From a bacterium (GTDB taxonomy: Bacteria; Patescibacteriota; Saccharimonadia; Saccharimonadales; UBA4665): a stretch of DNA of 64,000 nt. This document shows, in pieces, positions 1 to 64,000 of this stretch; the first letter of the stretch is position 1; each line of letters starts with the position of its first letter. The notes beneath the pieces are model-generated. The model saw nothing but the letters and a program-made list of their open reading frames with translations. It was not told the origin of the DNA and made no database searches. A program made the translations under genes and the position numbers. The stretch covers positions 1 through 64,000 of the forward strand of contig JAKBVU010000002.1 of the NCBI GenBank assembly GCA_021841155.1, in the 5' to 3' direction.

Positions 1-1308
1 ATCGGCAGAATATCCACTAATATTAGCACTCCCGGAACAACCTAGTGATTGTCTAGTTGAACCAGCTACAATGTCACCAGATCGGACATGAAAATAAGAT
101 TTATAATCGCAAGTTGTTGAGTTAGAATTAATGGTGTTGGATGATCCAAACTCTTGAACTGGTATTGTATACTGTCCAAGGTGCCAACCCGTTGAATTAT
201 GATACCAATAATAATACGTCTGATTAAACCAATAATTGTAATTAGTTGTTGCTATATAGTAATAATTACCAGGTGGTGGATTTTGACTATGTAATGTATA
301 TGGCGTAACAAAAGTAATGGGGTTATAAGGATAGCTCTGATAATATGAACCAACTATTTGTCCTTGGTAATATTTATTAACAACAACCGAGTAGGTCGGA
401 TTATAAGCACCACCCGGTAAAGACGGAAATGTATAATTTAAAATACCGCTCACGGGTCCAGCTCTACCATTGCAGGAAGCCGTAAAAGCACCATTTCCAC
501 CTCCACCACCTACTGGTGGTGGTAAAATAGGTGATGGTAAGCTTAAAAAATTAATCGTAAAATTAAGAGTCTGCGTACAAGGTCCTACGCATGAACTAGG
601 TTTATTATAAAAAGTATTATAAGGATCAAAAGTAACCGAAACATTAACTGACGTTACATAGCTTGGTACGGTTGAAGAGTTAAAAGTCATCGAACCAGAA
701 CTAGCAAAATAAATACTGTTCGGTATTGTATGGGCTGGACCATTAGTACCATAATATAATGTAGTTTGAGGCAAACCACTTACTGAACCAGAACTAGCCG
801 AAACTCCTACAACATTAAAAACAGTTGACATATTAGGGTTAGGTCCTTGTTTGTGTGGAGCTAAAAGATAACTATATGGATTTAGATTTTGACTATTAAT
901 TTCAGTTGAAATAGGATAAGTAATTTTACTGCCTGTATTTGCATCAGTTGCGAAACAAAAAACAGTTCCAGTGTTTAATTGAAAGGAGTAACTTTGACCT
1001 CTCGGCAAATTAATAGAACTATTATTGATATTGGTTGTTGATTGTCCAGTTGGTGATAACCAAAAAGTATTAGCCTCAGTTGTTGGAGCACCATAATTAC
1101 ATTCGTAGGTTGGACTAGTATAAATCGAATCATAAGATTGAAAAGAATTATTAATACCACTAGGAAAATTATAGACTGCGGAACTGCCACCAACTTGACT
1201 TTGAGCAGCTACTTGATGTGGTGCAATACTGATTAAAAAAAATACTACTAATAAGATTGAATAAAAAAAATAAAGGCTTAATTTAAAATTTTTTTTTATT
1301 GACAACAT
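1..1308 (-). CDS. Large secreted beta-rich surface protein, C-terminus beyond window edge
   Basis: Open reading frame of at least 435 codons without stop, running off the left edge, so the C-terminus is missing. The N-terminus reads as a signal peptide (basic SIKKNFK, hydrophobic stretch, then a break near HQVAAQS), so the protein is exported. The rest is rich in Ser, Thr, Asn, Tyr and Gly, with a Pro/Gly linker (PPPVGGGGGNG) near residue 265 and few cysteines. It follows ligA by 42 bp. A promoter (TTGTAA, 16 bp, TATAAT at 1317-1312) ends 3 nt before ATG 1308 but exactly 6 nt before the next codon, TTG 1305. By the spacing seen elsewhere in this window, TTG 1305 may be the true leaderless start. 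No family recognised; adhesin-like surface protein is the best guess. Confidence 0.75.
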   Translation of the reverse strand, partial: MLSIKKNFKLSLYFFYSILLVVFFLISIAPHQVAAQSQVGGSSAVYNFPSGINNSFQSYDSIYTSPTYECNYGAPTTEANTFWLSPTGQSTTNINNSSINLPRGQSYSFQLNTGTVFCFATDANTGSKITYPISTEINSQNLNPYSYLLAPHKQGPNPNMSTVFNVVGVSASSGSVSGLPQTTLYYGTNGPAHTIPNSIYFASSGSMTFNSSTVPSYVTSVNVSVTFDPYNTFYNKPSSCVGPCTQTLNFTINFLSLPSPILPPPVGGGGGNGAFTASCNGRAGPVSGILNYTFPSLPGGAYNPTYSVVVNKYYQGQIVGSYYQSYPYNPITFVTPYTLHSQNPPPGNYYYIATTNYNYWFNQTYYYWYHNSTGWHLGQYTIPVQEFGSSNTINSNSTTCDYKSYFHVRSGDIVAGSTRQSLGCSGSANISGYSAD

Positions 1309-1311
1309 CTG

Positions 1312-1317
1312 ATTATA
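1312..1317 (-). promoter_or_regulatory. -10 box (TATAAT) of the secreted protein gene
   Basis: TATAAT preceded by TTGTAA with a 16-bp spacer. It lies 3 nt from ATG 1308 and 6 nt from the in-frame TTG 1305, leaving no room for a ribosome binding site. Confidence 0.55.
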
Positions 1318-1350
1318 ACTTTAACATAATCATTTACAAAAAATAAATAT

Positions 1351-3363
1351 TTAAACTGAATAATTAATTAAATTCAAAAAATCTTTTTCATCAATAACAT
1401 TAGTTTTGTAAGATCGAGCTAGTTCTATTTTATTGTGACCAGGTTCATTTCCAATCACTAAATATGATGTTTGCTGAGTCACGTTAGACTGAAGTATGCC
1501 ACCTAATAATTTAATTTTTTCTTCGGCTTGCAAACGACTCATACTATTTAAAGAACCAGTAATCACAAATTTTTTATTAATTAGTCGATTATTTTTATGA
1601 TTAATTTTTGGTTTAAGACCAACTTTCATAAATTTATCAATTAATTTTAAATTATCTATGTCATAAAACCAGGCTAGAATCGATTCACTAACAATATGAC
1701 CAATACCCTCAATTCGATCTAAATCGTCGGCCTCGATTTTTTTTAAATTATCTAAAGTCTTAAAATTTCTGGCCAAATCAAGAGCTAACTTAGCGCCAAC
1801 ATGCCTAATACCCAAACCGAAAATAAATTTATCTAAATCAGGGTTTTTACGATTCTGAATGGCCAATATTAATTTTTGAGCGGAAACATCCGCAAATCGA
1901 TCAAGTTTTAAAATATCTTCAATTTTTAAATAATAAATATCGGCTAAATCTGATACTAAACCACTATCAACTAATAAATTAACGTTTTTTTCACCTAATG
2001 TATTGATATCTAAAGCCTGTTTAGAAGCAAAATGAATTAAATTCTTTTTTAAAATAATCTTATTGTCTAAATTAACTAATCGGTAAACCGCTTCATCGTC
2101 TTTTCTAATAAATCGTAAGTCTGGATATTGTTGATGAAGAGCTTTTTCAATATTGAAAGGCTGTGAATCATTAGGTCTTAAATCTTTGAGAACTCTTTGA
2201 ACTTGAGGAATAATATCACCAGCTTTATAAATTATGACCGTATCACCAATTCTAATGTCTTTTTTAATAATTTCATCAATATTATGTAGGGTTGCATGTT
2301 GAATCATTGATCCGGCTAAAAGAGTTGGTTCAAAAACGGCTACCGGATTAGCACTACCCGTCCGACCAATACTTAAAATAATGTCTTTAATAACTGCTGT
2401 ACTTTCTTCAGCCGAAAACTTGTAAGCCACTACACCTCTAGGGGCTTTACCAATCACACCTAGTTGTTCAAATATTTGATGATCATTGATTTTAATCACT
2501 AAACCATCAATATTAAAAGCTAATTGATCTCTTAGTTTTTCTAGTGAAGTTAAAATCTGTTTTAAATTCTTAAAACCAATTACAACTTGATGCTCTTGAT
2601 TAATAGCAAAACCCAATTGATCAAGATTATAATAAATTTGGTCAAAAGTTTTAAAAGGTTCATGGTTGGTTTTAATCAGATCATAAGCTCGAAACCTTAA
2701 ATGTCGACTAGATGCAACTTTAGGGTCTAATTGACGAATACTGCCTGCAGCTAGATTACGTGGATTAGCATATGGGTTCAAACCTAATTGTTTCTGTTGT
2801 AAATTAATTTGTTCAAAATCTACTTGATTGAGATAAATTTCACCCCTAATTTCAGTTCTACCAGCATTAAAAGGCTTCAGATTAATTTTAAGCGGAATCG
2901 ATTCAATAGTTTTAACGTTGCTGGTGACGTCCTCACCAACAAAACCATCGCCTCTAGTAACTGCTTGAATTAAAAAACCAGCTTCATAAATTAAACTACA
3001 GGCTAGTCCATCCATCTTTAAATCAACAAAGAATTCTTCTTTTAATAGTGGTTGGCTTTTCTTTAATCGTTCAAACCAAGCTTTTATTTCTTCAAAATTA
3101 AAAACATCATTAATGCTTAACATACGACTTTGATGTTCAACTTTAACAAATTCTTTCAATGGTTGTCCGGCTACTCTTTGCGTAGGACTATCAGGAGATA
3201 AAAGATCAGGAAATTGTTGTTCTAATTGGCTTAATTCGTGTTTTAAACTATCGGCCGCCGCTTCCGACATAATTGATTGGTCTAAAACATGATAATGATA
3301 TCTATAATCATTAATCTGTTTTTTTAATAACTCAACTCGTTGTTTAGCTTGTAGGTGATTCAT
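1351..3363 (-). CDS. ligA: NAD-dependent DNA ligase LigA without zinc-finger cysteines
   Basis: Seals nicks in DNA using NAD+ during replication and repair. 670 residues, the usual length. Domain Ia is at the N-terminus; the adenylated lysine is K116 in VDLKMDG. The OB fold is near 330-360 (GRTGSANPVAVFEPT), helix-hairpin-helix repeats lie at about 430-580 and a BRCT domain at about 590-670 (KKFVITGSLNSMSRLQ). The tetracysteine zinc finger expected around 395-430 is replaced by sequence with no cysteine (for example QPFNIEKALHQQYPDLRF); the only Cys in the whole protein is in LACSLIY of the adenylation domain. All other signatures, including HFASKQALDINTLGEK, are intact, so it is probably active with a metal-free finger. 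The start overlaps the end of the upstream membrane-protein gene by 20 bp. Confidence 0.95.
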   Translation of the reverse strand: MNHLQAKQRVELLKKQINDYRYHYHVLDQSIMSEAAADSLKHELSQLEQQFPDLLSPDSPTQRVAGQPLKEFVKVEHQSRMLSINDVFNFEEIKAWFERLKKSQPLLKEEFFVDLKMDGLACSLIYEAGFLIQAVTRGDGFVGEDVTSNVKTIESIPLKINLKPFNAGRTEIRGEIYLNQVDFEQINLQQKQLGLNPYANPRNLAAGSIRQLDPKVASSRHLRFRAYDLIKTNHEPFKTFDQIYYNLDQLGFAINQEHQVVIGFKNLKQILTSLEKLRDQLAFNIDGLVIKINDHQIFEQLGVIGKAPRGVVAYKFSAEESTAVIKDIILSIGRTGSANPVAVFEPTLLAGSMIQHATLHNIDEIIKKDIRIGDTVIIYKAGDIIPQVQRVLKDLRPNDSQPFNIEKALHQQYPDLRFIRKDDEAVYRLVNLDNKIILKKNLIHFASKQALDINTLGEKNVNLLVDSGLVSDLADIYYLKIEDILKLDRFADVSAQKLILAIQNRKNPDLDKFIFGLGIRHVGAKLALDLARNFKTLDNLKKIEADDLDRIEGIGHIVSESILAWFYDIDNLKLIDKFMKVGLKPKINHKNNRLINKKFVITGSLNSMSRLQAEEKIKLLGGILQSNVTQQTSYLVIGNEPGHNKIELARSYKTNVIDEKDFLNLINYSV

Positions 3364-4285
3364 TAATTAAGTTCCTATAAAGTACATCGATAAAAACAAT
3401 CACGATTGGTAAAATTAAGATCGTTAAAAGATAATAAACCCAAGGTGCAATGACGCTGAGACCAACAATCGCACCGAGCATAATTAATAAAGCGACAATT
3501 AAAATTAAAATTAAAAAAATTAATAAATCAAGTACCACAATAAAACGTCTATTTTTAACTATCTTATTAGCTTGTCTGATGGCTTGTCTTGGCATTAAAT
3601 CTGGTTGATTAATGATGACTACTAAACTAATTAAATGTGCTACCAACAAATAAATAGTGATAAATATACCACCCAAGAAAACAATAAACCAAAGTATTTT
3701 TTCAATAATAGTTTGATCGATATGATAATGACTAATCTGAGAATAAATATAGACAGTCACAATAGCTGGTATAAAGTCTAAGAATATAAAGAAAATAACT
3801 ATAAAAATTGGAATTAGTCTATCAATTCCTTGGTACGTCGCTTGACGCACAGAAATTTGTTTTTGATTAGCAAAATTTTTTAATGACCATAAAATAATAG
3901 AGATCAAAAAAACAACTAAAAAAAAGTTAAAAACTTGTGATGATCCAGATGATGACTGATTTAATAATAAATTTAAGGAAGAAAAAGTAGTTTTTAAGGT
4001 TTTATTGGATTGACCAGCAAAAACTTTTTTAAATTCTTGATTAGCGCTACTAATATTGACTGCACTGGCTAAACCACGGACAAATAAAAGATTAAAAATT
4101 AAATACCAACCAAATAAGATACTCCAAAATTTTTTATGATCTAAAAAAATTCTAAAAGTCTGTTGAATCATTTTAATCAATACTCGGATTGATTTTTTAT
4201 GAAAATCTTGATTACTGTGATTAGCTTTTATTTTAGATTTTGATGCCAATTTTGAAGAATTTGCACTAAGTTTTTTTTTAACCAT
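3344..4285 (-). CDS. Polytopic membrane protein, unknown function
   Basis: 313 residues with a lysine- and serine-rich cytoplasmic N-terminus (about 1-50), followed by roughly six hydrophobic segments: FWSILFGWYLIFNLLFV, FNFFLVVFLISIILW, a pair around 165-220, and a long pair near the C-terminus. A Ser/Asn-rich loop sits between the first two segments. It resembles the general pattern of CPR proteins with a glycerophosphodiesterase-type or YciC-like membrane region, but no signature is firm enough to name it. It lies 3 bp after htpX and overlaps ligA by 20 bp, so it belongs to the lemA-htpX-ligA operon; that points to an envelope role but does not define it. Confidence 0.75.
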   Translation of the reverse strand: MVKKKLSANSSKLASKSKIKANHSNQDFHKKSIRVLIKMIQQTFRIFLDHKKFWSILFGWYLIFNLLFVRGLASAVNISSANQEFKKVFAGQSNKTLKTTFSSLNLLLNQSSSGSSQVFNFFLVVFLISIILWSLKNFANQKQISVRQATYQGIDRLIPIFIVIFFIFLDFIPAIVTVYIYSQISHYHIDQTIIEKILWFIVFLGGIFITIYLLVAHLISLVVIINQPDLMPRQAIRQANKIVKNRRFIVVLDLLIFLILILIVALLIMLGAIVGLSVIAPWVYYLLTILILPIVIVFIDVLYRNLINESPTS

Positions 4286-4288
4286 GAA

Positions 4289-5200
4289 TTAAATAGTCGT
4301 TTCCATTTCTTTTAATTTCTTGATCCGATCTTTAATCGGCGGATGAGTTGAAAATAAACTAGTAATTTTATGTCCTTTCAACGGATTAGCGAAAAAAAAA
4401 TGAGCTGTAGCAGTATTAACATTATTAAGACCACTACCTGTTTTATCTATTTTTTGTAAAGCACTAATTAAACCTTCTGGATATTTAGTCATTAAAGCTC
4501 CTGAAGCATCAGCTAAATATTCTCTTCGTCTAGAAATAGCTAGCTGAATTAAACTGGCAATAATTGGAGCTAAAATAGCGGCTATAATTCCTAAAAATAT
4601 AAAAGTTGTTTGACCCTCACCTTCCATACTTCCACCACCTCGACGACCACCATAACCACCCATGCCACCAAAAAAAGCTAAATTAATCATAAAATCAGCC
4701 AATAAAGAAATAATCGAAGTTAAAGCAAAAGCAATCATATTAACTCTCATATCATAATTTTTAATATGACTAATTTCATGAGATAAAACCGCTTCGAGTT
4801 CCTGATCGTTCATGATATCTAACAATCCACTAGTCACACAAACAGACGATTTATTAGGATTGCGACCGGTTGCAAAAGCATTAGGTGCTGGATCATTCAT
4901 AACATAAATTTTAGGGGTCGGTAAACCATCTTCAATTGATAAGTTTTCCACAATCCGATACAATCGTGGATTTTGTTCTCTAGAGACAGCCTGAGCTTTA
5001 TTGAGAGCTAAGGACATACGTGAACCGACAAAAAACATAATAGTAGCGTAAACTAAAGAACCAATCATAGCACCTATAAAAATACCGGTACCACCGTTAA
5101 AAAATTTTACTAAAATAAAAACAATGACAGCTATAAATAAAAAAAAGCCAATTAATATATATAATGTTCGTCTTTTGTTGGCCGCAATTTGAGAATACAT
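4289..5200 (-). CDS. htpX: M48 membrane metalloprotease HtpX
   Basis: Zinc-dependent inner-membrane protease that degrades misfolded membrane proteins. 303 residues. Two N-terminal membrane segments (about 13-33 and 40-58), the zinc-binding HEISH motif at H141-E142-H145, two further hydrophobic segments, and the third ligand Glu in RRREYLADASG near 227. The Gly-rich loop GGMGGYGGRRGGGSMEG between segments is typical of the family. It starts 13 bp after lemA; the LemA-HtpX pair is a common quality-control unit in bacteria. Confidence 0.95.
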   Translation of the reverse strand: MYSQIAANKRRTLYILIGFFLFIAVIVFILVKFFNGGTGIFIGAMIGSLVYATIMFFVGSRMSLALNKAQAVSREQNPRLYRIVENLSIEDGLPTPKIYVMNDPAPNAFATGRNPNKSSVCVTSGLLDIMNDQELEAVLSHEISHIKNYDMRVNMIAFALTSIISLLADFMINLAFFGGMGGYGGRRGGGSMEGEGQTTFIFLGIIAAILAPIIASLIQLAISRRREYLADASGALMTKYPEGLISALQKIDKTGSGLNNVNTATAHFFFANPLKGHKITSLFSTHPPIKDRIKKLKEMETTI

Positions 5201-5213
5201 TTTTTAAAAAACC

Positions 5214-5801
5214 TTAGCTTGGATTAACATTATTAAAATCAACCTTAACTGGCTCTTGAGCACTAGCCATAGCAGTATCATCTAATTCAAAATATTCTTT
5301 ATCTTTGATAAAACCAAGTCTGGTGGCAAATATACGAGCCGGAAAAGTTTTTCGTCTAGTATTAAAAGCCATAACTATATTGTTATAGAATCTTCTTGAG
5401 GCTTGAATTTTATCTTCAGTATCAGTTAATTCAGTTTGTAGTTCAATAAAATTTTGACTAGCTTTTAAATCCGGATAATTTTCAGCGACAGCAAACAAAC
5501 TTTTCATAGTTTGCTGAAACTGATTTTCAGCTTGACCGGTTTCAGCAGGACTTTGAGCTTGAATTGTCCGAGCTCGAGCGTTAGTGACATCTTCAAAAAC
5601 AGTTTTTTCATGAGAGGCATAACCTTTAACCGTATTTACTAAATTAGGTATCAAATCAGCTCGTCGCTTTAACTGAACAGTAATATCACTCCAAGCTTCA
5701 TCTGATTCCTGATTTAATTTAACTAAACCATTATAAATACTAATAGCTATTACAGCTAAAACCACTAATACAACAACTATAACTACCAGTAAAAAAGTCA
5801 T
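5214..5801 (-). CDS. lemA: LemA family membrane protein
   Basis: 195 residues: one N-terminal membrane segment (about 4-23), then a long helical domain with the family signature LVKLNQESDEAWSDI and QLKRRADLIPNLVNTV, and AENYPDLKASQNF in the middle. The biochemical role is not established; LemA proteins are repeatedly found beside HtpX. First gene of the operon. A TATAAT box at 5843-5838 with an extended TGC element and an AGAGG ribosome binding site before ATG 5801 give it a normal leader, unlike the leaderless genes nearby. Confidence 0.95.
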   Translation of the reverse strand: MTFLLVVIVVVLVVLAVIAISIYNGLVKLNQESDEAWSDITVQLKRRADLIPNLVNTVKGYASHEKTVFEDVTNARARTIQAQSPAETGQAENQFQQTMKSLFAVAENYPDLKASQNFIELQTELTDTEDKIQASRRFYNNIVMAFNTRRKTFPARIFATRLGFIKDKEYFELDDTAMASAQEPVKVDFNNVNPS

Positions 5802-5939
5802 TTTATACCCTCTAATTCTATATTAATTTAGCTCAATTATAGCACAGTTTTATTTAGTAAATTTTCAGCTTAATTTTCTTAAGTAAATTTTAAGCTAACT
5901 TAATAACAATTAAGACTAGTTAAATTTTATAATTAATCA

Positions 5940-5945
5940 TATAAT
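5940..5945 (+). promoter_or_regulatory. -10 box (TATAAT) close upstream of the carboxypeptidase gene
   Basis: TATAAT with 8 nt to ATG 5954 and no ribosome binding site between them; leaderless or near-leaderless start inferred. Confidence 0.5.
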
Positions 5946-5953
5946 TATCCTAA

Positions 5954-7192
5954 ATGAATAATGAGCCAAAACCTCGAAAAGTCCACAAAAAACATCTTTT
6001 CTTAAAAGTCTTCGCTGTTTTAATTGTGGTTATTTACATAGTTGTTAATATATCTATTAATTTAAGTTATGCCATTCAACCAACTAAAAATCTAAGCCAC
6101 AGCTTAAACTTATCGTTTAAGCCTAAAAATCAACCAACCTGGATCAACAACATTGAAAGCGCTATGGCTATCAACGGTCAACAAATATTAACTTATGGAC
6201 AACAAAAAGAATTACCAACCGCATCAACTGCTAAGCTTGTAACCGCATTAGTGGTTTTAAAAGCTAAACCAATTTCAGCTGGTCATACTGGACCAATCAT
6301 AACAATGACACCTGCCGATGTTGCTATTTATAATAATTATGTCAAAAAAAATGGTTCTGTTCTGCCAATCGTTAATGGTGAAAATCTAAATGAATATCAG
6401 ATATTAGAAGGTATGCTATTACCATCAGCCGATAATTTAGCTGATGTTTTAGCTATTTGGGCCTATGGTTCATTACCAAATTATACTAACGCGGCCAATC
6501 AATACCTTAAACAACATCATATCAATCACACTCATATTGGCACAGATGCCAGTGGTTATAGTTCCTCAACTGTATCGACTGCTAAAGATTTAGTAAAAAT
6601 TGGTGAACTTGTCATGAAAAATCCAGTTCTAGCTCAAATTGTTAACCAAAAACAAGCCTATGACATTCCTGTCGTTGGTACTATTAATAATCTCAACTAC
6701 CTACTTGGAGCAGACGGTATTAATGGCATTAAAACAGGTAGCACCAACCAAGCAGGAGGAGTTTTTGTTGGATCAGCCAACTATCAGCTACCAAACAATA
6801 GATCGGTCCCATTAATTACAGCTATTATGGGAACACCCGATTTAAATGATGCTCTAATCGATTCATCAATTTTAATCCAAAACGATGAAAAAGATTTTAC
6901 TAATCAACAGATTATTCAAAGTAATCAAGCTGTTGGCAACCTTAATCTGCCTTGGGGTGGTAGCGATCAAATCTTAACCACTAAATCTATTAACGAAGTC
7001 ACTTGGTATTATTCCAATACACAGTATCGATTAAAAATTAAACCATTAAGAGTTAATCAAAAACATCTAACCAATATTGGTCAATTAACCATGACAGCTA
7101 ACTCTATGAACCCTTCTATCAATATTCCGGTTAAATTAGCTCAACAAATTCATGAACCATTATGGTGGACAATTTTTCACTTTAACACTTAA
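5954..7192 (+). CDS. dacA: D-alanyl-D-alanine carboxypeptidase (PBP5/DacA type)
   Basis: Trims the terminal D-Ala from peptidoglycan stem peptides outside the membrane. 412 residues with an uncleaved membrane anchor at about 15-40, then an S11-type serine peptidase domain carrying all three active-site motifs: S91-T-A-K94, S158-A-D-N161 and KTG near 258 (GIKTGSTNQ). The C-terminal portion (about 300-412) is a beta-rich domain like the PBP5 second domain, but it lacks the usual amphipathic anchor helix, which the N-terminal segment replaces. It is the only plus-strand gene between the lemA operon and the toxin-antitoxin patch. The start is fixed by the nearby promoter. Confidence 0.93.
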   Translation: MNNEPKPRKVHKKHLFLKVFAVLIVVIYIVVNISINLSYAIQPTKNLSHSLNLSFKPKNQPTWINNIESAMAINGQQILTYGQQKELPTASTAKLVTALVVLKAKPISAGHTGPIITMTPADVAIYNNYVKKNGSVLPIVNGENLNEYQILEGMLLPSADNLADVLAIWAYGSLPNYTNAANQYLKQHHINHTHIGTDASGYSSSTVSTAKDLVKIGELVMKNPVLAQIVNQKQAYDIPVVGTINNLNYLLGADGINGIKTGSTNQAGGVFVGSANYQLPNNRSVPLITAIMGTPDLNDALIDSSILIQNDEKDFTNQQIIQSNQAVGNLNLPWGGSDQILTTKSINEVTWYYSNTQYRLKIKPLRVNQKHLTNIGQLTMTANSMNPSINIPVKLAQQIHEPLWWTIFHFNT

Positions 7193-7203
7193 ATAAAGTG
7201 AAA
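7175..7203 (+). terminator. Perfect 10-bp inverted repeat at the end of the carboxypeptidase gene
   Basis: TTTCACTTTA (7175-7184) and TAAAGTGAAA (7194-7203) form a 10-bp stem with a 9-nt loop over the stop codon. There is no T-run directly after it (the next is near 7214-7218), so a terminator role is only possible. Confidence 0.35.
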
Positions 7204-7326
7204 TTAGACAAATTTTTGGTTCTTCTCCACCAAGATCTGATCGAGCAACACAAATCCAACACACCAATATACGATTTAGCCTTAGAATTTGCAATTAACA
7301 ACCAGACCTATTTTGAACCATTTTAA
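7198..7326 (+). CDS. Possible small or truncated gene (42 codons, GTG start)
   Basis: From GTG 7198 the frame gives a protein-like 42-residue sequence (KLDKFLVLLHQDLIEQHK and on to NNQTYFEPF) ending at TAA 7324. The same frame stays protein-like for another 28 codons after that stop (ITRIYHTFITAKRKNL), so this may be a broken ~70-residue gene rather than a functional short one. There is no ribosome binding site, and the start lies inside the hairpin at the end of the upstream gene. No family recognised. Confidence 0.25.
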   Translation: MKLDKFLVLLHQDLIEQHKSNTPIYDLALEFAINNQTYFEPF

Positions 7327-7415
7327 ATAACAAGAATTTATCATACGTTTATAACTGCTAAAAGAAAAAATCTTAGATTGTTAAGAAATCAAGAACTTTA
7401 TATGTATTGCTGAGG

Positions 7416-7814
7416 TTATTTGAAGTACTGTATCATCGAAGGGTGAATAATCTTAGTGCTCTTATATTCTTTAAGTCTTAATAATTCTTTATCAGCCGTT
7501 ACGATAATTTCAGCCTTAACTTCAAGAGCACACTCTAGTATTATATGATCATTTTTATCATTAAGAATATTAGTAACCTTTTGTTTAGGATGAACTTGTT
7601 TTGCGTACATTAGAATAGTGTCAATGTATTGTGAAGACTCAAACCTATTCCACTTGAACTTCATTTCTAATTTATCTCGTATTTCTAGTATTATTTCAGG
7701 GGAAATGTAGAGCTGATAAGGACCGTTTGGTCTAGAGCGTTTTAATTGTTCCCAGCTATAGCTATCTTGTTTAATGGCGGCTAAGTAGACGTTAGTGTCG
7801 AATACGATCTTCAT
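7416..7814 (-). CDS. PIN-domain ribonuclease toxin
   Basis: Putative type II toxin. PIN nucleases cut RNA using clustered acidic residues. Seen here: Asp in IVFDTNV at the N-terminus, Glu in EIILEIRDKL, Asp in NDKNDHIILEC and Asp in TADKELLRL, the expected metal-binding set. The start is taken at ATG 7814, giving MKIVFDTNVYLAA, the standard PIN beginning with the first Asp in strand 1; a start at 7841 would add nine unlikely residues inside the antitoxin gene. It overlaps the antitoxin by 23 bp and follows it, the usual antitoxin-first order. About 132 residues. Confidence 0.85.
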   Translation of the reverse strand: MKIVFDTNVYLAAIKQDSYSWEQLKRSRPNGPYQLYISPEIILEIRDKLEMKFKWNRFESSQYIDTILMYAKQVHPKQKVTNILNDKNDHIILECALEVKAEIIVTADKELLRLKEYKSTKIIHPSMIQYFK

Positions 7815-8040
7815 ATTTTTCGTCGCTTTCGAGATATTCATATAGTTGATCCTCAGTATCTATACCTAGATCTTTAAGTGTTGAAGAGGCGTCTTTTTGG
7901 ATACTTTCCATGACCTCATTGAACTCGTAGGTTTTAACCATGTCACGTAATACGTCACTTTTAGATTTTTTATCTCTTTTAGCCCATTTATCAAAGCGTT
8001 TTTTGATATCATCTTCGACTGAAAAACTTATTGTAGTCAT
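7792..8040 (-). CDS. Ribbon-helix-helix antitoxin of the PIN toxin
   Basis: About 82 residues. The N-terminus MTTISFSVEDDIKKRFDKW is a classic ribbon-helix-helix DNA-binding strand and helix, and the acidic C-terminus (DTEDQLYEYLESDEKYED) probably binds the toxin. The start is placed at ATG 8040, not 8046, because the -10 box TACAAT (8052-8047) touches ATG 8046 and lies exactly 6 nt before ATG 8040, matching the leaderless spacing of other genes here. An inverted repeat over the -35 box suggests autoregulation. Confidence 0.85.
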   Translation of the reverse strand: MTTISFSVEDDIKKRFDKWAKRDKKSKSDVLRDMVKTYEFNEVMESIQKDASSTLKDLGIDTEDQLYEYLESDEKYEDRIRH

Positions 8041-8046
8041 AGCCAT

Positions 8047-8090
8047 ATTGTATCTGTTATATTAACTAAGGTCAATAATTATTTATTGAC
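8047..8090 (-). promoter_or_regulatory. Toxin-antitoxin promoter with inverted-repeat operator
   Basis: TTGACC (8075-8070), a 17-bp spacer, TACAAT (8052-8047), then 6 nt to ATG 8040. A perfect inverted repeat GTCAATAA-TTAT-TTATTGAC occupies 8071-8090 and covers the -35 box, a likely binding site for the ribbon-helix-helix antitoxin. Confidence 0.65.
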
Positions 8091-8152
8091 GGTATTTCTA
8101 TCTGCGATTAGCTTAATTTGATCCAGCTTACAGGTTTTATGCGCCTTAAATG

Positions 8153-8158
8153 TATAAT
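8153..8158 (+). promoter_or_regulatory. -10 box (TATAAT) of the leaderless ITPase-like gene
   Basis: TATAAT exactly 6 nt before ATG 8165. It overlaps the in-frame ATG 8150, which therefore cannot be the start. Confidence 0.65.
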
Positions 8159-8164
8159 AGTGGA

Positions 8165-8737
8165 ATGAAAACTATTTATTTTGCTACGACTAATTCTGAT
8201 AAAATACAAATTGCACAAACTGTTTGTAACGAAATTGGCATCATCGTCAAACCCGTAAAATTGGATATCGATGAAATTCAAGGTGAGGATCCAGAACTAA
8301 TCGTACGAGACAAAGCAAGACGCGCTTATGAACAATTCGGTAAACCTTTAATAGTTAGTGATGATACGTGGGATATACGAGCACTCAACGGTTTCCCTGG
8401 TGCATATATGAAGTCAATTAATTATTGGTTTAAGTCAGAAGACTTTATTAGGTTGATGCACGGTGTTGAAGATAGACAGATAACTCTCCACCAATTCCTT
8501 GCCTATACGGACGGTACCATTACTAAAATATTCAAGAATGACATTAACGGACAAGTTATTGATGAGATTCGAGGTAAAAGTGATAAATCTCCCAGTATGA
8601 CAATTGTTGTGCTCGATTCTGACAACGGAAAGACTATGGCGGAAGTTTTCGAACAAGGTAGCGATGCATTGACAGCACGCTATAAAAATTGGCCAGATGC
8701 ATGGCAGGAATTCGCAGATTGGTATAAAAAAATCTAG
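8165..8737 (+). CDS. HAM1/ITPA-like non-canonical purine NTP pyrophosphatase
   Basis: Likely hydrolyses dITP/XTP-type nucleotides to keep them out of nucleic acids. 190 residues. The N-terminus TIYFATTNSDKIQIAQ matches the family's T-x-N-x-x-K loop. DEIQGEDPELIVRDKARRA, IVSDDTWDIRALNGFPG and PGAYMKSI are closer to the eukaryotic/archaeal ITPA pattern (EIQG, DT-x-L, PGPYIKWF) than to bacterial RdgB (DDSGL). G+C looks higher than in neighbours, and it lies in an accessory patch with a toxin-antitoxin pair and a transposase remnant, so horizontal acquisition is likely. The start is set by the promoter 6 nt upstream. Confidence 0.8.
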   Translation: MKTIYFATTNSDKIQIAQTVCNEIGIIVKPVKLDIDEIQGEDPELIVRDKARRAYEQFGKPLIVSDDTWDIRALNGFPGAYMKSINYWFKSEDFIRLMHGVEDRQITLHQFLAYTDGTITKIFKNDINGQVIDEIRGKSDKSPSMTIVVLDSDNGKTMAEVFEQGSDALTARYKNWPDAWQEFADWYKKI

Positions 8738-8779
8738 CAGCTTGAATGTTTAACGTACAAAATGTTAAAGTTATATTTT

Positions 8780-9020
8780 CTACATAATTAGTAGTCCTAG
8801 GCATTAATTCAGTTGTTAGATTAAATTCTAGATAAATAAATAGTTGTTTATCTAATAGTTTATAAGATAATCTTAGTCCACGATAGCTATACCACCATTT
8901 TTTTTGGTTGAGAGCACTATCAATAGCATAACTGCGTTCTTTTATTAAATCACTGTAGGCTATTTGTTCTCAAGTATTAAATTGTTCTATCTATTGATCA
9001 GCTACTTCTCAATGGACTTC
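8780..9020 (-). pseudogene. Decayed transposase fragment
   Basis: On the minus strand one frame reads DLIKERSYAIDSALNQ, KKWWYSYRGLRLSYKLL and then ELMPRTTNYVEN. This matches the C-terminal part of a transposase family found in CPR and other bacteria with a consensus like ERTYNPETGRWWYTHRRLRSAY followed by IPNTTNSLEG. The same frame is broken by three stop codons before DLIKERS (after INT-like FNT, after VADQ and after VH), and similarity ends after TTNYVEN. It is a dead remnant. The rest of 8738-9236 (about 500 bp) shows no intact gene; the stretch 9125-9236 has a coding look on the plus strand but runs into the tRNA. Confidence 0.6.
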
Positions 9021-9236
9021 AACTAGTCTCACTATAAGTCCATCACTGACACTGAAGCAAACAATCTCAACCAACAAACTCGATCTAATCGTACGAGATT
9101 ATCATATCTCCTACACCTGCCCAAATGCATCATGAACTAGAGGCAAAAACCGCCTGTCTAGAGTTACTAGAAAGTGATTCCAAAATCAATATTGAGGACA
9201 CGAATATAATTGCAAAGTTCTTATACAAATACTCTC

Positions 9237-9324
9237 TGGTGGGCGAGGAGGGACTTGAACCCTCAAGGTTATTAAGACCAATGGATTTTAAGTCCATCGC
9301 GTATACCAATTCCGCCACTCGCCC
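9237..9324 (-). tRNA. tRNA-Leu(UAA)
   Basis: Acceptor arms GGGCGAG and CTCGCCC with encoded CCA (9239-9237), TTCAAGT T-loop, and anticodon loop CTTAAAA giving UAA. The long variable arm fits a class II leucine tRNA. Its 3' end borders the transposase/toxin-antitoxin patch. Confidence 0.93.
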
Positions 9325-9369
9325 GAGTGGTTAAAATTTATTTTATCATAAAAAGCTTAAAGAACTAAA

Positions 9370-9443
9370 TGGAGGCGCCTACCGGAATTGAACCGGTGTA
9401 AAAGGTTTTGCAGACCTCTGCGTAACCACTCCGCCAAGGCGCC
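9370..9443 (-). tRNA. tRNA-Cys(GCA)
   Basis: Acceptor GGCGCCT pairs with AGGCGCC, U73 discriminator (typical of Cys), encoded CCA, and anticodon loop containing GCA. It lies 45 bp upstream of tRNA-Leu(UAA) on the same strand and probably shares its transcript. Confidence 0.93.
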
Positions 9444-9529
9444 ATCAAAACTATTTATATCATAACAAAAAAAACACTAAAGAGTTAAGAGATAAATATA
9501 AAAATTAATTTTATAGTATTTTTTAAGCT

Positions 9530-10978
9530 TTAATCAAATAATGGTTGAAAACCGATTATGAATCGACCAATCAAATTAAAAATAAATCCGAAAATATCTT
9601 GATTAGTAGTATTTTGTTTTGTCACGGTTGAGGCATTTGAAATTTTCTCAAACTGAATAGAATTACTAGATAACAATAGTAAATAACGTAGGTTTTCAAT
9701 TAAAAAATTAAAACCATACTGAGCTACAAAATCAATCAAATATTGACGAGGTTGATTATAACCTAGCTGAATCAATAATTGAAAAATTTGCTTAACCAGA
9801 TCGGTTTGTAACTCTTGCTGTTGATCCCAACTAGTCACAATATCTTCTATCAAAACTAAACTACTCTTAATATAATCTAAATCATTGAGTTCTGATTGAT
9901 TCTCTTCTAATATTTTCACTAATCCAACAAAAGACTCTTCCAAACTGCGTTGGTTAGTCTGTTGTTCAATTTCAGATAAATGTAAAGGTTCAACTAGATC
10001 TAGGTTTGCCTGAATTAAATTTTCTACTGACGGATAAATTATATCAACTAAATTAGTTTCTTCTGGATCAACATCAAAAGCTTCAATCAAACTAATCGTT
10101 AAATTAATTTCTTGATCAGAAATTATTGTTTCCTTAAATGATGACTTAACTTCAATCGGCGATTTAAGATCTAACTGATCTGGATCTAAATCTAACTGAT
10201 AATCTACTTCTAAGTCAAAGGACATTTCTCTAATTTCTTCTTGAATTAATTCTTTTGATAGTAATAAATCTTCATTGCCTGATTCTACTTCAAAATCCTG
10301 ATCAATTAATATCAAATCTTCTTGATCTTGATTAATCTCAACTAGCGGAATAGTTTGTTCAACTTCATCAGACAACTCTACTATATTGACTTTATCTTCA
10401 AACAATAACGGGTCATTTCTTGTATGATCAACAATAATTTCTACTTCTTTAAATTCAACTACTTGATTTAAATTATCATGAAAAATAAGCTCGGTTTTAC
10501 TTGGCATATCAGGTAATTTATTATGATTTAAAGCTATTGAAGATTTCTTATCATTTATTATCTCTAATGGTTGATAATCAAGCTGATCAAGACTTACCTT
10601 TTGATCAATAACTGTAATTTCTGGTATAACACTGGGTCTTTTATCGTCTATCTCGGGATCACTTTGATTCTTTATTTGAAGATCTTGGTCTTGATGTTTG
10701 TTAGATTGATGATTATCTTTTTCATTAACTAAACTATTTATATCTTCTTGTTTTTTTTCAAGTCCTCGTGATGAGAATTCTAAAATTTTTTGAACAGTTT
10801 CAAGACCACCATTTTGAGCAGCTATTTTAGCTAAAAATTTCGAGCATTGTTTAATAGCATCTTCGATACTATTGGCTACATAAATTTGACCGTCATTAGC
10901 TTCATAACTATATTGAGGAGAATTATTTTCGTCAACTGGACTAAGTTCTGCCACTTTGATTACCAACAAACTGCTCAA
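9530..10978 (-). CDS. Long acidic protein, unknown function
   Basis: 482 residues, no signal peptide. The N-terminal ~65 residues look folded (a short beta segment YSYEANDGQIYVANSIEDAI, then a helix QCSKFLAKIAAQNG). The middle, about 80-330, is a very acidic low-complexity region rich in Asp, Glu, Leu, Ile and Val, with no cysteine cluster. The C-terminal ~150 residues are helical and end in a hydrophobic stretch (FGFIFNLIGRFIIGFQPLF) that might bind a membrane. It overlaps the upstream small gene by 38 bp and is translationally coupled to it. No family recognised. Confidence 0.7.
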   Translation of the reverse strand: MSSLLVIKVAELSPVDENNSPQYSYEANDGQIYVANSIEDAIKQCSKFLAKIAAQNGGLETVQKILEFSSRGLEKKQEDINSLVNEKDNHQSNKHQDQDLQIKNQSDPEIDDKRPSVIPEITVIDQKVSLDQLDYQPLEIINDKKSSIALNHNKLPDMPSKTELIFHDNLNQVVEFKEVEIIVDHTRNDPLLFEDKVNIVELSDEVEQTIPLVEINQDQEDLILIDQDFEVESGNEDLLLSKELIQEEIREMSFDLEVDYQLDLDPDQLDLKSPIEVKSSFKETIISDQEINLTISLIEAFDVDPEETNLVDIIYPSVENLIQANLDLVEPLHLSEIEQQTNQRSLEESFVGLVKILEENQSELNDLDYIKSSLVLIEDIVTSWDQQQELQTDLVKQIFQLLIQLGYNQPRQYLIDFVAQYGFNFLIENLRYLLLLSSNSIQFEKISNASTVTKQNTTNQDIFGFIFNLIGRFIIGFQPLFD

Positions 10979-11216
10979 TCATTATTTGGGCTAATCCCTT
11001 TCTTTGTTGGTTCTCTTGAGCTGAATTTGAATCAACCAAAAAGCCTTCCAACGCTTTAAAACATGCTTCAGGCATTTGATTAATTAAGGTTGCTGTTTTA
11101 ATAGGATCAGTTAAAAGTTTTTGATTGACATCAGCAAGTTCGAAAGTCTGCTGCAATAATTCAACTTTTTGACCATAAGTTCTTTGATTTAAATCTTGAG
11201 TTCTATTTTGTTCCAT
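10941..11216 (-). CDS. Small cytoplasmic helical protein, unknown
   Basis: 91 residues, Gln-rich and mostly helical (QKVELLQQTFELADVNQK, ETACFKALEGF-like second helix). No signal peptide or membrane segment. Its 3' end overlaps the start of the acidic protein gene by 38 bp, so the two products may work together. No family recognised. Confidence 0.6.
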   Translation of the reverse strand: MEQNRTQDLNQRTYGQKVELLQQTFELADVNQKLLTDPIKTATLINQMPEACFKALEGFLVDSNSAQENQQRKGLAQIMIEQFVGNQSGRT

Positions 11217-11251
11217 AAGTTAATTATAGCAAATTTTAGCTGAAATTAAAT

Positions 11252-12523
11252 TTAAAAATCAATAAAGTCTTGACAAAATCGTTCAAAAACAGCGTTTGTC
11301 CAACCAAAACCAATTTGAGAAGTATATATCCCGATTGCAGGTTGCTTAGTGACATTAACAACATTGTATTTTTCTAAAAAATTATCATTCTGTTCAAACC
11401 AAGCCAAATTGGTTTTTAACCATCTCATTGCAATTCGGTTAGCATCTTCAAAGTAATTATATTTTTTTAAACCTTCAACCACAATAAAATGAAGTGGTGC
11501 CCAACCGTTAGGATAAGACCATTGAAAATTTAAGAAATTTTTGTTTTGATATTTTTCTGGCAAAAAATCAGTTGTTACTAAACCACCTTGATGCTCAAAA
11601 TATAATAAATTATTCTTTAATTTTTCAGCCTGGAAATCATTAGCAACTCCCGACCAAAGCGCAAAATACGCTGCTAAAGATCGAATTGAAGCTTTTTTCT
11701 TATCAACAAAATTATAATCATAAAACAAACCGCTCGATCGATCCCACATCAAATGATTGATTTGACTAGCTCGTTGTTCGGATTTAGATAACCAAAAATT
11801 AGCTTCATAATCATTATTAAAAATCAAAGCTGTTCGATAAAAATCTCTTTCGTATTTATACAACATGCAGTTCAAGTCAATTGGCAAATAATTCAGACAG
11901 TTTCGATTAAATCGAATTGTTTTATCCCAACCACTTTCATTTTCAGCTAGACTATCATTAGAATCATAATAACGACTTAAACCTTGATAAACTTGATGAT
12001 AATAAGGTAACTCTTGACTAGTCCAAACTTTTACATACTCTTCTTTGGCAACTTCAATTCTTTGTTCTAACCATTGATTAGACATTGAATAATGATCATA
12101 AATATCATAAATCATTGATGTTAATAATGGTGGTTGAGAATGACTGGTTAAATAATCTCTCGAGGCATTGGGAATAATTTGAAATTTTTTAAACAAAAAA
12201 ATTAAGTTATCTAAAATACCTAAAACTAAGTCTTTATTACTCTCAGAATTTAAAAAAGCTTGAATTGTAAAATAACTATCCCAATAATACATTTCATTAA
12301 AATCAAAGCCTTTAAAATTTTTTCTTGATGGTATTAAGTAAGGATTCGGTAAACCAATCAAAGTGTCTTTATCGGTTGGATTAAAATAAGTTAATTTGGG
12401 CCAATAATTTTGAATATACCTTCGAGCTAAAAAAACATCTTCAATCATTAAATTTTGTGATTGATTAAAAGACCAGTGTTTGGTTTTAAAAGTATTCTTC
12501 CTGATATTGGTTAAACTAAACAT
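11252..12523 (-). CDS. GH37 trehalase-like glycoside hydrolase
   Basis: Probably hydrolyses alpha,alpha-trehalose to two glucoses. 423 residues, an (alpha/alpha)6-barrel length. GH37 signatures: the first is degenerate but clear (FNEMYYWDSYF); the second is FQWSYPNGWAPLH. The general acid is the Asp in ESGWDKTIRF and the catalytic base the Glu in FLEKYNVV, both kept. There is no signal peptide, so it acts in the cytoplasm on imported or host-derived trehalose. No trehalose transporter or synthesis gene lies nearby. It starts 35 bp upstream of the 91-residue gene's operon and is probably transcribed on its own from a TATGAT box about 30 nt upstream. Confidence 0.85.
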   Translation of the reverse strand: MFSLTNIRKNTFKTKHWSFNQSQNLMIEDVFLARRYIQNYWPKLTYFNPTDKDTLIGLPNPYLIPSRKNFKGFDFNEMYYWDSYFTIQAFLNSESNKDLVLGILDNLIFLFKKFQIIPNASRDYLTSHSQPPLLTSMIYDIYDHYSMSNQWLEQRIEVAKEEYVKVWTSQELPYYHQVYQGLSRYYDSNDSLAENESGWDKTIRFNRNCLNYLPIDLNCMLYKYERDFYRTALIFNNDYEANFWLSKSEQRASQINHLMWDRSSGLFYDYNFVDKKKASIRSLAAYFALWSGVANDFQAEKLKNNLLYFEHQGGLVTTDFLPEKYQNKNFLNFQWSYPNGWAPLHFIVVEGLKKYNYFEDANRIAMRWLKTNLAWFEQNDNFLEKYNVVNVTKQPAIGIYTSQIGFGWTNAVFERFCQDFIDF

Positions 12524-12627
12524 AGTTGATTCTTTGTTTTCATCTTCTAAAGATAATCATAACCTTTTTTATAAAAAATAAAAGCCCGTTTGAACTTTAT
12601 ACTTGATTATCTTAAAATAACAACTAA

Positions 12628-13317
12628 ATGAAAAAAATTAAAAACAGTTTATTTTTATCTATTGCCATTCCAGTCATCTCGGTAACTATAGTCTATATAA
12701 TCGTTAGTTTAATTTTAAGTCATCAACATATTTCAAGCAAACCAATGAATATTAATATTAAAACTATTCCCAATACTAAACAATTTAATTTAACCGAATT
12801 AACTTCACTAAAAAATTATAGCTTTTTAGTCAAAGATAATAATTTAACTTTTAATGGTTCGGTTTTCTCAACTAATAATTGGTCAATCAAACAACCAGTC
12901 TTAGAAGAACATATCAATCACTTCATTTACATCGAGTTAAATCCAAATAATTGGTATAGACAAACGGAAGGGAATAATAATTACAATCAATCACCTTTTA
13001 TCACAACAGCTAAAAACTTTTTAAATTTTTATCATGTTAGTGGCGCACATTTAGCTCCAGGTAAGACTTGTCTAGTCGATAATATTCAAGGTTCAATTTA
13101 TAGCTTTTTTGGTCCTTCACTTCATAAAAAAAATACCACCACTCTTCTTTCCTCAGCTTGTCTGGCTAGTCATGGCCATTATTTATTAGCCTTTATTTTA
13201 GGTAACTCAACCAATTTTATAAACTTAAAATCTAAAAATATTAACTTCGGTTTTAGAATTACCAGTATTAATCAAACAAAAAAACTAACCCCACCAAAAC
13301 ATTTTAAATCAGCCTAA
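12628..13317 (+). CDS. Membrane-anchored extracytoplasmic protein, unknown
   Basis: 229 residues: a short basic N-terminus (KKIKNS), one membrane segment (about 8-32), then an extracellular domain with alternating beta-like segments (YSFLVKDNNLTFNG, FIYIELNPNNWYRQ, GKTCLVDNIQG). Two Cys (in GKTCLV and SACLAS) could form a disulfide. No family recognised. Its stop overlaps the convergent MFS gene by 4 bp. Confidence 0.65.
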   Translation: MKKIKNSLFLSIAIPVISVTIVYIIVSLILSHQHISSKPMNINIKTIPNTKQFNLTELTSLKNYSFLVKDNNLTFNGSVFSTNNWSIKQPVLEEHINHFIYIELNPNNWYRQTEGNNNYNQSPFITTAKNFLNFYHVSGAHLAPGKTCLVDNIQGSIYSFFGPSLHKKNTTTLLSSACLASHGHYLLAFILGNSTNFINLKSKNINFGFRITSINQTKKLTPPKHFKSA

Positions 13318-14771
13318 GTGGTCGATTTAATAGTTCTACCTCTAGATAAAGATAATAAAGCGGCAATAAACATAAAAATCATTAAAACATAAAAAGCAGC
13401 ATGTAAGCCATTGCTAAATGCTACGGCTAAGTGTCCGTGCAAACTAGTAACACCAACAAAAATAGCAAAAGCCAAACTCTTAGAAATCGAATGAGAAGCT
13501 ACTAGAATGGCTACTGAAAATGAAAAAACCATACCTATATTAGAAAAAGTTCTGAGCATGCCCGACGAAATACCAAACATATTGTCTGGTGATGCTTTCA
13601 TAACGGCTGAACTGTTGGCCGGGAAAAAGAAACTAGCACCAAATCCATTAATCACACTAGCTACAACTACCACCCACAAGCCGATATTAAGTGATAAGTG
13701 AGCATAAATAAATAAAGCAATAACCTGAATACCAAGTCCAATAGTTGCAGGAATAACTGGACCAATTTTATCGGCTAATTTACCAGCTAATGGACCAATC
13801 GCTGAACCGACTATATAACCTGGTACCAATAATAAGGATGCATGAATTGGTGACAAACCTCTTGGTCCTTGAAGATACATAATCACCAAAAATAATACTG
13901 CAAAATTTGCCATACCTTGAAATAAAGCTGCTAACAAAGAAGGAGTCATGGCTGGAACTTTAAAAATTGAAAAATTTAACATTGGTTCTGACTGTCTTTT
14001 CTCAAAAAAATAAAAACCAGCTAATAATGCTAAGCCAATAACTATATCTAAAATAATCGATAAATTCAAGGAAGAAGTTGTCAATTTAGTAATTGCCCAT
14101 AAAACACCAAATAAACCAAAACCTAGCATTAAAATACCAACTGGATCTAGTTTATGTTGAAGCTTTTCATTCTTGTCGTGTAAAACTTTTAAAGCTAAAA
14201 TTGTTGCTGCCAGACCAATTGGTACATTGATCCAAAAAATCCAACGCCAAGAAAAATAAGTTACTATAATACCCCCAACAACAATACCCAGTACAGCTCC
14301 TAAACTCCAACCAATTGAATTATAACCATAAGCCTTCCCTCTTTCTTCTGGAGGATATAATCCAGCAATGATAGCACCACTATTGGCCGAAACTAAAGCC
14401 CCACCAACACCTTGTATGAGCCGAAAAACAATAATTGAAGTTTCATTAAAAGACAAAGCACACAACAATGAACCTAAGATAAAAATAACAAATCCAGCTT
14501 CATACATTTTAACTCGTCCAAACATGTCGCCCAAACGTCCAACTTGAGTAGCTAGTAAAGTAATCACTAACAAATAACCAATCACAATCCAAATAACAGA
14601 AGCTAAACCAACTTTTAAACCTTTTTCAATTTCTGGCAAAGCCAAGACTACAATAGAAGTATCAACGGCTGTAATCAAAACTCCAGTCATGACTACGATC
14701 ATGGCTAAGGATCGATGATTAGTTAAATTAGAATGATAGCTCTTTACTTGATTAATAATTTTTTCAACCAT
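13314..14771 (-). CDS. MFS drug/solute exporter, DHA2 (EmrB/QacA) type
   Basis: 485 residues, about 14 membrane segments, probable proton-coupled exporter. Motif A is present as GRLGDMFGRVKMYEAGF; motif C-like AGVLITAVDTSIVVLALP in segment 1 is typical of the 14-TM DHA2 group. Third gene of an MFS-MerR-MFS operon, overlapping the MerR gene by 8 bp. The substrate cannot be told from sequence. Confidence 0.9.
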   Translation of the reverse strand: MVEKIINQVKSYHSNLTNHRSLAMIVVMTGVLITAVDTSIVVLALPEIEKGLKVGLASVIWIVIGYLLVITLLATQVGRLGDMFGRVKMYEAGFVIFILGSLLCALSFNETSIIVFRLIQGVGGALVSANSGAIIAGLYPPEERGKAYGYNSIGWSLGAVLGIVVGGIIVTYFSWRWIFWINVPIGLAATILALKVLHDKNEKLQHKLDPVGILMLGFGLFGVLWAITKLTTSSLNLSIILDIVIGLALLAGFYFFEKRQSEPMLNFSIFKVPAMTPSLLAALFQGMANFAVLFLVIMYLQGPRGLSPIHASLLLVPGYIVGSAIGPLAGKLADKIGPVIPATIGLGIQVIALFIYAHLSLNIGLWVVVVASVINGFGASFFFPANSSAVMKASPDNMFGISSGMLRTFSNIGMVFSFSVAILVASHSISKSLAFAIFVGVTSLHGHLAVAFSNGLHAAFYVLMIFMFIAALLSLSRGRTIKSTT

Positions 14772-15231
14772 TTTTTAAAAAACCCTCAATTAAATTAACT
14801 TTCTCATTTAAATCATTCCGATAATGATTAATCCTGTCAATTTTTTTATCAATTAAATTAATTAAATCGATAATTTCTCTTAAAGCCGATTGACCAAGTT
14901 TAGTTTTCAACATTTTATCTTGGCTATCTTTTAAATAAGCTTGCTTTAAATTAGAAATTTTATCTTCAATTTGTAATATTTGTTTAATTTCATGCAAACT
15001 AAAGCCAAACAAACCTTGGAGCTCTTTAATATGTTGAGCTCTTTTAATATCATTTGGTTTATAAATTCTTTCACTGGTGTGTCGAGATCCGTGAGGAATT
15101 ATTAAATCATTCTCTTGCCAATAACGTAGAGCTCTAGGACTTATTTGTAGTAAATCAGCTACCTCTGAGATTTTATAATCTCGATCTTCTAACTTTTTTA
15201 AATCAGTCAAAGGTTCAGAAAAATTAATCAT
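14764..15231 (-). CDS. MerR-family transcriptional regulator
   Basis: 155 residues. Winged-helix N-terminus YKISEVADLLQISPRALRYW with the MerR turn, wing residues RIYKPNDIKR, and a second helical region FGFSLHEIKQILQIED; the rest is a long dimerisation coiled coil. There is no cysteine cluster, so it is not a metal sensor; short-tail MerR proteins of this type usually respond to organic ligands. Sandwiched between two MFS exporters with 8-bp overlaps on both sides, so it probably controls them and itself. Confidence 0.9.
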   Translation of the reverse strand: MINFSEPLTDLKKLEDRDYKISEVADLLQISPRALRYWQENDLIIPHGSRHTSERIYKPNDIKRAQHIKELQGLFGFSLHEIKQILQIEDKISNLKQAYLKDSQDKMLKTKLGQSALREIIDLINLIDKKIDRINHYRNDLNEKVNLIEGFLKNG

Positions 15232-17023
15232 TCTGTATTTCTATGGGTGATTGTAAACTGACAGAAGGATTTTTAATAGATGCCTCAGTTTCTAAACTAA
15301 TCTCTGGTTGATGAACATATTTTTTACCTCGAGACCATGAAGCTATTGCAGCAATAATACAGGCTATAATAGCAAACGTAAATGCTTCATGTAAACCTGA
15401 TTTAAATGGCGTTGAAATTAAACTCGGAAAAAAGCCTCTCCCAGTCAGAATAGCTTGATGTGCATGTGATAATGTTTTTAAATATGGTCCAAGTAATTGT
15501 TTAACTGGGTTATAGCCTAGAAAAGCAGCGAATAAAACTGACACTGGCGGTAAATGAGCGATTTTAGTAGCTAAAGCTGGATTAACGCCCTCTTTAATTA
15601 AGCCCAAACTTAAATTCAAAGGTAGAGTAGTAGATAATCCGACAATAATTAAAGTAAAGAAAATACCGATCGATAAAACCTGAGCGGAATTTTGAAAAGT
15701 TGAATTCATACCACTACCCGCACCTCGATCTTTAGCCGGTAAACTGTTCATAATACCAGCTCGATTAGGCGCTGCAAAAGCTCCCATAGCAAGACCCATC
15801 AACAGCAAAATGGCACCAAAAGCTAAATAATTAAAATTAATTGGTAAAAATTCCAACAAACCAAAAGCGATAGCCGAAATAATCATGCCACCAGTCGCAA
15901 AAGGTCGAGAACCATATTTATCAGATAAAATACCAGAAATTGGACCAGCTAGTAAAAAACCGACAGTTAATGGCAACATATAAATACCCGCCCATAGTGG
16001 GGTTCTAGTAAAACTATAACCATGCTCTGGCAGCCAAATCCCCTGCAGCCAGATTATCATCATAAACATCAAACCACCTCTAGAAATTGCTGACAAAAAG
16101 CTTGATAAAACACCGGCCGTAAATGCTTTAATTTTAAATAAATGAAGTCGAAACATTGGCTGATAGGTTTTAGTTTCAATAATAGCAAAAATTATTAACA
16201 AAGCTACGCCAGAAATTAATTCAGTTAAGACCTGTGGGCTAGTCCAACCCATTGTAGATTGACCATGAGGTTCAATACCATAAGTAATTCCAATCATAAC
16301 CAAAATTAAACCAACGGCAAAAAAAATGTTACCCCACCAGTCAACTTTAGTTTTCTCTCTATAAGCTCGTTTTTCTTTCAACATTAAATATGCCCAAATA
16401 GTACCAGCTAAACCAAATGGTACCGACACCAAAAAAACATAACGCCAATCAATTGGACCTAAAATACCACCCAAAATTAAACCTATAAAAGAACCACTAA
16501 TACCAGCTACATTATTAATACCTAAAGCTAGACCTCTTTGATGTTCCGGAAAAGCATCAGTCAAAATTGCAGCCGAATTAGCAATTAAGAAAGCAGCTCC
16601 AATGCCTTGAACTACTCTCATTAAGACTAAATATAAAGCTCCCGATTGTCCAGTCATCCAATCAATGGTTAAAAGAATAGAAGCTACAGTATAAACTGCA
16701 AAGCCCAAGTTATACATTTTAACTCGACCATACATGTCGCCAAGTCGACCAAGACTAACAACCAAAACACTACTAACAATTAAGAAACTCAAGATCATCC
16801 AAAGTAAATAAAAACTATTACCAGGTTTTAAAGGGTTTAAATGAATGCCTCGAAAAATATCCGGTAAAGCAATTAGCATAATAGAAGAATCAATTGTAGC
16901 CATAATCATTCCAAGAGTTGTATTGGCTAAAACAACCCACTTATATTTTGGATGACGCTGACCATCATCATTAATATTTTTCTTATGACGTTCTTGAATA
17001 TATCGATACAGGACTGAAAACAT
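15224..17023 (-). CDS. MFS drug/solute exporter, DHA2 type (first operon gene)
   Basis: 599 residues, 14-TM DHA2 family with a long periplasmic insertion between the last segments (about 475-540) and hydrophilic tails at both ends. Motif A is GRLGDMYGRVKMYNLGF and segment 1 reads ANTTLGMIMATIDSSIMLI. It is paralogous to the third operon gene. ATG 17023 has an AGAGG ribosome binding site. The promoter lies about 45 nt upstream with a palindrome over the -35 box. Confidence 0.9.
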   Translation of the reverse strand: MFSVLYRYIQERHKKNINDDGQRHPKYKWVVLANTTLGMIMATIDSSIMLIALPDIFRGIHLNPLKPGNSFYLLWMILSFLIVSSVLVVSLGRLGDMYGRVKMYNLGFAVYTVASILLTIDWMTGQSGALYLVLMRVVQGIGAAFLIANSAAILTDAFPEHQRGLALGINNVAGISGSFIGLILGGILGPIDWRYVFLVSVPFGLAGTIWAYLMLKEKRAYREKTKVDWWGNIFFAVGLILVMIGITYGIEPHGQSTMGWTSPQVLTELISGVALLIIFAIIETKTYQPMFRLHLFKIKAFTAGVLSSFLSAISRGGLMFMMIIWLQGIWLPEHGYSFTRTPLWAGIYMLPLTVGFLLAGPISGILSDKYGSRPFATGGMIISAIAFGLLEFLPINFNYLAFGAILLLMGLAMGAFAAPNRAGIMNSLPAKDRGAGSGMNSTFQNSAQVLSIGIFFTLIIVGLSTTLPLNLSLGLIKEGVNPALATKIAHLPPVSVLFAAFLGYNPVKQLLGPYLKTLSHAHQAILTGRGFFPSLISTPFKSGLHEAFTFAIIACIIAAIASWSRGKKYVHQPEISLETEASIKNPSVSLQSPIEIQND

Positions 17024-17066
17024 CTTAACCTCTATTTTAAAATTTGATTTTAATTAATTCTTGTAA

Positions 17067-17098
17067 TTTATAATATTTAACTTTAACGTTAACGTCAA
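17067..17098 (-). promoter_or_regulatory. MFS-MerR-MFS operon promoter with operator-like palindrome
   Basis: TTGACG (17098-17093) is followed by TATTAT after 17 bp (17075-17070) or TATAAA after 20 bp (17072-17067); MerR activators favour the long 19-20 bp spacing. A 16-bp palindrome with one mismatched pair (TTAACGTTAACGTCAA, 17083-17098) overlaps the -35 box and spacer, a likely MerR site. Confidence 0.5.
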
Positions 17099-17099
17099 G

Positions 17100-17720
17100 C
17101 TAATTCTGTATCAGCTTAATAATGCTCTGATTAATGGTTTTAATTGATTGTTGACCATCAATCTTATAGATAGAATAATTTTTAATCAACCAGAGGTAAC
17201 CATCCCTAACTTTTTGATAAAAATCTAGACCTTTAGACTCAAAATTATCGTTCGATATGTCGTCATGTCTTTTTTTTAATCGATTGAAAGCCATATCAAC
17301 TGGCAAATCTATAATAATTGAAATATCTGGCAAAAATAAATCAACTAAAGCTTTTTTAGTTTGAGAAATAATTGATTCAACTAGTAAACCTTGTCCAAAT
17401 CCTTGATATGCCACTGAAGAAAACCAATTTCTATCACAAATCACCCAATGGCCTAAAGTTAATTCTTGAGAAATAATTTGTTGAGCTAATTCACGACGAC
17501 AAATATTAAATAATTCAAAATCAGATTCAGGACTTCTAACTATCTTACTGTCTTTAATAATTTGTCTAATCTTTTCACCTAGTAACGTACCTCCGGGTTC
17601 TTTAACGTCACAAACCACTTGATTATTGGATCGTAAATAATCGATCAGTAATTTTTTTTGCGTCGTTTTACCTGCTCCATCAATTCCTTCAATAACAACA
17701 TATTTATTATTAACTAACAT
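17100..17720 (-). CDS. tmk: Thymidylate kinase
   Basis: Phosphorylates dTMP to dTDP. 206 residues from ATG 17720. P-loop in VVIEGIDGAGKTTQKK, DR-type motif in CDRNWFSSVAYQGFGQG and the LID arginines in MAFNRLKKRHDD. The start is moved from 17762 to 17720 because a TATAAT box (17732-17727) lies exactly 6 nt before ATG 17720, and the family begins a few residues before the first strand. It is a salvage-type step in a genome that probably imports nucleosides or nucleotides. Confidence 0.92.
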   Translation of the reverse strand: MLVNNKYVVIEGIDGAGKTTQKKLLIDYLRSNNQVVCDVKEPGGTLLGEKIRQIIKDSKIVRSPESDFELFNICRRELAQQIISQELTLGHWVICDRNWFSSVAYQGFGQGLLVESIISQTKKALVDLFLPDISIIIDLPVDMAFNRLKKRHDDISNDNFESKGLDFYQKVRDGYLWLIKNYSIYKIDGQQSIKTINQSIIKLIQN

Positions 17721-17726
17721 ATTTTC

Positions 17727-17732
17727 ATTATA
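17727..17732 (-). promoter_or_regulatory. -10 box (TATAAT) of leaderless tmk
   Basis: TATAAT, 6 nt (GAAAAT), then ATG 17720. A TTGTCA at 17753-17748 gives a short 15-bp spacing. It lies inside the longer reading frame and so decides the start. Confidence 0.65.
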
Positions 17733-17803
17733 ACCATATACAGAAAATGACAATAATTTCACAATTCCAATAAGACCTAATTTTAATCAGCAAATTCTCA
17801 AGA

Positions 17804-17833
17804 TTGTTAATTTATTATCAAATAAAGTAAAAT
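17804..17833 (+). promoter_or_regulatory. Promoter of the double-propeller gene
   Basis: TTGTTA (17804-17809), 18 bp, TAAAAT (17828-17833), then 6 nt to ATG 17840; leaderless start inferred. Confidence 0.65.
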
Positions 17834-17839
17834 ATTGAT

Positions 17840-19930
17840 ATGCCTGAACAATACACTAATAGAAACATCCGTCGAAGACCCAACAAGAAAAAATCAAGAT
17901 TATTATTTGTTTTAAGTATACTATTAATTATAGCTGGTATCAGTATTACTACCTATGTTGTTACGAACAAAAAATCTACTACTTCAAATAATAAAACAAC
18001 CAGTAATTCATCAACTGTCAAATTAGCTGCTATAGAGTCCGGGTTATTACCTTGGCATTTATCTTCGCCTCTGAGTAGAATGGCTCTTTTCCCTAATGGC
18101 AATAATTTAACTATCGTTGGAGGACTAACTTCAACTGGTACTTCAGCTAGTGGAATATTTAATTTAAATACCAGCAATGGCAATCTTAGTTCGACTGGTT
18201 CTTTACCAACTGGAGTACATGATGCAGCTAGTTCTATAATAAATGGTAAACCAGTCATATTTGGAGGTGGTCAAATAGCCTCAGTTAATTCAGCTCAAAT
18301 ACTATCTCCTAATTCTGGCTTATTGAAAAGCAGTAAAATGCCTCAACTTCGATCAGATGCAACCGCTGTGACCGTTAACAACACCACCTACATTATTGGT
18401 GGCTATAATGGAAAAAGTGCCGATCCACAAGTTTTGACCACTACCAATGGAACAGTTTTTCATGACTATGGTAACCTTCCAGTACCTGTTAGATATGCCG
18501 CTGCAGTATCTTTAAACAATATAATCTATATTTTTGGAGGCTTAGCTGCATCAGGTCAAAATATTGGTAATCCACTCAAAACAGTCCAAATAATCAATAC
18601 AAATACCCATACCATCAGTAAAGCATCTTGGCAACTACCAATGCCGTTAGAAGGCGCCTCAGCAGTTGTATTAAATAAAGTTATCTATTTGGTGGGTGGT
18701 CAAAGCAATGTTAAACAAAATATACCTCTTGGAGTAGGTACTACCCAGGTTGATGGTATTTCAGTTAATAATACAGATACTTCTAATAATATTTATGCTC
18801 TTAATACAACAAATCATCAATTTCTATTAGCTGGACATCTACAAGTACCTGTATCTAACGCTGGTATTGCTACAATCGGTACAACAGCTTGGTTAGTGGG
18901 TGGCGAATCAAATACTCAAGTAGTCAATGTAGTCCAAATGTTGCGTCCTAATATACAATTCGGTATAGCCGGTACAAGTGGTGCTGGATCTCCATATTAT
19001 GGTGATAAGTTACTAATCGCCGATCGCGGTAACAACCGACTTCTAGTTATGAATTCGGCTATGAAAATAATTTGGAAATATCCTTCAAAATCTTTACCCG
19101 CCAGCAATAAAAACTTTTATTTCCCTGATGATGCTTTCTTTGCCGATCATGGGCATGTCATTATATCTAATCAAGAAAACAATAACACTATAGTAAAAAT
19201 TGGTTATCCGTCTGGTAAATTATTATGGTCATATGGGCATCCGCGAGTTGCCGGAAGTGCACCAGGCTATCTTCGAGCTCCCGATGATGCCTATCAATTA
19301 AAAAATGGTCAAGTGGTCGTAGCCGATGATCAAAACTGTCGAATCTTATTTATTAATCCAAATAAAACGATAGCTCATACGATAGGTGAACCCGGTATTT
19401 GTAGACATAATCCTGGAATTTCAATTGGTTCTCCTAATGGTGATACTCCGTTATATAATGGCGACATATTAGTTTCTGAAATCATTGGTTCATGGGTTAG
19501 TGAATATACTCCTACTGGTCATATGGTGTGGGCAGTTCATCTACCAATTTCATATCCTTCTGATCCTCAACAATTAAATGCTGGACCAGGTAAAAATACT
19601 AACCTATATCTTATAGCTGATTATTCCAATCCTGGTGCTATATTAACATTTAACCGCCAAGGTAAAATTTTATCCAGATATCAACCAACTTCAGGCCCTG
19701 GTAGACTAAATTCTCCATCATTAGTTGAATTATTACCAAGTGGAGTTTATATGCTCAACGATGATCACAGAGATAGAATGGTAGCAATCGATCCTACAAC
19801 CGGTGCTCTAGTTTGGCAATATGGTGTCAGTGATCAACCCGGTTCATCTTACGGAATGCTTAATAAGGTGGACGGCTTTGACATTTTAGCGCCAAATGGT
19901 ACAACCCCTACTCACGGTGCAACTGGTTAA
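17840..19930 (+). CDS. Membrane-anchored protein with Kelch-like and NHL/PQQ-like beta-propellers
   Basis: 696 residues: basic N-terminus with one membrane segment (about 24-42), a Ser/Thr/Asn linker, then two predicted extracellular propellers. The first (about 65-370) has Kelch-like repeats with Gly-Gly pairs (TIVGGLTSTG, PVIFGGGQIA, YIIGGYNGKS, YIFGGLAAS, YLVGGQSN, WLVGGESN). The second (about 375-680) has repeats such as LLIADRGNNRLLVMN, WKYP, WSYGHPR, VVVADDQNCRILFIN and WQYGV, like the NHL or pyrroloquinoline-type propellers. A likely binding or carbohydrate-recognition surface protein. Leaderless start from the adjacent promoter. Confidence 0.8.
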   Translation: MPEQYTNRNIRRRPNKKKSRLLFVLSILLIIAGISITTYVVTNKKSTTSNNKTTSNSSTVKLAAIESGLLPWHLSSPLSRMALFPNGNNLTIVGGLTSTGTSASGIFNLNTSNGNLSSTGSLPTGVHDAASSIINGKPVIFGGGQIASVNSAQILSPNSGLLKSSKMPQLRSDATAVTVNNTTYIIGGYNGKSADPQVLTTTNGTVFHDYGNLPVPVRYAAAVSLNNIIYIFGGLAASGQNIGNPLKTVQIINTNTHTISKASWQLPMPLEGASAVVLNKVIYLVGGQSNVKQNIPLGVGTTQVDGISVNNTDTSNNIYALNTTNHQFLLAGHLQVPVSNAGIATIGTTAWLVGGESNTQVVNVVQMLRPNIQFGIAGTSGAGSPYYGDKLLIADRGNNRLLVMNSAMKIIWKYPSKSLPASNKNFYFPDDAFFADHGHVIISNQENNNTIVKIGYPSGKLLWSYGHPRVAGSAPGYLRAPDDAYQLKNGQVVVADDQNCRILFINPNKTIAHTIGEPGICRHNPGISIGSPNGDTPLYNGDILVSEIIGSWVSEYTPTGHMVWAVHLPISYPSDPQQLNAGPGKNTNLYLIADYSNPGAILTFNRQGKILSRYQPTSGPGRLNSPSLVELLPSGVYMLNDDHRDRMVAIDPTTGALVWQYGVSDQPGSSYGMLNKVDGFDILAPNGTTPTHGATG

Positions 19931-19939
19931 TTTAAATCT

Positions 19940-20537
19940 TTAAATCAACCGTGATATATACTGTGAAGATTTTAAATACAGTCGCCAAGGTAATTGATGA
20001 TCATCGGGCTCTCGTACACCTATTCTATAACTAAAACCAATTTCATCTTTACTAACAGGTTGATTGAGTTTCAATATAAATGGTGATCTAGTTAAATCAT
20101 GTCCGTTAAAATTTTTATCTATTGCTAAAGCTTGACATAATTTAGCTGGTCCATTTAATAAATCCATCTTAGAAAAAGTATGACGGTTTTTCATCATAAT
20201 CGACTCACCAGTAAGTGGTTCTAAAGCGCGAATTAAAACCGCACTGCCTTCCCCTTCTCGTCCAACTACAACATTCAAACAATAATGCATCCCATATGTA
20301 AAATAAACATAAGCAATACCTGCTTAATCAAACATAACCGAATTTCTCTTAGTAATACCTTTATAGCTATGACTTGCTACATCTTGCTGGTTGTAGGCTT
20401 CAACTTCCACTATTTTAGCTCTTAAAACATGACCTTCAACCATTCCTTTCAACTTCTGCTCCCAATAAGCGTTCAGCAGCCTGTAAAGCGGTTAATTGAC
20501 TTAATTCTTGAAATAATAAACTACTATAACCCATCAT
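19940..20537 (-). pseudogene. Broken alkyladenine (3-methyladenine) DNA glycosylase, AAG/MPG family
   Basis: AAG enzymes remove alkylated purines from DNA. The minus strand carries the whole family domain in pieces. The N-terminal part from ATG 20537 (FQELSQLTALQAAERLLGA) runs out of frame near 20450-20462, where one extra base separates it from KLKGMVEGHVLRAKIVEVEAY. That second part, with the catalytic Glu of VEVEAY, is stopped by TAA at 20326-20324 (MFD-stop-AGIAYVYFTYG, where the family has MFG-x-x-G). The remaining 116-codon frame from ATG 20290 (MHYCLNVVVGREGEGSAVLI) is intact but lacks the catalytic residue. A TATAAT box sits 8 nt before ATG 20537. Both lesions need to be real and not sequencing errors for this call. 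Confidence 0.8.
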
Positions 20538-20714
20538 ACTGGTTAATTATAGACGATACATTTATTTGTTTTAATAACAAAAAAGTATTTTTGAAAACAA
20601 ATTCAATTTACCAATTAATCCTTTGAAATATTTGATTCGCCCCTAACTTCTATGGAATCTAAAAGATTCTTGTTAGACTTCATATTTTCGACTCTGAAAT
20701 TGCAAGGAGCAACG

Positions 20715-20897
20715 ATGAAACTACCCCTTAAACAGCCCTTCCTAGCAGTACAAGAAATGTATAAAACTCAAAATTGGTGCCCCCTATCGGTCGTGTTTAG
20801 AATGGAGTGTTACAAAAGTATTGTTAGTTTATCTAAAGAAATAGTTATTGCTAGAGATATGCTTGGGGTAGTATTTTTCGGGAAAGGTTATTTTTGA
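20715..20897 (+). CDS. Doubtful short gene in otherwise empty stretch
   Basis: 60 codons from ATG 20715 with a good AAGGAG ribosome binding site 5 nt upstream. The product (MKLPLKQPFLAVQEMYKTQN and on to VVFFGKGYF) matches no family I know. The 400 bp between the glycosylase pseudogene and the BrnA gene hold nothing else I can support except a small hairpin GAATCT-AAA-AGATTC near 20656-20670. Confidence 0.2.
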   Translation: MKLPLKQPFLAVQEMYKTQNWCPLSVVFRMECYKSIVSLSKEIVIARDMLGVVFFGKGYF

Positions 20898-20934
20898 TCA
20901 ATCCTATGGGCTTTGTCAGATTTAATAACATAAC

Positions 20935-21210
20935 TTAGCGAGCAGCACCTACACCTTTGTGGATATACTCTTTAATGAGCGACTGGTAGGGCACGTTGGT
21001 TTCGTTTGCCCGTTCTTTAACTCGATTCAAATCAGCAACCGATATCCTAATTGATACGGGTCTAGTAGTAGGCTTTAAGTTCGGAAAGCTTACTTTTTCA
21101 AAATCTTTAGCACTAAAATGATCTTCAAGATTAACTTTACTCCAGAACTTTCGTTCTTCATCTTCATTTTTAAATTTAGGGATATTAAGCTGCTTTTTCA
21201 TAGATTTCAA
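20935..21210 (-). CDS. BrnA/CopG-type antitoxin
   Basis: About 91 residues. The N-terminal half matches the CopG-type antitoxin pattern (PKFKNEDEERKFWSKVNLED) and the C-terminal half is a ribbon-helix-helix unit (RPVSIRISVADLNRVKERA, then NVPYQSLIKEYIHKGV). It binds and neutralises BrnT and represses the operon in known systems. It overlaps the toxin gene by 26 bp, toxin first, the standard BrnT-BrnA order. A start at the fourth codon (ATG, MKKQLN) is also possible. Confidence 0.85.
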   Translation of the reverse strand: MKSMKKQLNIPKFKNEDEERKFWSKVNLEDHFSAKDFEKVSFPNLKPTTRPVSIRISVADLNRVKERANETNVPYQSLIKEYIHKGVGAAR

Positions 21211-21484
21211 TCTCCTTTCTCTTAGTGATATCTCGGGCGGATATAATTCTTATCTTTTCGCTCCTTATAGTAAATACCAAATAAAGTAATCTGTTCTGCC
21301 TTGTTTGACCCAGAAGGATAAATCGTTCTTCTTGATTAGAATGAAGTTTGTCTTTAAGGATAACTTTCTTTGGATCAAAGAACACCTCTTCACATTCCCA
21401 ATCTTCTACACCATGACTGCCTTTATTCTTGCTGCTATTTCCACTATCCCAGTTAAACTGGAATGGTTCTACAATAACAATCAT
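21185..21484 (-). CDS. BrnT-type ribonuclease toxin
   Basis: 99 residues with the BrnT signatures: FQFNWDSGNSSKNKGSHGVE at the N-terminus (family F-x-WD-x-x-K-x-x-x-N-x-x-KHG), DPKKVILKD, the strand ERFILLGQT, and IRIISARDITKRKEIEIYE with the catalytic Arg/Glu at the C-terminus. BrnT is a RelE-fold ribonuclease that blocks translation. The leader has TTGACA, 18 bp, TACAGT, 6 nt, ATG 21484. Confidence 0.85.
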   Translation of the reverse strand: MIVIVEPFQFNWDSGNSSKNKGSHGVEDWECEEVFFDPKKVILKDKLHSNQEERFILLGQTRQNRLLYLVFTIRSEKIRIISARDITKRKEIEIYEKAA

Positions 21485-21490
21485 GTATAT

Positions 21491-21520
21491 ACTGTATTAT
21501 ACATCTTGTACTGTTGTCAA
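21491..21520 (-). promoter_or_regulatory. BrnTA promoter, leaderless type
   Basis: TTGACA (21520-21515), 18 bp, TACAGT (21496-21491), 6 nt, ATG 21484. A second TATAAT at 21501-21496 is only 13 bp from TTGACA. TACTGT occurs twice on the plus strand (21490-21495 and 21509-21514), possibly BrnA contact sites. Confidence 0.5.
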
Positions 21521-21616
21521 GATATTTATACGACCTAATAAGACGCTAATGAATTATCAATGAGTTAATCAAATAAAAATAGATAGGTCATATTTTGACC
21601 CCAGTATCTGGAAAAT

Positions 21617-21692
21617 TGGTGCGGGTCAGGGGACTCTAACCCCTGGCCTCATCCTTGGCAAGGATGCGCTCTAACAACTGAGCTAGACCCGC
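21617..21692 (-). tRNA. tRNA-Gly(GCC)
   Basis: Acceptor GCGGGTC pairs with GACCCGC, A73, encoded CCA, anticodon loop TTGCCAA giving GCC. It follows tRNA-Phe by 3 bp on the same strand. Confidence 0.93.
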
Positions 21693-21695
21693 TTT

Positions 21696-21771
21696 TGGTG
21701 GCTCCTCCCAGACTTGAACTGGGGACACAAGGCTCTTCAAGCCTCTGCTCTACCAACTGAGCTAAAGAGCC
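21696..21771 (-). tRNA. tRNA-Phe(GAA)
   Basis: Acceptor GGCTCTT pairs with AGGAGCC (one G-U), A73, encoded CCA, anticodon loop TTGAAGA giving GAA. Tandem with tRNA-Gly. Confidence 0.93.
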
Positions 21772-21819
21772 TCAGGATATAAAGTATTTTAACGGTTAAA
21801 ATAAAAAATATCAACTAGT

Positions 21820-22584
21820 TCAATTTTCTTTAGCCATAAATTTTTTAACACTATCGACAGTATCTAAAAATTGACTTGGAAAAATAACAGTTGAATTTTT
21901 TTCAACTGCAATATCACTTAAAACCTGAAGATTGCGAAGTTGTAAAGCAATTGGATGAGAAGCGATAATATCAGCTGCTTCAGCTAGCTTCGCAGCACTT
22001 AGTTGCTCACCTTCGGCATTAATAATCATAGCCCGTTTATCTCTTTCAGCTTGAGCTTGTTTAGCCATTGCTTGCTGTAAACTTTCAGGCAACTTAATAT
22101 CTTTTAATTCAACCATGCTAACTAAAATTCCCCATTTTTCAACCGTTGACTCTAAAATAATTTTAATTTTATCATTAATTTTTGCTGTTGAGCTTAAAAC
22201 TTCATCAAGCATACTTTGACCAACAACGTTACGAACTGTTGTTTGAGCAATTTGATAAACAGCCGATTGAACGTTTTCAATTTCTACAATCGATTTAATA
22301 GGGTCATTAACGTTATAGTAAGCTACTGCCGCTACATCGATAGAAACATTATCTTTGGTGATTATTTTTTGCGATTCAACTGGCAGAGTTACGGTTCTTA
22401 AGCTAACTTTTTTAATTTTATCAATAATCGGAATAATAATTCTTAAACCCGGCTCCTTAATATCGTGATCCCTAACTCGTCCTAACCGAAATACGACACC
22501 TTTTTGATATTGATTCACCACTCTCAAACCATAAGCTACTATAACCAACAAAAGAATAATGATAATACCTAATAAAACTATCAT
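21820..22584 (-). CDS. SPFH/stomatin-like (slipin) membrane protein
   Basis: 254 residues: a short N-terminal membrane hairpin (about 2-20), then the SPFH domain ([57 protein letters not shown]), and the helical region [23 protein letters not shown] that forms oligomers. Slipins scaffold membrane microdomains and often partner with NfeD proteases, but no NfeD gene is beside it here. The ribosome binding site AAGGAA begins in the CCA tail of tRNA-Val, only 12 nt upstream of ATG 22584. Confidence 0.93.
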
Positions 22585-22596
22585 AAATATTTTCCT

Positions 22597-22673
22597 TGGT
22601 GGGCGATAAAGGACTCGAACCTTTGACCTCCTCGGTGTAAACGAGATACTCTAGCCAACTGAGCTAATCGCCC
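22597..22673 (-). tRNA. tRNA-Val(UAC)
   Basis: Acceptor GGGCGAT pairs with ATCGCCC, A73, encoded CCA, anticodon loop TTTACAC giving UAC. The SPFH gene begins 12 nt past its CCA, so 3'-end processing probably frees that mRNA. Confidence 0.93.
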
Positions 22674-22739
22674 GGATTAGTTAACTTTTAGTATACCATC
22701 GTCCTTATTAATTCAAAATATGTTAATATTTTTATATTA

Positions 22740-22825
22740 GCGCGAGTGGTGAAACGGTAGACACACTTGTCTGAGGGGCAAGCGCTTGCAAAAGCTTGGA
22801 GGTTCAAATCCTCTCTCGCGCACCA
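22740..22825 (+). tRNA. tRNA-Leu(GAG)
   Basis: Acceptor GCGCGAG pairs with CTCGCGC, A73, encoded CCA (22823-22825), anticodon loop CTGAGGG giving GAG, long variable arm. It lies 75 bp upstream of the GlcD-type oxidase on the same strand. Confidence 0.93.
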
Positions 22826-22900
22826 ACAATTATTTTAATATTATCAATATCAATTAAATAAAATATGTTATTATTTTAAGTATAAAAAGGTTAAATTAAG

Positions 22901-24535
22901 ATGAGTAAAGTTGCTGATTATTTACAACAACATCTCCTGGGTGAAATTTTAACTTCATCAGATGTTAGAGATTATTTTTCTAGAGACTGTAGTTTACTAA
23001 GTGTTCGACCAGCTATGGTTATTTATCCTAGAAACGAAAACGACATCAGAAAAATCCTACGATTTACTTGGCAATTAGCTCAAAAAAAACATTTCATAAC
23101 AATTACCACCAGAGGAGCTGGTACAGATCAAACTGGTGCAGCCATCGGTTCGGGTATTGTTTTAGTTTTAACGGCTCATTTAAATCGAATTCTTGAGCTA
23201 AACTCACGAACTGGTTCAGTAATTATTGAGCCTGGTATTATGTTTGGTAAACTTGATGAAACTCTTCACACTCATGGTAGATTCATTCCGGCTATTCCTT
23301 CGTCGAGTGAATATTCAACAGTTGGAGGAGCAGTCGCTAATAATGCTTCTGGTTCAAAAATTACCAAATACGGAGACTTTAACCAATACATAAAAGAGTT
23401 AAGAGTTATTTTATCTAATGGTGATGTGATCAATACACGACGTCTCAGTAAAAAAGATCTAAATAGAAAACTAGGCTTAGTCACATACGAAGGTGAAATC
23501 TATCGATCTATCGATGTCTTAATTGAAGATAACCAAGATTTTATTAACAGAAACAGATTAAAAATAAAAAATAATTTTGGCTATAATCTAGCAGCTGTTA
23601 AAGATAAAGATGGTTCATTTGATTTAACCCCACTTTTGATAGGTAGCCAAGGAACTTTAGGTGTTATATCTGAAATTACCATGAATACTGAAATGTTTAA
23701 TCCTGAAACTTTTTTAATGGTTGCATCTTGTGATAATACAATTAACCTACAAAATATCGTTGATGAAGTTAGGGCTTTATCAGCTCAACCTAGTTCAATG
23801 GAAATGATTAATCAAGATTTACTAGAAGATGCTGCTAAAATTAACCCTAACAGTTTAAAAACTGTTGCATCAAAACCATTTAGCAAGTTCTATATTTTTA
23901 TAGAGTATGATTTAATGTCTGATCGTAATAATAAAAAATATATTAAAAAAGTTAAAAAAATACTCGAAAAATATGGTCATGACATTAAAATAGCTTCAGA
24001 AGTTGAAGATAAAGAAAAATTATGGAAATTAAGAGATATTTCTAGTTATATGTTAACCCACAATAATGGTTTAAATCGTTCAGTGCCAATTATCGGAGAA
24101 GGTGCTGTTCCCTATAAAAATGTTGGTAGATTAATAGATGGTCTATATGATTTAGCTAAAAAAACCAACATCGAACCAATACTTTGGGGTCATGTAGGTG
24201 AAGGTATTATCCATCTAAGACCTCGTTTAAATATTGCTCAAGTCGGCGATCGACAAAAAGTCTTTCGCTTGTTAGAAGAATACAACAACCTAATCAAATC
24301 ATTAGACGGCACAATTAGCTCTGAAGGTAATGATGGTCGGCTCAAAGCTCCCTACTTGGACCAAAATTTACCTCCAGAACTTTATCAAATATATAAAAAA
24401 GTAAAACAAATTTTTGATCCTTATAACCTACTTAATCAAGGGGTTAAATTTGGCACATCAGTTGACGATTTAAAAAATATCATGCGCCATGACTATAAAC
24501 TGGAACATTCCTATAATCATTTACCTCGCAATTAA
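22901..24535 (+). CDS. FAD-linked oxidase, GlcD / D-lactate dehydrogenase-like
   Basis: 544 residues. Likely oxidises a 2-hydroxy acid such as D-lactate or glycolate, passing electrons to an unknown acceptor. FAD-binding PCMH domain at about 30-220 (PRNENDIRKILRFTWQ, TTRGAGTDQTGAAIGSG, PSSSEYSTVGGAVANNASG), then the GlcD-type C-terminal domain with WGHVGEGIIHLRPR, SEGNDGRLKAPYL and the final FDPYNLLNQGVKFG. There is no iron-sulfur domain in this protein and no partner subunit or lactate permease nearby. Start ATG 22901 has a modest AAGG about 10 nt upstream. Confidence 0.88.
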   Translation: MSKVADYLQQHLLGEILTSSDVRDYFSRDCSLLSVRPAMVIYPRNENDIRKILRFTWQLAQKKHFITITTRGAGTDQTGAAIGSGIVLVLTAHLNRILELNSRTGSVIIEPGIMFGKLDETLHTHGRFIPAIPSSSEYSTVGGAVANNASGSKITKYGDFNQYIKELRVILSNGDVINTRRLSKKDLNRKLGLVTYEGEIYRSIDVLIEDNQDFINRNRLKIKNNFGYNLAAVKDKDGSFDLTPLLIGSQGTLGVISEITMNTEMFNPETFLMVASCDNTINLQNIVDEVRALSAQPSSMEMINQDLLEDAAKINPNSLKTVASKPFSKFYIFIEYDLMSDRNNKKYIKKVKKILEKYGHDIKIASEVEDKEKLWKLRDISSYMLTHNNGLNRSVPIIGEGAVPYKNVGRLIDGLYDLAKKTNIEPILWGHVGEGIIHLRPRLNIAQVGDRQKVFRLLEEYNNLIKSLDGTISSEGNDGRLKAPYLDQNLPPELYQIYKKVKQIFDPYNLLNQGVKFGTSVDDLKNIMRHDYKLEHSYNHLPRN

Positions 24536-24614
24536 GATTAAATTTTCTATAAACTTAAAAAAACAATTTCAATTAATTCTTTAAAATATCATATAAAAAA
24601 TATTAACACTTAAT

Positions 24615-24700
24615 TGGTGCGGATAAGAGGACTTGAACCTCCACGATCATATGATCACTAGTACCTGAAACTAGCGCGTCTACCATTTCGCCATATCCGC
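24615..24700 (-). tRNA. tRNA-Leu(CAG)
   Basis: Acceptor GCGGATA pairs with TATCCGC, A73, encoded CCA, anticodon loop TTCAGGT giving CAG, long variable arm. It begins 8 nt after the stop of the oligopeptide-binding protein gene, so it is probably processed from the end of that operon's transcript. Confidence 0.93.
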
Positions 24701-24708
24701 ATATATCA

Positions 24709-26469
24709 TCAATTTGTCACCATGGATCTTTTAACCTCCCATTGGTTAATATTATTAAATATATCACTGGTTGAATTAATATCTTTTTCTAGTATGTTTT
24801 TAATTGGAAAATGAGCATCTAAAGTATAACCGGGTTGAAATAATCCTATCGCTGGCACATCTTTTTGCCAATCAGCTAAAAAATGAGCATATTTAATAAT
24901 ACGAACAGCCTGATTAAGTGTTATTCGAGCAGTCTCTAACGATCGATCAGCCGATGAATTATTATATTCTGAAAAATTAAGACTATTTAAAAGCTGTGGA
25001 TTTGCCTGAGAACCATCCCAATAAACAAACTCATCTGGATCAACCCCAATTGAAATAGAATTAATTAAACTCTGGTATTGATGATACTGTAAAGTAATCG
25101 CAAACTCATTGAGATCTTCAAAATTAGGCATTATCTTAACACCAATTAATTTATAATCACTTTTTAACTGATCAAATATCAAATGATTTAAAGGTGTATT
25201 GGTTAAATTAACACTAAAGCTTAACAATTGACCTTTAAGGTAAAGAAAGTGTTTTGCTCCAAATTTATAACCCAACGAAGTCAAGATCTTTATCGCTTCA
25301 GTGGGATTGTAACTGGCTTCATTAAATTTAGAATTATAGGCTAATTGACCAACTAGCAAAGGTCCGAAAACTTGATGGGTTGGAAAACCTAATCGATTAA
25401 TCAAAGATTGAACATTAGTAGCTAATTCTAAGGCCTGTCTAATTCGAGGATTGTTAAAAGGTGCGACATTATTCTTAAAAAATAAATATGTACCGGCTGT
25501 AAAAAGAAAATTATATTGGTAAACTTGACTTAAATTTTTAATCCTATCAGATTGTAAATTAAGTGCCACATTAACTTGATTACTATTAAAAGCAGCTGTT
25601 AATAAATTATTGTTCGGATAAGTTTTAATGATTAGTTGTTTAATTTTAGGTTGACCTAAAAAATAATTCGGATTAGCTACTAAGGAAATTTCAGCTTGAC
25701 TATTAAGTGGATTACTACCATTAATATTAATGGTTTGCCACTTAAAAGGTCCTGACCCGACTGGTTGAAACGTACTAAAATTATCTGACCGAAGATCAAC
25801 TGGTGGAACATTTTTTAGTAAATTTTCGGGCACAATACCGTTAGTCAAAGAATAAACAAAAGAAGCTAGCTGATTGGGTAAATTAAATTCAACCGTACTA
25901 TTATTTAAAGCTTTAACGCTAACACCACTAAAACTATTGCTTAAGGCTGATCCGACATCAGGATTTTTAATCAGATTATAGGTAAAAACAACGTCTCGAG
26001 CCGTCAAAGGTAACCCATTTGACCATAATAAATTAGGTCTAAGTTTAACTATATATTGTTGACCATGATTTTTAATCTGATAACCACTAGCCAAATCACC
26101 AACTAATTGATTTTTTTGATTATAAGTAAATAAACTAGCGTAAAGTAACTTAGAAACAGAAGAATCAACACTAGAAGTAGCAAACAAAGGATTAGAATTG
26201 GTGTAGGTACCACTTAAACCTAAACTTAAAACTCCACCTGGAACGAACCGAATAGTTTGAAAATAATTATTTAAATCAATGAACTGAATAAACAACAAAA
26301 CAAAAGTTATAATAACTAAACCCAACCAAACCATCACAAATCGTAAAGATTTTTTTAAATTTTTAGTACGGTCAAACAAATCATCTTCAATCAAAGAAGC
26401 AATAAAAGTCAACAACTCATTAACCTGGTTGGTTAGTCGCTCAACAAACCTCAAAAAGTTTTTTTTCAT
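24709..26469 (-). CDS. Membrane-anchored ABC-type oligopeptide-binding protein (SBP family 5)
   Basis: 586 residues: a cytoplasmic N-terminus of ~40 residues, one membrane anchor (about 45-66) and a family 5 solute-binding domain outside. Family motifs: LSKLLYASLFTYNQ, LRPNLLWSNGLPLTARDVVFTYN, VGSGPFKW, NNPRIRQALELATN and the late W-x-D-P-D-like SIGVDPDEFVYW. It probably captures peptides from the host. No permease or ATPase gene lies next to it. Coupled to secG 10 bp upstream. A membrane anchor in place of a lipoprotein signal is common in CPR proteins. Confidence 0.9.
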   Translation of the reverse strand: MKKNFLRFVERLTNQVNELLTFIASLIEDDLFDRTKNLKKSLRFVMVWLGLVIITFVLLFIQFIDLNNYFQTIRFVPGGVLSLGLSGTYTNSNPLFATSSVDSSVSKLLYASLFTYNQKNQLVGDLASGYQIKNHGQQYIVKLRPNLLWSNGLPLTARDVVFTYNLIKNPDVGSALSNSFSGVSVKALNNSTVEFNLPNQLASFVYSLTNGIVPENLLKNVPPVDLRSDNFSTFQPVGSGPFKWQTININGSNPLNSQAEISLVANPNYFLGQPKIKQLIIKTYPNNNLLTAAFNSNQVNVALNLQSDRIKNLSQVYQYNFLFTAGTYLFFKNNVAPFNNPRIRQALELATNVQSLINRLGFPTHQVFGPLLVGQLAYNSKFNEASYNPTEAIKILTSLGYKFGAKHFLYLKGQLLSFSVNLTNTPLNHLIFDQLKSDYKLIGVKIMPNFEDLNEFAITLQYHQYQSLINSISIGVDPDEFVYWDGSQANPQLLNSLNFSEYNNSSADRSLETARITLNQAVRIIKYAHFLADWQKDVPAIGLFQPGYTLDAHFPIKNILEKDINSTSDIFNNINQWEVKRSMVTN

Positions 26470-26479
26470 CTAAGTAAAA

Positions 26480-26698
26480 CTATTTTTTAATAGTAACGCT
26501 CAAAATTAATGCTAAACAAAAAACAACAGCTAAAAAAATGGTTAATTGAAAGATGGTTTTTTCAACCCCTCTTCTTTTAGTATTAACTTCAGCAGCTGAG
26601 CTAGTACCAGCACCCAACGAAGCACCTCTGGTTTGAATTAAAATTAAAATTGCAATTAAAACACTGCTTATAATTGAAATGTAGTTATAAATGGTCAT
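26480..26698 (-). CDS. secG: Preprotein translocase subunit SecG
   Basis: 72 residues: two membrane segments with the loop GASLGAGTSSAAEVNTKRRGVEK, close to the SecG pattern (G-x-GLG...R-R-G-x-EK). Helps SecYEG export. Its ATGA overlaps the stop of the holin-like gene by 4 bp. The many secreted proteins in this window depend on this export system. Confidence 0.93.
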   Translation of the reverse strand: MTIYNYISIISSVLIAILILIQTRGASLGAGTSSAAEVNTKRRGVEKTIFQLTIFLAVVFCLALILSVTIKK

Positions 26699-27063
26699 TT
26701 TTGCCTTTCATCTAAAAAAGTACTTACTAAATAGTTTAGCAAACCAATTACCATACCTGCAAATATTGCACTTGTAAAATCTTTAATCTCTAAGCCTGGA
26801 AAAAATCGACAAACTAGATAGATTAATAATCCATTAATGATAATCATGAATAATCCTAAACTAATCATAATTGCCGGCAAAGATAAAATTATTAATATTG
26901 GCTTTAAGACAATATTAATAATTGCAAGTAAAAAGCCCGCCAAGATTAATTCACCTAAATGACTAACTACATTAAAGTTTTGATTCAAAAATCTAACTGT
27001 AATTAATAAACCTAAGCTAGCAATCAACCATCTTAAAATAAAGCGAGCAATTTTATTTAACAT
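26695..27063 (-). CDS. Phage-holin-like 4-TM membrane protein (superfamily IV type)
   Basis: 122 residues with four hydrophobic segments and the pattern GELILAGFLLAIINIVLKPI, typical of the four-TM mycobacterial-holin-like family common in bacterial genomes outside prophages. The biochemical role is unknown; no phage genes are nearby, so lysis is unlikely. It overlaps secG by 4 bp and starts 4 bp after pepP. Confidence 0.85.
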   Translation of the reverse strand: MLNKIARFILRWLIASLGLLITVRFLNQNFNVVSHLGELILAGFLLAIINIVLKPILIILSLPAIMISLGLFMIIINGLLIYLVCRFFPGLEIKDFTSAIFAGMVIGLLNYLVSTFLDERQK

Positions 27064-27067
27064 TTTC

Positions 27068-28279
27068 TTAACCTAAATTATAAGGATAATGACTTAACAA
27101 GCGACAGTCGTTAGCAGTAATCAATACATCATCTTCAATTCTAACACCAAAACCATTTTTTTCAAGATAAAAACCTGGTTCGATAGTAATAATCATTCCT
27201 GGTTTTAAAGTTTGGTTATAATTTCCTACATCATGAACATCTAGCCCTAAAAAATGACTGACAGCATGAGGATAATAATTTTTAACTAATGATTTATCTC
27301 TTTTGGTTAAAATTTTTAATCTAATCAAAGCCTCAAAAATCAAATTAAAAACTCTTTGTTCAAGATCATGATAACTTAAACCCGGTTTTAAAATATCTAT
27401 AGCTTGATCATGAATTTCTAAAACAGATTCATAAACGGCTTTTTTCAAACCTTTAATCGGAACGGCTGAAAAAGTTCTGGATAAATCGGCTGCATAATGA
27501 TTATATTCAGCTCCAATATCAACTACAATTAAATCATTGGGCTTAATTGGTTGATTATTAACTGTATAGTGTGGCAAAACAGCATTACGGCCACTAGCTA
27601 CAATTGGATTAAAAGCATGTCGACTAGCTTGTCGACAAAAAACATCATTAATATCGGCTTGTAATTGATTTTCATTTTTATAATTTTGAAGATTATGATC
27701 AATTCTCAAAAAAGCTTCCTCTGTAATATCAATAGCTTTTTGAATAGCCAATACTTCTTCATCGCTTTTAATTTGTCTTAGCCCAGACAATAATTCATTA
27801 AGATTAAATTGAGTTAACGGTAGTTTAAGAGACATGATGATTTCTTGTAAATTTAAACTTGCCGGATTCAACCAAAAACCAGACTGTTGATCATAAGATT
27901 GATTAGTTTTAATTAAACCAATTTTTTTAAACTTATGGCCTAAATCTTTTAATAACTCTAGGCCTTGGCGATAATTTAAAATATGATTAATTCCACTAAT
28001 TTGACTAATTTGAGCAAAATTATACTGGCCTTCAAATATATCTTGGTAATTACTATGATCAGCTAAAACTAACCACTCATTTTGACTATCCATAACTAAC
28101 CAAGCTTGAGGTAAATCTAAACCTGTTAAATACCAAAAATTACTGTCTTGAATAAATTCATAAGCTTCATCTGATTTTTTCTGTAATAATGCATTAGCTG
28201 TAAGAACCATTAAACTGTCATTTGATAATAAATTTCTTAATTTAGACCGATTTTCTGAAAAAAAACTTTGATTTAACAT
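27068..28279 (-). CDS. pepP: Xaa-Pro aminopeptidase (M24)
   Basis: Removes N-terminal residues before proline from peptides. 403 residues: N-terminal creatinase-like domain, then the pita-bread domain with metal ligands Asp in VVDIGAEYNHYAADLSRTF (two Asp), His in YPHAVSHFLGLDVHD, Glu in ITIEPGFY and Glu in VRIEDDVLI. It fits with the oligopeptide-binding protein two genes downstream as part of peptide scavenging. Confidence 0.92.
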   Translation of the reverse strand: MLNQSFFSENRSKLRNLLSNDSLMVLTANALLQKKSDEAYEFIQDSNFWYLTGLDLPQAWLVMDSQNEWLVLADHSNYQDIFEGQYNFAQISQISGINHILNYRQGLELLKDLGHKFKKIGLIKTNQSYDQQSGFWLNPASLNLQEIIMSLKLPLTQFNLNELLSGLRQIKSDEEVLAIQKAIDITEEAFLRIDHNLQNYKNENQLQADINDVFCRQASRHAFNPIVASGRNAVLPHYTVNNQPIKPNDLIVVDIGAEYNHYAADLSRTFSAVPIKGLKKAVYESVLEIHDQAIDILKPGLSYHDLEQRVFNLIFEALIRLKILTKRDKSLVKNYYPHAVSHFLGLDVHDVGNYNQTLKPGMIITIEPGFYLEKNGFGVRIEDDVLITANDCRLLSHYPYNLG

Positions 28280-28316
28280 AAATAAAAACCCATGACAATC
28301 AGTATAGCAAAATATC

Positions 28317-29819
28317 TCACAAATATTTTTTTATAATTTTAGCTTTTTGAGAACCAATAAATTGAACCAAATCTTTTTCAGTCGTTTTTTTAATCTGATC
28401 AACTGAACCATATTTTTTAAGAAGCTTACGTTTAGTTACAGGCCCAATATCAATAATGTTATCTAAACTAGACTTTAATGAATTTTGTCTTTTTAAAACA
28501 GAATGGTAGCTAACCGCAAAGCGATGACTCTCGTCGCGAACTCTTTGTAATAATTTAATTAAAGCTAAATTTTTATCTATATTTAAAACTAAAAAATTAT
28601 CTGTCTGTTGAATGATAATATTATATTTTTTAACAAACTCCTGATTCAATTCAATCAAACTAGCCGGCTGACCATCTAAAGAACTTTGCTGAATAATAAT
28701 CTGCTCATTTTTTTTAGCTAAGCCAATGAATGGAACTTGAAAATTTTTTCTTAAATTTCTAGCTTCAATAGCTGCACTTAATTGACCTTTTCCACCATCA
28801 ATTAAGATTAAATCTGGCTGACCCCAATTTGATAAATTTTTATCTGAAAAACGACGAAAAATTGTTTCTTTCATATTATAAAAATCATTATTATGGTCAA
28901 TTTTAGTCTTAAATTTACGGTAATCAACTTTAGAACTAACACCGTTAATAAAAACTACCATACTAGCCACAACGTTCGTACCTGACATATGAGAAATATC
29001 ATAACCTTCAATCCGTTGAATAAGATTTTCTAAATTCAATAAAGTCATTAATTGAGTAATAGCTTCATCTTTTTTTAAATCAGAGAATTCATGTCTATGA
29101 AACATAACTTGATCATTTAGTTGTTTTAAAGCTATTAACTGATTTCTAACCTTAGCAGCAGCTTCAAATTTCTGATGACCAGCCAGTTGATTCATGGTTT
29201 TAGTTAAATCGGTTTCAATTTTTTGTTGTTTACCTTCAATCACCATCATTAATTTTCTTAGATTAGATCGATAAACACTTAAAGGTGTTTTGTTTCGTCC
29301 TAAACCAGGATCAAGACCTAAATAATAATCTAAAGTAACTTTATTTTGATTTTTACTGATAGCATAAGGAAAGATTTTTCTTAAAAATTTTAAAGCTAAT
29401 TTAATTTGTACTCCGTTGAGATAAGGACCAAAGTATTTTGCTCCATCATCTAAGGGTCGACGAGTCAAAACAACAGTTGGATATAAACTATCATAATCTA
29501 TTCGAATATAATTTAAAGATTTATCATCTCTAAGTAAAATATTATACTTTGGCAAATAACGTCGAATCATTTCAGCTTCTAAGAAAAAAGCCTCTAACTC
29601 ACTTTCAACTTCCATATAATCTAAATCTGTAATCTCATTAATTAACGCTTTAGTTTTAGCGTCTTTCTGTTCGATATTTTGAAAATATTGCTTAACTCTA
29701 TTTTTTAATTTTTTGGCCTTACCAACATAAATAATTATTTCGTTCTGATCTTTATATAAATAAATTCCAGGAGATAAAGGCAAATTATTGATCTTATTTT
29801 TTAAATTTAAATTAGGCAT
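28317..29819 (-). CDS. uvrC: Excinuclease ABC subunit C (short form)
   Basis: Makes the dual incisions of nucleotide excision repair. 500 residues against about 600 in E. coli. GIY-YIG domain at the N-terminus (SPGIYLYKDQNEIIIYVGKA), UVR region near 210-240, RNase H-like endonuclease with YDISHMSGTNVVASMVVF and LILIDGGKGQLSAA, and one C-terminal helix-hairpin-helix region (IIDIGPVTKRKLLKKYG, VQFIGSQKAKIIKK). The gap to full length is mainly in the middle. uvrA lies 4 kb upstream; uvrB is not in the window. It overlaps trhO by 8 bp. Confidence 0.95.
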   Translation of the reverse strand: MPNLNLKNKINNLPLSPGIYLYKDQNEIIIYVGKAKKLKNRVKQYFQNIEQKDAKTKALINEITDLDYMEVESELEAFFLEAEMIRRYLPKYNILLRDDKSLNYIRIDYDSLYPTVVLTRRPLDDGAKYFGPYLNGVQIKLALKFLRKIFPYAISKNQNKVTLDYYLGLDPGLGRNKTPLSVYRSNLRKLMMVIEGKQQKIETDLTKTMNQLAGHQKFEAAAKVRNQLIALKQLNDQVMFHRHEFSDLKKDEAITQLMTLLNLENLIQRIEGYDISHMSGTNVVASMVVFINGVSSKVDYRKFKTKIDHNNDFYNMKETIFRRFSDKNLSNWGQPDLILIDGGKGQLSAAIEARNLRKNFQVPFIGLAKKNEQIIIQQSSLDGQPASLIELNQEFVKKYNIIIQQTDNFLVLNIDKNLALIKLLQRVRDESHRFAVSYHSVLKRQNSLKSSLDNIIDIGPVTKRKLLKKYGSVDQIKKTTEKDLVQFIGSQKAKIIKKYL

Positions 29820-30708
29820 TAGTTGGCAGTGAAGATTTGGTCTGACATGCTAAAGAACAAAAAAGATTTTTATCCTGGCAATCAGGACAAATAATTAATA
29901 ATTTATTACATTTTTTATTAGAACAATTAGCATAATTAGAGGTTTTTTTTCGACAATGACAACATTTAGCAATATCCTTAGTCTTAGAACTAAATTTAAG
30001 ACCCATCCGGCCATCAAAAGTATACATAGAACCCTGCCAATAACCATTATTACCATAAACAGAACCATACTTTTCGATTCCACCATCAATCTGATAAACA
30101 TCTTTAAAACCATACTTTTTCATTAAAACAGTCAAAACTTCACACCTAATGCCTCCAGTACAATATGTAATAACAGTTTTATCTTTTAAATGATTGTATT
30201 TTGGTTTTTTTAATTCAACTTTAAATTCTCTAGTATAATTTACTTCTGGTATTACAGCATTTTTAAAACGACCAGTCTCAGCTTCGTATTGATTTCGACC
30301 ATCAAAAAAAACTACCTCAGAATTTTTATTCTTAACAAGATCATGAACTTGTTGGGGACTTAAATGACGACCACCACCAACAAGTCCACGATCATTAACT
30401 TTTAATATGTCTTTTAAACCGAAAGTAACGATTTCATCTCTGACTTTAACACTTAAACGAGGAAAATCTTGATCCGTACCATCACTCCATTTATAACTTA
30501 TATCACGAAATTGATCATAAGTTTTATTATTTTTAACATACTTTTTTAAATCAACCTCTTGACCACCTAAAATTCCATTAATACCATGTTCGGCAATAAT
30601 AATTCTACCCTTTAAATTCAAGGATTGAGCTAATGTCTGTTGCCACAATCGAATTGCTTCAGGATCTTTAATAGGTCTAAAAATATAGAATAATATAATT
30701 TTATACAT
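29812..30708 (-). CDS. trhO: tRNA uridine(34) hydroxylase TrhO (rhodanese family)
   Basis: Oxygen-dependent hydroxylation of U34 in a subset of tRNAs. 298 residues: N-terminal ferredoxin-like UPF0176 domain (GRIIIAEHGINGILGGQ), rhodanese domain with the active-site loop ending CTGGIRCE, and a C-terminal cysteine-rich tail (CCHCRKKT, NCSNKKCNK, CPDCQ, CSLAC) that probably binds zinc. Together with mnmA and iscS in this window it indicates wobble-uridine modification is retained. Confidence 0.92.
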   Translation of the reverse strand: MYKIILFYIFRPIKDPEAIRLWQQTLAQSLNLKGRIIIAEHGINGILGGQEVDLKKYVKNNKTYDQFRDISYKWSDGTDQDFPRLSVKVRDEIVTFGLKDILKVNDRGLVGGGRHLSPQQVHDLVKNKNSEVVFFDGRNQYEAETGRFKNAVIPEVNYTREFKVELKKPKYNHLKDKTVITYCTGGIRCEVLTVLMKKYGFKDVYQIDGGIEKYGSVYGNNGYWQGSMYTFDGRMGLKFSSKTKDIAKCCHCRKKTSNYANCSNKKCNKLLIICPDCQDKNLFCSLACQTKSSLPTNA

Positions 30709-30716
30709 ATTAAAAA

Positions 30717-32069
30717 TTATATCTTAAAAATTAATAATATTAAGATTAAAACTACTAATAAAGCAATAACAATTAATAAACTAACATCAAGACTAGTCCA
30801 TGATCCTAATGAAAAATCTGGTCGTTGAACATTCTTTTCTTTTAAATTTTTTGACGGTAGATTTATAGTGTCTTTATTTTTAATCTGAACTTTTTCTTCA
30901 ATTAACTGATCAAATTGCTGGAAATTAGGTGGATCAATTTGATGAATTTGATCTCTTAAATCTTTCAAAAGAGGATCTCTTTCAAAATCTTTTTGGTGTT
31001 CTAATAATTCATATTTTAAATATTCTTCAATCGTACCAGTTCGTAAATATTCCTCGACTACTCTTTTCAGACCATTTAATGAAATTTCACGATTAAGATA
31101 AATAGTCTTAAGGCTGGCTCCTTCTACTTTAATATTGCTAGCTAAATTTAAATATTCTCGTTCATTAAGACGAATTTTAGGAGCTTCAATATTTTGGACT
31201 AATTTTTTCTTTGCTTCAAAATTATTTTTTATTGGATTAATTAAATTTTCTTTTTTTACAGCTATTTTTTTCTCTATCTTTTCAGTTTTTTCTATCTTAT
31301 CAGGATGATTCGTTCGTAAAGACTTCTCTAAATCTTCTATCATAATAGTTTTCTCGTATACAGCCTGCTCTAAAACTGTAATATTATTTAGTAATAGTTT
31401 ATCATTATTCTCTAATTTAGTTAATTGAGGTTGTGTTTCGTATATTTGACGAGACAAATCATCAATAAAACTTTTTTTTGAATTGTCAGGACGAGGCTTT
31501 AAAATATGAGTCATCGACTTAGTATTAACTTGTGGTTTTTCTAAATCACTGGTTTGATTTATTGTGACCGTACTGGGTTCCTCGTCTAAATCATTTATTT
31601 GACTAATTCGATTTAAATTAATTCTATTAACCGTTTCTTCAAAAACTGGTATTAATTCCCCACTGTTAGATAAATCTTCTAAAAACTTAAAACTATAAGG
31701 GAAATCTAAACGAACGTCCTCATTTAATTGATTTAATTGATGTCTAGCAATTTGAGAAATAACTATTTTAGATTGATTATTATCTAGTTCTTCGACTATT
31801 AAAGTTTCGTCTGCATCTGGTTCAAATTCTAAGCTATCATGGTCAATTATTGACTGATCGTTATCGTTTTGTTTGATTTCAAAAAATTCAGATAAATCTT
31901 GATCAAATGATTCATTATCTTCTTGAACCTCATCTAATAATTTTTTTTTATTAAAAAAACTACGCCAATTAAAATTCTTTTTTATTTTAATTGATTGATT
32001 TTCTAGATCTTCATCATCTTCATCGTCTTCGTCAACTTCAATATCTGACCGACCAGATCTGTATTCCAT
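30717..32069 (-). CDS. Tail-anchored coiled-coil protein, unknown
   Basis: 450 residues. The acidic N-terminus (DEDDEDDEDLENQSIKIKKN) is followed by a long low-complexity acidic region and a predicted coiled coil around 225-290 (NDKLLLNNITVLEQAVYEKT). A small folded region follows (NEREYLNLASNIKVEGASLK, GLKRVVEEYLRTGTIEEYL). The only membrane segment is at the very C-terminus (about 425-449, SLLIVIALLVVLILILL) with no residues beyond it except KI, so the protein is tail-anchored with its bulk in the cytoplasm. Between rplY and trhO. No family recognised. Confidence 0.65.
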   Translation of the reverse strand: MEYRSGRSDIEVDEDDEDDEDLENQSIKIKKNFNWRSFFNKKKLLDEVQEDNESFDQDLSEFFEIKQNDNDQSIIDHDSLEFEPDADETLIVEELDNNQSKIVISQIARHQLNQLNEDVRLDFPYSFKFLEDLSNSGELIPVFEETVNRINLNRISQINDLDEEPSTVTINQTSDLEKPQVNTKSMTHILKPRPDNSKKSFIDDLSRQIYETQPQLTKLENNDKLLLNNITVLEQAVYEKTIMIEDLEKSLRTNHPDKIEKTEKIEKKIAVKKENLINPIKNNFEAKKKLVQNIEAPKIRLNEREYLNLASNIKVEGASLKTIYLNREISLNGLKRVVEEYLRTGTIEEYLKYELLEHQKDFERDPLLKDLRDQIHQIDPPNFQQFDQLIEEKVQIKNKDTINLPSKNLKEKNVQRPDFSLGSWTSLDVSLLIVIALLVVLILILLIFKI

Positions 32070-32111
32070 AATAGCCTAATTATAAACTGACAAATTAAAA
32101 AATAAAACTTC

Positions 32112-32789
32112 TTAAGCTTCTTCTTTTGGTGGTACTTCAGTCTCTGATGATTCTTCTGTTTGATTATCTTGAACTTCTTCATCACCAGCCAAAGAATTAT
32201 TAGCCGCTTCAACTGCACTAGGCTCGTAAACAGATACTACACTTTGACTAACATCGGTCTTAATAGTCACGTTATCTGGCACAATCAATTCTTCAACCGT
32301 AATATGATCACCAACTGAAATTAATTTTTCAGCATCATAATATATTATATCTGGCAAATCTTTTGGTAATGCTTCAACTTCAACAGTTTCTAAGTGTTCG
32401 ATCACCAATAAACCTGAGCGTTCAGCTGGTGAAGATTCATTACCTTCTTGGTAAAGTGGCTTTAATGGGATTTCTGCTTCAACTATTTGATTTTCTTCAA
32501 TAGCACTGAAAACAACATGATTAATTCTTTGTTTAGTCGTTAAATAAGAAACTTCTTTAATAAGAGTTGTTAATTGCTTATTTTTATCGTCAATCATAAC
32601 AACTGGATGATGTTTACCGGCTGTTTGAACAACCTTAACTACATCATTAAAAGCTGCTTGTGCAATAATAGATTGATGGCCATGATCATTAATGACGATT
32701 GGCACTATACCATCTGAATAAAGTTTTTTAACTTGTTTCCCCACGATTTTTCGGTTCTGATATTTTAACTGAACTTGATCACTGGACAT
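32112..32789 (-). CDS. rplY: Ribosomal protein bL25 (CTC/TL5 form)
   Basis: 225 residues, the long general-stress form that binds 5S rRNA. N-terminal 5S-binding domain (KKLYSDGIVPIVINDHGHQS, VVMIDDKNKQLTTLIKEVSY, INHVVFSAIEENQ) and the C-terminal beta domain (LKPLYQEGNESSPAERSGLL, EALPKDLPDIIYYDAEKLISVGD). An acidic, low-complexity tail of ~30 residues. Strong AAGGAG ribosome binding site; first gene of the long operon running down to tRNA-Leu(CAG). Confidence 0.95.
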   Translation of the reverse strand: MSSDQVQLKYQNRKIVGKQVKKLYSDGIVPIVINDHGHQSIIAQAAFNDVVKVVQTAGKHHPVVMIDDKNKQLTTLIKEVSYLTTKQRINHVVFSAIEENQIVEAEIPLKPLYQEGNESSPAERSGLLVIEHLETVEVEALPKDLPDIIYYDAEKLISVGDHITVEELIVPDNVTIKTDVSQSVVSVYEPSAVEAANNSLAGDEEVQDNQTEESSETEVPPKEEA

Positions 32790-32831
32790 ATTAATTTTCT
32801 CTCCTTAATTTATATTATATCAAATTTTAAG

Positions 32832-32860
32832 TAGACAGATAAATTTTTTCTTAATACAAT
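32832..32860 (+). promoter_or_regulatory. Promoter of the DedA gene, leaderless type
   Basis: TAGACA (32832-32837), 17 bp, TACAAT (32855-32860), then 6 nt to ATG 32867. Confidence 0.65.
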
Positions 32861-32866
32861 AGTAAG

Positions 32867-33481
32867 ATGTTTAATGCGACACATTTATTAGAAATCGGTG
32901 GCTTGTGGCTTCTAGCAACTTTTATTTTTACTGAGGTTGGATTATTTTTAGGCTTTATTTTACCTGGTGATACCTTAGTTTTAACAGCTGGTGTTTTAGC
33001 TAAAGAAGGCAAATTTGCTTTATCTTCTACAATTATCGTAATCGCTTTAGCCGCGATTGCTGGCGATAATCTAGCTTATTGGATTGGCCATCATTTGGGA
33101 CCCAAAGTCTTTACTAAGCCAGACAGTTTATTACTCAGAAAAAGTCATATTGATCGAGCTGAAAAATTTTACGAAAAATATGGTTCTAAAACCGTATTAA
33201 TTGCTCATTTTTTTCCAGTTATTCGATCATTTTCTCCTCTTCTTGCTGGAGTTGGAAAAATGAATTATTTAAAATACTTACTATTTGACGTTATAGGTGA
33301 TATCGCTTGGTCGATTATTGTTACTTTACTTGGTTATTATGTTGCTTCCAGAATACCTGGTATCAATAATTATATTAATATTGTACTAGCAGCTATTATA
33401 GCTATTTCAATTATCCCAGTAGGTTGGCATCTTTATCAAAGATATCAAAAAAATAAAATAAATTCTCAAAAAAATAATTAA
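32867..33481 (+). CDS. DedA family membrane protein
   Basis: 204 residues, DedA/SNARE-associated family; some members act as flippases for C55-P or phosphatidyl lipids. Signatures: GLFLGFILPGDTLVLTAGVL, AIAGDNLAYWIGHHLG and HFFPVIRSFSPLLAGVGKM with its conserved Arg; four to six membrane segments. Leaderless start. Ends with a 4-bp overlap with convergent uvrA. Confidence 0.9.
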   Translation: MFNATHLLEIGGLWLLATFIFTEVGLFLGFILPGDTLVLTAGVLAKEGKFALSSTIIVIALAAIAGDNLAYWIGHHLGPKVFTKPDSLLLRKSHIDRAEKFYEKYGSKTVLIAHFFPVIRSFSPLLAGVGKMNYLKYLLFDVIGDIAWSIIVTLLGYYVASRIPGINNYINIVLAAIIAISIIPVGWHLYQRYQKNKINSQKNN

Positions 33482-36294
33482 GTTAACATCTTAGCTAAGT
33501 ATTGACCAGTATAACTATCTTTAATTTTAGCTAACTGTTCGGGTGTACCCTGACCAATAATTTGTCCGCCAGCTTGACCACCATCTTGACCCATATCAAT
33601 CAACCAATCAGCATTTTTAATAACATCTAAATTATGCTCGATAACTAAAACACTATTCTGGTTATCGACCAAAAGATGCAAAATTTTTAATAATTTTTTA
33701 ACATCATCCATGTGTAAACCAGTAGTTGGCTCATCTAAAATATAAAGTGTTTTACCGGTTGACCTTCTTGATAATTCACTAGCTAGTTTTATTCTCTGTG
33801 CTTCACCACCACTTAGAGTAGTAGCCGGTTGGCCTAATTTGATATAACCAACACCCACATTAACTAAAGTCTGTAATTTAACGGCAATATTAGGTACGTT
33901 TTGGAAAAAATCTAAAGCTTGTTCACACGTCATATCTAACACTTCACTAATATTTTTATTTTTATAATGAATTTCTAGAGCTTCTTTATTATAACGACGA
34001 CCATGACAAACTTCACATTCAACATAAACATCTGGCAAGAAATGCATTTCAATTTTTATAATCCCATCACCGGAACAATTTTCACAACGTCCACCTTTAA
34101 CATTAAAACTAAATCGACCAGCTGTATAACCTCTAACTTTTGAATCGGGTAAATTAGCAAATAGTTCTCTAATTGGAGTAAATAAACCGGTATAAGTAGC
34201 AGGGTTAGATCGAGGTGTTCGACCAATAGGTGATTGATCAATTACAATGGCTTTATCCAAATTCTCTAAACCTAAAATTTCTTGATGGTAACCAGGAACA
34301 GTGTTAGCTCGATGCAACCGAGCTAACAATTCTTTAGCTAAAATATCATTAATTAAACTTGATTTACCCGATCCTGATACTCCAGTGACCACACATAACA
34401 GTCCGAGAGGAATTTTAACCGTAACATCTTTTAAGTTATTTTCTTTAGCACCAATAATAGTTAAAAATTTTTTATTACCAGCTCGTCGTTTTTTTGGGAT
34501 TTCAATTTTTTTCAAACCACTTAAATATTGTCCAGTTAAGCTAGCTTGATTACGTTTAACTTCTTCTGGCGAACCAACTGCAATAATCTCCCCACCATGA
34601 ATACCAGCACCCGGACCAACATCAACCAGATAATCAGCGGCTAAAATTGTTTCTTCATCATGTTCAACAACAATAACGGTATTACCTAAATCTCTTAAAT
34701 GTTGGAGGGTTTTTATTAAACGACTATTATCGCGTTGATGAAGACCAATACTTGGTTCATCCAAAACATACAAAACACCTGTTAAGCCAGAACCTATTTG
34801 AGTCGCTAAACGAATTCGTTGTGATTCGCCACCACTTAGCGTATTGGCACTTCTTAAAAGTGTTAAATAATTTAAACCAACGTCATTTAAAAAAGTTAAT
34901 CGACTTATAATTTCTTTTAAAATTAATTTTGCGATTTTTTGTTCTTGATCATTTAATTTCAAAGAATTAATCCAAATTTTAACTTGATCAATTGATTGAG
35001 AACAGACGTCCATAATTGATTTTTGATTAATTTTAATAGCTAAAACTTCTGGTCTTAATCTTAAGCCATGACAAGCATGACATGATTTTTCTTGCATAAA
35101 TTTTTGAATATCTCGACGAATAAACTCACTATCTGTTTCTTTAAATCTTCGTTCTAAATTAGCAACTACACCTTCATATGTTGTCGTAAAAGAACGACCA
35201 TTACCTAATGATATTTGATAAGTTTCTAAACCAGTTCCATACATAATAATTTTCATCTGCTCTGGGTTCAATTCAGCGGTTGGTACTTGTAAAGAAAAAT
35301 TATAACGATCGGCAACTGCTTGAAGTTTTTTCATATACCAATTATCGACGTTAATCCTGTTATACGGTCTAATTGCTCCTTCACGAATAGTCAAATGGCC
35401 ATTGGGTATAACTAAGTCAGGATCAACTTCTAATTTTGAACCCAAACCAGTACAAACTGGACAAGCACCTTGAGGATTATTAAAGCTAAAAGTTCGTGGT
35501 TCTAATTCTGGAATTGCTATATCTGGATGATCTGGACAAGCATATAAAACCGAATAATCGGCTAAATATTGATTATTTTGATCTAATAATAAAATACGTT
35601 CTCCTCCAATTTCTAAAGATTGTTCAACCGATTGAACTAAACGAGTCCGATTATCATTATTAATAACCAGTCGATCAACTAAAATTTCAATTTTGTGACG
35701 GATATTTTTATCAAGAGTCGGAAATTCATCTAATTCATAAATTATGCCGTCAACTCTAACTCGACCGAAACCAACTTTAAGATATTGAGCTGAAATATGC
35801 TCAAAAGCACCTTTTTTATCATTAACAATCGGCGCTAAAATCATAATCCGTTGATCTTTAAAGTTTGATTCAATTTTTGAAATTATGCCACTCGATGTTT
35901 GTTTAAAAACCGGCCGACCATCGACTGGGCAATGAGGTATACCAATACGAGCATAAAGTAATCTTAAATAATCATAAATCTCTGTAACGGTAGCGACTGT
36001 TGAACGAGGATTTCTAGATGATGATTTTTGATCAATGCTAATGGCTGGGCTTAAACCGTCAATTTGATCAACATCGGGCTTTTCCATAATACCCAAAAAT
36101 TGTCGGGCATAACTACTAAGCGACTCAACATAACGACGTTGACCTTCAGCATATATAGTATCAAACGCTAAACTAGACTTTCCCGAACCAGATAAACCGG
36201 TTATAACTACTAATTGATCTCTAGGAATAGTTAAATCAACATTTTTTAAATTATGCTCTCTGGCTCCCTTGATATTTATTTGATTATTAGTCAT
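33478..36294 (-). CDS. uvrA: Excinuclease ABC subunit A
   Basis: Damage-recognition ATPase of nucleotide excision repair. 938 residues, full length. Two ABC modules: Walker A GLSGSGKSS near 37 and GVSGSGKSS near 640; signatures LSGGESQRIRLA and LSGGEAQRIKLA; Walker B LYVLDEPSIGLHQRD and LYILDEPTTGLHMDD. All zinc modules keep Cys pairs: CPDHPD and CPVCTG, CHACHG, and CENCSGDG with CEVCHG. Starts 54 bp downstream of obg and is in the same direction. Confidence 0.97.
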   Translation of the reverse strand: MTNNQINIKGAREHNLKNVDLTIPRDQLVVITGLSGSGKSSLAFDTIYAEGQRRYVESLSSYARQFLGIMEKPDVDQIDGLSPAISIDQKSSSRNPRSTVATVTEIYDYLRLLYARIGIPHCPVDGRPVFKQTSSGIISKIESNFKDQRIMILAPIVNDKKGAFEHISAQYLKVGFGRVRVDGIIYELDEFPTLDKNIRHKIEILVDRLVINNDNRTRLVQSVEQSLEIGGERILLLDQNNQYLADYSVLYACPDHPDIAIPELEPRTFSFNNPQGACPVCTGLGSKLEVDPDLVIPNGHLTIREGAIRPYNRINVDNWYMKKLQAVADRYNFSLQVPTAELNPEQMKIIMYGTGLETYQISLGNGRSFTTTYEGVVANLERRFKETDSEFIRRDIQKFMQEKSCHACHGLRLRPEVLAIKINQKSIMDVCSQSIDQVKIWINSLKLNDQEQKIAKLILKEIISRLTFLNDVGLNYLTLLRSANTLSGGESQRIRLATQIGSGLTGVLYVLDEPSIGLHQRDNSRLIKTLQHLRDLGNTVIVVEHDEETILAADYLVDVGPGAGIHGGEIIAVGSPEEVKRNQASLTGQYLSGLKKIEIPKKRRAGNKKFLTIIGAKENNLKDVTVKIPLGLLCVVTGVSGSGKSSLINDILAKELLARLHRANTVPGYHQEILGLENLDKAIVIDQSPIGRTPRSNPATYTGLFTPIRELFANLPDSKVRGYTAGRFSFNVKGGRCENCSGDGIIKIEMHFLPDVYVECEVCHGRRYNKEALEIHYKNKNISEVLDMTCEQALDFFQNVPNIAVKLQTLVNVGVGYIKLGQPATTLSGGEAQRIKLASELSRRSTGKTLYILDEPTTGLHMDDVKKLLKILHLLVDNQNSVLVIEHNLDVIKNADWLIDMGQDGGQAGGQIIGQGTPEQLAKIKDSYTGQYLAKMLT

Positions 36295-36348
36295 AAAACC
36301 TTAATTTTAGTCAAACTATTATACTAAAAAAATTACTTTATTAGAAGT

Positions 36349-37638
36349 TTAAAATAGAAAATCAATTTTATGGTCAGCTAAATAAACTAAACAATCATCT
36401 TTTGCACCTTGTTTTTTGAGTTCATTCACTAAACCTCGTTTGATTAATAAATTATGTAATCTATTGATGGCTTCACTGTTATTAAAGTCAGTTTTATTGA
36501 CTAAATTTTCTAAATCTTGACCGATCACTTTAAATTTATTGTCAGCAATTTTACTAACCACAAATTTTCGACTAATTTTAGAACTTAAATGATCAAAATT
36601 AATAACTTTAACAGTTTCTTGATCTATTTCATTTTTAGGTTGAAGTTGATTAACTTTATTAACTTCTCGATAAATTAAATCTTTTAAATCATCTAAACCG
36701 AATAAACTTTGAGTCGAAATTTTTAAAATTGATGTTTTAATTTTTAATTTCTTTTTAAAATCATTCGTAATACGCTCAACTTCTGTTTGGCTCAAAAGAT
36801 CAACTTTATTAAGAACAATAATTTCCGGCTTAATTTTTAAATCAATCTGATAAGTTTCCAATTCGTGTCGAATAGTCAGATAGTCTTCAAATGGATCAGA
36901 TGACGAAATATCTATGACATGAACTAATATTTTAGTTCTTTCTATGTGACGCAAAAAATCAAAACCTAATCCTTTACCACTTGAAGCTCCGGCAATTAAT
37001 CCGGGAATATCAGCGATTAAAATAGCTTGACCTCTAAAATCAAGCATACCTAAAGATGGTTTAAGAGTTGTAAAAGAATAATCTGCTATCTTTGGTCTGG
37101 CTTGACTAATTCGACTAATCAAACTAGATTTGCCAACGTTTGGAAGACCAATTAAACCAACATCAGCTATCATTTTTAATTCTAGTTTAAGCTCTAATTT
37201 TTGACCCTTTAGGCCCTTTTCAGCAAATTTTGGGGCTTGACGAGTCGAAGAAATAAAATGAGCATTACCAAAACCACCCTGGCCACCTTTAGCAATAATC
37301 TCTCTTTGATGATTTTGAACTAAATCAACCAATAATTGATCTTGATTATAAATTAAAGTACCTATAGGTACTAATATGATTTGATCTTTACCTCTTTTGC
37401 CGTGTCTATTATTAAAGCTACCTCGGTCACCGTTTTCGGCTTTAATTATTTTTTTATATCTAAAATTAGCTAACGTATCTTGATTAGCACTAGCTTCAAA
37501 AATAATGTCACCACCATCACCACCATCACCACCATCTGGACCACCTTTAGCAATAAACTTTTCATGACGAAAACTAATACTACCATCACCACCATCACCA
37601 GCTTGAACTGTGATTTTAACTTGATCTACAAAATTCAT
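36349..37638 (-). CDS. obg: GTPase ObgE/CgtA
   Basis: Ribosome-assembly GTPase. 429 residues: Gly-rich Obg fold (QAGDGGDGSISFRHEKFIAK, GGDGGDGGDIIFEA), G domain with GLPNVGKSSLISRIS, DIPGLIAGAS, NKVD, and an OCT domain at the C-terminus (FKVIGQDLENLVNKTDF). Its ATG overlaps the stop of the LysM-CHAP gene by 1 nt. Confidence 0.96.
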   Translation of the reverse strand: MNFVDQVKITVQAGDGGDGSISFRHEKFIAKGGPDGGDGGDGGDIIFEASANQDTLANFRYKKIIKAENGDRGSFNNRHGKRGKDQIILVPIGTLIYNQDQLLVDLVQNHQREIIAKGGQGGFGNAHFISSTRQAPKFAEKGLKGQKLELKLELKMIADVGLIGLPNVGKSSLISRISQARPKIADYSFTTLKPSLGMLDFRGQAILIADIPGLIAGASSGKGLGFDFLRHIERTKILVHVIDISSSDPFEDYLTIRHELETYQIDLKIKPEIIVLNKVDLLSQTEVERITNDFKKKLKIKTSILKISTQSLFGLDDLKDLIYREVNKVNQLQPKNEIDQETVKVINFDHLSSKISRKFVVSKIADNKFKVIGQDLENLVNKTDFNNSEAINRLHNLLIKRGLVNELKKQGAKDDCLVYLADHKIDFLF

Positions 37639-38765
37639 TATTTATAAATATAGTTAGGAAATAAAGAAATTGGTGCCTTTTGCCAATCAACTACATCCCA
37701 ACCCCCTGTTGGAGTTGGATTGGTTAATGAAACTTGACCATAAGAATTCATTTCAGAAATCCAGATAGTTCCATTAGGATTAATAGCTCGAACAATGGCA
37801 ACATGTCCCTCACCACCAGCAGCATAAGGAGTTTGAGCAATAGCACCAACAACTGGTGTTGAACTAACACGCCAACCATCTTGAGCGGCATAATAAGCCC
37901 AAGTTGCAGCATTACCCCAGTTTGGTGGAACAGCTATTTGAGTAGCAACGTACCATGTACAATAACCAAAATCATAACCATTATAACAAGAAGTTGAATT
38001 ACCATAAATATCACTACAGGTTGGCGTTAGATTAACAATCGGAGCAGCTACCGGTTCCTTACCACCGGGAATAATGATTTGTTCACCTGGCGTTAAACCA
38101 CTAATTTCAGCATTATTATAAGAAATAATATTCTTAGCATTTGCTTGAAATTTTTGAGCTAAAGATTGTGGCGTATCACCAGCTTGAACTGTATAAACTA
38201 GACCATTCATTGGAGGAATCAACAAAACTTGACCAGCATTAATATTTTCAGTTAACAAATTATTTGATGCCATAATACTAGTAACAGACACACCAAACAA
38301 TTTTGAAATTTGTGCTAAAGTTTGATTTTGTTTAACTGTATAACTAACAATATCGCTATTAGTTTTTAAATTAGTTTGAACAATTTGAGGTTTAGACATT
38401 ACAGCTTGATTAGCACCGGCCATAGCAATTTCAGCCTGTTGACTTTGAGCCTGATTAGCAATTGCAGTTGTCTCTGGCAAATTAGTCATTTTAGCTACAG
38501 TTAAAGCTATGTCAGCAGAAGACTGTTGATCTAACGGATCAACAACTGACGTTGATGAATTTAATTGATTAGATCCACTAACCGCCAATAAGTTGGTCTG
38601 ATTAGAACTAAAGATAATCAAAATAACCAAAAATATAATAAGAAAATTAATCGCCAAAATAAAAAACTTTATTTGATTAAGTTTAAAATGGAACCTAAAT
38701 CTTAAATTCCTAATTGGCCAATCAATTTTATTAGCTTTTTTATTGATTAATGCTGAACTACTAAT
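37638..38765 (-). CDS. LysM-CHAP peptidoglycan hydrolase, ATT start
   Basis: Peptidoglycan amidase or endopeptidase outside the membrane. From ATT 38765 the product has 375 residues: a basic cytoplasmic N-terminus (NKKANKIDWPIRNLRFRF), one membrane anchor, two LysM domains (starting SYTVKQNQTLAQIS and VYTVQAGDTPQSLA) and a C-terminal CHAP domain with Cys in YGYCTWYVAT-like FGYCTWYV and His in EGHVAIVRAI. No ATG, GTG or TTG occurs in frame between the stop at 38771-38769 and TTG 38657. TTG would leave the anchor without its basic flank and has no ribosome binding site. GGAG (38775-38772) lies 6 nt before ATT 38765, and a TATAAT box lies 35 nt further up. The start is therefore taken at ATT. 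Confidence 0.8.
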   Translation of the reverse strand: MSSSALINKKANKIDWPIRNLRFRFHFKLNQIKFFILAINFLIIFLVILIIFSSNQTNLLAVSGSNQLNSSTSVVDPLDQQSSADIALTVAKMTNLPETTAIANQAQSQQAEIAMAGANQAVMSKPQIVQTNLKTNSDIVSYTVKQNQTLAQISKLFGVSVTSIMASNNLLTENINAGQVLLIPPMNGLVYTVQAGDTPQSLAQKFQANAKNIISYNNAEISGLTPGEQIIIPGGKEPVAAPIVNLTPTCSDIYGNSTSCYNGYDFGYCTWYVATQIAVPPNWGNAATWAYYAAQDGWRVSSTPVVGAIAQTPYAAGGEGHVAIVRAINPNGTIWISEMNSYGQVSLTNPTPTGGWDVVDWQKAPISLFPNYIYK

Positions 38766-38771
38766 CTTTTA

Positions 38772-38829
38772 CTCCGTTCAAACAAAACTTAATACCATCA
38801 ATTATAGCCTAAAATTAGCTAAAAATCAA
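38772..38829 (-). promoter_or_regulatory. Promoter and ribosome binding site deciding the ATT start
   Basis: TTGATT (38829-38824), 17 bp, TATAAT (38806-38801), then GGAG (38775-38772) 6 nt before ATT 38765. The in-frame stop just upstream rules out an earlier start. Confidence 0.6.
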
Positions 38830-38835
38830 TCAGAG

Positions 38836-38855
38836 TAACATATTTAAATATGTTA
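38836..38855. repeat. 20-bp perfect palindrome upstream of the LysM-CHAP promoter
   Basis: TAACATATTTAAATATGTTA, a perfect inverted repeat just upstream of the -35 box and 29 bp after the stop of the next gene. It could be an operator or a weak transcription stop; no T-run follows on the minus strand. Confidence 0.4.
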
Positions 38856-38884
38856 GTTTAAAAAATAAGATGCATATTTCATTA

Positions 38885-39511
38885 TTAAAGCAAACCGTGT
38901 TGTGGTGGCACATAACTAGTCGTTGAAACAATACTAGTTCGACAATTATGAGCTTCAAGTATACTGTTTGTTGTCTTGTTGGCAGGTGTTATGGAATTTT
39001 GTTGAATGTCAAAAATAAGCTCTGGAGAGTAATTATTATTAGGTTGAATTACTAACTGATTGGGATTTGAAAGATTGATTTCGTTAAAAGAACTATTATT
39101 TGTTTGATTATTTATTTTACTGTTCGTTATATTATAAACAGTATCCTTCAAACAGGCATTATTAAAAGTATTCTGCCAATATTCTCGTCCAACAGAATTA
39201 TTTAATGTTGGGATAAGTCCAAAAGCATCGGGATATTTTCTTACGTTGACGACAGTTTTAGTTAAATATTCTAAAATAAACTGTTTTGCAGGAGCAGCTT
39301 GATTAATTTTATTGATATAAACTGGTAAAGCTATGCCTTCGGACACTGATTCGGGTGTTTCTGGACCATTATGACCAACAACAAATACGTTTACACCGTT
39401 AAACAACATACTTCCTATTAGACTCGCCACAACATAAACTTTTATTTTATGTTTTAAACTATTATTCTGATACTCAGATCCATCTTTAAATTCGCTATGC
39501 TGACCTTTCAT
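38885..39511 (-). CDS. Membrane-anchored small protein, unknown
   Basis: 208 residues: a hydrophilic N-terminus of ~25, one membrane segment (about 26-47, YVVASLIGSMLFNGVNVFVV), then a polar Asn-rich extracellular portion with an NHGP-like HNGPETPESVSEG start and a low-complexity NNS region near 135-160. AGGAAG ribosome binding site before ATG 39511. No family recognised. Base composition is slightly richer in G+C than the neighbouring mltG, possibly acquired. Confidence 0.6.
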   Translation of the reverse strand: MKGQHSEFKDGSEYQNNSLKHKIKVYVVASLIGSMLFNGVNVFVVGHNGPETPESVSEGIALPVYINKINQAAPAKQFILEYLTKTVVNVRKYPDAFGLIPTLNNSVGREYWQNTFNNACLKDTVYNITNSKINNQTNNSSFNEINLSNPNQLVIQPNNNYSPELIFDIQQNSITPANKTTNSILEAHNCRTSIVSTTSYVPPQHGLL

Positions 39512-39573
39512 AAACTTTCACTTCCTTTTTAGGTTTAACAAGTATATAATATTAACCTATAATCAAGAATAAG

Positions 39574-40620
39574 TCAAGCACATCTAACGTGACAATAATT
39601 GGCAATATTTTGATTTTGTTGACTTAAAGTCTTCGAAAAATAAGTATGGCCATTATCACCAGTCACAAAATATAACCAATTAGTAGGGGCTGGATGAGCT
39701 AAAGCTTGTAAAGCAGACGGTGAAATTGTTGAAATCGGTGTTGGCGGTAAACCAGGATGTAAAAGAGTATTATAGGGCGAATTATAGTTTAAGTTTTGAC
39801 CTTGACCAGCTTGTTCTGAACCATATAAAGCAGTTACATCTGATCCTAAAGGCATATTTAAACTAAGTCGTGTAAGAAAAACTTGAGCCACCTGTGGTTG
39901 GGCTCTCAAAGAAGAAACTTCTTGACCGATAATAGAAGTTAAAATTAAAGCCTGATAAATACTCAGTTTTTCACTAGCAAAAAGTGTTTGCAATGATGGA
40001 GTAATTCTTTGACTCATTTCATTTAAAGATTCAGCTACTACAGTTTGCGGTGAAGAAGTATCATTAATCTGAAAACTATCTGGCCATAACAAACCCTCTA
40101 AAGTATTAATATTAGCTGGTTTATCATTGACAATTGGAATAGAAGTATATAGATTTGGGTTAAAAGCAGCTAAAACTGCTGATTTTTGAAAACCAGCTTT
40201 AATGAAAGTCTGTTCAATTTGATTAATAGTTTTACCCGGCAAAATTGTTAATAATTTAGTAGCTACATTACCGTTATGAATAATACTAACGATTTTTTTT
40301 AAACTATAGGACTGAGATAAACGGTAGCTACCAGCTTGTAACACCTCATTACTGAATGAATGAACATAAACTTTAAAAATCCAAGCGCTTCGGATTAAAT
40401 GATCTTTGACCAAAAGAGCACCAATCATATCAACCGAATCACCTGAAGGAATTGTAACTTTAACAATTTGGTGATTGGAAGCATCGATCGGTCTTAAATC
40501 TTGATTATAAATCTGTGAAGTAATTAACGTTATAATCACTAAAACAACTGCTATGACTAATATAAAAAACTTAGTTTTTCGAGGAATTTTATGACGTTTT
40601 TTTGAATAATCATACTTCAT
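39574..40620 (-). CDS. mltG: Endolytic murein transglycosylase MltG (YceG-like)
   Basis: Cleaves nascent glycan strands in the membrane. 348 residues: basic N-terminus, one membrane segment (about 17-37), LysM-like domain (VKVTIPSGDSVDMIGALLVK), and catalytic domain with ILTSIIGQEVSS (catalytic Glu), LGSDVTALYG, PYNTLLHPGLPPTPIS and LYFVTGDNGHTYFSKT. Overlaps ruvX by 4 bp; this ruvX-mltG order is widespread in bacteria. Confidence 0.95.
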   Translation of the reverse strand: MKYDYSKKRHKIPRKTKFFILVIAVVLVIITLITSQIYNQDLRPIDASNHQIVKVTIPSGDSVDMIGALLVKDHLIRSAWIFKVYVHSFSNEVLQAGSYRLSQSYSLKKIVSIIHNGNVATKLLTILPGKTINQIEQTFIKAGFQKSAVLAAFNPNLYTSIPIVNDKPANINTLEGLLWPDSFQINDTSSPQTVVAESLNEMSQRITPSLQTLFASEKLSIYQALILTSIIGQEVSSLRAQPQVAQVFLTRLSLNMPLGSDVTALYGSEQAGQGQNLNYNSPYNTLLHPGLPPTPISTISPSALQALAHPAPTNWLYFVTGDNGHTYFSKTLSQQNQNIANYCHVRCA

Positions 40621-41021
40621 AGACTGTTAATATAATCCTCTAAAATCAAACAAGCTGCTTCACTATCAATTTGACCTTTTGATTTAATCTTAAAAGAAAG
40701 ATTTGTTTCAGCTACAACACTAGTCAAAGATTCATCTTGATAAACGATTTTTAAACCCAATTCTTTTAAACATTGGTTAACAAATTCTTGAACTTTTTGA
40801 GTTTGCTTAGTAAGTTGACCAGACATATTACGTGGTAAGCCAACTACCAAAAGATCAACTTCATTATCTTTAATAATTTGTTTTAAACGTTCATTAAAAT
40901 CATGATCATTATTTAAATAATCTAACGGTTTAACAATAAAACTACCCTTTTTTACAATCGCCAAACCAATTCTTTTCTCACCTACATCAAAAGCTAGAAT
41001 ATTATTTTTTAAATTTAACAT
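40617..41021 (-). CDS. ruvX: YqgF/RuvX family putative Holliday-junction resolvase
   Basis: 134 residues, RNase H-like fold. Catalytic Asp in ILAFDVGEKRIGLAIV, VDLLVVGLPRNMSGQLT, and Asp/Glu of VYQDESLTSVVAE. In E. coli the homologue takes part in 16S rRNA 5' maturation; resolvase activity is proposed. Starts 5 bp after the baseplate-J-like gene. Confidence 0.92.
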   Translation of the reverse strand: MLNLKNNILAFDVGEKRIGLAIVKKGSFIVKPLDYLNNDHDFNERLKQIIKDNEVDLLVVGLPRNMSGQLTKQTQKVQEFVNQCLKELGLKIVYQDESLTSVVAETNLSFKIKSKGQIDSEAACLILEDYINSL

Positions 41022-41026
41022 AAAAT

Positions 41027-42784
41027 TTAGGGTTTTAAAATATTAACAATAATCTTATTTTTATTGCTAGGCAATGAACCAAGCCAAGAAGGCGTTACAG
41101 TAATAGTAACATGTTGAATATTTGGATTTTTCTTTAATTGGGAAACAACATAACTACTAGAATGACCAGCAGCTAAAAGTTGAACTTGACTAACGCTTAA
41201 TTTAGGACCAACCTCAGCAGTGGTATTTAAATTATAGTTAGTTGGTGAAGAACCACTAGAAAACACTAAGCTATTATATCCATTGTTTAAAATTGTCTGG
41301 GTAGAATTTTTAATTTTACTTTGAATTATTTTATTTAAAAATGATTGAAGTTCTGAACTATCAACACCTGTCATAGTATATGTAACTTTTTCAGTCGCTG
41401 TTAACGTAGCAGCTGGTTGATTAAGTTGAGCGCTATAAGCTATCTGAGGTTTACTGGTAACAAAAGAACTCTTAATAGGATCGAATCCATCAGCTTGGAG
41501 TTGTTGTTCAAGAGCATTAATGGCACTTGTACTAGATGATAGCTTTAATTTACTGTCAACCGAAGTAATATCAGCCTGAGCAACAACTTTTTGAATATTA
41601 TCAGTTCCACCACTAATACCGTCAGATACAACCGTAAAGTCAGAACTAGAATAACCATTAAAAGTTGACATTTGCATAGTCTGACCGCTGGCTAGATTGT
41701 AACTACTGCCATTGTTTAAAGCCGTCACATTAACTGTCTGTCCGGAAGTAGAAGATTGACATTGACCGTTTTGGTACGGAGCACTCAAACTTAGAGATGA
41801 TTGAGTAGTATAAGTTAGGTTGTTATAACTTAAACTAGTCCCCGCCGGAATATTTACAGTTGTATTATTACAATTAGTTAAACCAATAGTAACTTGACCA
41901 CTAGCAGTTTGACCGTTATTAACAGAGCCACTAGTTGGAACAGAGGCACTAATGTTTTTAGAATAATTAACTGTTTTAGTGTAAAGAACACCGCTGCTAG
42001 CCGAACTAGATGACTTAAAATTATCTAAATTGATTGGAGTATTAACTTTAATATTTAAAGCATCTGTTTTTATTTTAATATCGGCTTTAGGTAAAATAGC
42101 CAAAACATAATAAGTTAACAATAATAGTAAAATTACAAATCCAATAATCGCTAATATCAATATTTTAAATCGACTGAACCTAGGTGCTTTAATCTTTTTA
42201 TCGGTCAAAGAATCTAATACTTCTTCATTTTGATTAGTAGGGTTAGAAGCACGGCGTGTAGAAGTTTGATTATCAACTAACTCATCTTCATTTTTACTTA
42301 AATCAACCACATTAGGATCATTAACCTGATTTTCTGCATCAAATTCTTCTGGACCTTCAACGGGAATACTGCTAGCTATTTGATCAAGTTTTTGATCTGT
42401 TGGTAAATTGGCCGCACTTTGATACTGATTCAAATCAATGGTGCTATTTTGAAGACCTTGAGTCGTTTCATCTTTTAGCTCAGAAGCAACATTCGGTAAT
42501 ACAGTTGGGATGGTTGGTTTAGAATTAAGGTCACTAGCTACATAAATATTATTATTAGCAGCTAAAGTTTTTAAACTTTCATCGCTGGTAATTAAAACTA
42601 AATTTTTTTCAGCTAGATCGGCTGATCTTTTCATTAGTTTCATGTTAACACTACTCTGTAAGACTGAAGTTTTTTTGGGTAAAACTAAAGCCACCAACTT
42701 AGATTCAGCTGACTGAATTTTATCAATAATACCAGTAATTTCTTCTTCTGAATCAATATAAATTGTATCTTTAGTGACCGCCAA
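41027..42784 (-). CDS. Membrane protein with baseplate-J-like extracellular domain
   Basis: 585 residues. The N-terminal ~100 residues form a cytoplasmic alpha/beta domain (IYIDSEEEITGIIDKIQSAE, KLVALVLPKKTSVLQSS, LVLITSDESLKTLAANN) typical of CPR proteins of this type. A polar linker follows, then one membrane segment at about 206-229 (ILILAIIGFVILLLLLTYYV). Outside lies a beta-rich domain with the baseplate-J pattern VNIPAGTSLSYNNLTYTTQS, GQTVNVTALNNGSSYNLASG, and a C-terminal domain with repeated short strands. Two base pairs from the FtsA/PilM-like gene, so the cytoplasmic domain may contact that actin-like protein. Phage relationship is not implied. Confidence 0.75.
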   Translation of the reverse strand: MAVTKDTIYIDSEEEITGIIDKIQSAESKLVALVLPKKTSVLQSSVNMKLMKRSADLAEKNLVLITSDESLKTLAANNNIYVASDLNSKPTIPTVLPNVASELKDETTQGLQNSTIDLNQYQSAANLPTDQKLDQIASSIPVEGPEEFDAENQVNDPNVVDLSKNEDELVDNQTSTRRASNPTNQNEEVLDSLTDKKIKAPRFSRFKILILAIIGFVILLLLLTYYVLAILPKADIKIKTDALNIKVNTPINLDNFKSSSSASSGVLYTKTVNYSKNISASVPTSGSVNNGQTASGQVTIGLTNCNNTTVNIPAGTSLSYNNLTYTTQSSLSLSAPYQNGQCQSSTSGQTVNVTALNNGSSYNLASGQTMQMSTFNGYSSSDFTVVSDGISGGTDNIQKVVAQADITSVDSKLKLSSSTSAINALEQQLQADGFDPIKSSFVTSKPQIAYSAQLNQPAATLTATEKVTYTMTGVDSSELQSFLNKIIQSKIKNSTQTILNNGYNSLVFSSGSSPTNYNLNTTAEVGPKLSVSQVQLLAAGHSSSYVVSQLKKNPNIQHVTITVTPSWLGSLPSNKNKIIVNILKP

Positions 42785-42785
42785 T

Positions 42786-44132
42786 TTAAGCTCCCATCAT
42801 CTTATCTATTCGATCTTTTAAGGTAACTTTAGCTGGTTCTTCTTCATCCCCGGCAAATTCCAAAGTGTCACTAGCGATTCTTAGTAAGCCCATAGCGGTA
42901 ATAAAAGTATGGTCTTTAACTCTACCAGTTTTGTCAATAATACCGTCAACTTGTTCTGGTCTAATTAAATGAATAGTCGGTTTATGAGTAAATGGTAAAT
43001 TTTTATACCAATCGGTGCCTTCTAATTTGTTGGCCAAAACCTCTAAAGATGATCCACCACCACATAAAAACATTCTATAAGGTAAATGATCAAGCATATC
43101 AAACTCAGACAAAGCTAATTCAATACCACTAATCCAAGTTGTAGCTGTTTTATTAACAATTGTTTCAATAATCGGTCTTTTAGAAACAGGAATCTTTTGA
43201 GTTGATAAACCAATTTTCAATGCTTCAGCCATTTCGTAACTTACACTTAAGTCTTTTTCGATACCTTTAGTAAAAGCCCGACCACCAATACCAAACATTT
43301 TTGTTCCTTGAACACCACCATCATTAATAACAGCAATATCCGTCGTACCACCACCAACATCAACTAAAATAGCACTAAAATTCTGACTTATCTTATTACC
43401 TAAAACTGCTCTTGAAACGGCAAACGGCTCAGCTGCAACCGTTAATAAATCTAAATCTAACTCTAAAGCTGTTTTTTCTAAAGCACCTATATGAACTAAC
43501 GGTGCAAACGCGGTGTAAAGTTGAATAACCACTTCTTTACCTTGAAAACCGAGTGGATTAGTAATTGGATAACCATCAATTTCAATACCGACTAAAGCAC
43601 TATTGACTAGTTTAACGTCGACTTCACGACCACCAGTTTCGATTGACAATTGTTTTTTAGCAATTTCTTTAGCTCGATCTTGAACTAAAAGAATAATCTT
43701 TTCCATTTCAATTGAGTCAATTAGCTGTGAAGGGTCACGTCTTAAAACTTTTAGAGTGTTGGTTGTACCTTTAACAAGTTCACCGGCTATACCAATGACA
43801 GCACGCCGACCACTTACACCGGCCTGTTCTTCAGCCTGAGCTAAAGCTTGATCACAATTATCTACCACAGCTGCAATATCAGATATAGCTCCGGCCTGCA
43901 TATCACTTAAAGATTGTCTTTTTCGACCCATGCCAATAATCTCAATTTCAGATGTCGACTGATCTAAACGACCAATTAAAGCTTTAACAAATTCTGTACC
44001 AATATCTAGAGCTATAATTAAATTTTCCTCTTCAACTGGGTTCTTCTCAACTAATTTTTTTTTGTTTTTATTAACCTTTGAAACCACTTGTTTAGAAACA
44101 GTTTTTTTAACTTTTGAAATTTTATCTAACAT
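42786..44132 (-). CDS. FtsA/PilM-like actin-fold ATPase
   Basis: 448 residues. Phosphate-1 loop ALDIGTEFVKALIGRL, 1C-like insertion, phosphate-2 ILVDVGGGTTDIAVIND, adenosine motif MFLCGGGSSLEVLANKL, and GIGGRAFTKGIEKDL. In this family FtsA recruits the divisome and PilM organises type IV pili; the C-terminus (KVTLKDRIDKMMG) is a possible membrane helix as in FtsA. No ftsZ or pil genes are in the window. Co-transcribed with the baseplate-J-like membrane protein. Confidence 0.85.
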   Translation of the reverse strand: MLDKISKVKKTVSKQVVSKVNKNKKKLVEKNPVEEENLIIALDIGTEFVKALIGRLDQSTSEIEIIGMGRKRQSLSDMQAGAISDIAAVVDNCDQALAQAEEQAGVSGRRAVIGIAGELVKGTTNTLKVLRRDPSQLIDSIEMEKIILLVQDRAKEIAKKQLSIETGGREVDVKLVNSALVGIEIDGYPITNPLGFQGKEVVIQLYTAFAPLVHIGALEKTALELDLDLLTVAAEPFAVSRAVLGNKISQNFSAILVDVGGGTTDIAVINDGGVQGTKMFGIGGRAFTKGIEKDLSVSYEMAEALKIGLSTQKIPVSKRPIIETIVNKTATTWISGIELALSEFDMLDHLPYRMFLCGGGSSLEVLANKLEGTDWYKNLPFTHKPTIHLIRPEQVDGIIDKTGRVKDHTFITAMGLLRIASDTLEFAGDEEEPAKVTLKDRIDKMMGA

Positions 44133-44139
44133 ACCAGAT

Positions 44140-44145
44140 ATTTTA
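44140..44145 (-). promoter_or_regulatory. -10 box (TAAAAT) of the FtsA/PilM-like gene
   Basis: TAAAAT with an extended TGG element, 7 nt before ATG 44132; leaderless start inferred. Confidence 0.6.
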
Positions 44146-44250
44146 CCATAATTATTATGTTAATAAATACAACGAAAAATAACATCATGAAAATTTCAGA
44201 TTTTTTTGTTTGAAAATCCTATTAATAATTGTAGCATAAAACTAACTCAA

Positions 44251-46146
44251 TTAACTTAAAACCGCTTTAATCCTTCGAATACCAGCAGATGAACTTTCTT
44301 CTTTAATAATTTTAAATTTTTGCCCATTTTCAGCTAATAAATTAGTGTGAGCAACATGAGGACCCCCACAGATTTCTCGACTAAACGGCTCTGTTTGACC
44401 CTTTGGCGTCATACTATAAACTTTAACTATTGAATCATAACGATCATTAAAAGCACCTAAAGCTTTTAACTGGTTAAGAGCAATTCCAACTGGAACCTCT
44501 TGAAAACTAACTTCTAAATCAGCTTTAATTTGATCATTAACAATTTTTTCAATTTTTTTAATTTCTTCGATTGTTAATTTATCGGGGTGAGAAAAATCAA
44601 AACGTAATCTTTCATCTGTAATATTACTGCCATGTTGAATAACATGTTCACCTAAAACCATTCTTAAAGCCTGGTACATTAAATGAGTGGCTGTATGATA
44701 TTTTTTATGAATATCTTCGTGACCAGCCAAACCACCTTTAAAAGTACCTTTTGAAGCAGTACGAGAGCGATTTTTTTGATCTAACATTAAAACATCAAAG
44801 TCACTGCGCCAGTTTTGATCAACGTCAATATCTTGTTTAAAAGCTTCTTCAATGACTAATTCATAAGGGAAACCATAAGTATCATAGAGCTTAAAGACAT
44901 CTTTTCCTTCAATTTTTAGTTTAAGATTAATAATTTTATCAAATTCCCTTAAGCCTTTTCTAAGTGTTTGACGAAAAACTTTCTCTTCTTTGGTTAAAAC
45001 TTCTTCAATTTTTAATTGATTATCGATTAAATCAGGGTAATCCTGTTGATAAATGCCTTGAATAATACTAACTACTTGATTTAAGAAATTATTTTCAATC
45101 CCAAGGTCAAAACCATAACGAATAGCTCGACGAATCAAACGTCTCATGACATAACCTTGAGTTTTATTACTCGGTACAACACCGTCATTGGCTAAAAAAA
45201 CAGCCGCTTTCAAATGATCAGCTATAACTCGCATACTTTCTTGATGAGATGAATATTTTTTTTGCGACAAGACTTCTAGCTGATTAATAATTGGCCAAAA
45301 TAAATCAATCCGAAAAATATCATTAGTGTTAAGAGAAGCTGCGGTTAATCTTTCTAAACCACCTCCAAAATCAACGTTCTTTTTTGGTAATAACTTAAAG
45401 CCGTGTTCGGTTTTAAGATATTCCATAAAAACTGAATTACCTATTTCAACAAAACGACCACAATCACAGTTAGGATGACAATATTGTCCATAACTTAAAT
45501 CATGTTCTATAAAATCAAATTCATAGAAAACTTCACTATCTGGACCACCAGGTTCATTAACCGGCATTTCGTTAATACTTCCCGACCGGCACCACCAATT
45601 TTTAGTATGATCATAATAAAAAATTCGACCTTGTTTCATGCCGATTTTATAACCATTTTTTTCTGAACCAATTTCCACAATTTCGTGATCAATGTTTTTT
45701 GATTTAAACAATTTTTGCCAAATTTGAGCTGATTCTTGGTCACGTGGTATCTCATTATCTTCATCACCTATAAAACAAGTAACAAATAGTCGATTAGGAT
45801 CAAGACCAATTTTATCGACTAAAAAATTAAAATACCAACTTAATTGTTCTGATTTAAAATAATCGCCCAAAGACCAATTGCCTAACATCTCAAAAAATGT
45901 GGTATGACGACTATCACCAACTTCTTCTATGTCTTGAGCTCGTAAACAAGTTTGAATATCGACTAAACGACTACCTTCTGGATGAGTTTCACCTAAAAGG
46001 TAAGGCACTAATGGTTGCATACCAGAACTAACAAAAAGAGTTGTTGCATCATTATTGGGTGGTATTAGTGATGATCTTTGAATCATTTTATGTCGGTTAT
46101 TAATAAAATTTTCAAAATAAAGTCGTCTAATTTCTCTGGAAGTCAT
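44251..46146 (-). CDS. alaS: Alanyl-tRNA synthetase lacking the C-terminal domain
   Basis: 631 residues against about 875 in most bacteria. Catalytic domain intact (HTTFFEMLGNWSLGDYFKSE, FVEIGNSVFMEYLKTEHGF, LERLTAA), tRNA-recognition helices, and the editing domain with zinc ligands HTATH near 487 and CGGPH near 605. It ends at GIRRIKAVLS right after the editing domain, so the DHHA1/C-Ala oligomerisation domain is absent and no separate gene for it is visible. It likely works as a monomer with editing. 23 bp after mnmA. Confidence 0.95.
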   Translation of the reverse strand: MTSREIRRLYFENFINNRHKMIQRSSLIPPNNDATTLFVSSGMQPLVPYLLGETHPEGSRLVDIQTCLRAQDIEEVGDSRHTTFFEMLGNWSLGDYFKSEQLSWYFNFLVDKIGLDPNRLFVTCFIGDEDNEIPRDQESAQIWQKLFKSKNIDHEIVEIGSEKNGYKIGMKQGRIFYYDHTKNWWCRSGSINEMPVNEPGGPDSEVFYEFDFIEHDLSYGQYCHPNCDCGRFVEIGNSVFMEYLKTEHGFKLLPKKNVDFGGGLERLTAASLNTNDIFRIDLFWPIINQLEVLSQKKYSSHQESMRVIADHLKAAVFLANDGVVPSNKTQGYVMRRLIRRAIRYGFDLGIENNFLNQVVSIIQGIYQQDYPDLIDNQLKIEEVLTKEEKVFRQTLRKGLREFDKIINLKLKIEGKDVFKLYDTYGFPYELVIEEAFKQDIDVDQNWRSDFDVLMLDQKNRSRTASKGTFKGGLAGHEDIHKKYHTATHLMYQALRMVLGEHVIQHGSNITDERLRFDFSHPDKLTIEEIKKIEKIVNDQIKADLEVSFQEVPVGIALNQLKALGAFNDRYDSIVKVYSMTPKGQTEPFSREICGGPHVAHTNLLAENGQKFKIIKEESSSAGIRRIKAVLS

Positions 46147-46169
46147 ATCTTAAATTTTAACATTTTTTA

Positions 46170-47249
46170 TTATAAAAGCCGACTAATAATTCCACCGCCA
46201 AGAACGATTTGATCTTGATAAAAAACCACTGATTGACCAGGTGTAGGTGCTTTAACCGCTTCAACCAATTCTAAAGACCATTGATCCTGATTAATTTGGC
46301 TCAAATTCTTAACTGCCACATTTGAAGCTCGATATCTTGGTTTAGCCATAACATTATCCTGAACAGATATTCGCTTAATTTGATCTGTTAAAAAATAAAC
46401 CTGAGACAAACTCAAATTATCTGACCATAAATTATTAAAATTTAAATCACGGGTGACATAAACAATATTCTTTTTAATGTCTTTATCAAAAACATAATAA
46501 GGTAATCCACCACCCAAATTCAAACCATGTCTTTGACCAATTGTATAAAAAATTACTCCGTCGTGTTGACCAACAATTTGTTGATTATTATCGATAACTA
46601 GGCCTGGTTTTTGAGGACCCAATTGATTTAATAAAAAATCTTTTATTGGTACTTTACCAATAAAACATATTCCCTGAGAATCTTTTTTATTGGCTGTAAA
46701 AATATGACGTTTTTTAGCTTCTAATCTAACTTTAGATTTAAGCATAGAACCGATTGGCATTAAACTGTGCTCCAAGGCCTCATAACTCATTCTATAGAGA
46801 AAATAAGTTTGATCTTTATTTTGATCAACTGCAGTTGTTAAATAAAATCGATGGTTATTATTTTTAATTTGAGCATAATGACCGGTAGCAATATAGTCTG
46901 CACCATCTTTTAATGCTAAATCAAGAAATACTTTAAATTTAATTTCCTGATTACACATAATATCTGGATTAGGAGTTATACCTTGTTGATAACTTTCTAA
47001 TAAATAATCGACTACCAAATCTTTGTATTGCGTTTGAAAATCATAAACTTTAAATGGTATACCAAGATCAACTGCCACTCTTTTAGCATCATTAAAATCA
47101 TCTTGCCAAGGACAATAATAACCTGCCACGTCACTGGTCCAATTTTTCATATAAACACCAGTTACATTGTAACCTTGTTCTTGTAACAAAGCGGCTGTCA
47201 AAGAACTATCAACTCCTCCACTCATACCGACAAAGACTTTTTTAGACAT
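46170..47249 (-). CDS. mnmA: tRNA 2-thiouridylase MnmA
   Basis: Thiolates U34 of tRNA-Lys/Glu/Gln using sulfur relayed from a cysteine desulfurase. 359 residues. PP-loop GMSGGVDSSLTAALL, first catalytic Cys in PNPDIMCNQEIKF, second in SQGICFIGKV. IscS is encoded at 59.6 kb in the same window. Confidence 0.96.
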   Translation of the reverse strand: MSKKVFVGMSGGVDSSLTAALLQEQGYNVTGVYMKNWTSDVAGYYCPWQDDFNDAKRVAVDLGIPFKVYDFQTQYKDLVVDYLLESYQQGITPNPDIMCNQEIKFKVFLDLALKDGADYIATGHYAQIKNNNHRFYLTTAVDQNKDQTYFLYRMSYEALEHSLMPIGSMLKSKVRLEAKKRHIFTANKKDSQGICFIGKVPIKDFLLNQLGPQKPGLVIDNNQQIVGQHDGVIFYTIGQRHGLNLGGGLPYYVFDKDIKKNIVYVTRDLNFNNLWSDNLSLSQVYFLTDQIKRISVQDNVMAKPRYRASNVAVKNLSQINQDQWSLELVEAVKAPTPGQSVVFYQDQIVLGGGIISRLL

Positions 47250-47262
47250 TATTTAATTGTAG

Positions 47263-48180
47263 CTAATTTTTATTATTTTGTAACTCTTCTCGCTGTTTTT
47301 CAAGTTGACGCCTTAAAACATACATTTGATGTCGACCACCAATCCAAAACGTAATAAAAATTAACGGTACTAAAATAATAATTGGCCACCAAATGATTTG
47401 TGGTTTTTGATTTGAAACTAATTGACTTTGATTAGTCGATTTTTTTTGATTTAAATTAATAACAGCTCCGTTAACTACAGCTACAACTTCCAAAAAAGCT
47501 TGAGTATGATTAGAGTCGGTAGCTCTAACAACAACATTATAAATTCCTGCTTTTGAATAAACATGATTAACGCTGAACTGCCCGGCAAACTTTTCTGACA
47601 ATAATTCGGCTGGAGAACCATCACCCCAATCAATACTGACAGCATAGGGTCCGACACCACCATTAAGATTAAATGGCCAAGTTAAAGTTGAACCAGGGTT
47701 AGAACCTCTTTCAGCATCATTACTAGTTAAACTAACTACTGAACCAAATTTAGCTAGTTGAATATTATTATAATTAACAATCACACTATTGGAATCTGGA
47801 CCAGATTCATCTAAATTATTATAATCTATAGCGACTAAATCGTTTTGTCCGGAAAATAAATCAACTGGTATGTTATAACTACCATTTTGGCAATTAATAG
47901 CACCAATAAAAACATTATTTGAAAAAATTTTAATTAATAAATTATTTGGACATAATCCATTGACATTAACTGGCATGTTAGTAAAACTAGTTCCAGTAAC
48001 AGGAGTAGCTATTGTTGCTCCTTGTGAAGGTGGAGGACTAGGAATCGTTCCTTGTAGACCAATTGATCCATTTGATGTTTGATGAGCCGGTATAGTTAAA
48101 GCCCTAACTTGATATAAAGACAAAAAAACAAATCCTAATATTAAAACAAAAAAAATTAAACTAATTTTAAAATTTAACAT
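47263..48180 (-). CDS. Membrane-anchored PKD-domain surface protein
   Basis: 305 residues: signal peptide, a first beta domain (VNGLCPNNLLIKIFSN to NIPVDLFSGQNDLVAIDYNN), a PKD domain (GGVGPYAVSIDWGDGSPAELL, VNHVYSKAGIYNVVVRATDS), then one membrane segment (about 263-283) and a short coiled tail (RRQLEKQREELQNNKN) in the cytoplasm. Last gene of the surface-protein locus, before mnmA. TATACT at 48193-48188 lies 7 nt before ATG. Confidence 0.8.
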   Translation of the reverse strand: MLNFKISLIFFVLILGFVFLSLYQVRALTIPAHQTSNGSIGLQGTIPSPPPSQGATIATPVTGTSFTNMPVNVNGLCPNNLLIKIFSNNVFIGAINCQNGSYNIPVDLFSGQNDLVAIDYNNLDESGPDSNSVIVNYNNIQLAKFGSVVSLTSNDAERGSNPGSTLTWPFNLNGGVGPYAVSIDWGDGSPAELLSEKFAGQFSVNHVYSKAGIYNVVVRATDSNHTQAFLEVVAVVNGAVINLNQKKSTNQSQLVSNQKPQIIWWPIIILVPLIFITFWIGGRHQMYVLRRQLEKQREELQNNKN

Positions 48181-48187
48181 TGTATTA

Positions 48188-48193
48188 AGTATA
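48188..48193 (-). promoter_or_regulatory. -10 box (TATACT) of the PKD protein gene
   Basis: TATACT, then 7 nt, ATG 48180; leaderless start inferred. Confidence 0.5.
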
Positions 48194-48220
48194 AACGAAA
48201 TAAAAATTTAAAACTATGAA

Positions 48221-49228
48221 CTATTGACGCCTAGACTGTCTAATCACTCGTTCTTTATATGCGTTTAATATTTTCGGAAAACCAAATATAAAAAATAGAA
48301 CCAGGATAATAAAGATAATAATTATCATGATTAAAGTTAACGGAATAACATAAAAAGTTGTTGAAGCCGATAAAGTTTGGCCAGAAGAACCATAACCAAA
48401 ATTACCTTCAACTGTATAAATACCAAATGAACTTACTTTTTTTAAAGGAATAAAAAATCTTCGGATACTATTAGGTAAAACATTGCCGGGAGGAGTGACA
48501 TTATTAACATTATAAACTGATATAATTTTATTAGAACTAGTTTTTAAAAGTACTTTTCCGAATGGAGCAACTTGAATATTACCTTCATTCTGAAATCTAA
48601 CCACAGCATTAATATGCTGATTCGATGTAAAAAAATTACTTGGTGTACCATTACTAACATCAAAACTAGCAATCGATAATTGTTGTTTGATTTTTCCAGG
48701 AACAGTTAATAGAATAATAGATCCAACTGATCCAGATAAACTAACAGTAGTATTTTTACCACCTATGCTAGCTGGGCCAAATCTAACTACTCCATAATAA
48801 CCACCACCTGGAGTATTGCTTGGAATTTTTAAAGTAATTGGTATTTCTTTTTGCTGACCTGCTTGTAAGGTAAAGTTAGGAATTGGTACAGCAAATTTTT
48901 TTAATCCATGTTTTTCATGAATATTTTTACCAATTAAAATTGATGGTTGACCTGTTTCATTAGAATTAGCTACAAAGTCATTCACTACACCTGATAAGGT
49001 TTCAGGCACTGAAGTAATATTGGTCACATACATATCAATAACTTGAGATTGACCAGCTTTAATAGTCACATCACTTCTTAAAGGAGAAACCTGAACACCA
49101 TCAGCCGAAGAAGCTGCACTAGATATAGTAAAATTTGCCAAACTAAAACCACTAATTAAAAAAATTGCCAATAATAAAATTAGCCAATTAAAATATTGTT
49201 TGATCTTTAAAGTTGTTATCCTTATCAC
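48221..49228 (-). CDS. DUF916-like surface protein with C-terminal membrane anchor and basic tail
   Basis: From GTG 49228 the product is 335 residues. Signal peptide (MIRITTLKIKQYFNW), a first beta-sandwich with the pattern IKAGQSQVIDMYVTNITSVP, VNDFVANSNETGQPS, PNFTLQAGQQKEIPITLKIP, GGYYGVVRF, a second one (NEGNIQVAPFGKVLLK, GIYTVEGNFGYGSS), then a membrane segment and an Arg-rich tail (KERVIRQSRRQ). This is the DUF916-DUF3324-TM-basic-tail plan of the WxL (csc) locus membrane partner in Firmicutes. GTG 49228 is preferred to ATG 49288, which lies inside the upstream gene; a GATAAT box sits 7 nt before it. Confidence 0.75.
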   Translation of the reverse strand: MIRITTLKIKQYFNWLILLLAIFLISGFSLANFTISSAASSADGVQVSPLRSDVTIKAGQSQVIDMYVTNITSVPETLSGVVNDFVANSNETGQPSILIGKNIHEKHGLKKFAVPIPNFTLQAGQQKEIPITLKIPSNTPGGGYYGVVRFGPASIGGKNTTVSLSGSVGSIILLTVPGKIKQQLSIASFDVSNGTPSNFFTSNQHINAVVRFQNEGNIQVAPFGKVLLKTSSNKIISVYNVNNVTPPGNVLPNSIRRFFIPLKKVSSFGIYTVEGNFGYGSSGQTLSASTTFYVIPLTLIMIIIIFIILVLFFIFGFPKILNAYKERVIRQSRRQ

Positions 49229-49269
49229 AATTATTATTATCTTAACAAAAGATAGATAATTTACAAAAT

Positions 49270-50343
49270 TTAAAAATTCGCTATGCAAACATAATTAACG
49301 GTTGTGACATAGACACCAGGTGCCTGATTTTGAGCCACATTGACTAAATAACTAACTGTATATAATCGATAATTTTCAGGCTGATTAGATCCAGCAATAT
49401 TAGAATCATTTTGAAAAGCATAAAAATTTGGTTCATCATAATTTAAAAAGGGTTGACCATGTCCTGGACCAGTTGGATTTTGACCGACAGTCGGTGAAAT
49501 GTTAGCCACTAAATTTAAGCCAAACTGTGAAACTCCTGGTCTAGATACACTAGCTGGATATAAATTCGGAATTTGATTAATACCTGAAGTTAGTCCTTGA
49601 CCATAAGTTGAAATAGTATAACCATTTTGACCATTAGTCCCAACCAGTAATTGAGAAGTAGCTGTTACTGAGGTTTGAGGTGAAAAAGTACCAAAATTAA
49701 TATTATGTCCTGAACTATCCTGACAATTTAAATGACTAATTTGAACTGCACTACAAAAATATATAAAGGGTGGAACTTCAGCATTAACAGCTAATTGATT
49801 ATTTAAAGCATAGGCTAAACCACCATGATTAATGACAGTAGTAGTAGACGGTGTCGAACTTGAAAAAGTTTCAATCCTGACATATTCCGTACCTTCAGCT
49901 GAAGCGTTAGTAATATTATTAAACGTATAACTAACAGGTCCTGGTGAAGTTGAACTAGGACTACGACTCATAACGATTAAATTTTGAGAGGTGGCCGGCA
50001 ATAAACTAAAGTTTGTTTGTCCAGTTTGAGCAACTAAACTTGCAGTTGACACATTAATACCCGTTGGAACTGTACACACATCGTTAAATAATGGTGAGTT
50101 TGAGCAAAATTGAAATTCAATTGAACCGACATTACTTGAAGACGTTAAATTAAAACCAATTTGAAATGTCACGTTGGTAGCTGAAGTTTGACTAGAAGAT
50201 AGTTTAATATATCGATCATTAATCTTAGCACCATAAACCGTTGCAAAACCTAAGTTATAAATCATGACACTAATAAAGACAGTCAAAACATAAAATATCA
50301 ATAAAAAAAGTGACTGTTTATGAAATAAACTAGTTAAATTCAT
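49270..50343 (-). CDS. Secreted beta-protein, paralog 1 of the surface locus
   Basis: 357 residues with signal peptide (about 1-35). The C-terminal half is shared with the next two genes: NINFGTFSPQTSVTATSQLL, GYTISTYGQG, SVSRPGVSQFGLNLVANISP, and the ending LYTVSYLVNVAQNQAPGVYV. The N-terminal half has two disulfide-capable Cys and matches paralog 2 (EFQFCSNSPLFNDVCTVPTG). Probably assembles at the cell surface. Starts 23 bp after the stop of paralog 2. Confidence 0.75.
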   Translation of the reverse strand: MNLTSLFHKQSLFLLIFYVLTVFISVMIYNLGFATVYGAKINDRYIKLSSSQTSATNVTFQIGFNLTSSSNVGSIEFQFCSNSPLFNDVCTVPTGINVSTASLVAQTGQTNFSLLPATSQNLIVMSRSPSSTSPGPVSYTFNNITNASAEGTEYVRIETFSSSTPSTTTVINHGGLAYALNNQLAVNAEVPPFIYFCSAVQISHLNCQDSSGHNINFGTFSPQTSVTATSQLLVGTNGQNGYTISTYGQGLTSGINQIPNLYPASVSRPGVSQFGLNLVANISPTVGQNPTGPGHGQPFLNYDEPNFYAFQNDSNIAGSNQPENYRLYTVSYLVNVAQNQAPGVYVTTVNYVCIANF

Positions 50344-50366
50344 TCATAATTGCCTAAATACCTACT

Positions 50367-51656
50367 TTAAAAAGTACCAGTAGCAATTAAATCCATATTA
50401 GCCGTATAAATACCAGCTGGCGTAGTTAAAGAAGCGGTAGCTGCAAAAGTATATGCACTGTCAACTCGATAAAGAGGTGAAGATGTTGAAGCCACAGTAT
50501 CACCATAAGTTGAATCAACATTAGTCGCATTCATACCATAATAAACATCGCTAGGAGTAGTCGCACCCTGTAAAGGAGTAGTATCGCTAGTTGACGAACC
50601 ACCCGTAAAAGTATAATTACTTGAACTGTAATACGTCGAAGCTGGGGTTAAAGATCCAACACCATTAACATCATCAACACTTGGACCAGTCGCCATACCA
50701 AAATCAGCTGTACCGGCTACAATAGCTGCCGCAGTTGAACCAATTGCAGGGATAGCACAAGTCGTACCACCATTAGCGCTTAAACCACCACAGCCAGTAC
50801 TATTACGCATAGATATAACAGCACCACTAGTGGCGTTAGTTGATAATTGAGAATAAACCGTTCCACTATCTACTTGAGTTTGGTCTAAGATCGGTGTTGG
50901 GCTACCATGACCAAGAGTAAGAGCCGGTGAAACGTTGGCATTAGGATCAGAACAATCATGTGTAGTTGTCCAACTACTGGGAGCATCACCCGAAACACAG
51001 AAACTTATTGTTTCTTGAACACGAGCCGTAATTGATATAATATTGTTGGTTGATAAAGCAATACCACCATAATCTAAGTAATCACCTGGTGAAGTAGCAC
51101 TAGAATAAGTACCATAAGTAGTGTTAGCAAAAGTATAGATACGAGCATAAAAAGCACCTAAAGTTGACGGATTGGTTACACCTGCGATAGTAAAGCTTTG
51201 AGCACCAGCTGCCGCGGCAGTAGCATCATAGGCCGCAAACTGTGAAGCACTTCCCATGGTTGCACCAGCACTATTAGTTCCACCCACAGTCCAACCACTC
51301 GATCCAATACCACCAGTCACCGTAGAAGAAACCGTAACACCTGTAACACTAAAACCGGTTGGTGCTGTACAAGTATCAGCAATAATTGGACTATTAGAAC
51401 AAAAATCAATCACAACACTTTCAGCCGCTTGAGTAGTTGTAAAACCAACTTTATAAGAAACATTCGTACCACTACCAACACCAGTTGAAATTGTACCAGC
51501 TGAAACACCAGAATCACTCATAGTAATGCTTCTACTAGCCATCTGAGCCGCTAAAACCGGTTGACTACCTAGAAGTGGCGTTAATAATGCTAAGATAAAA
51601 GCAATTACAAAAGAAGTATAAAAAAATTTCTTAATTCTTTTTATACTAGCTAACAT
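50367..51656 (-). CDS. Secreted beta-protein, paralog 2 (likely most expressed)
   Basis: 429 residues with signal peptide ending near AQMASRS. Its N-terminal half matches paralog 1 (VIDFCSNSPIIADTCTAPTG) and its ending YTFAATASLTTPAGIYTANM matches both others. Very rich in Ala, Thr, Ser and Gly. It has the best ribosome binding site of the locus (AGGAG, 5 nt before ATG) and a somewhat different base composition, as expected for an abundant surface protein. S-layer-like or pilus-like function is speculation. Confidence 0.75.
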   Translation of the reverse strand: MLASIKRIKKFFYTSFVIAFILALLTPLLGSQPVLAAQMASRSITMSDSGVSAGTISTGVGSGTNVSYKVGFTTTQAAESVVIDFCSNSPIIADTCTAPTGFSVTGVTVSSTVTGGIGSSGWTVGGTNSAGATMGSASQFAAYDATAAAAGAQSFTIAGVTNPSTLGAFYARIYTFANTTYGTYSSATSPGDYLDYGGIALSTNNIISITARVQETISFCVSGDAPSSWTTTHDCSDPNANVSPALTLGHGSPTPILDQTQVDSGTVYSQLSTNATSGAVISMRNSTGCGGLSANGGTTCAIPAIGSTAAAIVAGTADFGMATGPSVDDVNGVGSLTPASTYYSSSNYTFTGGSSTSDTTPLQGATTPSDVYYGMNATNVDSTYGDTVASTSSPLYRVDSAYTFAATASLTTPAGIYTANMDLIATGTF

Positions 51657-51743
51657 CTTTTCTCCTATATTTTTGATTTTTATTTTTTAATACTTATATC
51701 AAAGTATCATTTTTTTTATAAAAAATAAAGAACTTATCCACAA

Positions 51744-52487
51744 CTAATAAGTCGAGGTAGCTATTAAATCATCATTAAATGTATAGACACCTCCTGGTGT
51801 AGTGTGTGAAATATTAAAAATATAAGAAATAGTATAGAGTGTTTGACCACTACTTTGATCAGAGTATGCAATCGTTGAGTTGGGTTGATACATAAAAAGA
51901 TTAGGCGAATCATAATTACTAGAAACTTGACCATAACTAAAAGCACTACTTGGCAATTGACTAGGATTAGCCCCAAAACTAATTGGTGATGTATTAGCCA
52001 CTAAGTTCATACCGAATTGCTCTAAACCGGGTTGAGCAGTAGTTGGTGAAGTCAATGGTGTTAAAATAGCTGAGTTGTTAGACGGTGGCGGAGAAACTGT
52101 TTCAACTTGATATCCACTAGCTAAATAACTTGAAACACTGAACTGAGCCGTAGCCGTAGCTGTTGATTTAGTACTTAAAGTACCTAGATTAACACTTGTA
52201 TTATTAACATCGATAGAAATAAACGGTGAGCGATTAGTATTAAAACCTGCTTGAGCTTGATAATTAGAGCTTTTAGTATTACCAACGGCTATTTCTCCAA
52301 TAGAAGTTTTTGCGCAATAACTAGCCGAACATTGATTTAGATTACCACCAGCTCCAAAAAAAACATTATGTATTTGATAATTACTAGATGAAGCTGATTC
52401 AGCTTGAACTAAATTTGGTATCAAAAAAAATAATAGAGCAATAATTAAACAACTCAAAAAAACAAAAAAATTATTTTTTATAAACAT
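51744..52487 (-). CDS. Secreted beta-protein, paralog 3
   Basis: 247 residues with signal peptide (about 1-29). An N-terminal segment (SASSSNYQIHNVFFGAGG, CAKTSIGEIAVGNTKSSNYQ) resembles a family of bacterial surface proteins annotated with this repeat. The C-terminal half is the shared module: VNLGTLSTKSTATATAQFSV, AQPGLEQFGMNLVANTSP and the ending GGVYTFNDDLIATSTY. Lacks the CSNSP half. Divergent from the next gene, with TATAAT boxes between them. Confidence 0.75.
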   Translation of the reverse strand: MFIKNNFFVFLSCLIIALLFFLIPNLVQAESASSSNYQIHNVFFGAGGNLNQCSASYCAKTSIGEIAVGNTKSSNYQAQAGFNTNRSPFISIDVNNTSVNLGTLSTKSTATATAQFSVSSYLASGYQVETVSPPPSNNSAILTPLTSPTTAQPGLEQFGMNLVANTSPISFGANPSQLPSSAFSYGQVSSNYDSPNLFMYQPNSTIAYSDQSSGQTLYTISYIFNISHTTPGGVYTFNDDLIATSTY

Positions 52488-52555
52488 AATCAGAATACTT
52501 ATCTTTAATTCTCTTTTCTTGTATTATAGATATTATAAAACTAAATTAAAAAATA

Positions 52556-53586
52556 ATGCCAGATAATGAAACAAAACCAGAAGAAATCGATTTAGAATCC
52601 AATAGTTCAAGTCTTGAAGATAATGTTATCGATGCTACGGGCGGTAATGGTTTAGAAAGTTCAAGTCTTGAAAATAACACCAACCAAAACTCTGAAACCA
52701 ATGATCAATCAAAAACTTCTTCAACGTTAAATTCCCAAAATAAACTAAAATTAAAAGACAAATTAGCCAAATTTAATATTTACCTAATATTATTCGGGTT
52801 AATAGTCGTTTTAACTATTGTGGTAGTTGTAATTACATATTTACAAAGCCAGACTCCTATCAACAATTCAACCAGTCTAAAAAATCAAAATCTAACTCAA
52901 AATAGTCTCAACCAATTGGCTGCTAATGATTCAACTATTGGAGCTCCTAAGCAAAACTTAAATGTTGAGGCTAACGCTGTTTTTGCTGGTCGAGTTTTAA
53001 TCAGTAATGGTCTTCAAGTAGCCGGAGGTGAACAAATTAACGGTGGACTTGGTTTAACGAGCTTAACTGTTAAAGGCACTGGTAATTTTCAACAATTAAA
53101 TAATAGTGGTAATTTATCAGTAACTGGCAATACATCTTTACAAGGTTCAACAACTATTTCAGCTAGCTTACAAGTTAATGGTAACGCTAATTTTAACGGT
53201 AATGTTTCTTCTCCTCAAATAACCACCAATTCTTTACAACTAAGTGGCAATCTTAATCTCTCACATCATATCAATGTTATTGGACCTTCACCGAGTTCCA
53301 CTACTCTTAATGCTATTGGTGCTGGTGGTACGACTACAGTCAACGGTACTGATACAGCTGGTAATATTAATATTAATACAGGCACAAATCCAAGTGCGGG
53401 TTGCTTAATTACAGTGAATTTTAATCTGCCCTACAGTTCTACACCGTATATTGTTGTCTCGCCAATTGGATTAGCGAGTGGTTCAATTCATTACTACTTG
53501 GAACGTAATCAGACATCTTTTAATATCTGTTCCGGTTCAACACCACCTAGTCAAGCAAATATTAGTTTTGATTATTTTATTGTCGG

Positions 53587-53590
<4 letters not shown>
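52556..53590 (+). CDS. Membrane-anchored surface protein with beta-helix-like repeats
   Basis: 344 residues: acidic cytoplasmic N-terminus (~70 residues), one membrane segment (about 77-98), then extracellular repeats such as GRVLISNGLQVAGGEQINGG, LTVKGTGNFQQLNNSGNLSV, TGNTSLQGSTTISASLQVNG, NANFNGNVSSPQI that suggest a beta-helix stalk like phage tail-fibre stems. The C-terminal globular domain (ITVNFNLPYSSTPYIVVSPI) may be a tip. Opposite strand to the surface locus, convergent with atpC (4-bp overlap). Confidence 0.7.
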
Positions 53591-56077
<2,487 letters not shown>

Positions 56078-56094
<17 letters not shown>

Positions 56095-57550
56095 GATTAT
56101 CTTCCTCTTGATTTGATGGACCAGATGATCCTGCTTTCAGACATGTTTGTTTGAGCTGGTCACGAACAGATTCAAAATCTTTATCTTGGCTAACCATTTT
56201 TGAAGATTTCTTAACTTCATCTTTCATTTTAGCAATATCAAGCATTTCACCTTCAGCTAAATTAAGAATTATGTCCATCATCATTTCTTGTTCCAAAAAC
56301 GAAAAAGTCTGATTTGGTGCTTGAGTCAACAATTCCATAATATTATGTCCAATATCCAATGCTTTTTTAGCTTCAACCGCTAATTCAGAACCAAAATGAG
56401 AAAATTCTTCAGCTTGTCTAAAATCTGCCAAAATTTTCAAAGTCTGAGAAGCTAGTTTTTTTTGACGATCATCATGACCAACACCACCAGCACGAGTCAC
56501 ACTTAAACCAATATTAAGAGCTGGGCGAACACCACTCCTGAAAGTCTCCATATCCAATATCCATTGACCGTCAGTAATCGACATAATGTTAGTTGGTAAA
56601 TAAGCCGTAATATCTCCATTAGCTGCATGAACAACTGGAATGGAAGTTAAACTTTTTCCGGTACTATCTAGGCGACCGGCTCGCTCTAAAAGAGAAGAAT
56701 GAGCATAAAACATATCACCTGGATAAGAATCACGTCCAGGACTAACGCCAGAAAGTAAAGCAATTTCTCGATATGCATGAGCATGTGAAGTTAAATCATC
56801 ATAGATCACAATCGTATCTTGGTCTAATTTTTGCCAAAAATATTCAGCTATCGATGACGCCACATAAGGTGCTAAATAATTCACAATTAAAGATTCAAAC
56901 ATGGTAGCCACTACTACTACTGCTTTTTTTAAACTATCAGTTTCTTTTAAACGTGACAAAAGAGTATCAACATCAGTTCGGCGCTTAGCAATCAAACAAT
57001 AAACAACTAATTGGTCGGTATTTTTTTGATTAATGGTTAGTTGTGTCACTAAAGTGCTCTTACCAGACTTACTGTCTCCTATTAATGCCATCCTCTGACC
57101 TTTTACTATTGGAAATAAAGCGTCAATTGCTGTCACACCAGATTCAACTTGATCTTCTACTAAACGACGCGTATAAAGTGGTGGTGCAGTATTAAAAATT
57201 GGCCAAGTCGCTTCTGCGGCAATAGGACCCAAACCATCCAATGGTTCGCCCATAACCGATACTACTCGGCCAACAAATTCTTTACCAACTTTAGTTGTTA
57301 ACTGATTATCCTCTAAAACAACAATCATCCCAACGTTTAACTCAACAACTCCCAGGTGTAAAACCATCACATCATCTGGATTGACTTGTTGTACGAAACC
57401 CCTTGATCCATCACTAAACAAAACCAAGGAATGAACACTACAAGGCTGTAAACCCCTAACGGATATTAAAAATTTATTGACCGCAATCACTTCGCCAACT
57501 GGATTATTGGCACTGACTAAACTATCAAAATATTTATTTCCAGTTGGCAT
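56078..57550 (-). CDS. atpA: F-type ATPase alpha subunit
   Basis: 490 residues. Walker A variant GDSKSGKST at 158-166 (usual GDRQTGKT), SGVSPGRDSYPGDMFYAHSS, and the arginine finger region LNIGLSVTRAGGVGHDDRQK with the Arg kept. The C-terminus ends in an acidic tail (SGPSNQEEDNHEAAQ). Non-catalytic nucleotide site looks intact. Confidence 0.95.
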
Positions 57551-58035
57551 TAATTAACTTCCTTGATTAACTTCACTAAATCCGGAATTAAATTATTAAA
57601 ATGATTTTTTAAAGACAAATCGAAAAACTTATTGGGTGTTCTTAGAGTAATGCCAGCACCTATTATTGGTTGTAAACCAATTGTCAACAATAAAGAACTA
57701 TCAATATTATGTCTAAACCAATCAACTAATTTTTCCAATAATAATAAATTAGGTTCAACACTAAATCCAATATGAACTATTGGTGCTTTTATGATTAAGG
57801 TTTCAATTGATTTTTTAAGCCAATCAACTTGATTAATATTAGTCAAATCTAAATTATTTAATTCAAGTAGATTATTTAACGATTTAGAGGTATGGGGTAA
57901 TTTTATTTCAGTATCTGGGCTTTTAATTTTCATTTGTAGCAAATATTCTTTTAAATCATTAATTTCATTTAAAACTAATTCGATATCTGTGGTTGTCACG
58001 ATTGATAAAGGTAAAATCAATTTCTTAGGCTCCAT
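57550..58035 (-). CDS. atpH: F-type ATPase delta subunit
   Basis: 161 residues. Weak N-terminal helical domain, but the C-terminal part (LQPIIGAGITLRTPNKFFDL, SLKNHFNNLI) matches the delta pattern (GGxxIRxGDxxxDxSxxxxL). Attaches the peripheral stalk to alpha3beta3. Overlaps atpF by 11 bp and atpA by 1 bp. Confidence 0.82.
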   Translation of the reverse strand: MEPKKLILPLSIVTTTDIELVLNEINDLKEYLLQMKIKSPDTEIKLPHTSKSLNNLLELNNLDLTNINQVDWLKKSIETLIIKAPIVHIGFSVEPNLLLLEKLVDWFRHNIDSSLLLTIGLQPIIGAGITLRTPNKFFDLSLKNHFNNLIPDLVKLIKEVN

Positions 58036-58651
58036 GATTAACGTCCTCTTTGATAGCTTCTTTATTTTTTTCTAAATCAGCTACAATAAATTGTAATTGA
58101 TCATTAAGATCAATTTGGTTACCAATTGCCATCAAAACATAATGATTAACGATACTGGCCAGATGTTGTTCAAAATTATCTAAAACTTGCTTTTTTTCTA
58201 AATCGATTTGTTTTTGAATTTCATTAGACAAAACTTCTCTTTCTTTATCGATAGCTTGATTAGTTTTTTCAATAGCACTAACAGCTAATTGTCGAGCATC
58301 TTCAAGTGATTGTTCGTATTTTTTAAATTCAGTTTGTAAATTTTTAGTCACTTCATTTTTAAGCGATTCATTAAGTTGTGAAGTCGTTAACTGCAAGTCT
58401 TGTTGTAAAAACATAGCATTCTCAGAAATAATTTTTTCAAAATGAAGTCGACCCCGATTTCTTAATTCCTCTCTAAAAGCATCGTTAAAAATTCGCGCTA
58501 CGTTTTCTTTAATAGCTTGCTCAGATAATTGATTAGTCGATGACCCTCGTTTTTTAATATTTTTTTGAGACTTTAAAACAACTACTAAAACTACAGCTAA
58601 ACCAAGTAAATCTACTACAACGAATAAACTAATCTGCAACCAATTACTCAT
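58025..58651 (-). CDS. atpF: F-type ATPase subunit b
   Basis: 208 residues, one N-terminal membrane segment (about 7-26) then a long charged coiled coil (FEKIISENAMFLQQDLQLTT, EKTNQAIDKEREVLSNEIQK), the usual peripheral-stalk plan; somewhat longer than typical (~160). GGTGG-like GGTGGG ribosome binding site region; a GATAAT box upstream in the 60-bp gap could start a transcript. Confidence 0.88.
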   Translation of the reverse strand: MSNWLQISLFVVVDLLGLAVVLVVVLKSQKNIKKRGSSTNQLSEQAIKENVARIFNDAFREELRNRGRLHFEKIISENAMFLQQDLQLTTSQLNESLKNEVTKNLQTEFKKYEQSLEDARQLAVSAIEKTNQAIDKEREVLSNEIQKQIDLEKKQVLDNFEQHLASIVNHYVLMAIGNQIDLNDQLQFIVADLEKNKEAIKEDVNHGA

Positions 58652-58711
58652 TTATAAGCCCACCATGTTTTTCATTATCTTAATACTATTCTATGTGATT
58701 TTATTATTTTT

Positions 58712-59611
58712 TTAAAGCTTCAGTAAAAGATAGACTGCGAAAATGCCAATTACGAATATAATGATACCGGCTGCTACGGTCTGAATCAAAGATCTAATAA
58801 TAGATTTTCTAGATAACGGATTACGACCGATGGCTATCATACCAGATCGAATACCAGAATAAAGTAAAACCGCTGTTAAGATTGTACTAACAAGTAAAAC
58901 AAATAAACCTAAGTAGATCCTAGCTGCATCGACCGGTTTAGCAGCAATAGTAATCGCAGCTTTAGCTAAGAAACTTGGCACATAATCAATAGATTTATTA
59001 AGTAAGGGATTTTTTTTAATAGCAAGTTGAACTGAAACAAGGCCAATATTAACCTGCTCTTTTTTACCCGATAAAGTAGTTACATTGACCGTTCCAACTA
59101 TATTAGACCTACCGTTAAAATTACTAGTTGCTTGACCTAAAATTATTGATTGATTTTGATCAGCAACCATACCAATTCCATTCAGGGATGAAATAGTAAT
59201 ATATTCCCCCGCTATAACTGGTCCATCTTGATTAGAAACCAAGACATTATATCGACCCGTTGATGCAACATAAACTTGTTGTTTGGTCGAATTAACTGGA
59301 CTAAGCGCAACTGGTGCTACGTTGGCTGGTACAACTACACCTAACATGCTGGCGATATTAGCTTGACTTAAAGGAATAACTTGATTAGAAGTTTTCGCAG
59401 TTAACTGAACAATCATTCCGGTTTGAATCGAAGAAGCTGCACCATAGCTTTGAATAACGGCTTGAGAGATCGAATTACTGTTTGAGTTATTAACAACTGA
59501 AGCTGATTTAGTCTTAGTTGAACTAATCGCTACGGCTGGTACTGATAAGCCTAAAATCAAAATAATAACTATCGCAATAGATGTATATTGATTTTTTAAT
59601 TGATTGAACAT
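58712..59611 (-). CDS. Secreted-domain protein ending in an F0 c-like hairpin (no ion-binding carboxylate)
   Basis: 299 residues at the place of atpE. Signal peptide (about 10-29), extracytoplasmic beta-rich domain (about 50-200; for example QDGPVIAGEYITISSLNGIG, SIILGQATSNFNGRSNIVGT), then two membrane segments (232-253 and 278-298) joined by the basic loop YSGIRSGMIAIGRNPLSRKS. The loop with R263-N264-P265 resembles the RQP/RNP loop of c subunits and the inferred topology (ends outside, loop in cytoplasm) is the same, but TM2 (AAGIIIFVIGIFAVYLLL) has no Asp/Glu where the proton or sodium binding carboxylate should be. It may be a non-pumping rotor anchor, or a CPR membrane protein family merely next to the operon. 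60 bp from atpF. Confidence 0.6.
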   Translation of the reverse strand: MFNQLKNQYTSIAIVIILILGLSVPAVAISSTKTKSASVVNNSNSNSISQAVIQSYGAASSIQTGMIVQLTAKTSNQVIPLSQANIASMLGVVVPANVAPVALSPVNSTKQQVYVASTGRYNVLVSNQDGPVIAGEYITISSLNGIGMVADQNQSIILGQATSNFNGRSNIVGTVNVTTLSGKKEQVNIGLVSVQLAIKKNPLLNKSIDYVPSFLAKAAITIAAKPVDAARIYLGLFVLLVSTILTAVLLYSGIRSGMIAIGRNPLSRKSIIRSLIQTVAAGIIIFVIGIFAVYLLLKL

Positions 59612-59620
59612 TTTTAATTA

Positions 59621-60772
59621 TTATAACTGTTTTTTATAATTCACCAAGGCGCTTATGGTCCGATCTAAATCTGCTTGAACAGTTTGCCGACCCATAGTTA
59701 GTCGTAATGAAGAATAAATCATCGAATCGTCTAAACCAATAGCAGCTAAAACATGAGACGATTTATGGTTGGAAGCCGAACAAGCTGAACCAGCGGAAGC
59801 CATAATTTGATGTCGATCTAAAAAAAACAATAATCTTTCATTATCTTGTCCTCGAAAACTAAAGTTTAAATTATTTGGTAAACGATATTTAAGTGATCCA
59901 TTAAAACTAATTTCCGGTATAAGTGTAACTATTTTTTCAATAAAATATTTTTGTAATTTTTGCAATCGCTCGACCTCTGTTTTTTTAATACTTTGAGTCT
60001 TGTTTAAAGCTTCGGCTAATCCAATCGAACTAGCTACATTTTCTGTACCAGATCTTAAACCATACTCTTGTCCACCTCCATCAATCAAAGGTTTCAAGCT
60101 TAAACCACGCCTAAGGTATAAAATTGCTGATTGTTTCGGTCCATAAATTTTACTACCATTTAAGCTCATCATGTCAACACCGAGACGATTAACTTTTAAA
60201 TCTAAATAATTGCCAGCCTGACAAGCATCACAAAAAATCTGAATTGGCTGATTAATACCTCTTTTTAAACGATCTAATCTTATCTGTTTAACCAAATCCG
60301 CTATTTTTTTAACTGGCTGAATAGTTCCAATTTCATTATTAGCCAACATTACAACTACTAGATTGGTTTGATCATTAATTAAATTTTTAAGACTATCAAA
60401 ATCAATAATGCCATCTGTCTTAACTTTGGCTAAAGAATAATCAAAATCTTTCAAAGCTTCTAAAACCGAATCGTGCTCCAAATGACTAACAACAACATGA
60501 GATCGATCATAATTCTTTAAATAACCCTTTATAGCTAAATTATTGGCTTCACTACCACCAGCACAAAAAATAATCTCTTGAAAATGAACTCCAAGTATTT
60601 GAGCAATTTCTTGTCTAGCTCGCATCAAATCCGTCTTAACTGCGATAGCTGCTCGATAAATAGCTGAGGGATTATAAAAAGAATGACTAAAATAAGGCTT
60701 CATTACCTTAAAAACACCCTCATCTAGCGGGGTTGTAGCAGCATAATCTAGATATATTGATCGATCATTCAC
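59621..60772 (-). CDS. iscS: Cysteine desulfurase IscS/NifS
   Basis: Supplies sulfur for tRNA thiolation (MnmA here). 383 residues, fold-type I PLP enzyme: SHLEHDSVLEALK, PLP-Lys in SLNGSKIYGPKQS, Cys persulfide loop ASAGSACSASNHKSSHVL. GTG start 60772, set by a TATAAT box exactly 6 nt upstream inside the previous gene's end region. Confidence 0.95.
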   Translation of the reverse strand: MNDRSIYLDYAATTPLDEGVFKVMKPYFSHSFYNPSAIYRAAIAVKTDLMRARQEIAQILGVHFQEIIFCAGGSEANNLAIKGYLKNYDRSHVVVSHLEHDSVLEALKDFDYSLAKVKTDGIIDFDSLKNLINDQTNLVVVMLANNEIGTIQPVKKIADLVKQIRLDRLKRGINQPIQIFCDACQAGNYLDLKVNRLGVDMMSLNGSKIYGPKQSAILYLRRGLSLKPLIDGGGQEYGLRSGTENVASSIGLAEALNKTQSIKKTEVERLQKLQKYFIEKIVTLIPEISFNGSLKYRLPNNLNFSFRGQDNERLLFFLDRHQIMASAGSACSASNHKSSHVLAAIGLDDSMIYSSLRLTMGRQTVQADLDRTISALVNYKKQL

Positions 60773-60778
60773 AGATTT

Positions 60779-60784
60779 ATTATA
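60779..60784 (-). promoter_or_regulatory. -10 box (TATAAT) of leaderless iscS
   Basis: TATAAT, AAATCT, then GTG 60772. No ribosome binding site. The -35 is weak. Confidence 0.6.
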
Positions 60785-60786
60785 AC

Positions 60787-61137
60787 TTAACTAACAGCTA
60801 ACTGAGAGATTTTCGACGGAATGATCCGACAATATAGCTTAGTGGCTTGAATAAAATTTTGATATTCTTGATCATCTAAAACATGATAAACTTGATCACC
60901 AAAAGATTTAACAACAGTATTAGCCCTAATATGATAATAAGTTGTCTGAAGGTGATTGATTTTACTAGAATCTTTCCATTCTTCATGCCAAACCCAAGTA
61001 TATGGATTAAAACAAAAAAATTGCCTCTTATGGCCAGTCGGAATCGGACCAAATAATTGACCACCTATATTAGATTCATATTCTATAATCTTATAATATT
61101 GGCTTTTAGAATTAAAGAAATTAGTTAGTTTGACCAT
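60787..61137 (-). CDS. Small protein, unknown
   Basis: About 116 residues from ATG 61137 (MVKLTNFFNSKSQYYKI). Rich in Tyr, Phe and His (TWVWHEEWKDSSKI, TTYYHIRANTVVKSFGDQVY); no signal peptide. Overlaps the 72-residue gene by 17 bp. No family recognised; the phrase PTGHKRQFFCFNPYTWVWHE recurs in CPR proteins of unknown function. Confidence 0.6.
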   Translation of the reverse strand: MVKLTNFFNSKSQYYKIIEYESNIGGQLFGPIPTGHKRQFFCFNPYTWVWHEEWKDSSKINHLQTTYYHIRANTVVKSFGDQVYHVLDDQEYQNFIQATKLYCRIIPSKISQLAVS

Positions 61138-61339
61138 AAATATTATCAACAGATCGACGAGTTAACTCTAAATCACTCATTACTACGTCTTCACCTTTTT
61201 TAGTTAAGTTTATATTATTATCTACTGGCAAGACAATAATATCGCTCTTTAATCCATTAATAATTCGTTCAGCTTCTTGTAAGACTAATAAACGTTCAGT
61301 TAATGGTACTTGCTCACGATTGCCTATTTCTGTCTTCAT
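61121..61339 (-). CDS. Small charged protein, unknown
   Basis: 72 residues, charged and helical (PLTERLLVLQEAERIINGLK, KGEDVVMSDLELTRRSVDNI), no membrane segment. 4 bp after tatD and coupled to the next gene. No family recognised. Confidence 0.6.
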   Translation of the reverse strand: MKTEIGNREQVPLTERLLVLQEAERIINGLKSDIIVLPVDNNINLTKKGEDVVMSDLELTRRSVDNIYGQTN

Positions 61340-61343
61340 ATTT

Positions 61344-62156
61344 TTAAACTCCTTTTAAATTAAACAACTTAACAGTATTAAAACTAGTCTGATGTCTAAT
61401 TAAATTAAAGTCTTCTTTTCTTAATTTACTTAAATACTCTGTGATATAAAACACATTTTTCGGTGTATTTATTGTACCACGATAAGGCACTGGTGTCAAA
61501 TAAGGGCTATCAGTTTCTAAAATTAAATGATCTAGAGGAATTGACTTTAACATCTCAATTTCTTGATCAGTCTTCATAAAAGTAGCAATTCCATTAACAC
61601 CAATCATAAAATTATTATCTAAGGCTTGAAAAAGATTCTTTTGATCATCAGTAAAACTATGGAGTACTGCTTTTAATGGTAAAAAATCTTTAATGATTGG
61701 CCAAAAATCATCAAAAGCCTGTCGAACATGAAATATTAACGGTAAATTATATTTTTTAGCTAATTGTAATTGCCAAATTAACAATTTTTGCTGAGAAGTT
61801 GGATCAGAATGATGATAATAATAATCTAAACCACACTCACCTATAGCTACAATCGAATCATTAATCATGGCTTCGAATTGATGGAACTGATTGGAAGCTA
61901 AAAAATCTTTAGTTTCATGAGGATGAATACCAATCGCTGGTAACACGCAAGAATAATTATTAGCCAACTTAACTGCCAATAAACTATCTTTTAAATTACA
62001 ACCAACTGCTATCATTAATTTTACGTTTTTATCAAGTGAAGCTTTAATGACAGCTTCTTGAGTCAGATGACCTTTTGAAGACCATAAACGACCAGTTGAA
62101 TCTTCGTTACCAATTGATTGAATATGACAGTGACTATCAATAAAATAATTAATCAT
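61344..62156 (-). CDS. tatD: TatD-family deoxyribonuclease
   Basis: 270 residues, TIM-barrel metal nuclease. IDSHCHIQS, GECGLDYYYHHSDPTSQQ, FHVRQAFDDFWPI, VLHSFTD and LILETDSPYLTPVPYRG keep the metal ligands. Overlaps the metG stop by 1 nt; metG-tatD order is common in bacteria. Confidence 0.94.
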   Translation of the reverse strand: MINYFIDSHCHIQSIGNEDSTGRLWSSKGHLTQEAVIKASLDKNVKLMIAVGCNLKDSLLAVKLANNYSCVLPAIGIHPHETKDFLASNQFHQFEAMINDSIVAIGECGLDYYYHHSDPTSQQKLLIWQLQLAKKYNLPLIFHVRQAFDDFWPIIKDFLPLKAVLHSFTDDQKNLFQALDNNFMIGVNGIATFMKTDQEIEMLKSIPLDHLILETDSPYLTPVPYRGTINTPKNVFYITEYLSKLRKEDFNLIRHQTSFNTVKLFNLKGV

Positions 62157-63583
62157 TAGTCAACTTTTGGAAATAAAATTTTTCTAAATTTACTCTGACT
62201 AGTAAAAATCTTTTTAATCATTTGAGCTGTTTGAGGCATAAAACAATTGAGTAAATCTGCAATTTCTAATAAATTATCACCCTGATAAACTAGCACTTCT
62301 TTTAAATGATCAAGATCATTTTCTTTAGCTATTAACCAAGGTTTGGTTTCATCTATATATTGATTGAGACCTCTAACCTGACTCCAAACTAAATCTAAAG
62401 CTCGATCAAAACGAAAACTAGACATATATTGATCATAATTGGCTCGATCGTGGGTCGATAAATTAAATTCGAGAGTCTGATCGGCAAAATATTTATCAAT
62501 TAAAACAACTGTTCTTTGCACAGCATTACCAAGTTCATTAGCTAATTCGTTTTGATAAGTCTGTTTAAAATGATCCCAGTTAAAATCACCATCAGCATAA
62601 CTAGGAATATGCCGCAAAAAATAATAACGAAAAGCGTCAATTCCATAATTTTCAGTTATTTCATCAGCCGAGATAACATTACCAAGACTTTTAGAAATTT
62701 TTTGATTATTTAAAGTTACAAAACCATGAACATATAAATTTTCTGGCAAATCTAAGCCAAGTGACAATAACATAGCCGGCCAAATAGCTGCATGAAAACG
62801 TAAAATATCTTTACCTAAAACTTGAGCTTTAGCTGGCCAATAATTTTTATAATTATCATCATCAGGGTAACCAATAACTGTTAAATAATTCAATAGAGCT
62901 TCAAACCAAACATACATTGTTTGGGAATCATCACCCGGTACATCAATACCCCACGAAATCTTATCTTTAGGTCGAGAAATTGAAATATCGTCTAATCCCC
63001 GATCAATCAGAGACAAAATCTCATTAGCTCGACTATCAGGAAAAATATTCATTTTATGATTGAGAATTTGTTCTTTAATCTGATCTTGATATTTAGATAA
63101 TTTGAAAAAATAGTTTTCTTCTTCAAGTTTTTCAAACGGTCTATTATGGTTAGGGCAAATACCATTATTAGCCTGAACCTCTGTTTCAGTAAAAAAAGCT
63201 TCGTCACCAACACAATACCAACCAACATAGATTGATTTATAAATATCTGGCAACATTAACTGCCAAATAGCCTGACACCTCTTTTGATGAGCTTGATCGG
63301 TAGTCCTAATAAAAGCATCATAATTAATATTTAAAGATTTAGCTAAATCTTTAAATTCTTGAGAAACATTATCTGTAAACTGTTTTGGTTTAAGACCTAA
63401 ACTACTAGCTTTTTCAGATATTTTTAATCCATGTTCATCGGTACCAGTTGATAAAAAAGTTGATAGCTTTTTAGAACGAAAATAGCGAGCTAGACAATCA
63501 GCTTGAACTAATTCCATACCATAACCAATATGGGGACTAGAATTAGCATATGGAATTGAAGTGGTTACAAAATATTTTTTCAT
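62156..63583 (-). CDS. metG: Methionyl-tRNA synthetase
   Basis: 475 residues, without the C-terminal tRNA-binding extension. HIGH motif as PHIGYGMELVQADCLARYF, KMSKS as NNQKISKSLGNVI, and one zinc-knuckle side with CPNHNRPFEKLE. AAGG ribosome binding site between tRNA-Val and ATG 63583. Confidence 0.95.
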   Translation of the reverse strand: MKKYFVTTSIPYANSSPHIGYGMELVQADCLARYFRSKKLSTFLSTGTDEHGLKISEKASSLGLKPKQFTDNVSQEFKDLAKSLNINYDAFIRTTDQAHQKRCQAIWQLMLPDIYKSIYVGWYCVGDEAFFTETEVQANNGICPNHNRPFEKLEEENYFFKLSKYQDQIKEQILNHKMNIFPDSRANEILSLIDRGLDDISISRPKDKISWGIDVPGDDSQTMYVWFEALLNYLTVIGYPDDDNYKNYWPAKAQVLGKDILRFHAAIWPAMLLSLGLDLPENLYVHGFVTLNNQKISKSLGNVISADEITENYGIDAFRYYFLRHIPSYADGDFNWDHFKQTYQNELANELGNAVQRTVVLIDKYFADQTLEFNLSTHDRANYDQYMSSFRFDRALDLVWSQVRGLNQYIDETKPWLIAKENDLDHLKEVLVYQGDNLLEIADLLNCFMPQTAQMIKKIFTSQSKFRKILFPKVD

Positions 63584-63601
63584 GAATAATCCTTAATTTA
63601 T

Positions 63602-63678
63602 TGGTGGGATTGAAGGGATTCGAACCCCTGACTTCAGCAATGTGAATGCTGCACTCTAGCCAACTGAGTTACAATCCC
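63602..63678 (-). tRNA. tRNA-Val(CAC)
   Basis: Acceptor GGGATTG pairs with CAATCCC, A73, encoded CCA, anticodon loop TTCACAT giving CAC. 18 nt upstream of metG on the same strand; probably one transcript. Confidence 0.93.
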
Positions 63679-63700
63679 ATCCATTAATTATTATAACTAA

Positions 63701-63729
63701 AAAAGCGGATTATAAAAAAATCCGCTTTT
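63701..63729. terminator. Bidirectional-type hairpin between RRM gene and tRNA-Val
   Basis: AAAAGCGGA (63701-63709) pairs with TCCGCTTTT (63721-63729), 9-bp stem, A-rich loop, T-runs on both outer sides in the respective strand; ends the RRM transcript before the tRNA. Confidence 0.7.
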
Positions 63730-63751
63730 ATTATAAAAACCAATTTAACAA

Positions 63752-64000
63752 TTAACGACGTTCAAAACGTGGTCGATCAGTTTTGGGCTGAGCTTCACTA
63801 ACATTGATTTTTCGTCCATCAAGTTCTTGACCATTTAATTGATCAATTGCTTTTTTAGCTTCATCGTCTGATGAAAACTCAACAAAGCCAAAGCCTCTTG
63901 AACGATTAGTTGCTTTATCAAAAACAACTGATGCTGAAACTACTGTTCCAACTTTTGCAAAAAAATCTTGCAAACTTTGATCTGTTGTGTCCCACGAAAG
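63752..64000 (-). CDS. RRM RNA-binding protein, N-terminus beyond window edge
   Basis: The frame stays open to the right edge (LSWDTTDQSLQDFFAK), so the first residues lie outside; the TTG at 63973 is not a start. One RNA recognition motif with RNP1 RSRGFGFVEF and GQELDGRKINVSEA, then a short basic tail (RPRFERR). This small RRM type is found in cyanobacteria and many CPR; single-strand RNA binding, perhaps cold-related. Confidence 0.93.
   Translation of the reverse strand, partial: LSWDTTDQSLQDFFAKVGTVVSASVVFDKATNRSRGFGFVEFSSDDEAKKAIDQLNGQELDGRKINVSEAQPKTDRPRFERR

Follow-up and report, generated by a model that had tools for sequence, protein, structure and literature searches.

At the locus studied here, four co-directional ORFs lie on the minus strand of the window (the whole stretch of 64,000 nucleotides that was analysed), at or near the positions proposed in a first-pass annotation, which had described them as a WxL/csc-like surface locus of a CPR genome. 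Its relatives show the genome to be Saccharibacterial, in agreement with the CPR assignment, and, judged from the sequence, these genes make up a Saccharibacterial Pam pilus cluster. The four ORFs stand as delimited; the unit is larger, however, and also includes the PKD protein that was said to follow and, usually, a divergently transcribed gene on the other side. The features are as follows, with scores from NCBIfam release 20.0 and its curated cut-offs (NF058579, 240 bits; NF058581, 55 bits; NF058578, 300 bits).

52556-53590, plus strand: divergently transcribed membrane protein gene, adjoining PamT on the opposite strand in 45/51 loci
51744-52487, minus strand: PamT, 247 aa (NF058579, 299.8 bits, cut-off 240), with a signal peptide, a PamT-specific N-terminal domain and a pilin C-terminal module
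51747-51791, minus strand: terminal strand motif G(-15)xY(-13)...Y(-1) of PamT
50367-51656, minus strand: pilB, a divergent Pam pilin, 429 aa (NF058581, 31.9 bits, below the cut-off of 55)
50370-50414, minus strand: terminal strand motif of the 429-aa pilin pilB, GIYTANMDLIATGTF
49270-50343, minus strand: pilC, a Pam pilin with two beta-sandwich domains, 357 aa (NF058581, 147.4 bits, cut-off 55)
49273-49317, minus strand: terminal strand motif of the 357-aa pilin pilC, GVYVTTVNYVCIANF
48221-49228, minus strand: WxLIP relative of the DUF916-DUF3324 type, 335 aa (hhalign, fold and Pfam family matches)
48221-49288, minus strand: longest form of the WxLIP-like ORF, with a TTG start
48725-48772, minus strand: candidate donor hairpin of the WxLIP-like protein, residues 153-168, a low-confidence loop and then an alternating V-x-L-x-A/G-x-V strand
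48227-48340, minus strand: C-terminal helix of the WxLIP-like protein, residues 297-334, membrane span and basic tail (AlphaFold2 model)
47263-48180, minus strand: PamR, a PKD-type, RbmA-like membrane protein and the last gene of the cluster (NF058578, 381.8 bits, cut-off 300)

The locus belongs to an existing family, Pam, a type of surface pilus of ultrasmall parasitic bacteria that received its name recently, and the additions made here are the link to WxL-interacting proteins (WxLIPs) and a subunit rule that extends across the phylum. Since no publication on Pam pili was found in the literature searched, the label "pilus" is borrowed from the NCBIfam naming. The families with adjacent NCBIfam numbers were considered as further Pam families and rejected, NF058580 being a lipase and NF058577 a ferredoxin. 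Sequence searches of the PDB returned nothing useful for any protein of the cluster, PADLOC found nothing, PHROGs gave just weak matches to the neighbouring gene, and a scan for promoters and terminators yielded no excess over shuffled sequences. The GTG at 49228 is the probable start codon of the WxLIP-like ORF, being the one that orthologs, including the closest, point to. The product of the divergent gene at 52556-53590 crosses the membrane once and combines an extended hydrophilic N-terminal part with a repetitive stalk, which is possibly a beta-solenoid, and a conserved C-terminal head; it resembles a tail-fibre-like surface protein, is a near-constant companion of the Pam cluster, and may form a second surface fibre.

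Regarding the subunits, three secreted paralogs with a common C-terminal module had been recognized in the first reading, together with an N-terminal half shared by two of them, and hhalign comparisons of the family alignments bear out both observations (C-terminal module: pilC/PamT, E 4e-38; pilC/pilB, 3e-24; PamT/pilB, 6e-15; N-terminal half of pilB and pilC: E 2.5e-38). The N-terminal and C-terminal halves of the pilins are mutually dissimilar in profile comparison, and the pilin C-terminal domain of PamT by itself scored 149.6 bits against NF058581 (cut-off 55). The motif QFGxNLVANxSP, which had been ascribed to all three paralogs, is literally present in two, whereas the 429-aa pilB carries a diverged ADFGM version. 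PamT and the two pilins have N-terminal hydrophobic signal segments, and no anchor of their own, sortase motif or C-terminal membrane span was found in these three proteins. A search of the whole genome placed the pilin module at just three sites, all of which are in the Pam cluster. The AlphaFold2 model of pilC (pLDDT 92, pTM 0.51) is confident for the individual domains, and its fold matches in the PDB were generic Ig-like proteins only, with TM below 0.3. Each domain of pilC (49270-50343) contains two cysteines, 80/90 and 197/207, that show almost no variation or none among 52 relatives, which makes disulfides in the Pam subunits probable.

The order of the genes was compared across 66 loci, named almost wholly as Saccharibacteria or unclassified bacterium MAGs, and runs from the divergent gene through PamT, the pilins and the WxLIP-like gene to PamR. 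The series from PamT to PamR is uninterrupted in 49 of the 51 loci that hold PamT, the WxLIP-like gene and PamR, and the pilin, the WxLIP-like gene and PamR are consecutive in 58/66 loci; the recurrence of this order is far beyond chance. PamT is the first gene of the cluster in the relatives. The tandem pilins between PamT and PamR number from one to six and are of comparable length, pilB being the gene with the most variable copy number among relatives and pilC the pilin that adjoins the WxLIP-like gene, and some loci hold an additional pair of pilin and WxLIP-like gene. In the interval between PamT and PamR, 49/51 loci contain no extra conserved gene that might encode an usher. PamR exceeded its cut-off in 57 of the 195 genomes sampled from the class. 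The initial scan of genomes was made with the WxLIP-like alignment, that of the pilins being too diverse.

A second Pam-like locus was also noted in relatives (L065:5747-10008, with similar loci in L066, L067, L069 and L071; two genomes of the same genus are among them), in which a pair of tandem WxLIP-like genes comes after a protein with the PamT-type N-terminal domain; L065 additionally encodes, ahead of the tandem pair, a secreted protein that has diverged but bears the Pam terminal motif. A second PamR paralog occurs approximately 5 kb past the cluster in L037, L038, L040, L041, L047 and L055.

The membrane partner, which had been likened to DUF916 proteins, is a true relative of the WxLIPs on the basis of both profile and fold. 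It comprises a signal peptide, two Ig-like domains, a C-terminal TM helix, which is present in 71/72 members of the family, and a basic tail with a mean charge of +7.4. Against nine WxLIPs from Enterococcus, Melissococcus and Lactiplantibacillus plasmids, the family alignment reached an hhalign probability of 99% and E 2e-18 over 226 columns across both domains; by domain, the first matched at E 7e-14 and the second, alone, weakly (probability 30%). The Pfam model WxLIP_PGBD (DUF916) matched 53/61 family members at E<=0.01 (best E 3e-10), the protein of the window scoring 20 bits and thus lying under the cut-off of 27.3, and there was no match to Pfam DUF3324 (HBD). No NCBIfam model recognises the gene, and a search for plasmid relatives of the protein found none.

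The AlphaFold2 model of the partner (pLDDT 88.7, pTM 0.77) found the Enterococcus WxLIPs 9i25, the best match, and 9i1y at the top of its PDB fold matches (E 8e-12), with both domains included in the resemblance, followed by, among others, the usher-pathway chaperones CfaA, CsuC and Caf1M (TMt about 0.42-0.53). A match to pilus chaperones only, which had been raised as the outcome that would speak against the WxLIP assignment, was thus not obtained. The TM-scores of 0.4-0.5 indicate a family resemblance, not a superposition. Pfam PapD had no match at E<=0.01 in the WxLIP-like family, and R51, considered as an equivalent of PapD Arg8, was rejected, Arg occurring at this position in just 38/61 members. 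Kinship with WxLIPs in a membrane protein encoded beside the pilins makes a role as a pilus assembly chaperone or anchor probable.

Nearly all pilins share a conserved C-terminal strand, G(-15)-x-Y(-13)...F/Y(-1). When pilins of 200 aa or more are considered, the last residue is Phe or Tyr in 188/190, as against 8/325 other long ORFs, and among the pilins with this ending Tyr -13 is universal and Gly -15 nearly so. Within Saccharibacteria, a protein with the motif is encoded directly upstream of 67/69 WxLIP-like genes. An independent test used Patescibacteria from other classes, with 40 loci that surround WxLIP-like genes, and here 49 of the 59 WxLIP-like genes have directly upstream of them a protein that ends in an aromatic residue and carries Tyr -13; several of the ten exceptions have the ending displaced by one or two residues, or a final Leu. 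Motif ORFs on these stretches amount to 58/163 near the WxLIP-like genes and 2/114 far from them (Fisher p 2e-13). The order pilin-WxLIP, pilin-WxLIP is repeated in about ten loci outside the class, which suggests cognate pairs. WxLIP-like proteins were found in 125/286 genomes sampled phylum-wide, and, of 41 genomes outside the class with both a PamT-family match and a WxLIP-like gene, 34 have the two no more than 6 kb apart. ORFs of approximately 800 to 1,500 aa with the Pam-type terminal motif, several of which are truncated where the available stretch ends, were also observed near WxLIP-like genes outside the class (L157, L158, L165, L166, L173, L174 and L179), and these may encode giant adhesins.

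In WxLIPs, the strand of a flexible hairpin has been predicted to complete the sandwich of the WxL domain (PMC10599100). At the equivalent site, the WxLIP-like protein has a low-confidence loop (pLDDT about 63-67) and then a conserved V-x-L-x-A-x-V strand, in which V162 is retained in 57/61 members, L164 in 60/61, A/G166 in 54/61 and V168 in 40/61 (V, L or I in 55/61). The combination of a hairpin strand with a fixed C-terminal strand in the subunit is reminiscent of how pilins are recognised in chaperone-usher systems. We lean towards the reading that the WxLIP-like protein acts from the membrane as a chaperone-like partner and would lend a strand to each pilin.

From these data, we infer the following course of assembly. 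PamT and the two pilins would be exported by Sec, and the WxLIP-like protein would be held in the membrane with its two Ig-like domains outside, where it would most likely catch each subunit by strand complementation between the C-terminal strand of the subunit and the alternating strand of its own hairpin. It might then hand the subunit to the growing fibre or hold the base, in either case without an usher. PamT is probably the tip subunit; the pilins would form the shaft, and PamR may serve as the base or as a cross-link. Saccharibacteria live on other bacteria, and their attachment is only partly understood; the Pam fibre may serve contact with the host bacterium.

The WxLIP-like protein may instead be a permanent anchor of the base subunit or of a patch of subunits, with a fibre that self-assembles, and not a cycling chaperone. 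This is a possible but somewhat unlikely alternative: the TM helix and basic tail, conserved in 71/72 members, accord with it, as does the proposal that WxL proteins are retained at the cell surface by the WxLIPs, its nearest relatives (PMC10599100), but the subunit-WxLIP pair is repeated in many loci outside the class, which would be needless with one anchor per fibre. It also appears improbable that the subunits do not polymerise and that the WxLIP-like protein instead displays them as individual adhesins in a csc-like surface complex, as the first-pass annotation suggested. The csc-like layout noted in the first-pass annotation holds, since subunit genes stand directly upstream of the WxLIP-like gene as they do in csc loci, and outside the class there are subunits longer than 1,000 aa, a length unusual for pilins; on the other hand, PamT, the pilin module and PamR are named as pilus proteins by the NCBIfam curators, and between PamT and PamR stands a tandem series of one to six pilins that are alike in size. 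A true csc locus, in which the paralogs would be WxL domains that have diverged, is very improbable and was rejected: the partner is homologous to WxLIPs, and the last strand of the Pam pilins shares Tyr -13 and an aromatic residue at -7 with the second WxL motif of fifteen Firmicute WxL proteins (counting the final Pro of the WxL domain as -1), but all comparisons remained at an hhalign probability of <=5% with whole families and <=2.4% by domain, Pfam WxL had no match in the pilin or PamT families, and the likeness of the last strands is suggestive at most because GxYxxxL is frequent in the last strands of Ig-like domains. The WxL reference set consisted of database sequences from Firmicute plasmid loci. 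By profile comparison, the proteins encoded beside the WxLIP-like gene are thus named Pam pilus proteins and not WxL proteins.

The placement of the Pam membrane partner in the WxLIP family provides a concrete hypothesis for pilus assembly, and the C-terminal rule a simple marker for subunits missed by sequence search across Patescibacteria. As a tentative generalization of the strand-lending reading, Patescibacteria as a whole may possess an usher-less system in which a WxLIP-family membrane chaperone is encoded beside each secreted beta-sandwich subunit and recognises its C-terminal G-x-Y-x11-F/Y. Such a system might, with the same reservation, export and assemble many surface proteins, Pam pili being one branch and the WxL loci of Firmicutes related to it; if true, it would join WxL systems and chaperone-usher pili mechanistically.

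Among known systems, the type IV pili of Saccharibacteria are likewise surface fibres of the same organisms; however, no prepilin-type signature was seen in the Pam subunits and the families are unrelated. In the csc loci of Firmicutes as in the Pam locus, subunit genes lie directly upstream of the partner, which has two Ig-like domains and a TM helix and is homologous between the two systems, but the Pam subunits are not WxL proteins, the second domain of the partner is strongly diverged, and no LPXTG protein was found. Chaperone-usher pili (CfaA, CsuC and Caf1M) resemble the Pam system in the two-domain chaperone fold, the flexible hairpin with an alternating strand, and subunits with a conserved Gly and an aromatic residue in the C-terminal strand, whereas the Pam partner is membrane-anchored, has no Pfam PapD match and does not conserve an Arg8-like residue, and no usher was identified among the genes at the Pam locus. 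In comparison with the Pam pilus of CPR bacteria, the 429-aa pilin of the window falls under the cut-off and the WxLIP-like gene is without an NCBIfam model, whereas PamT, PamR and one of the pilins score above the curated thresholds and belong to the same families.
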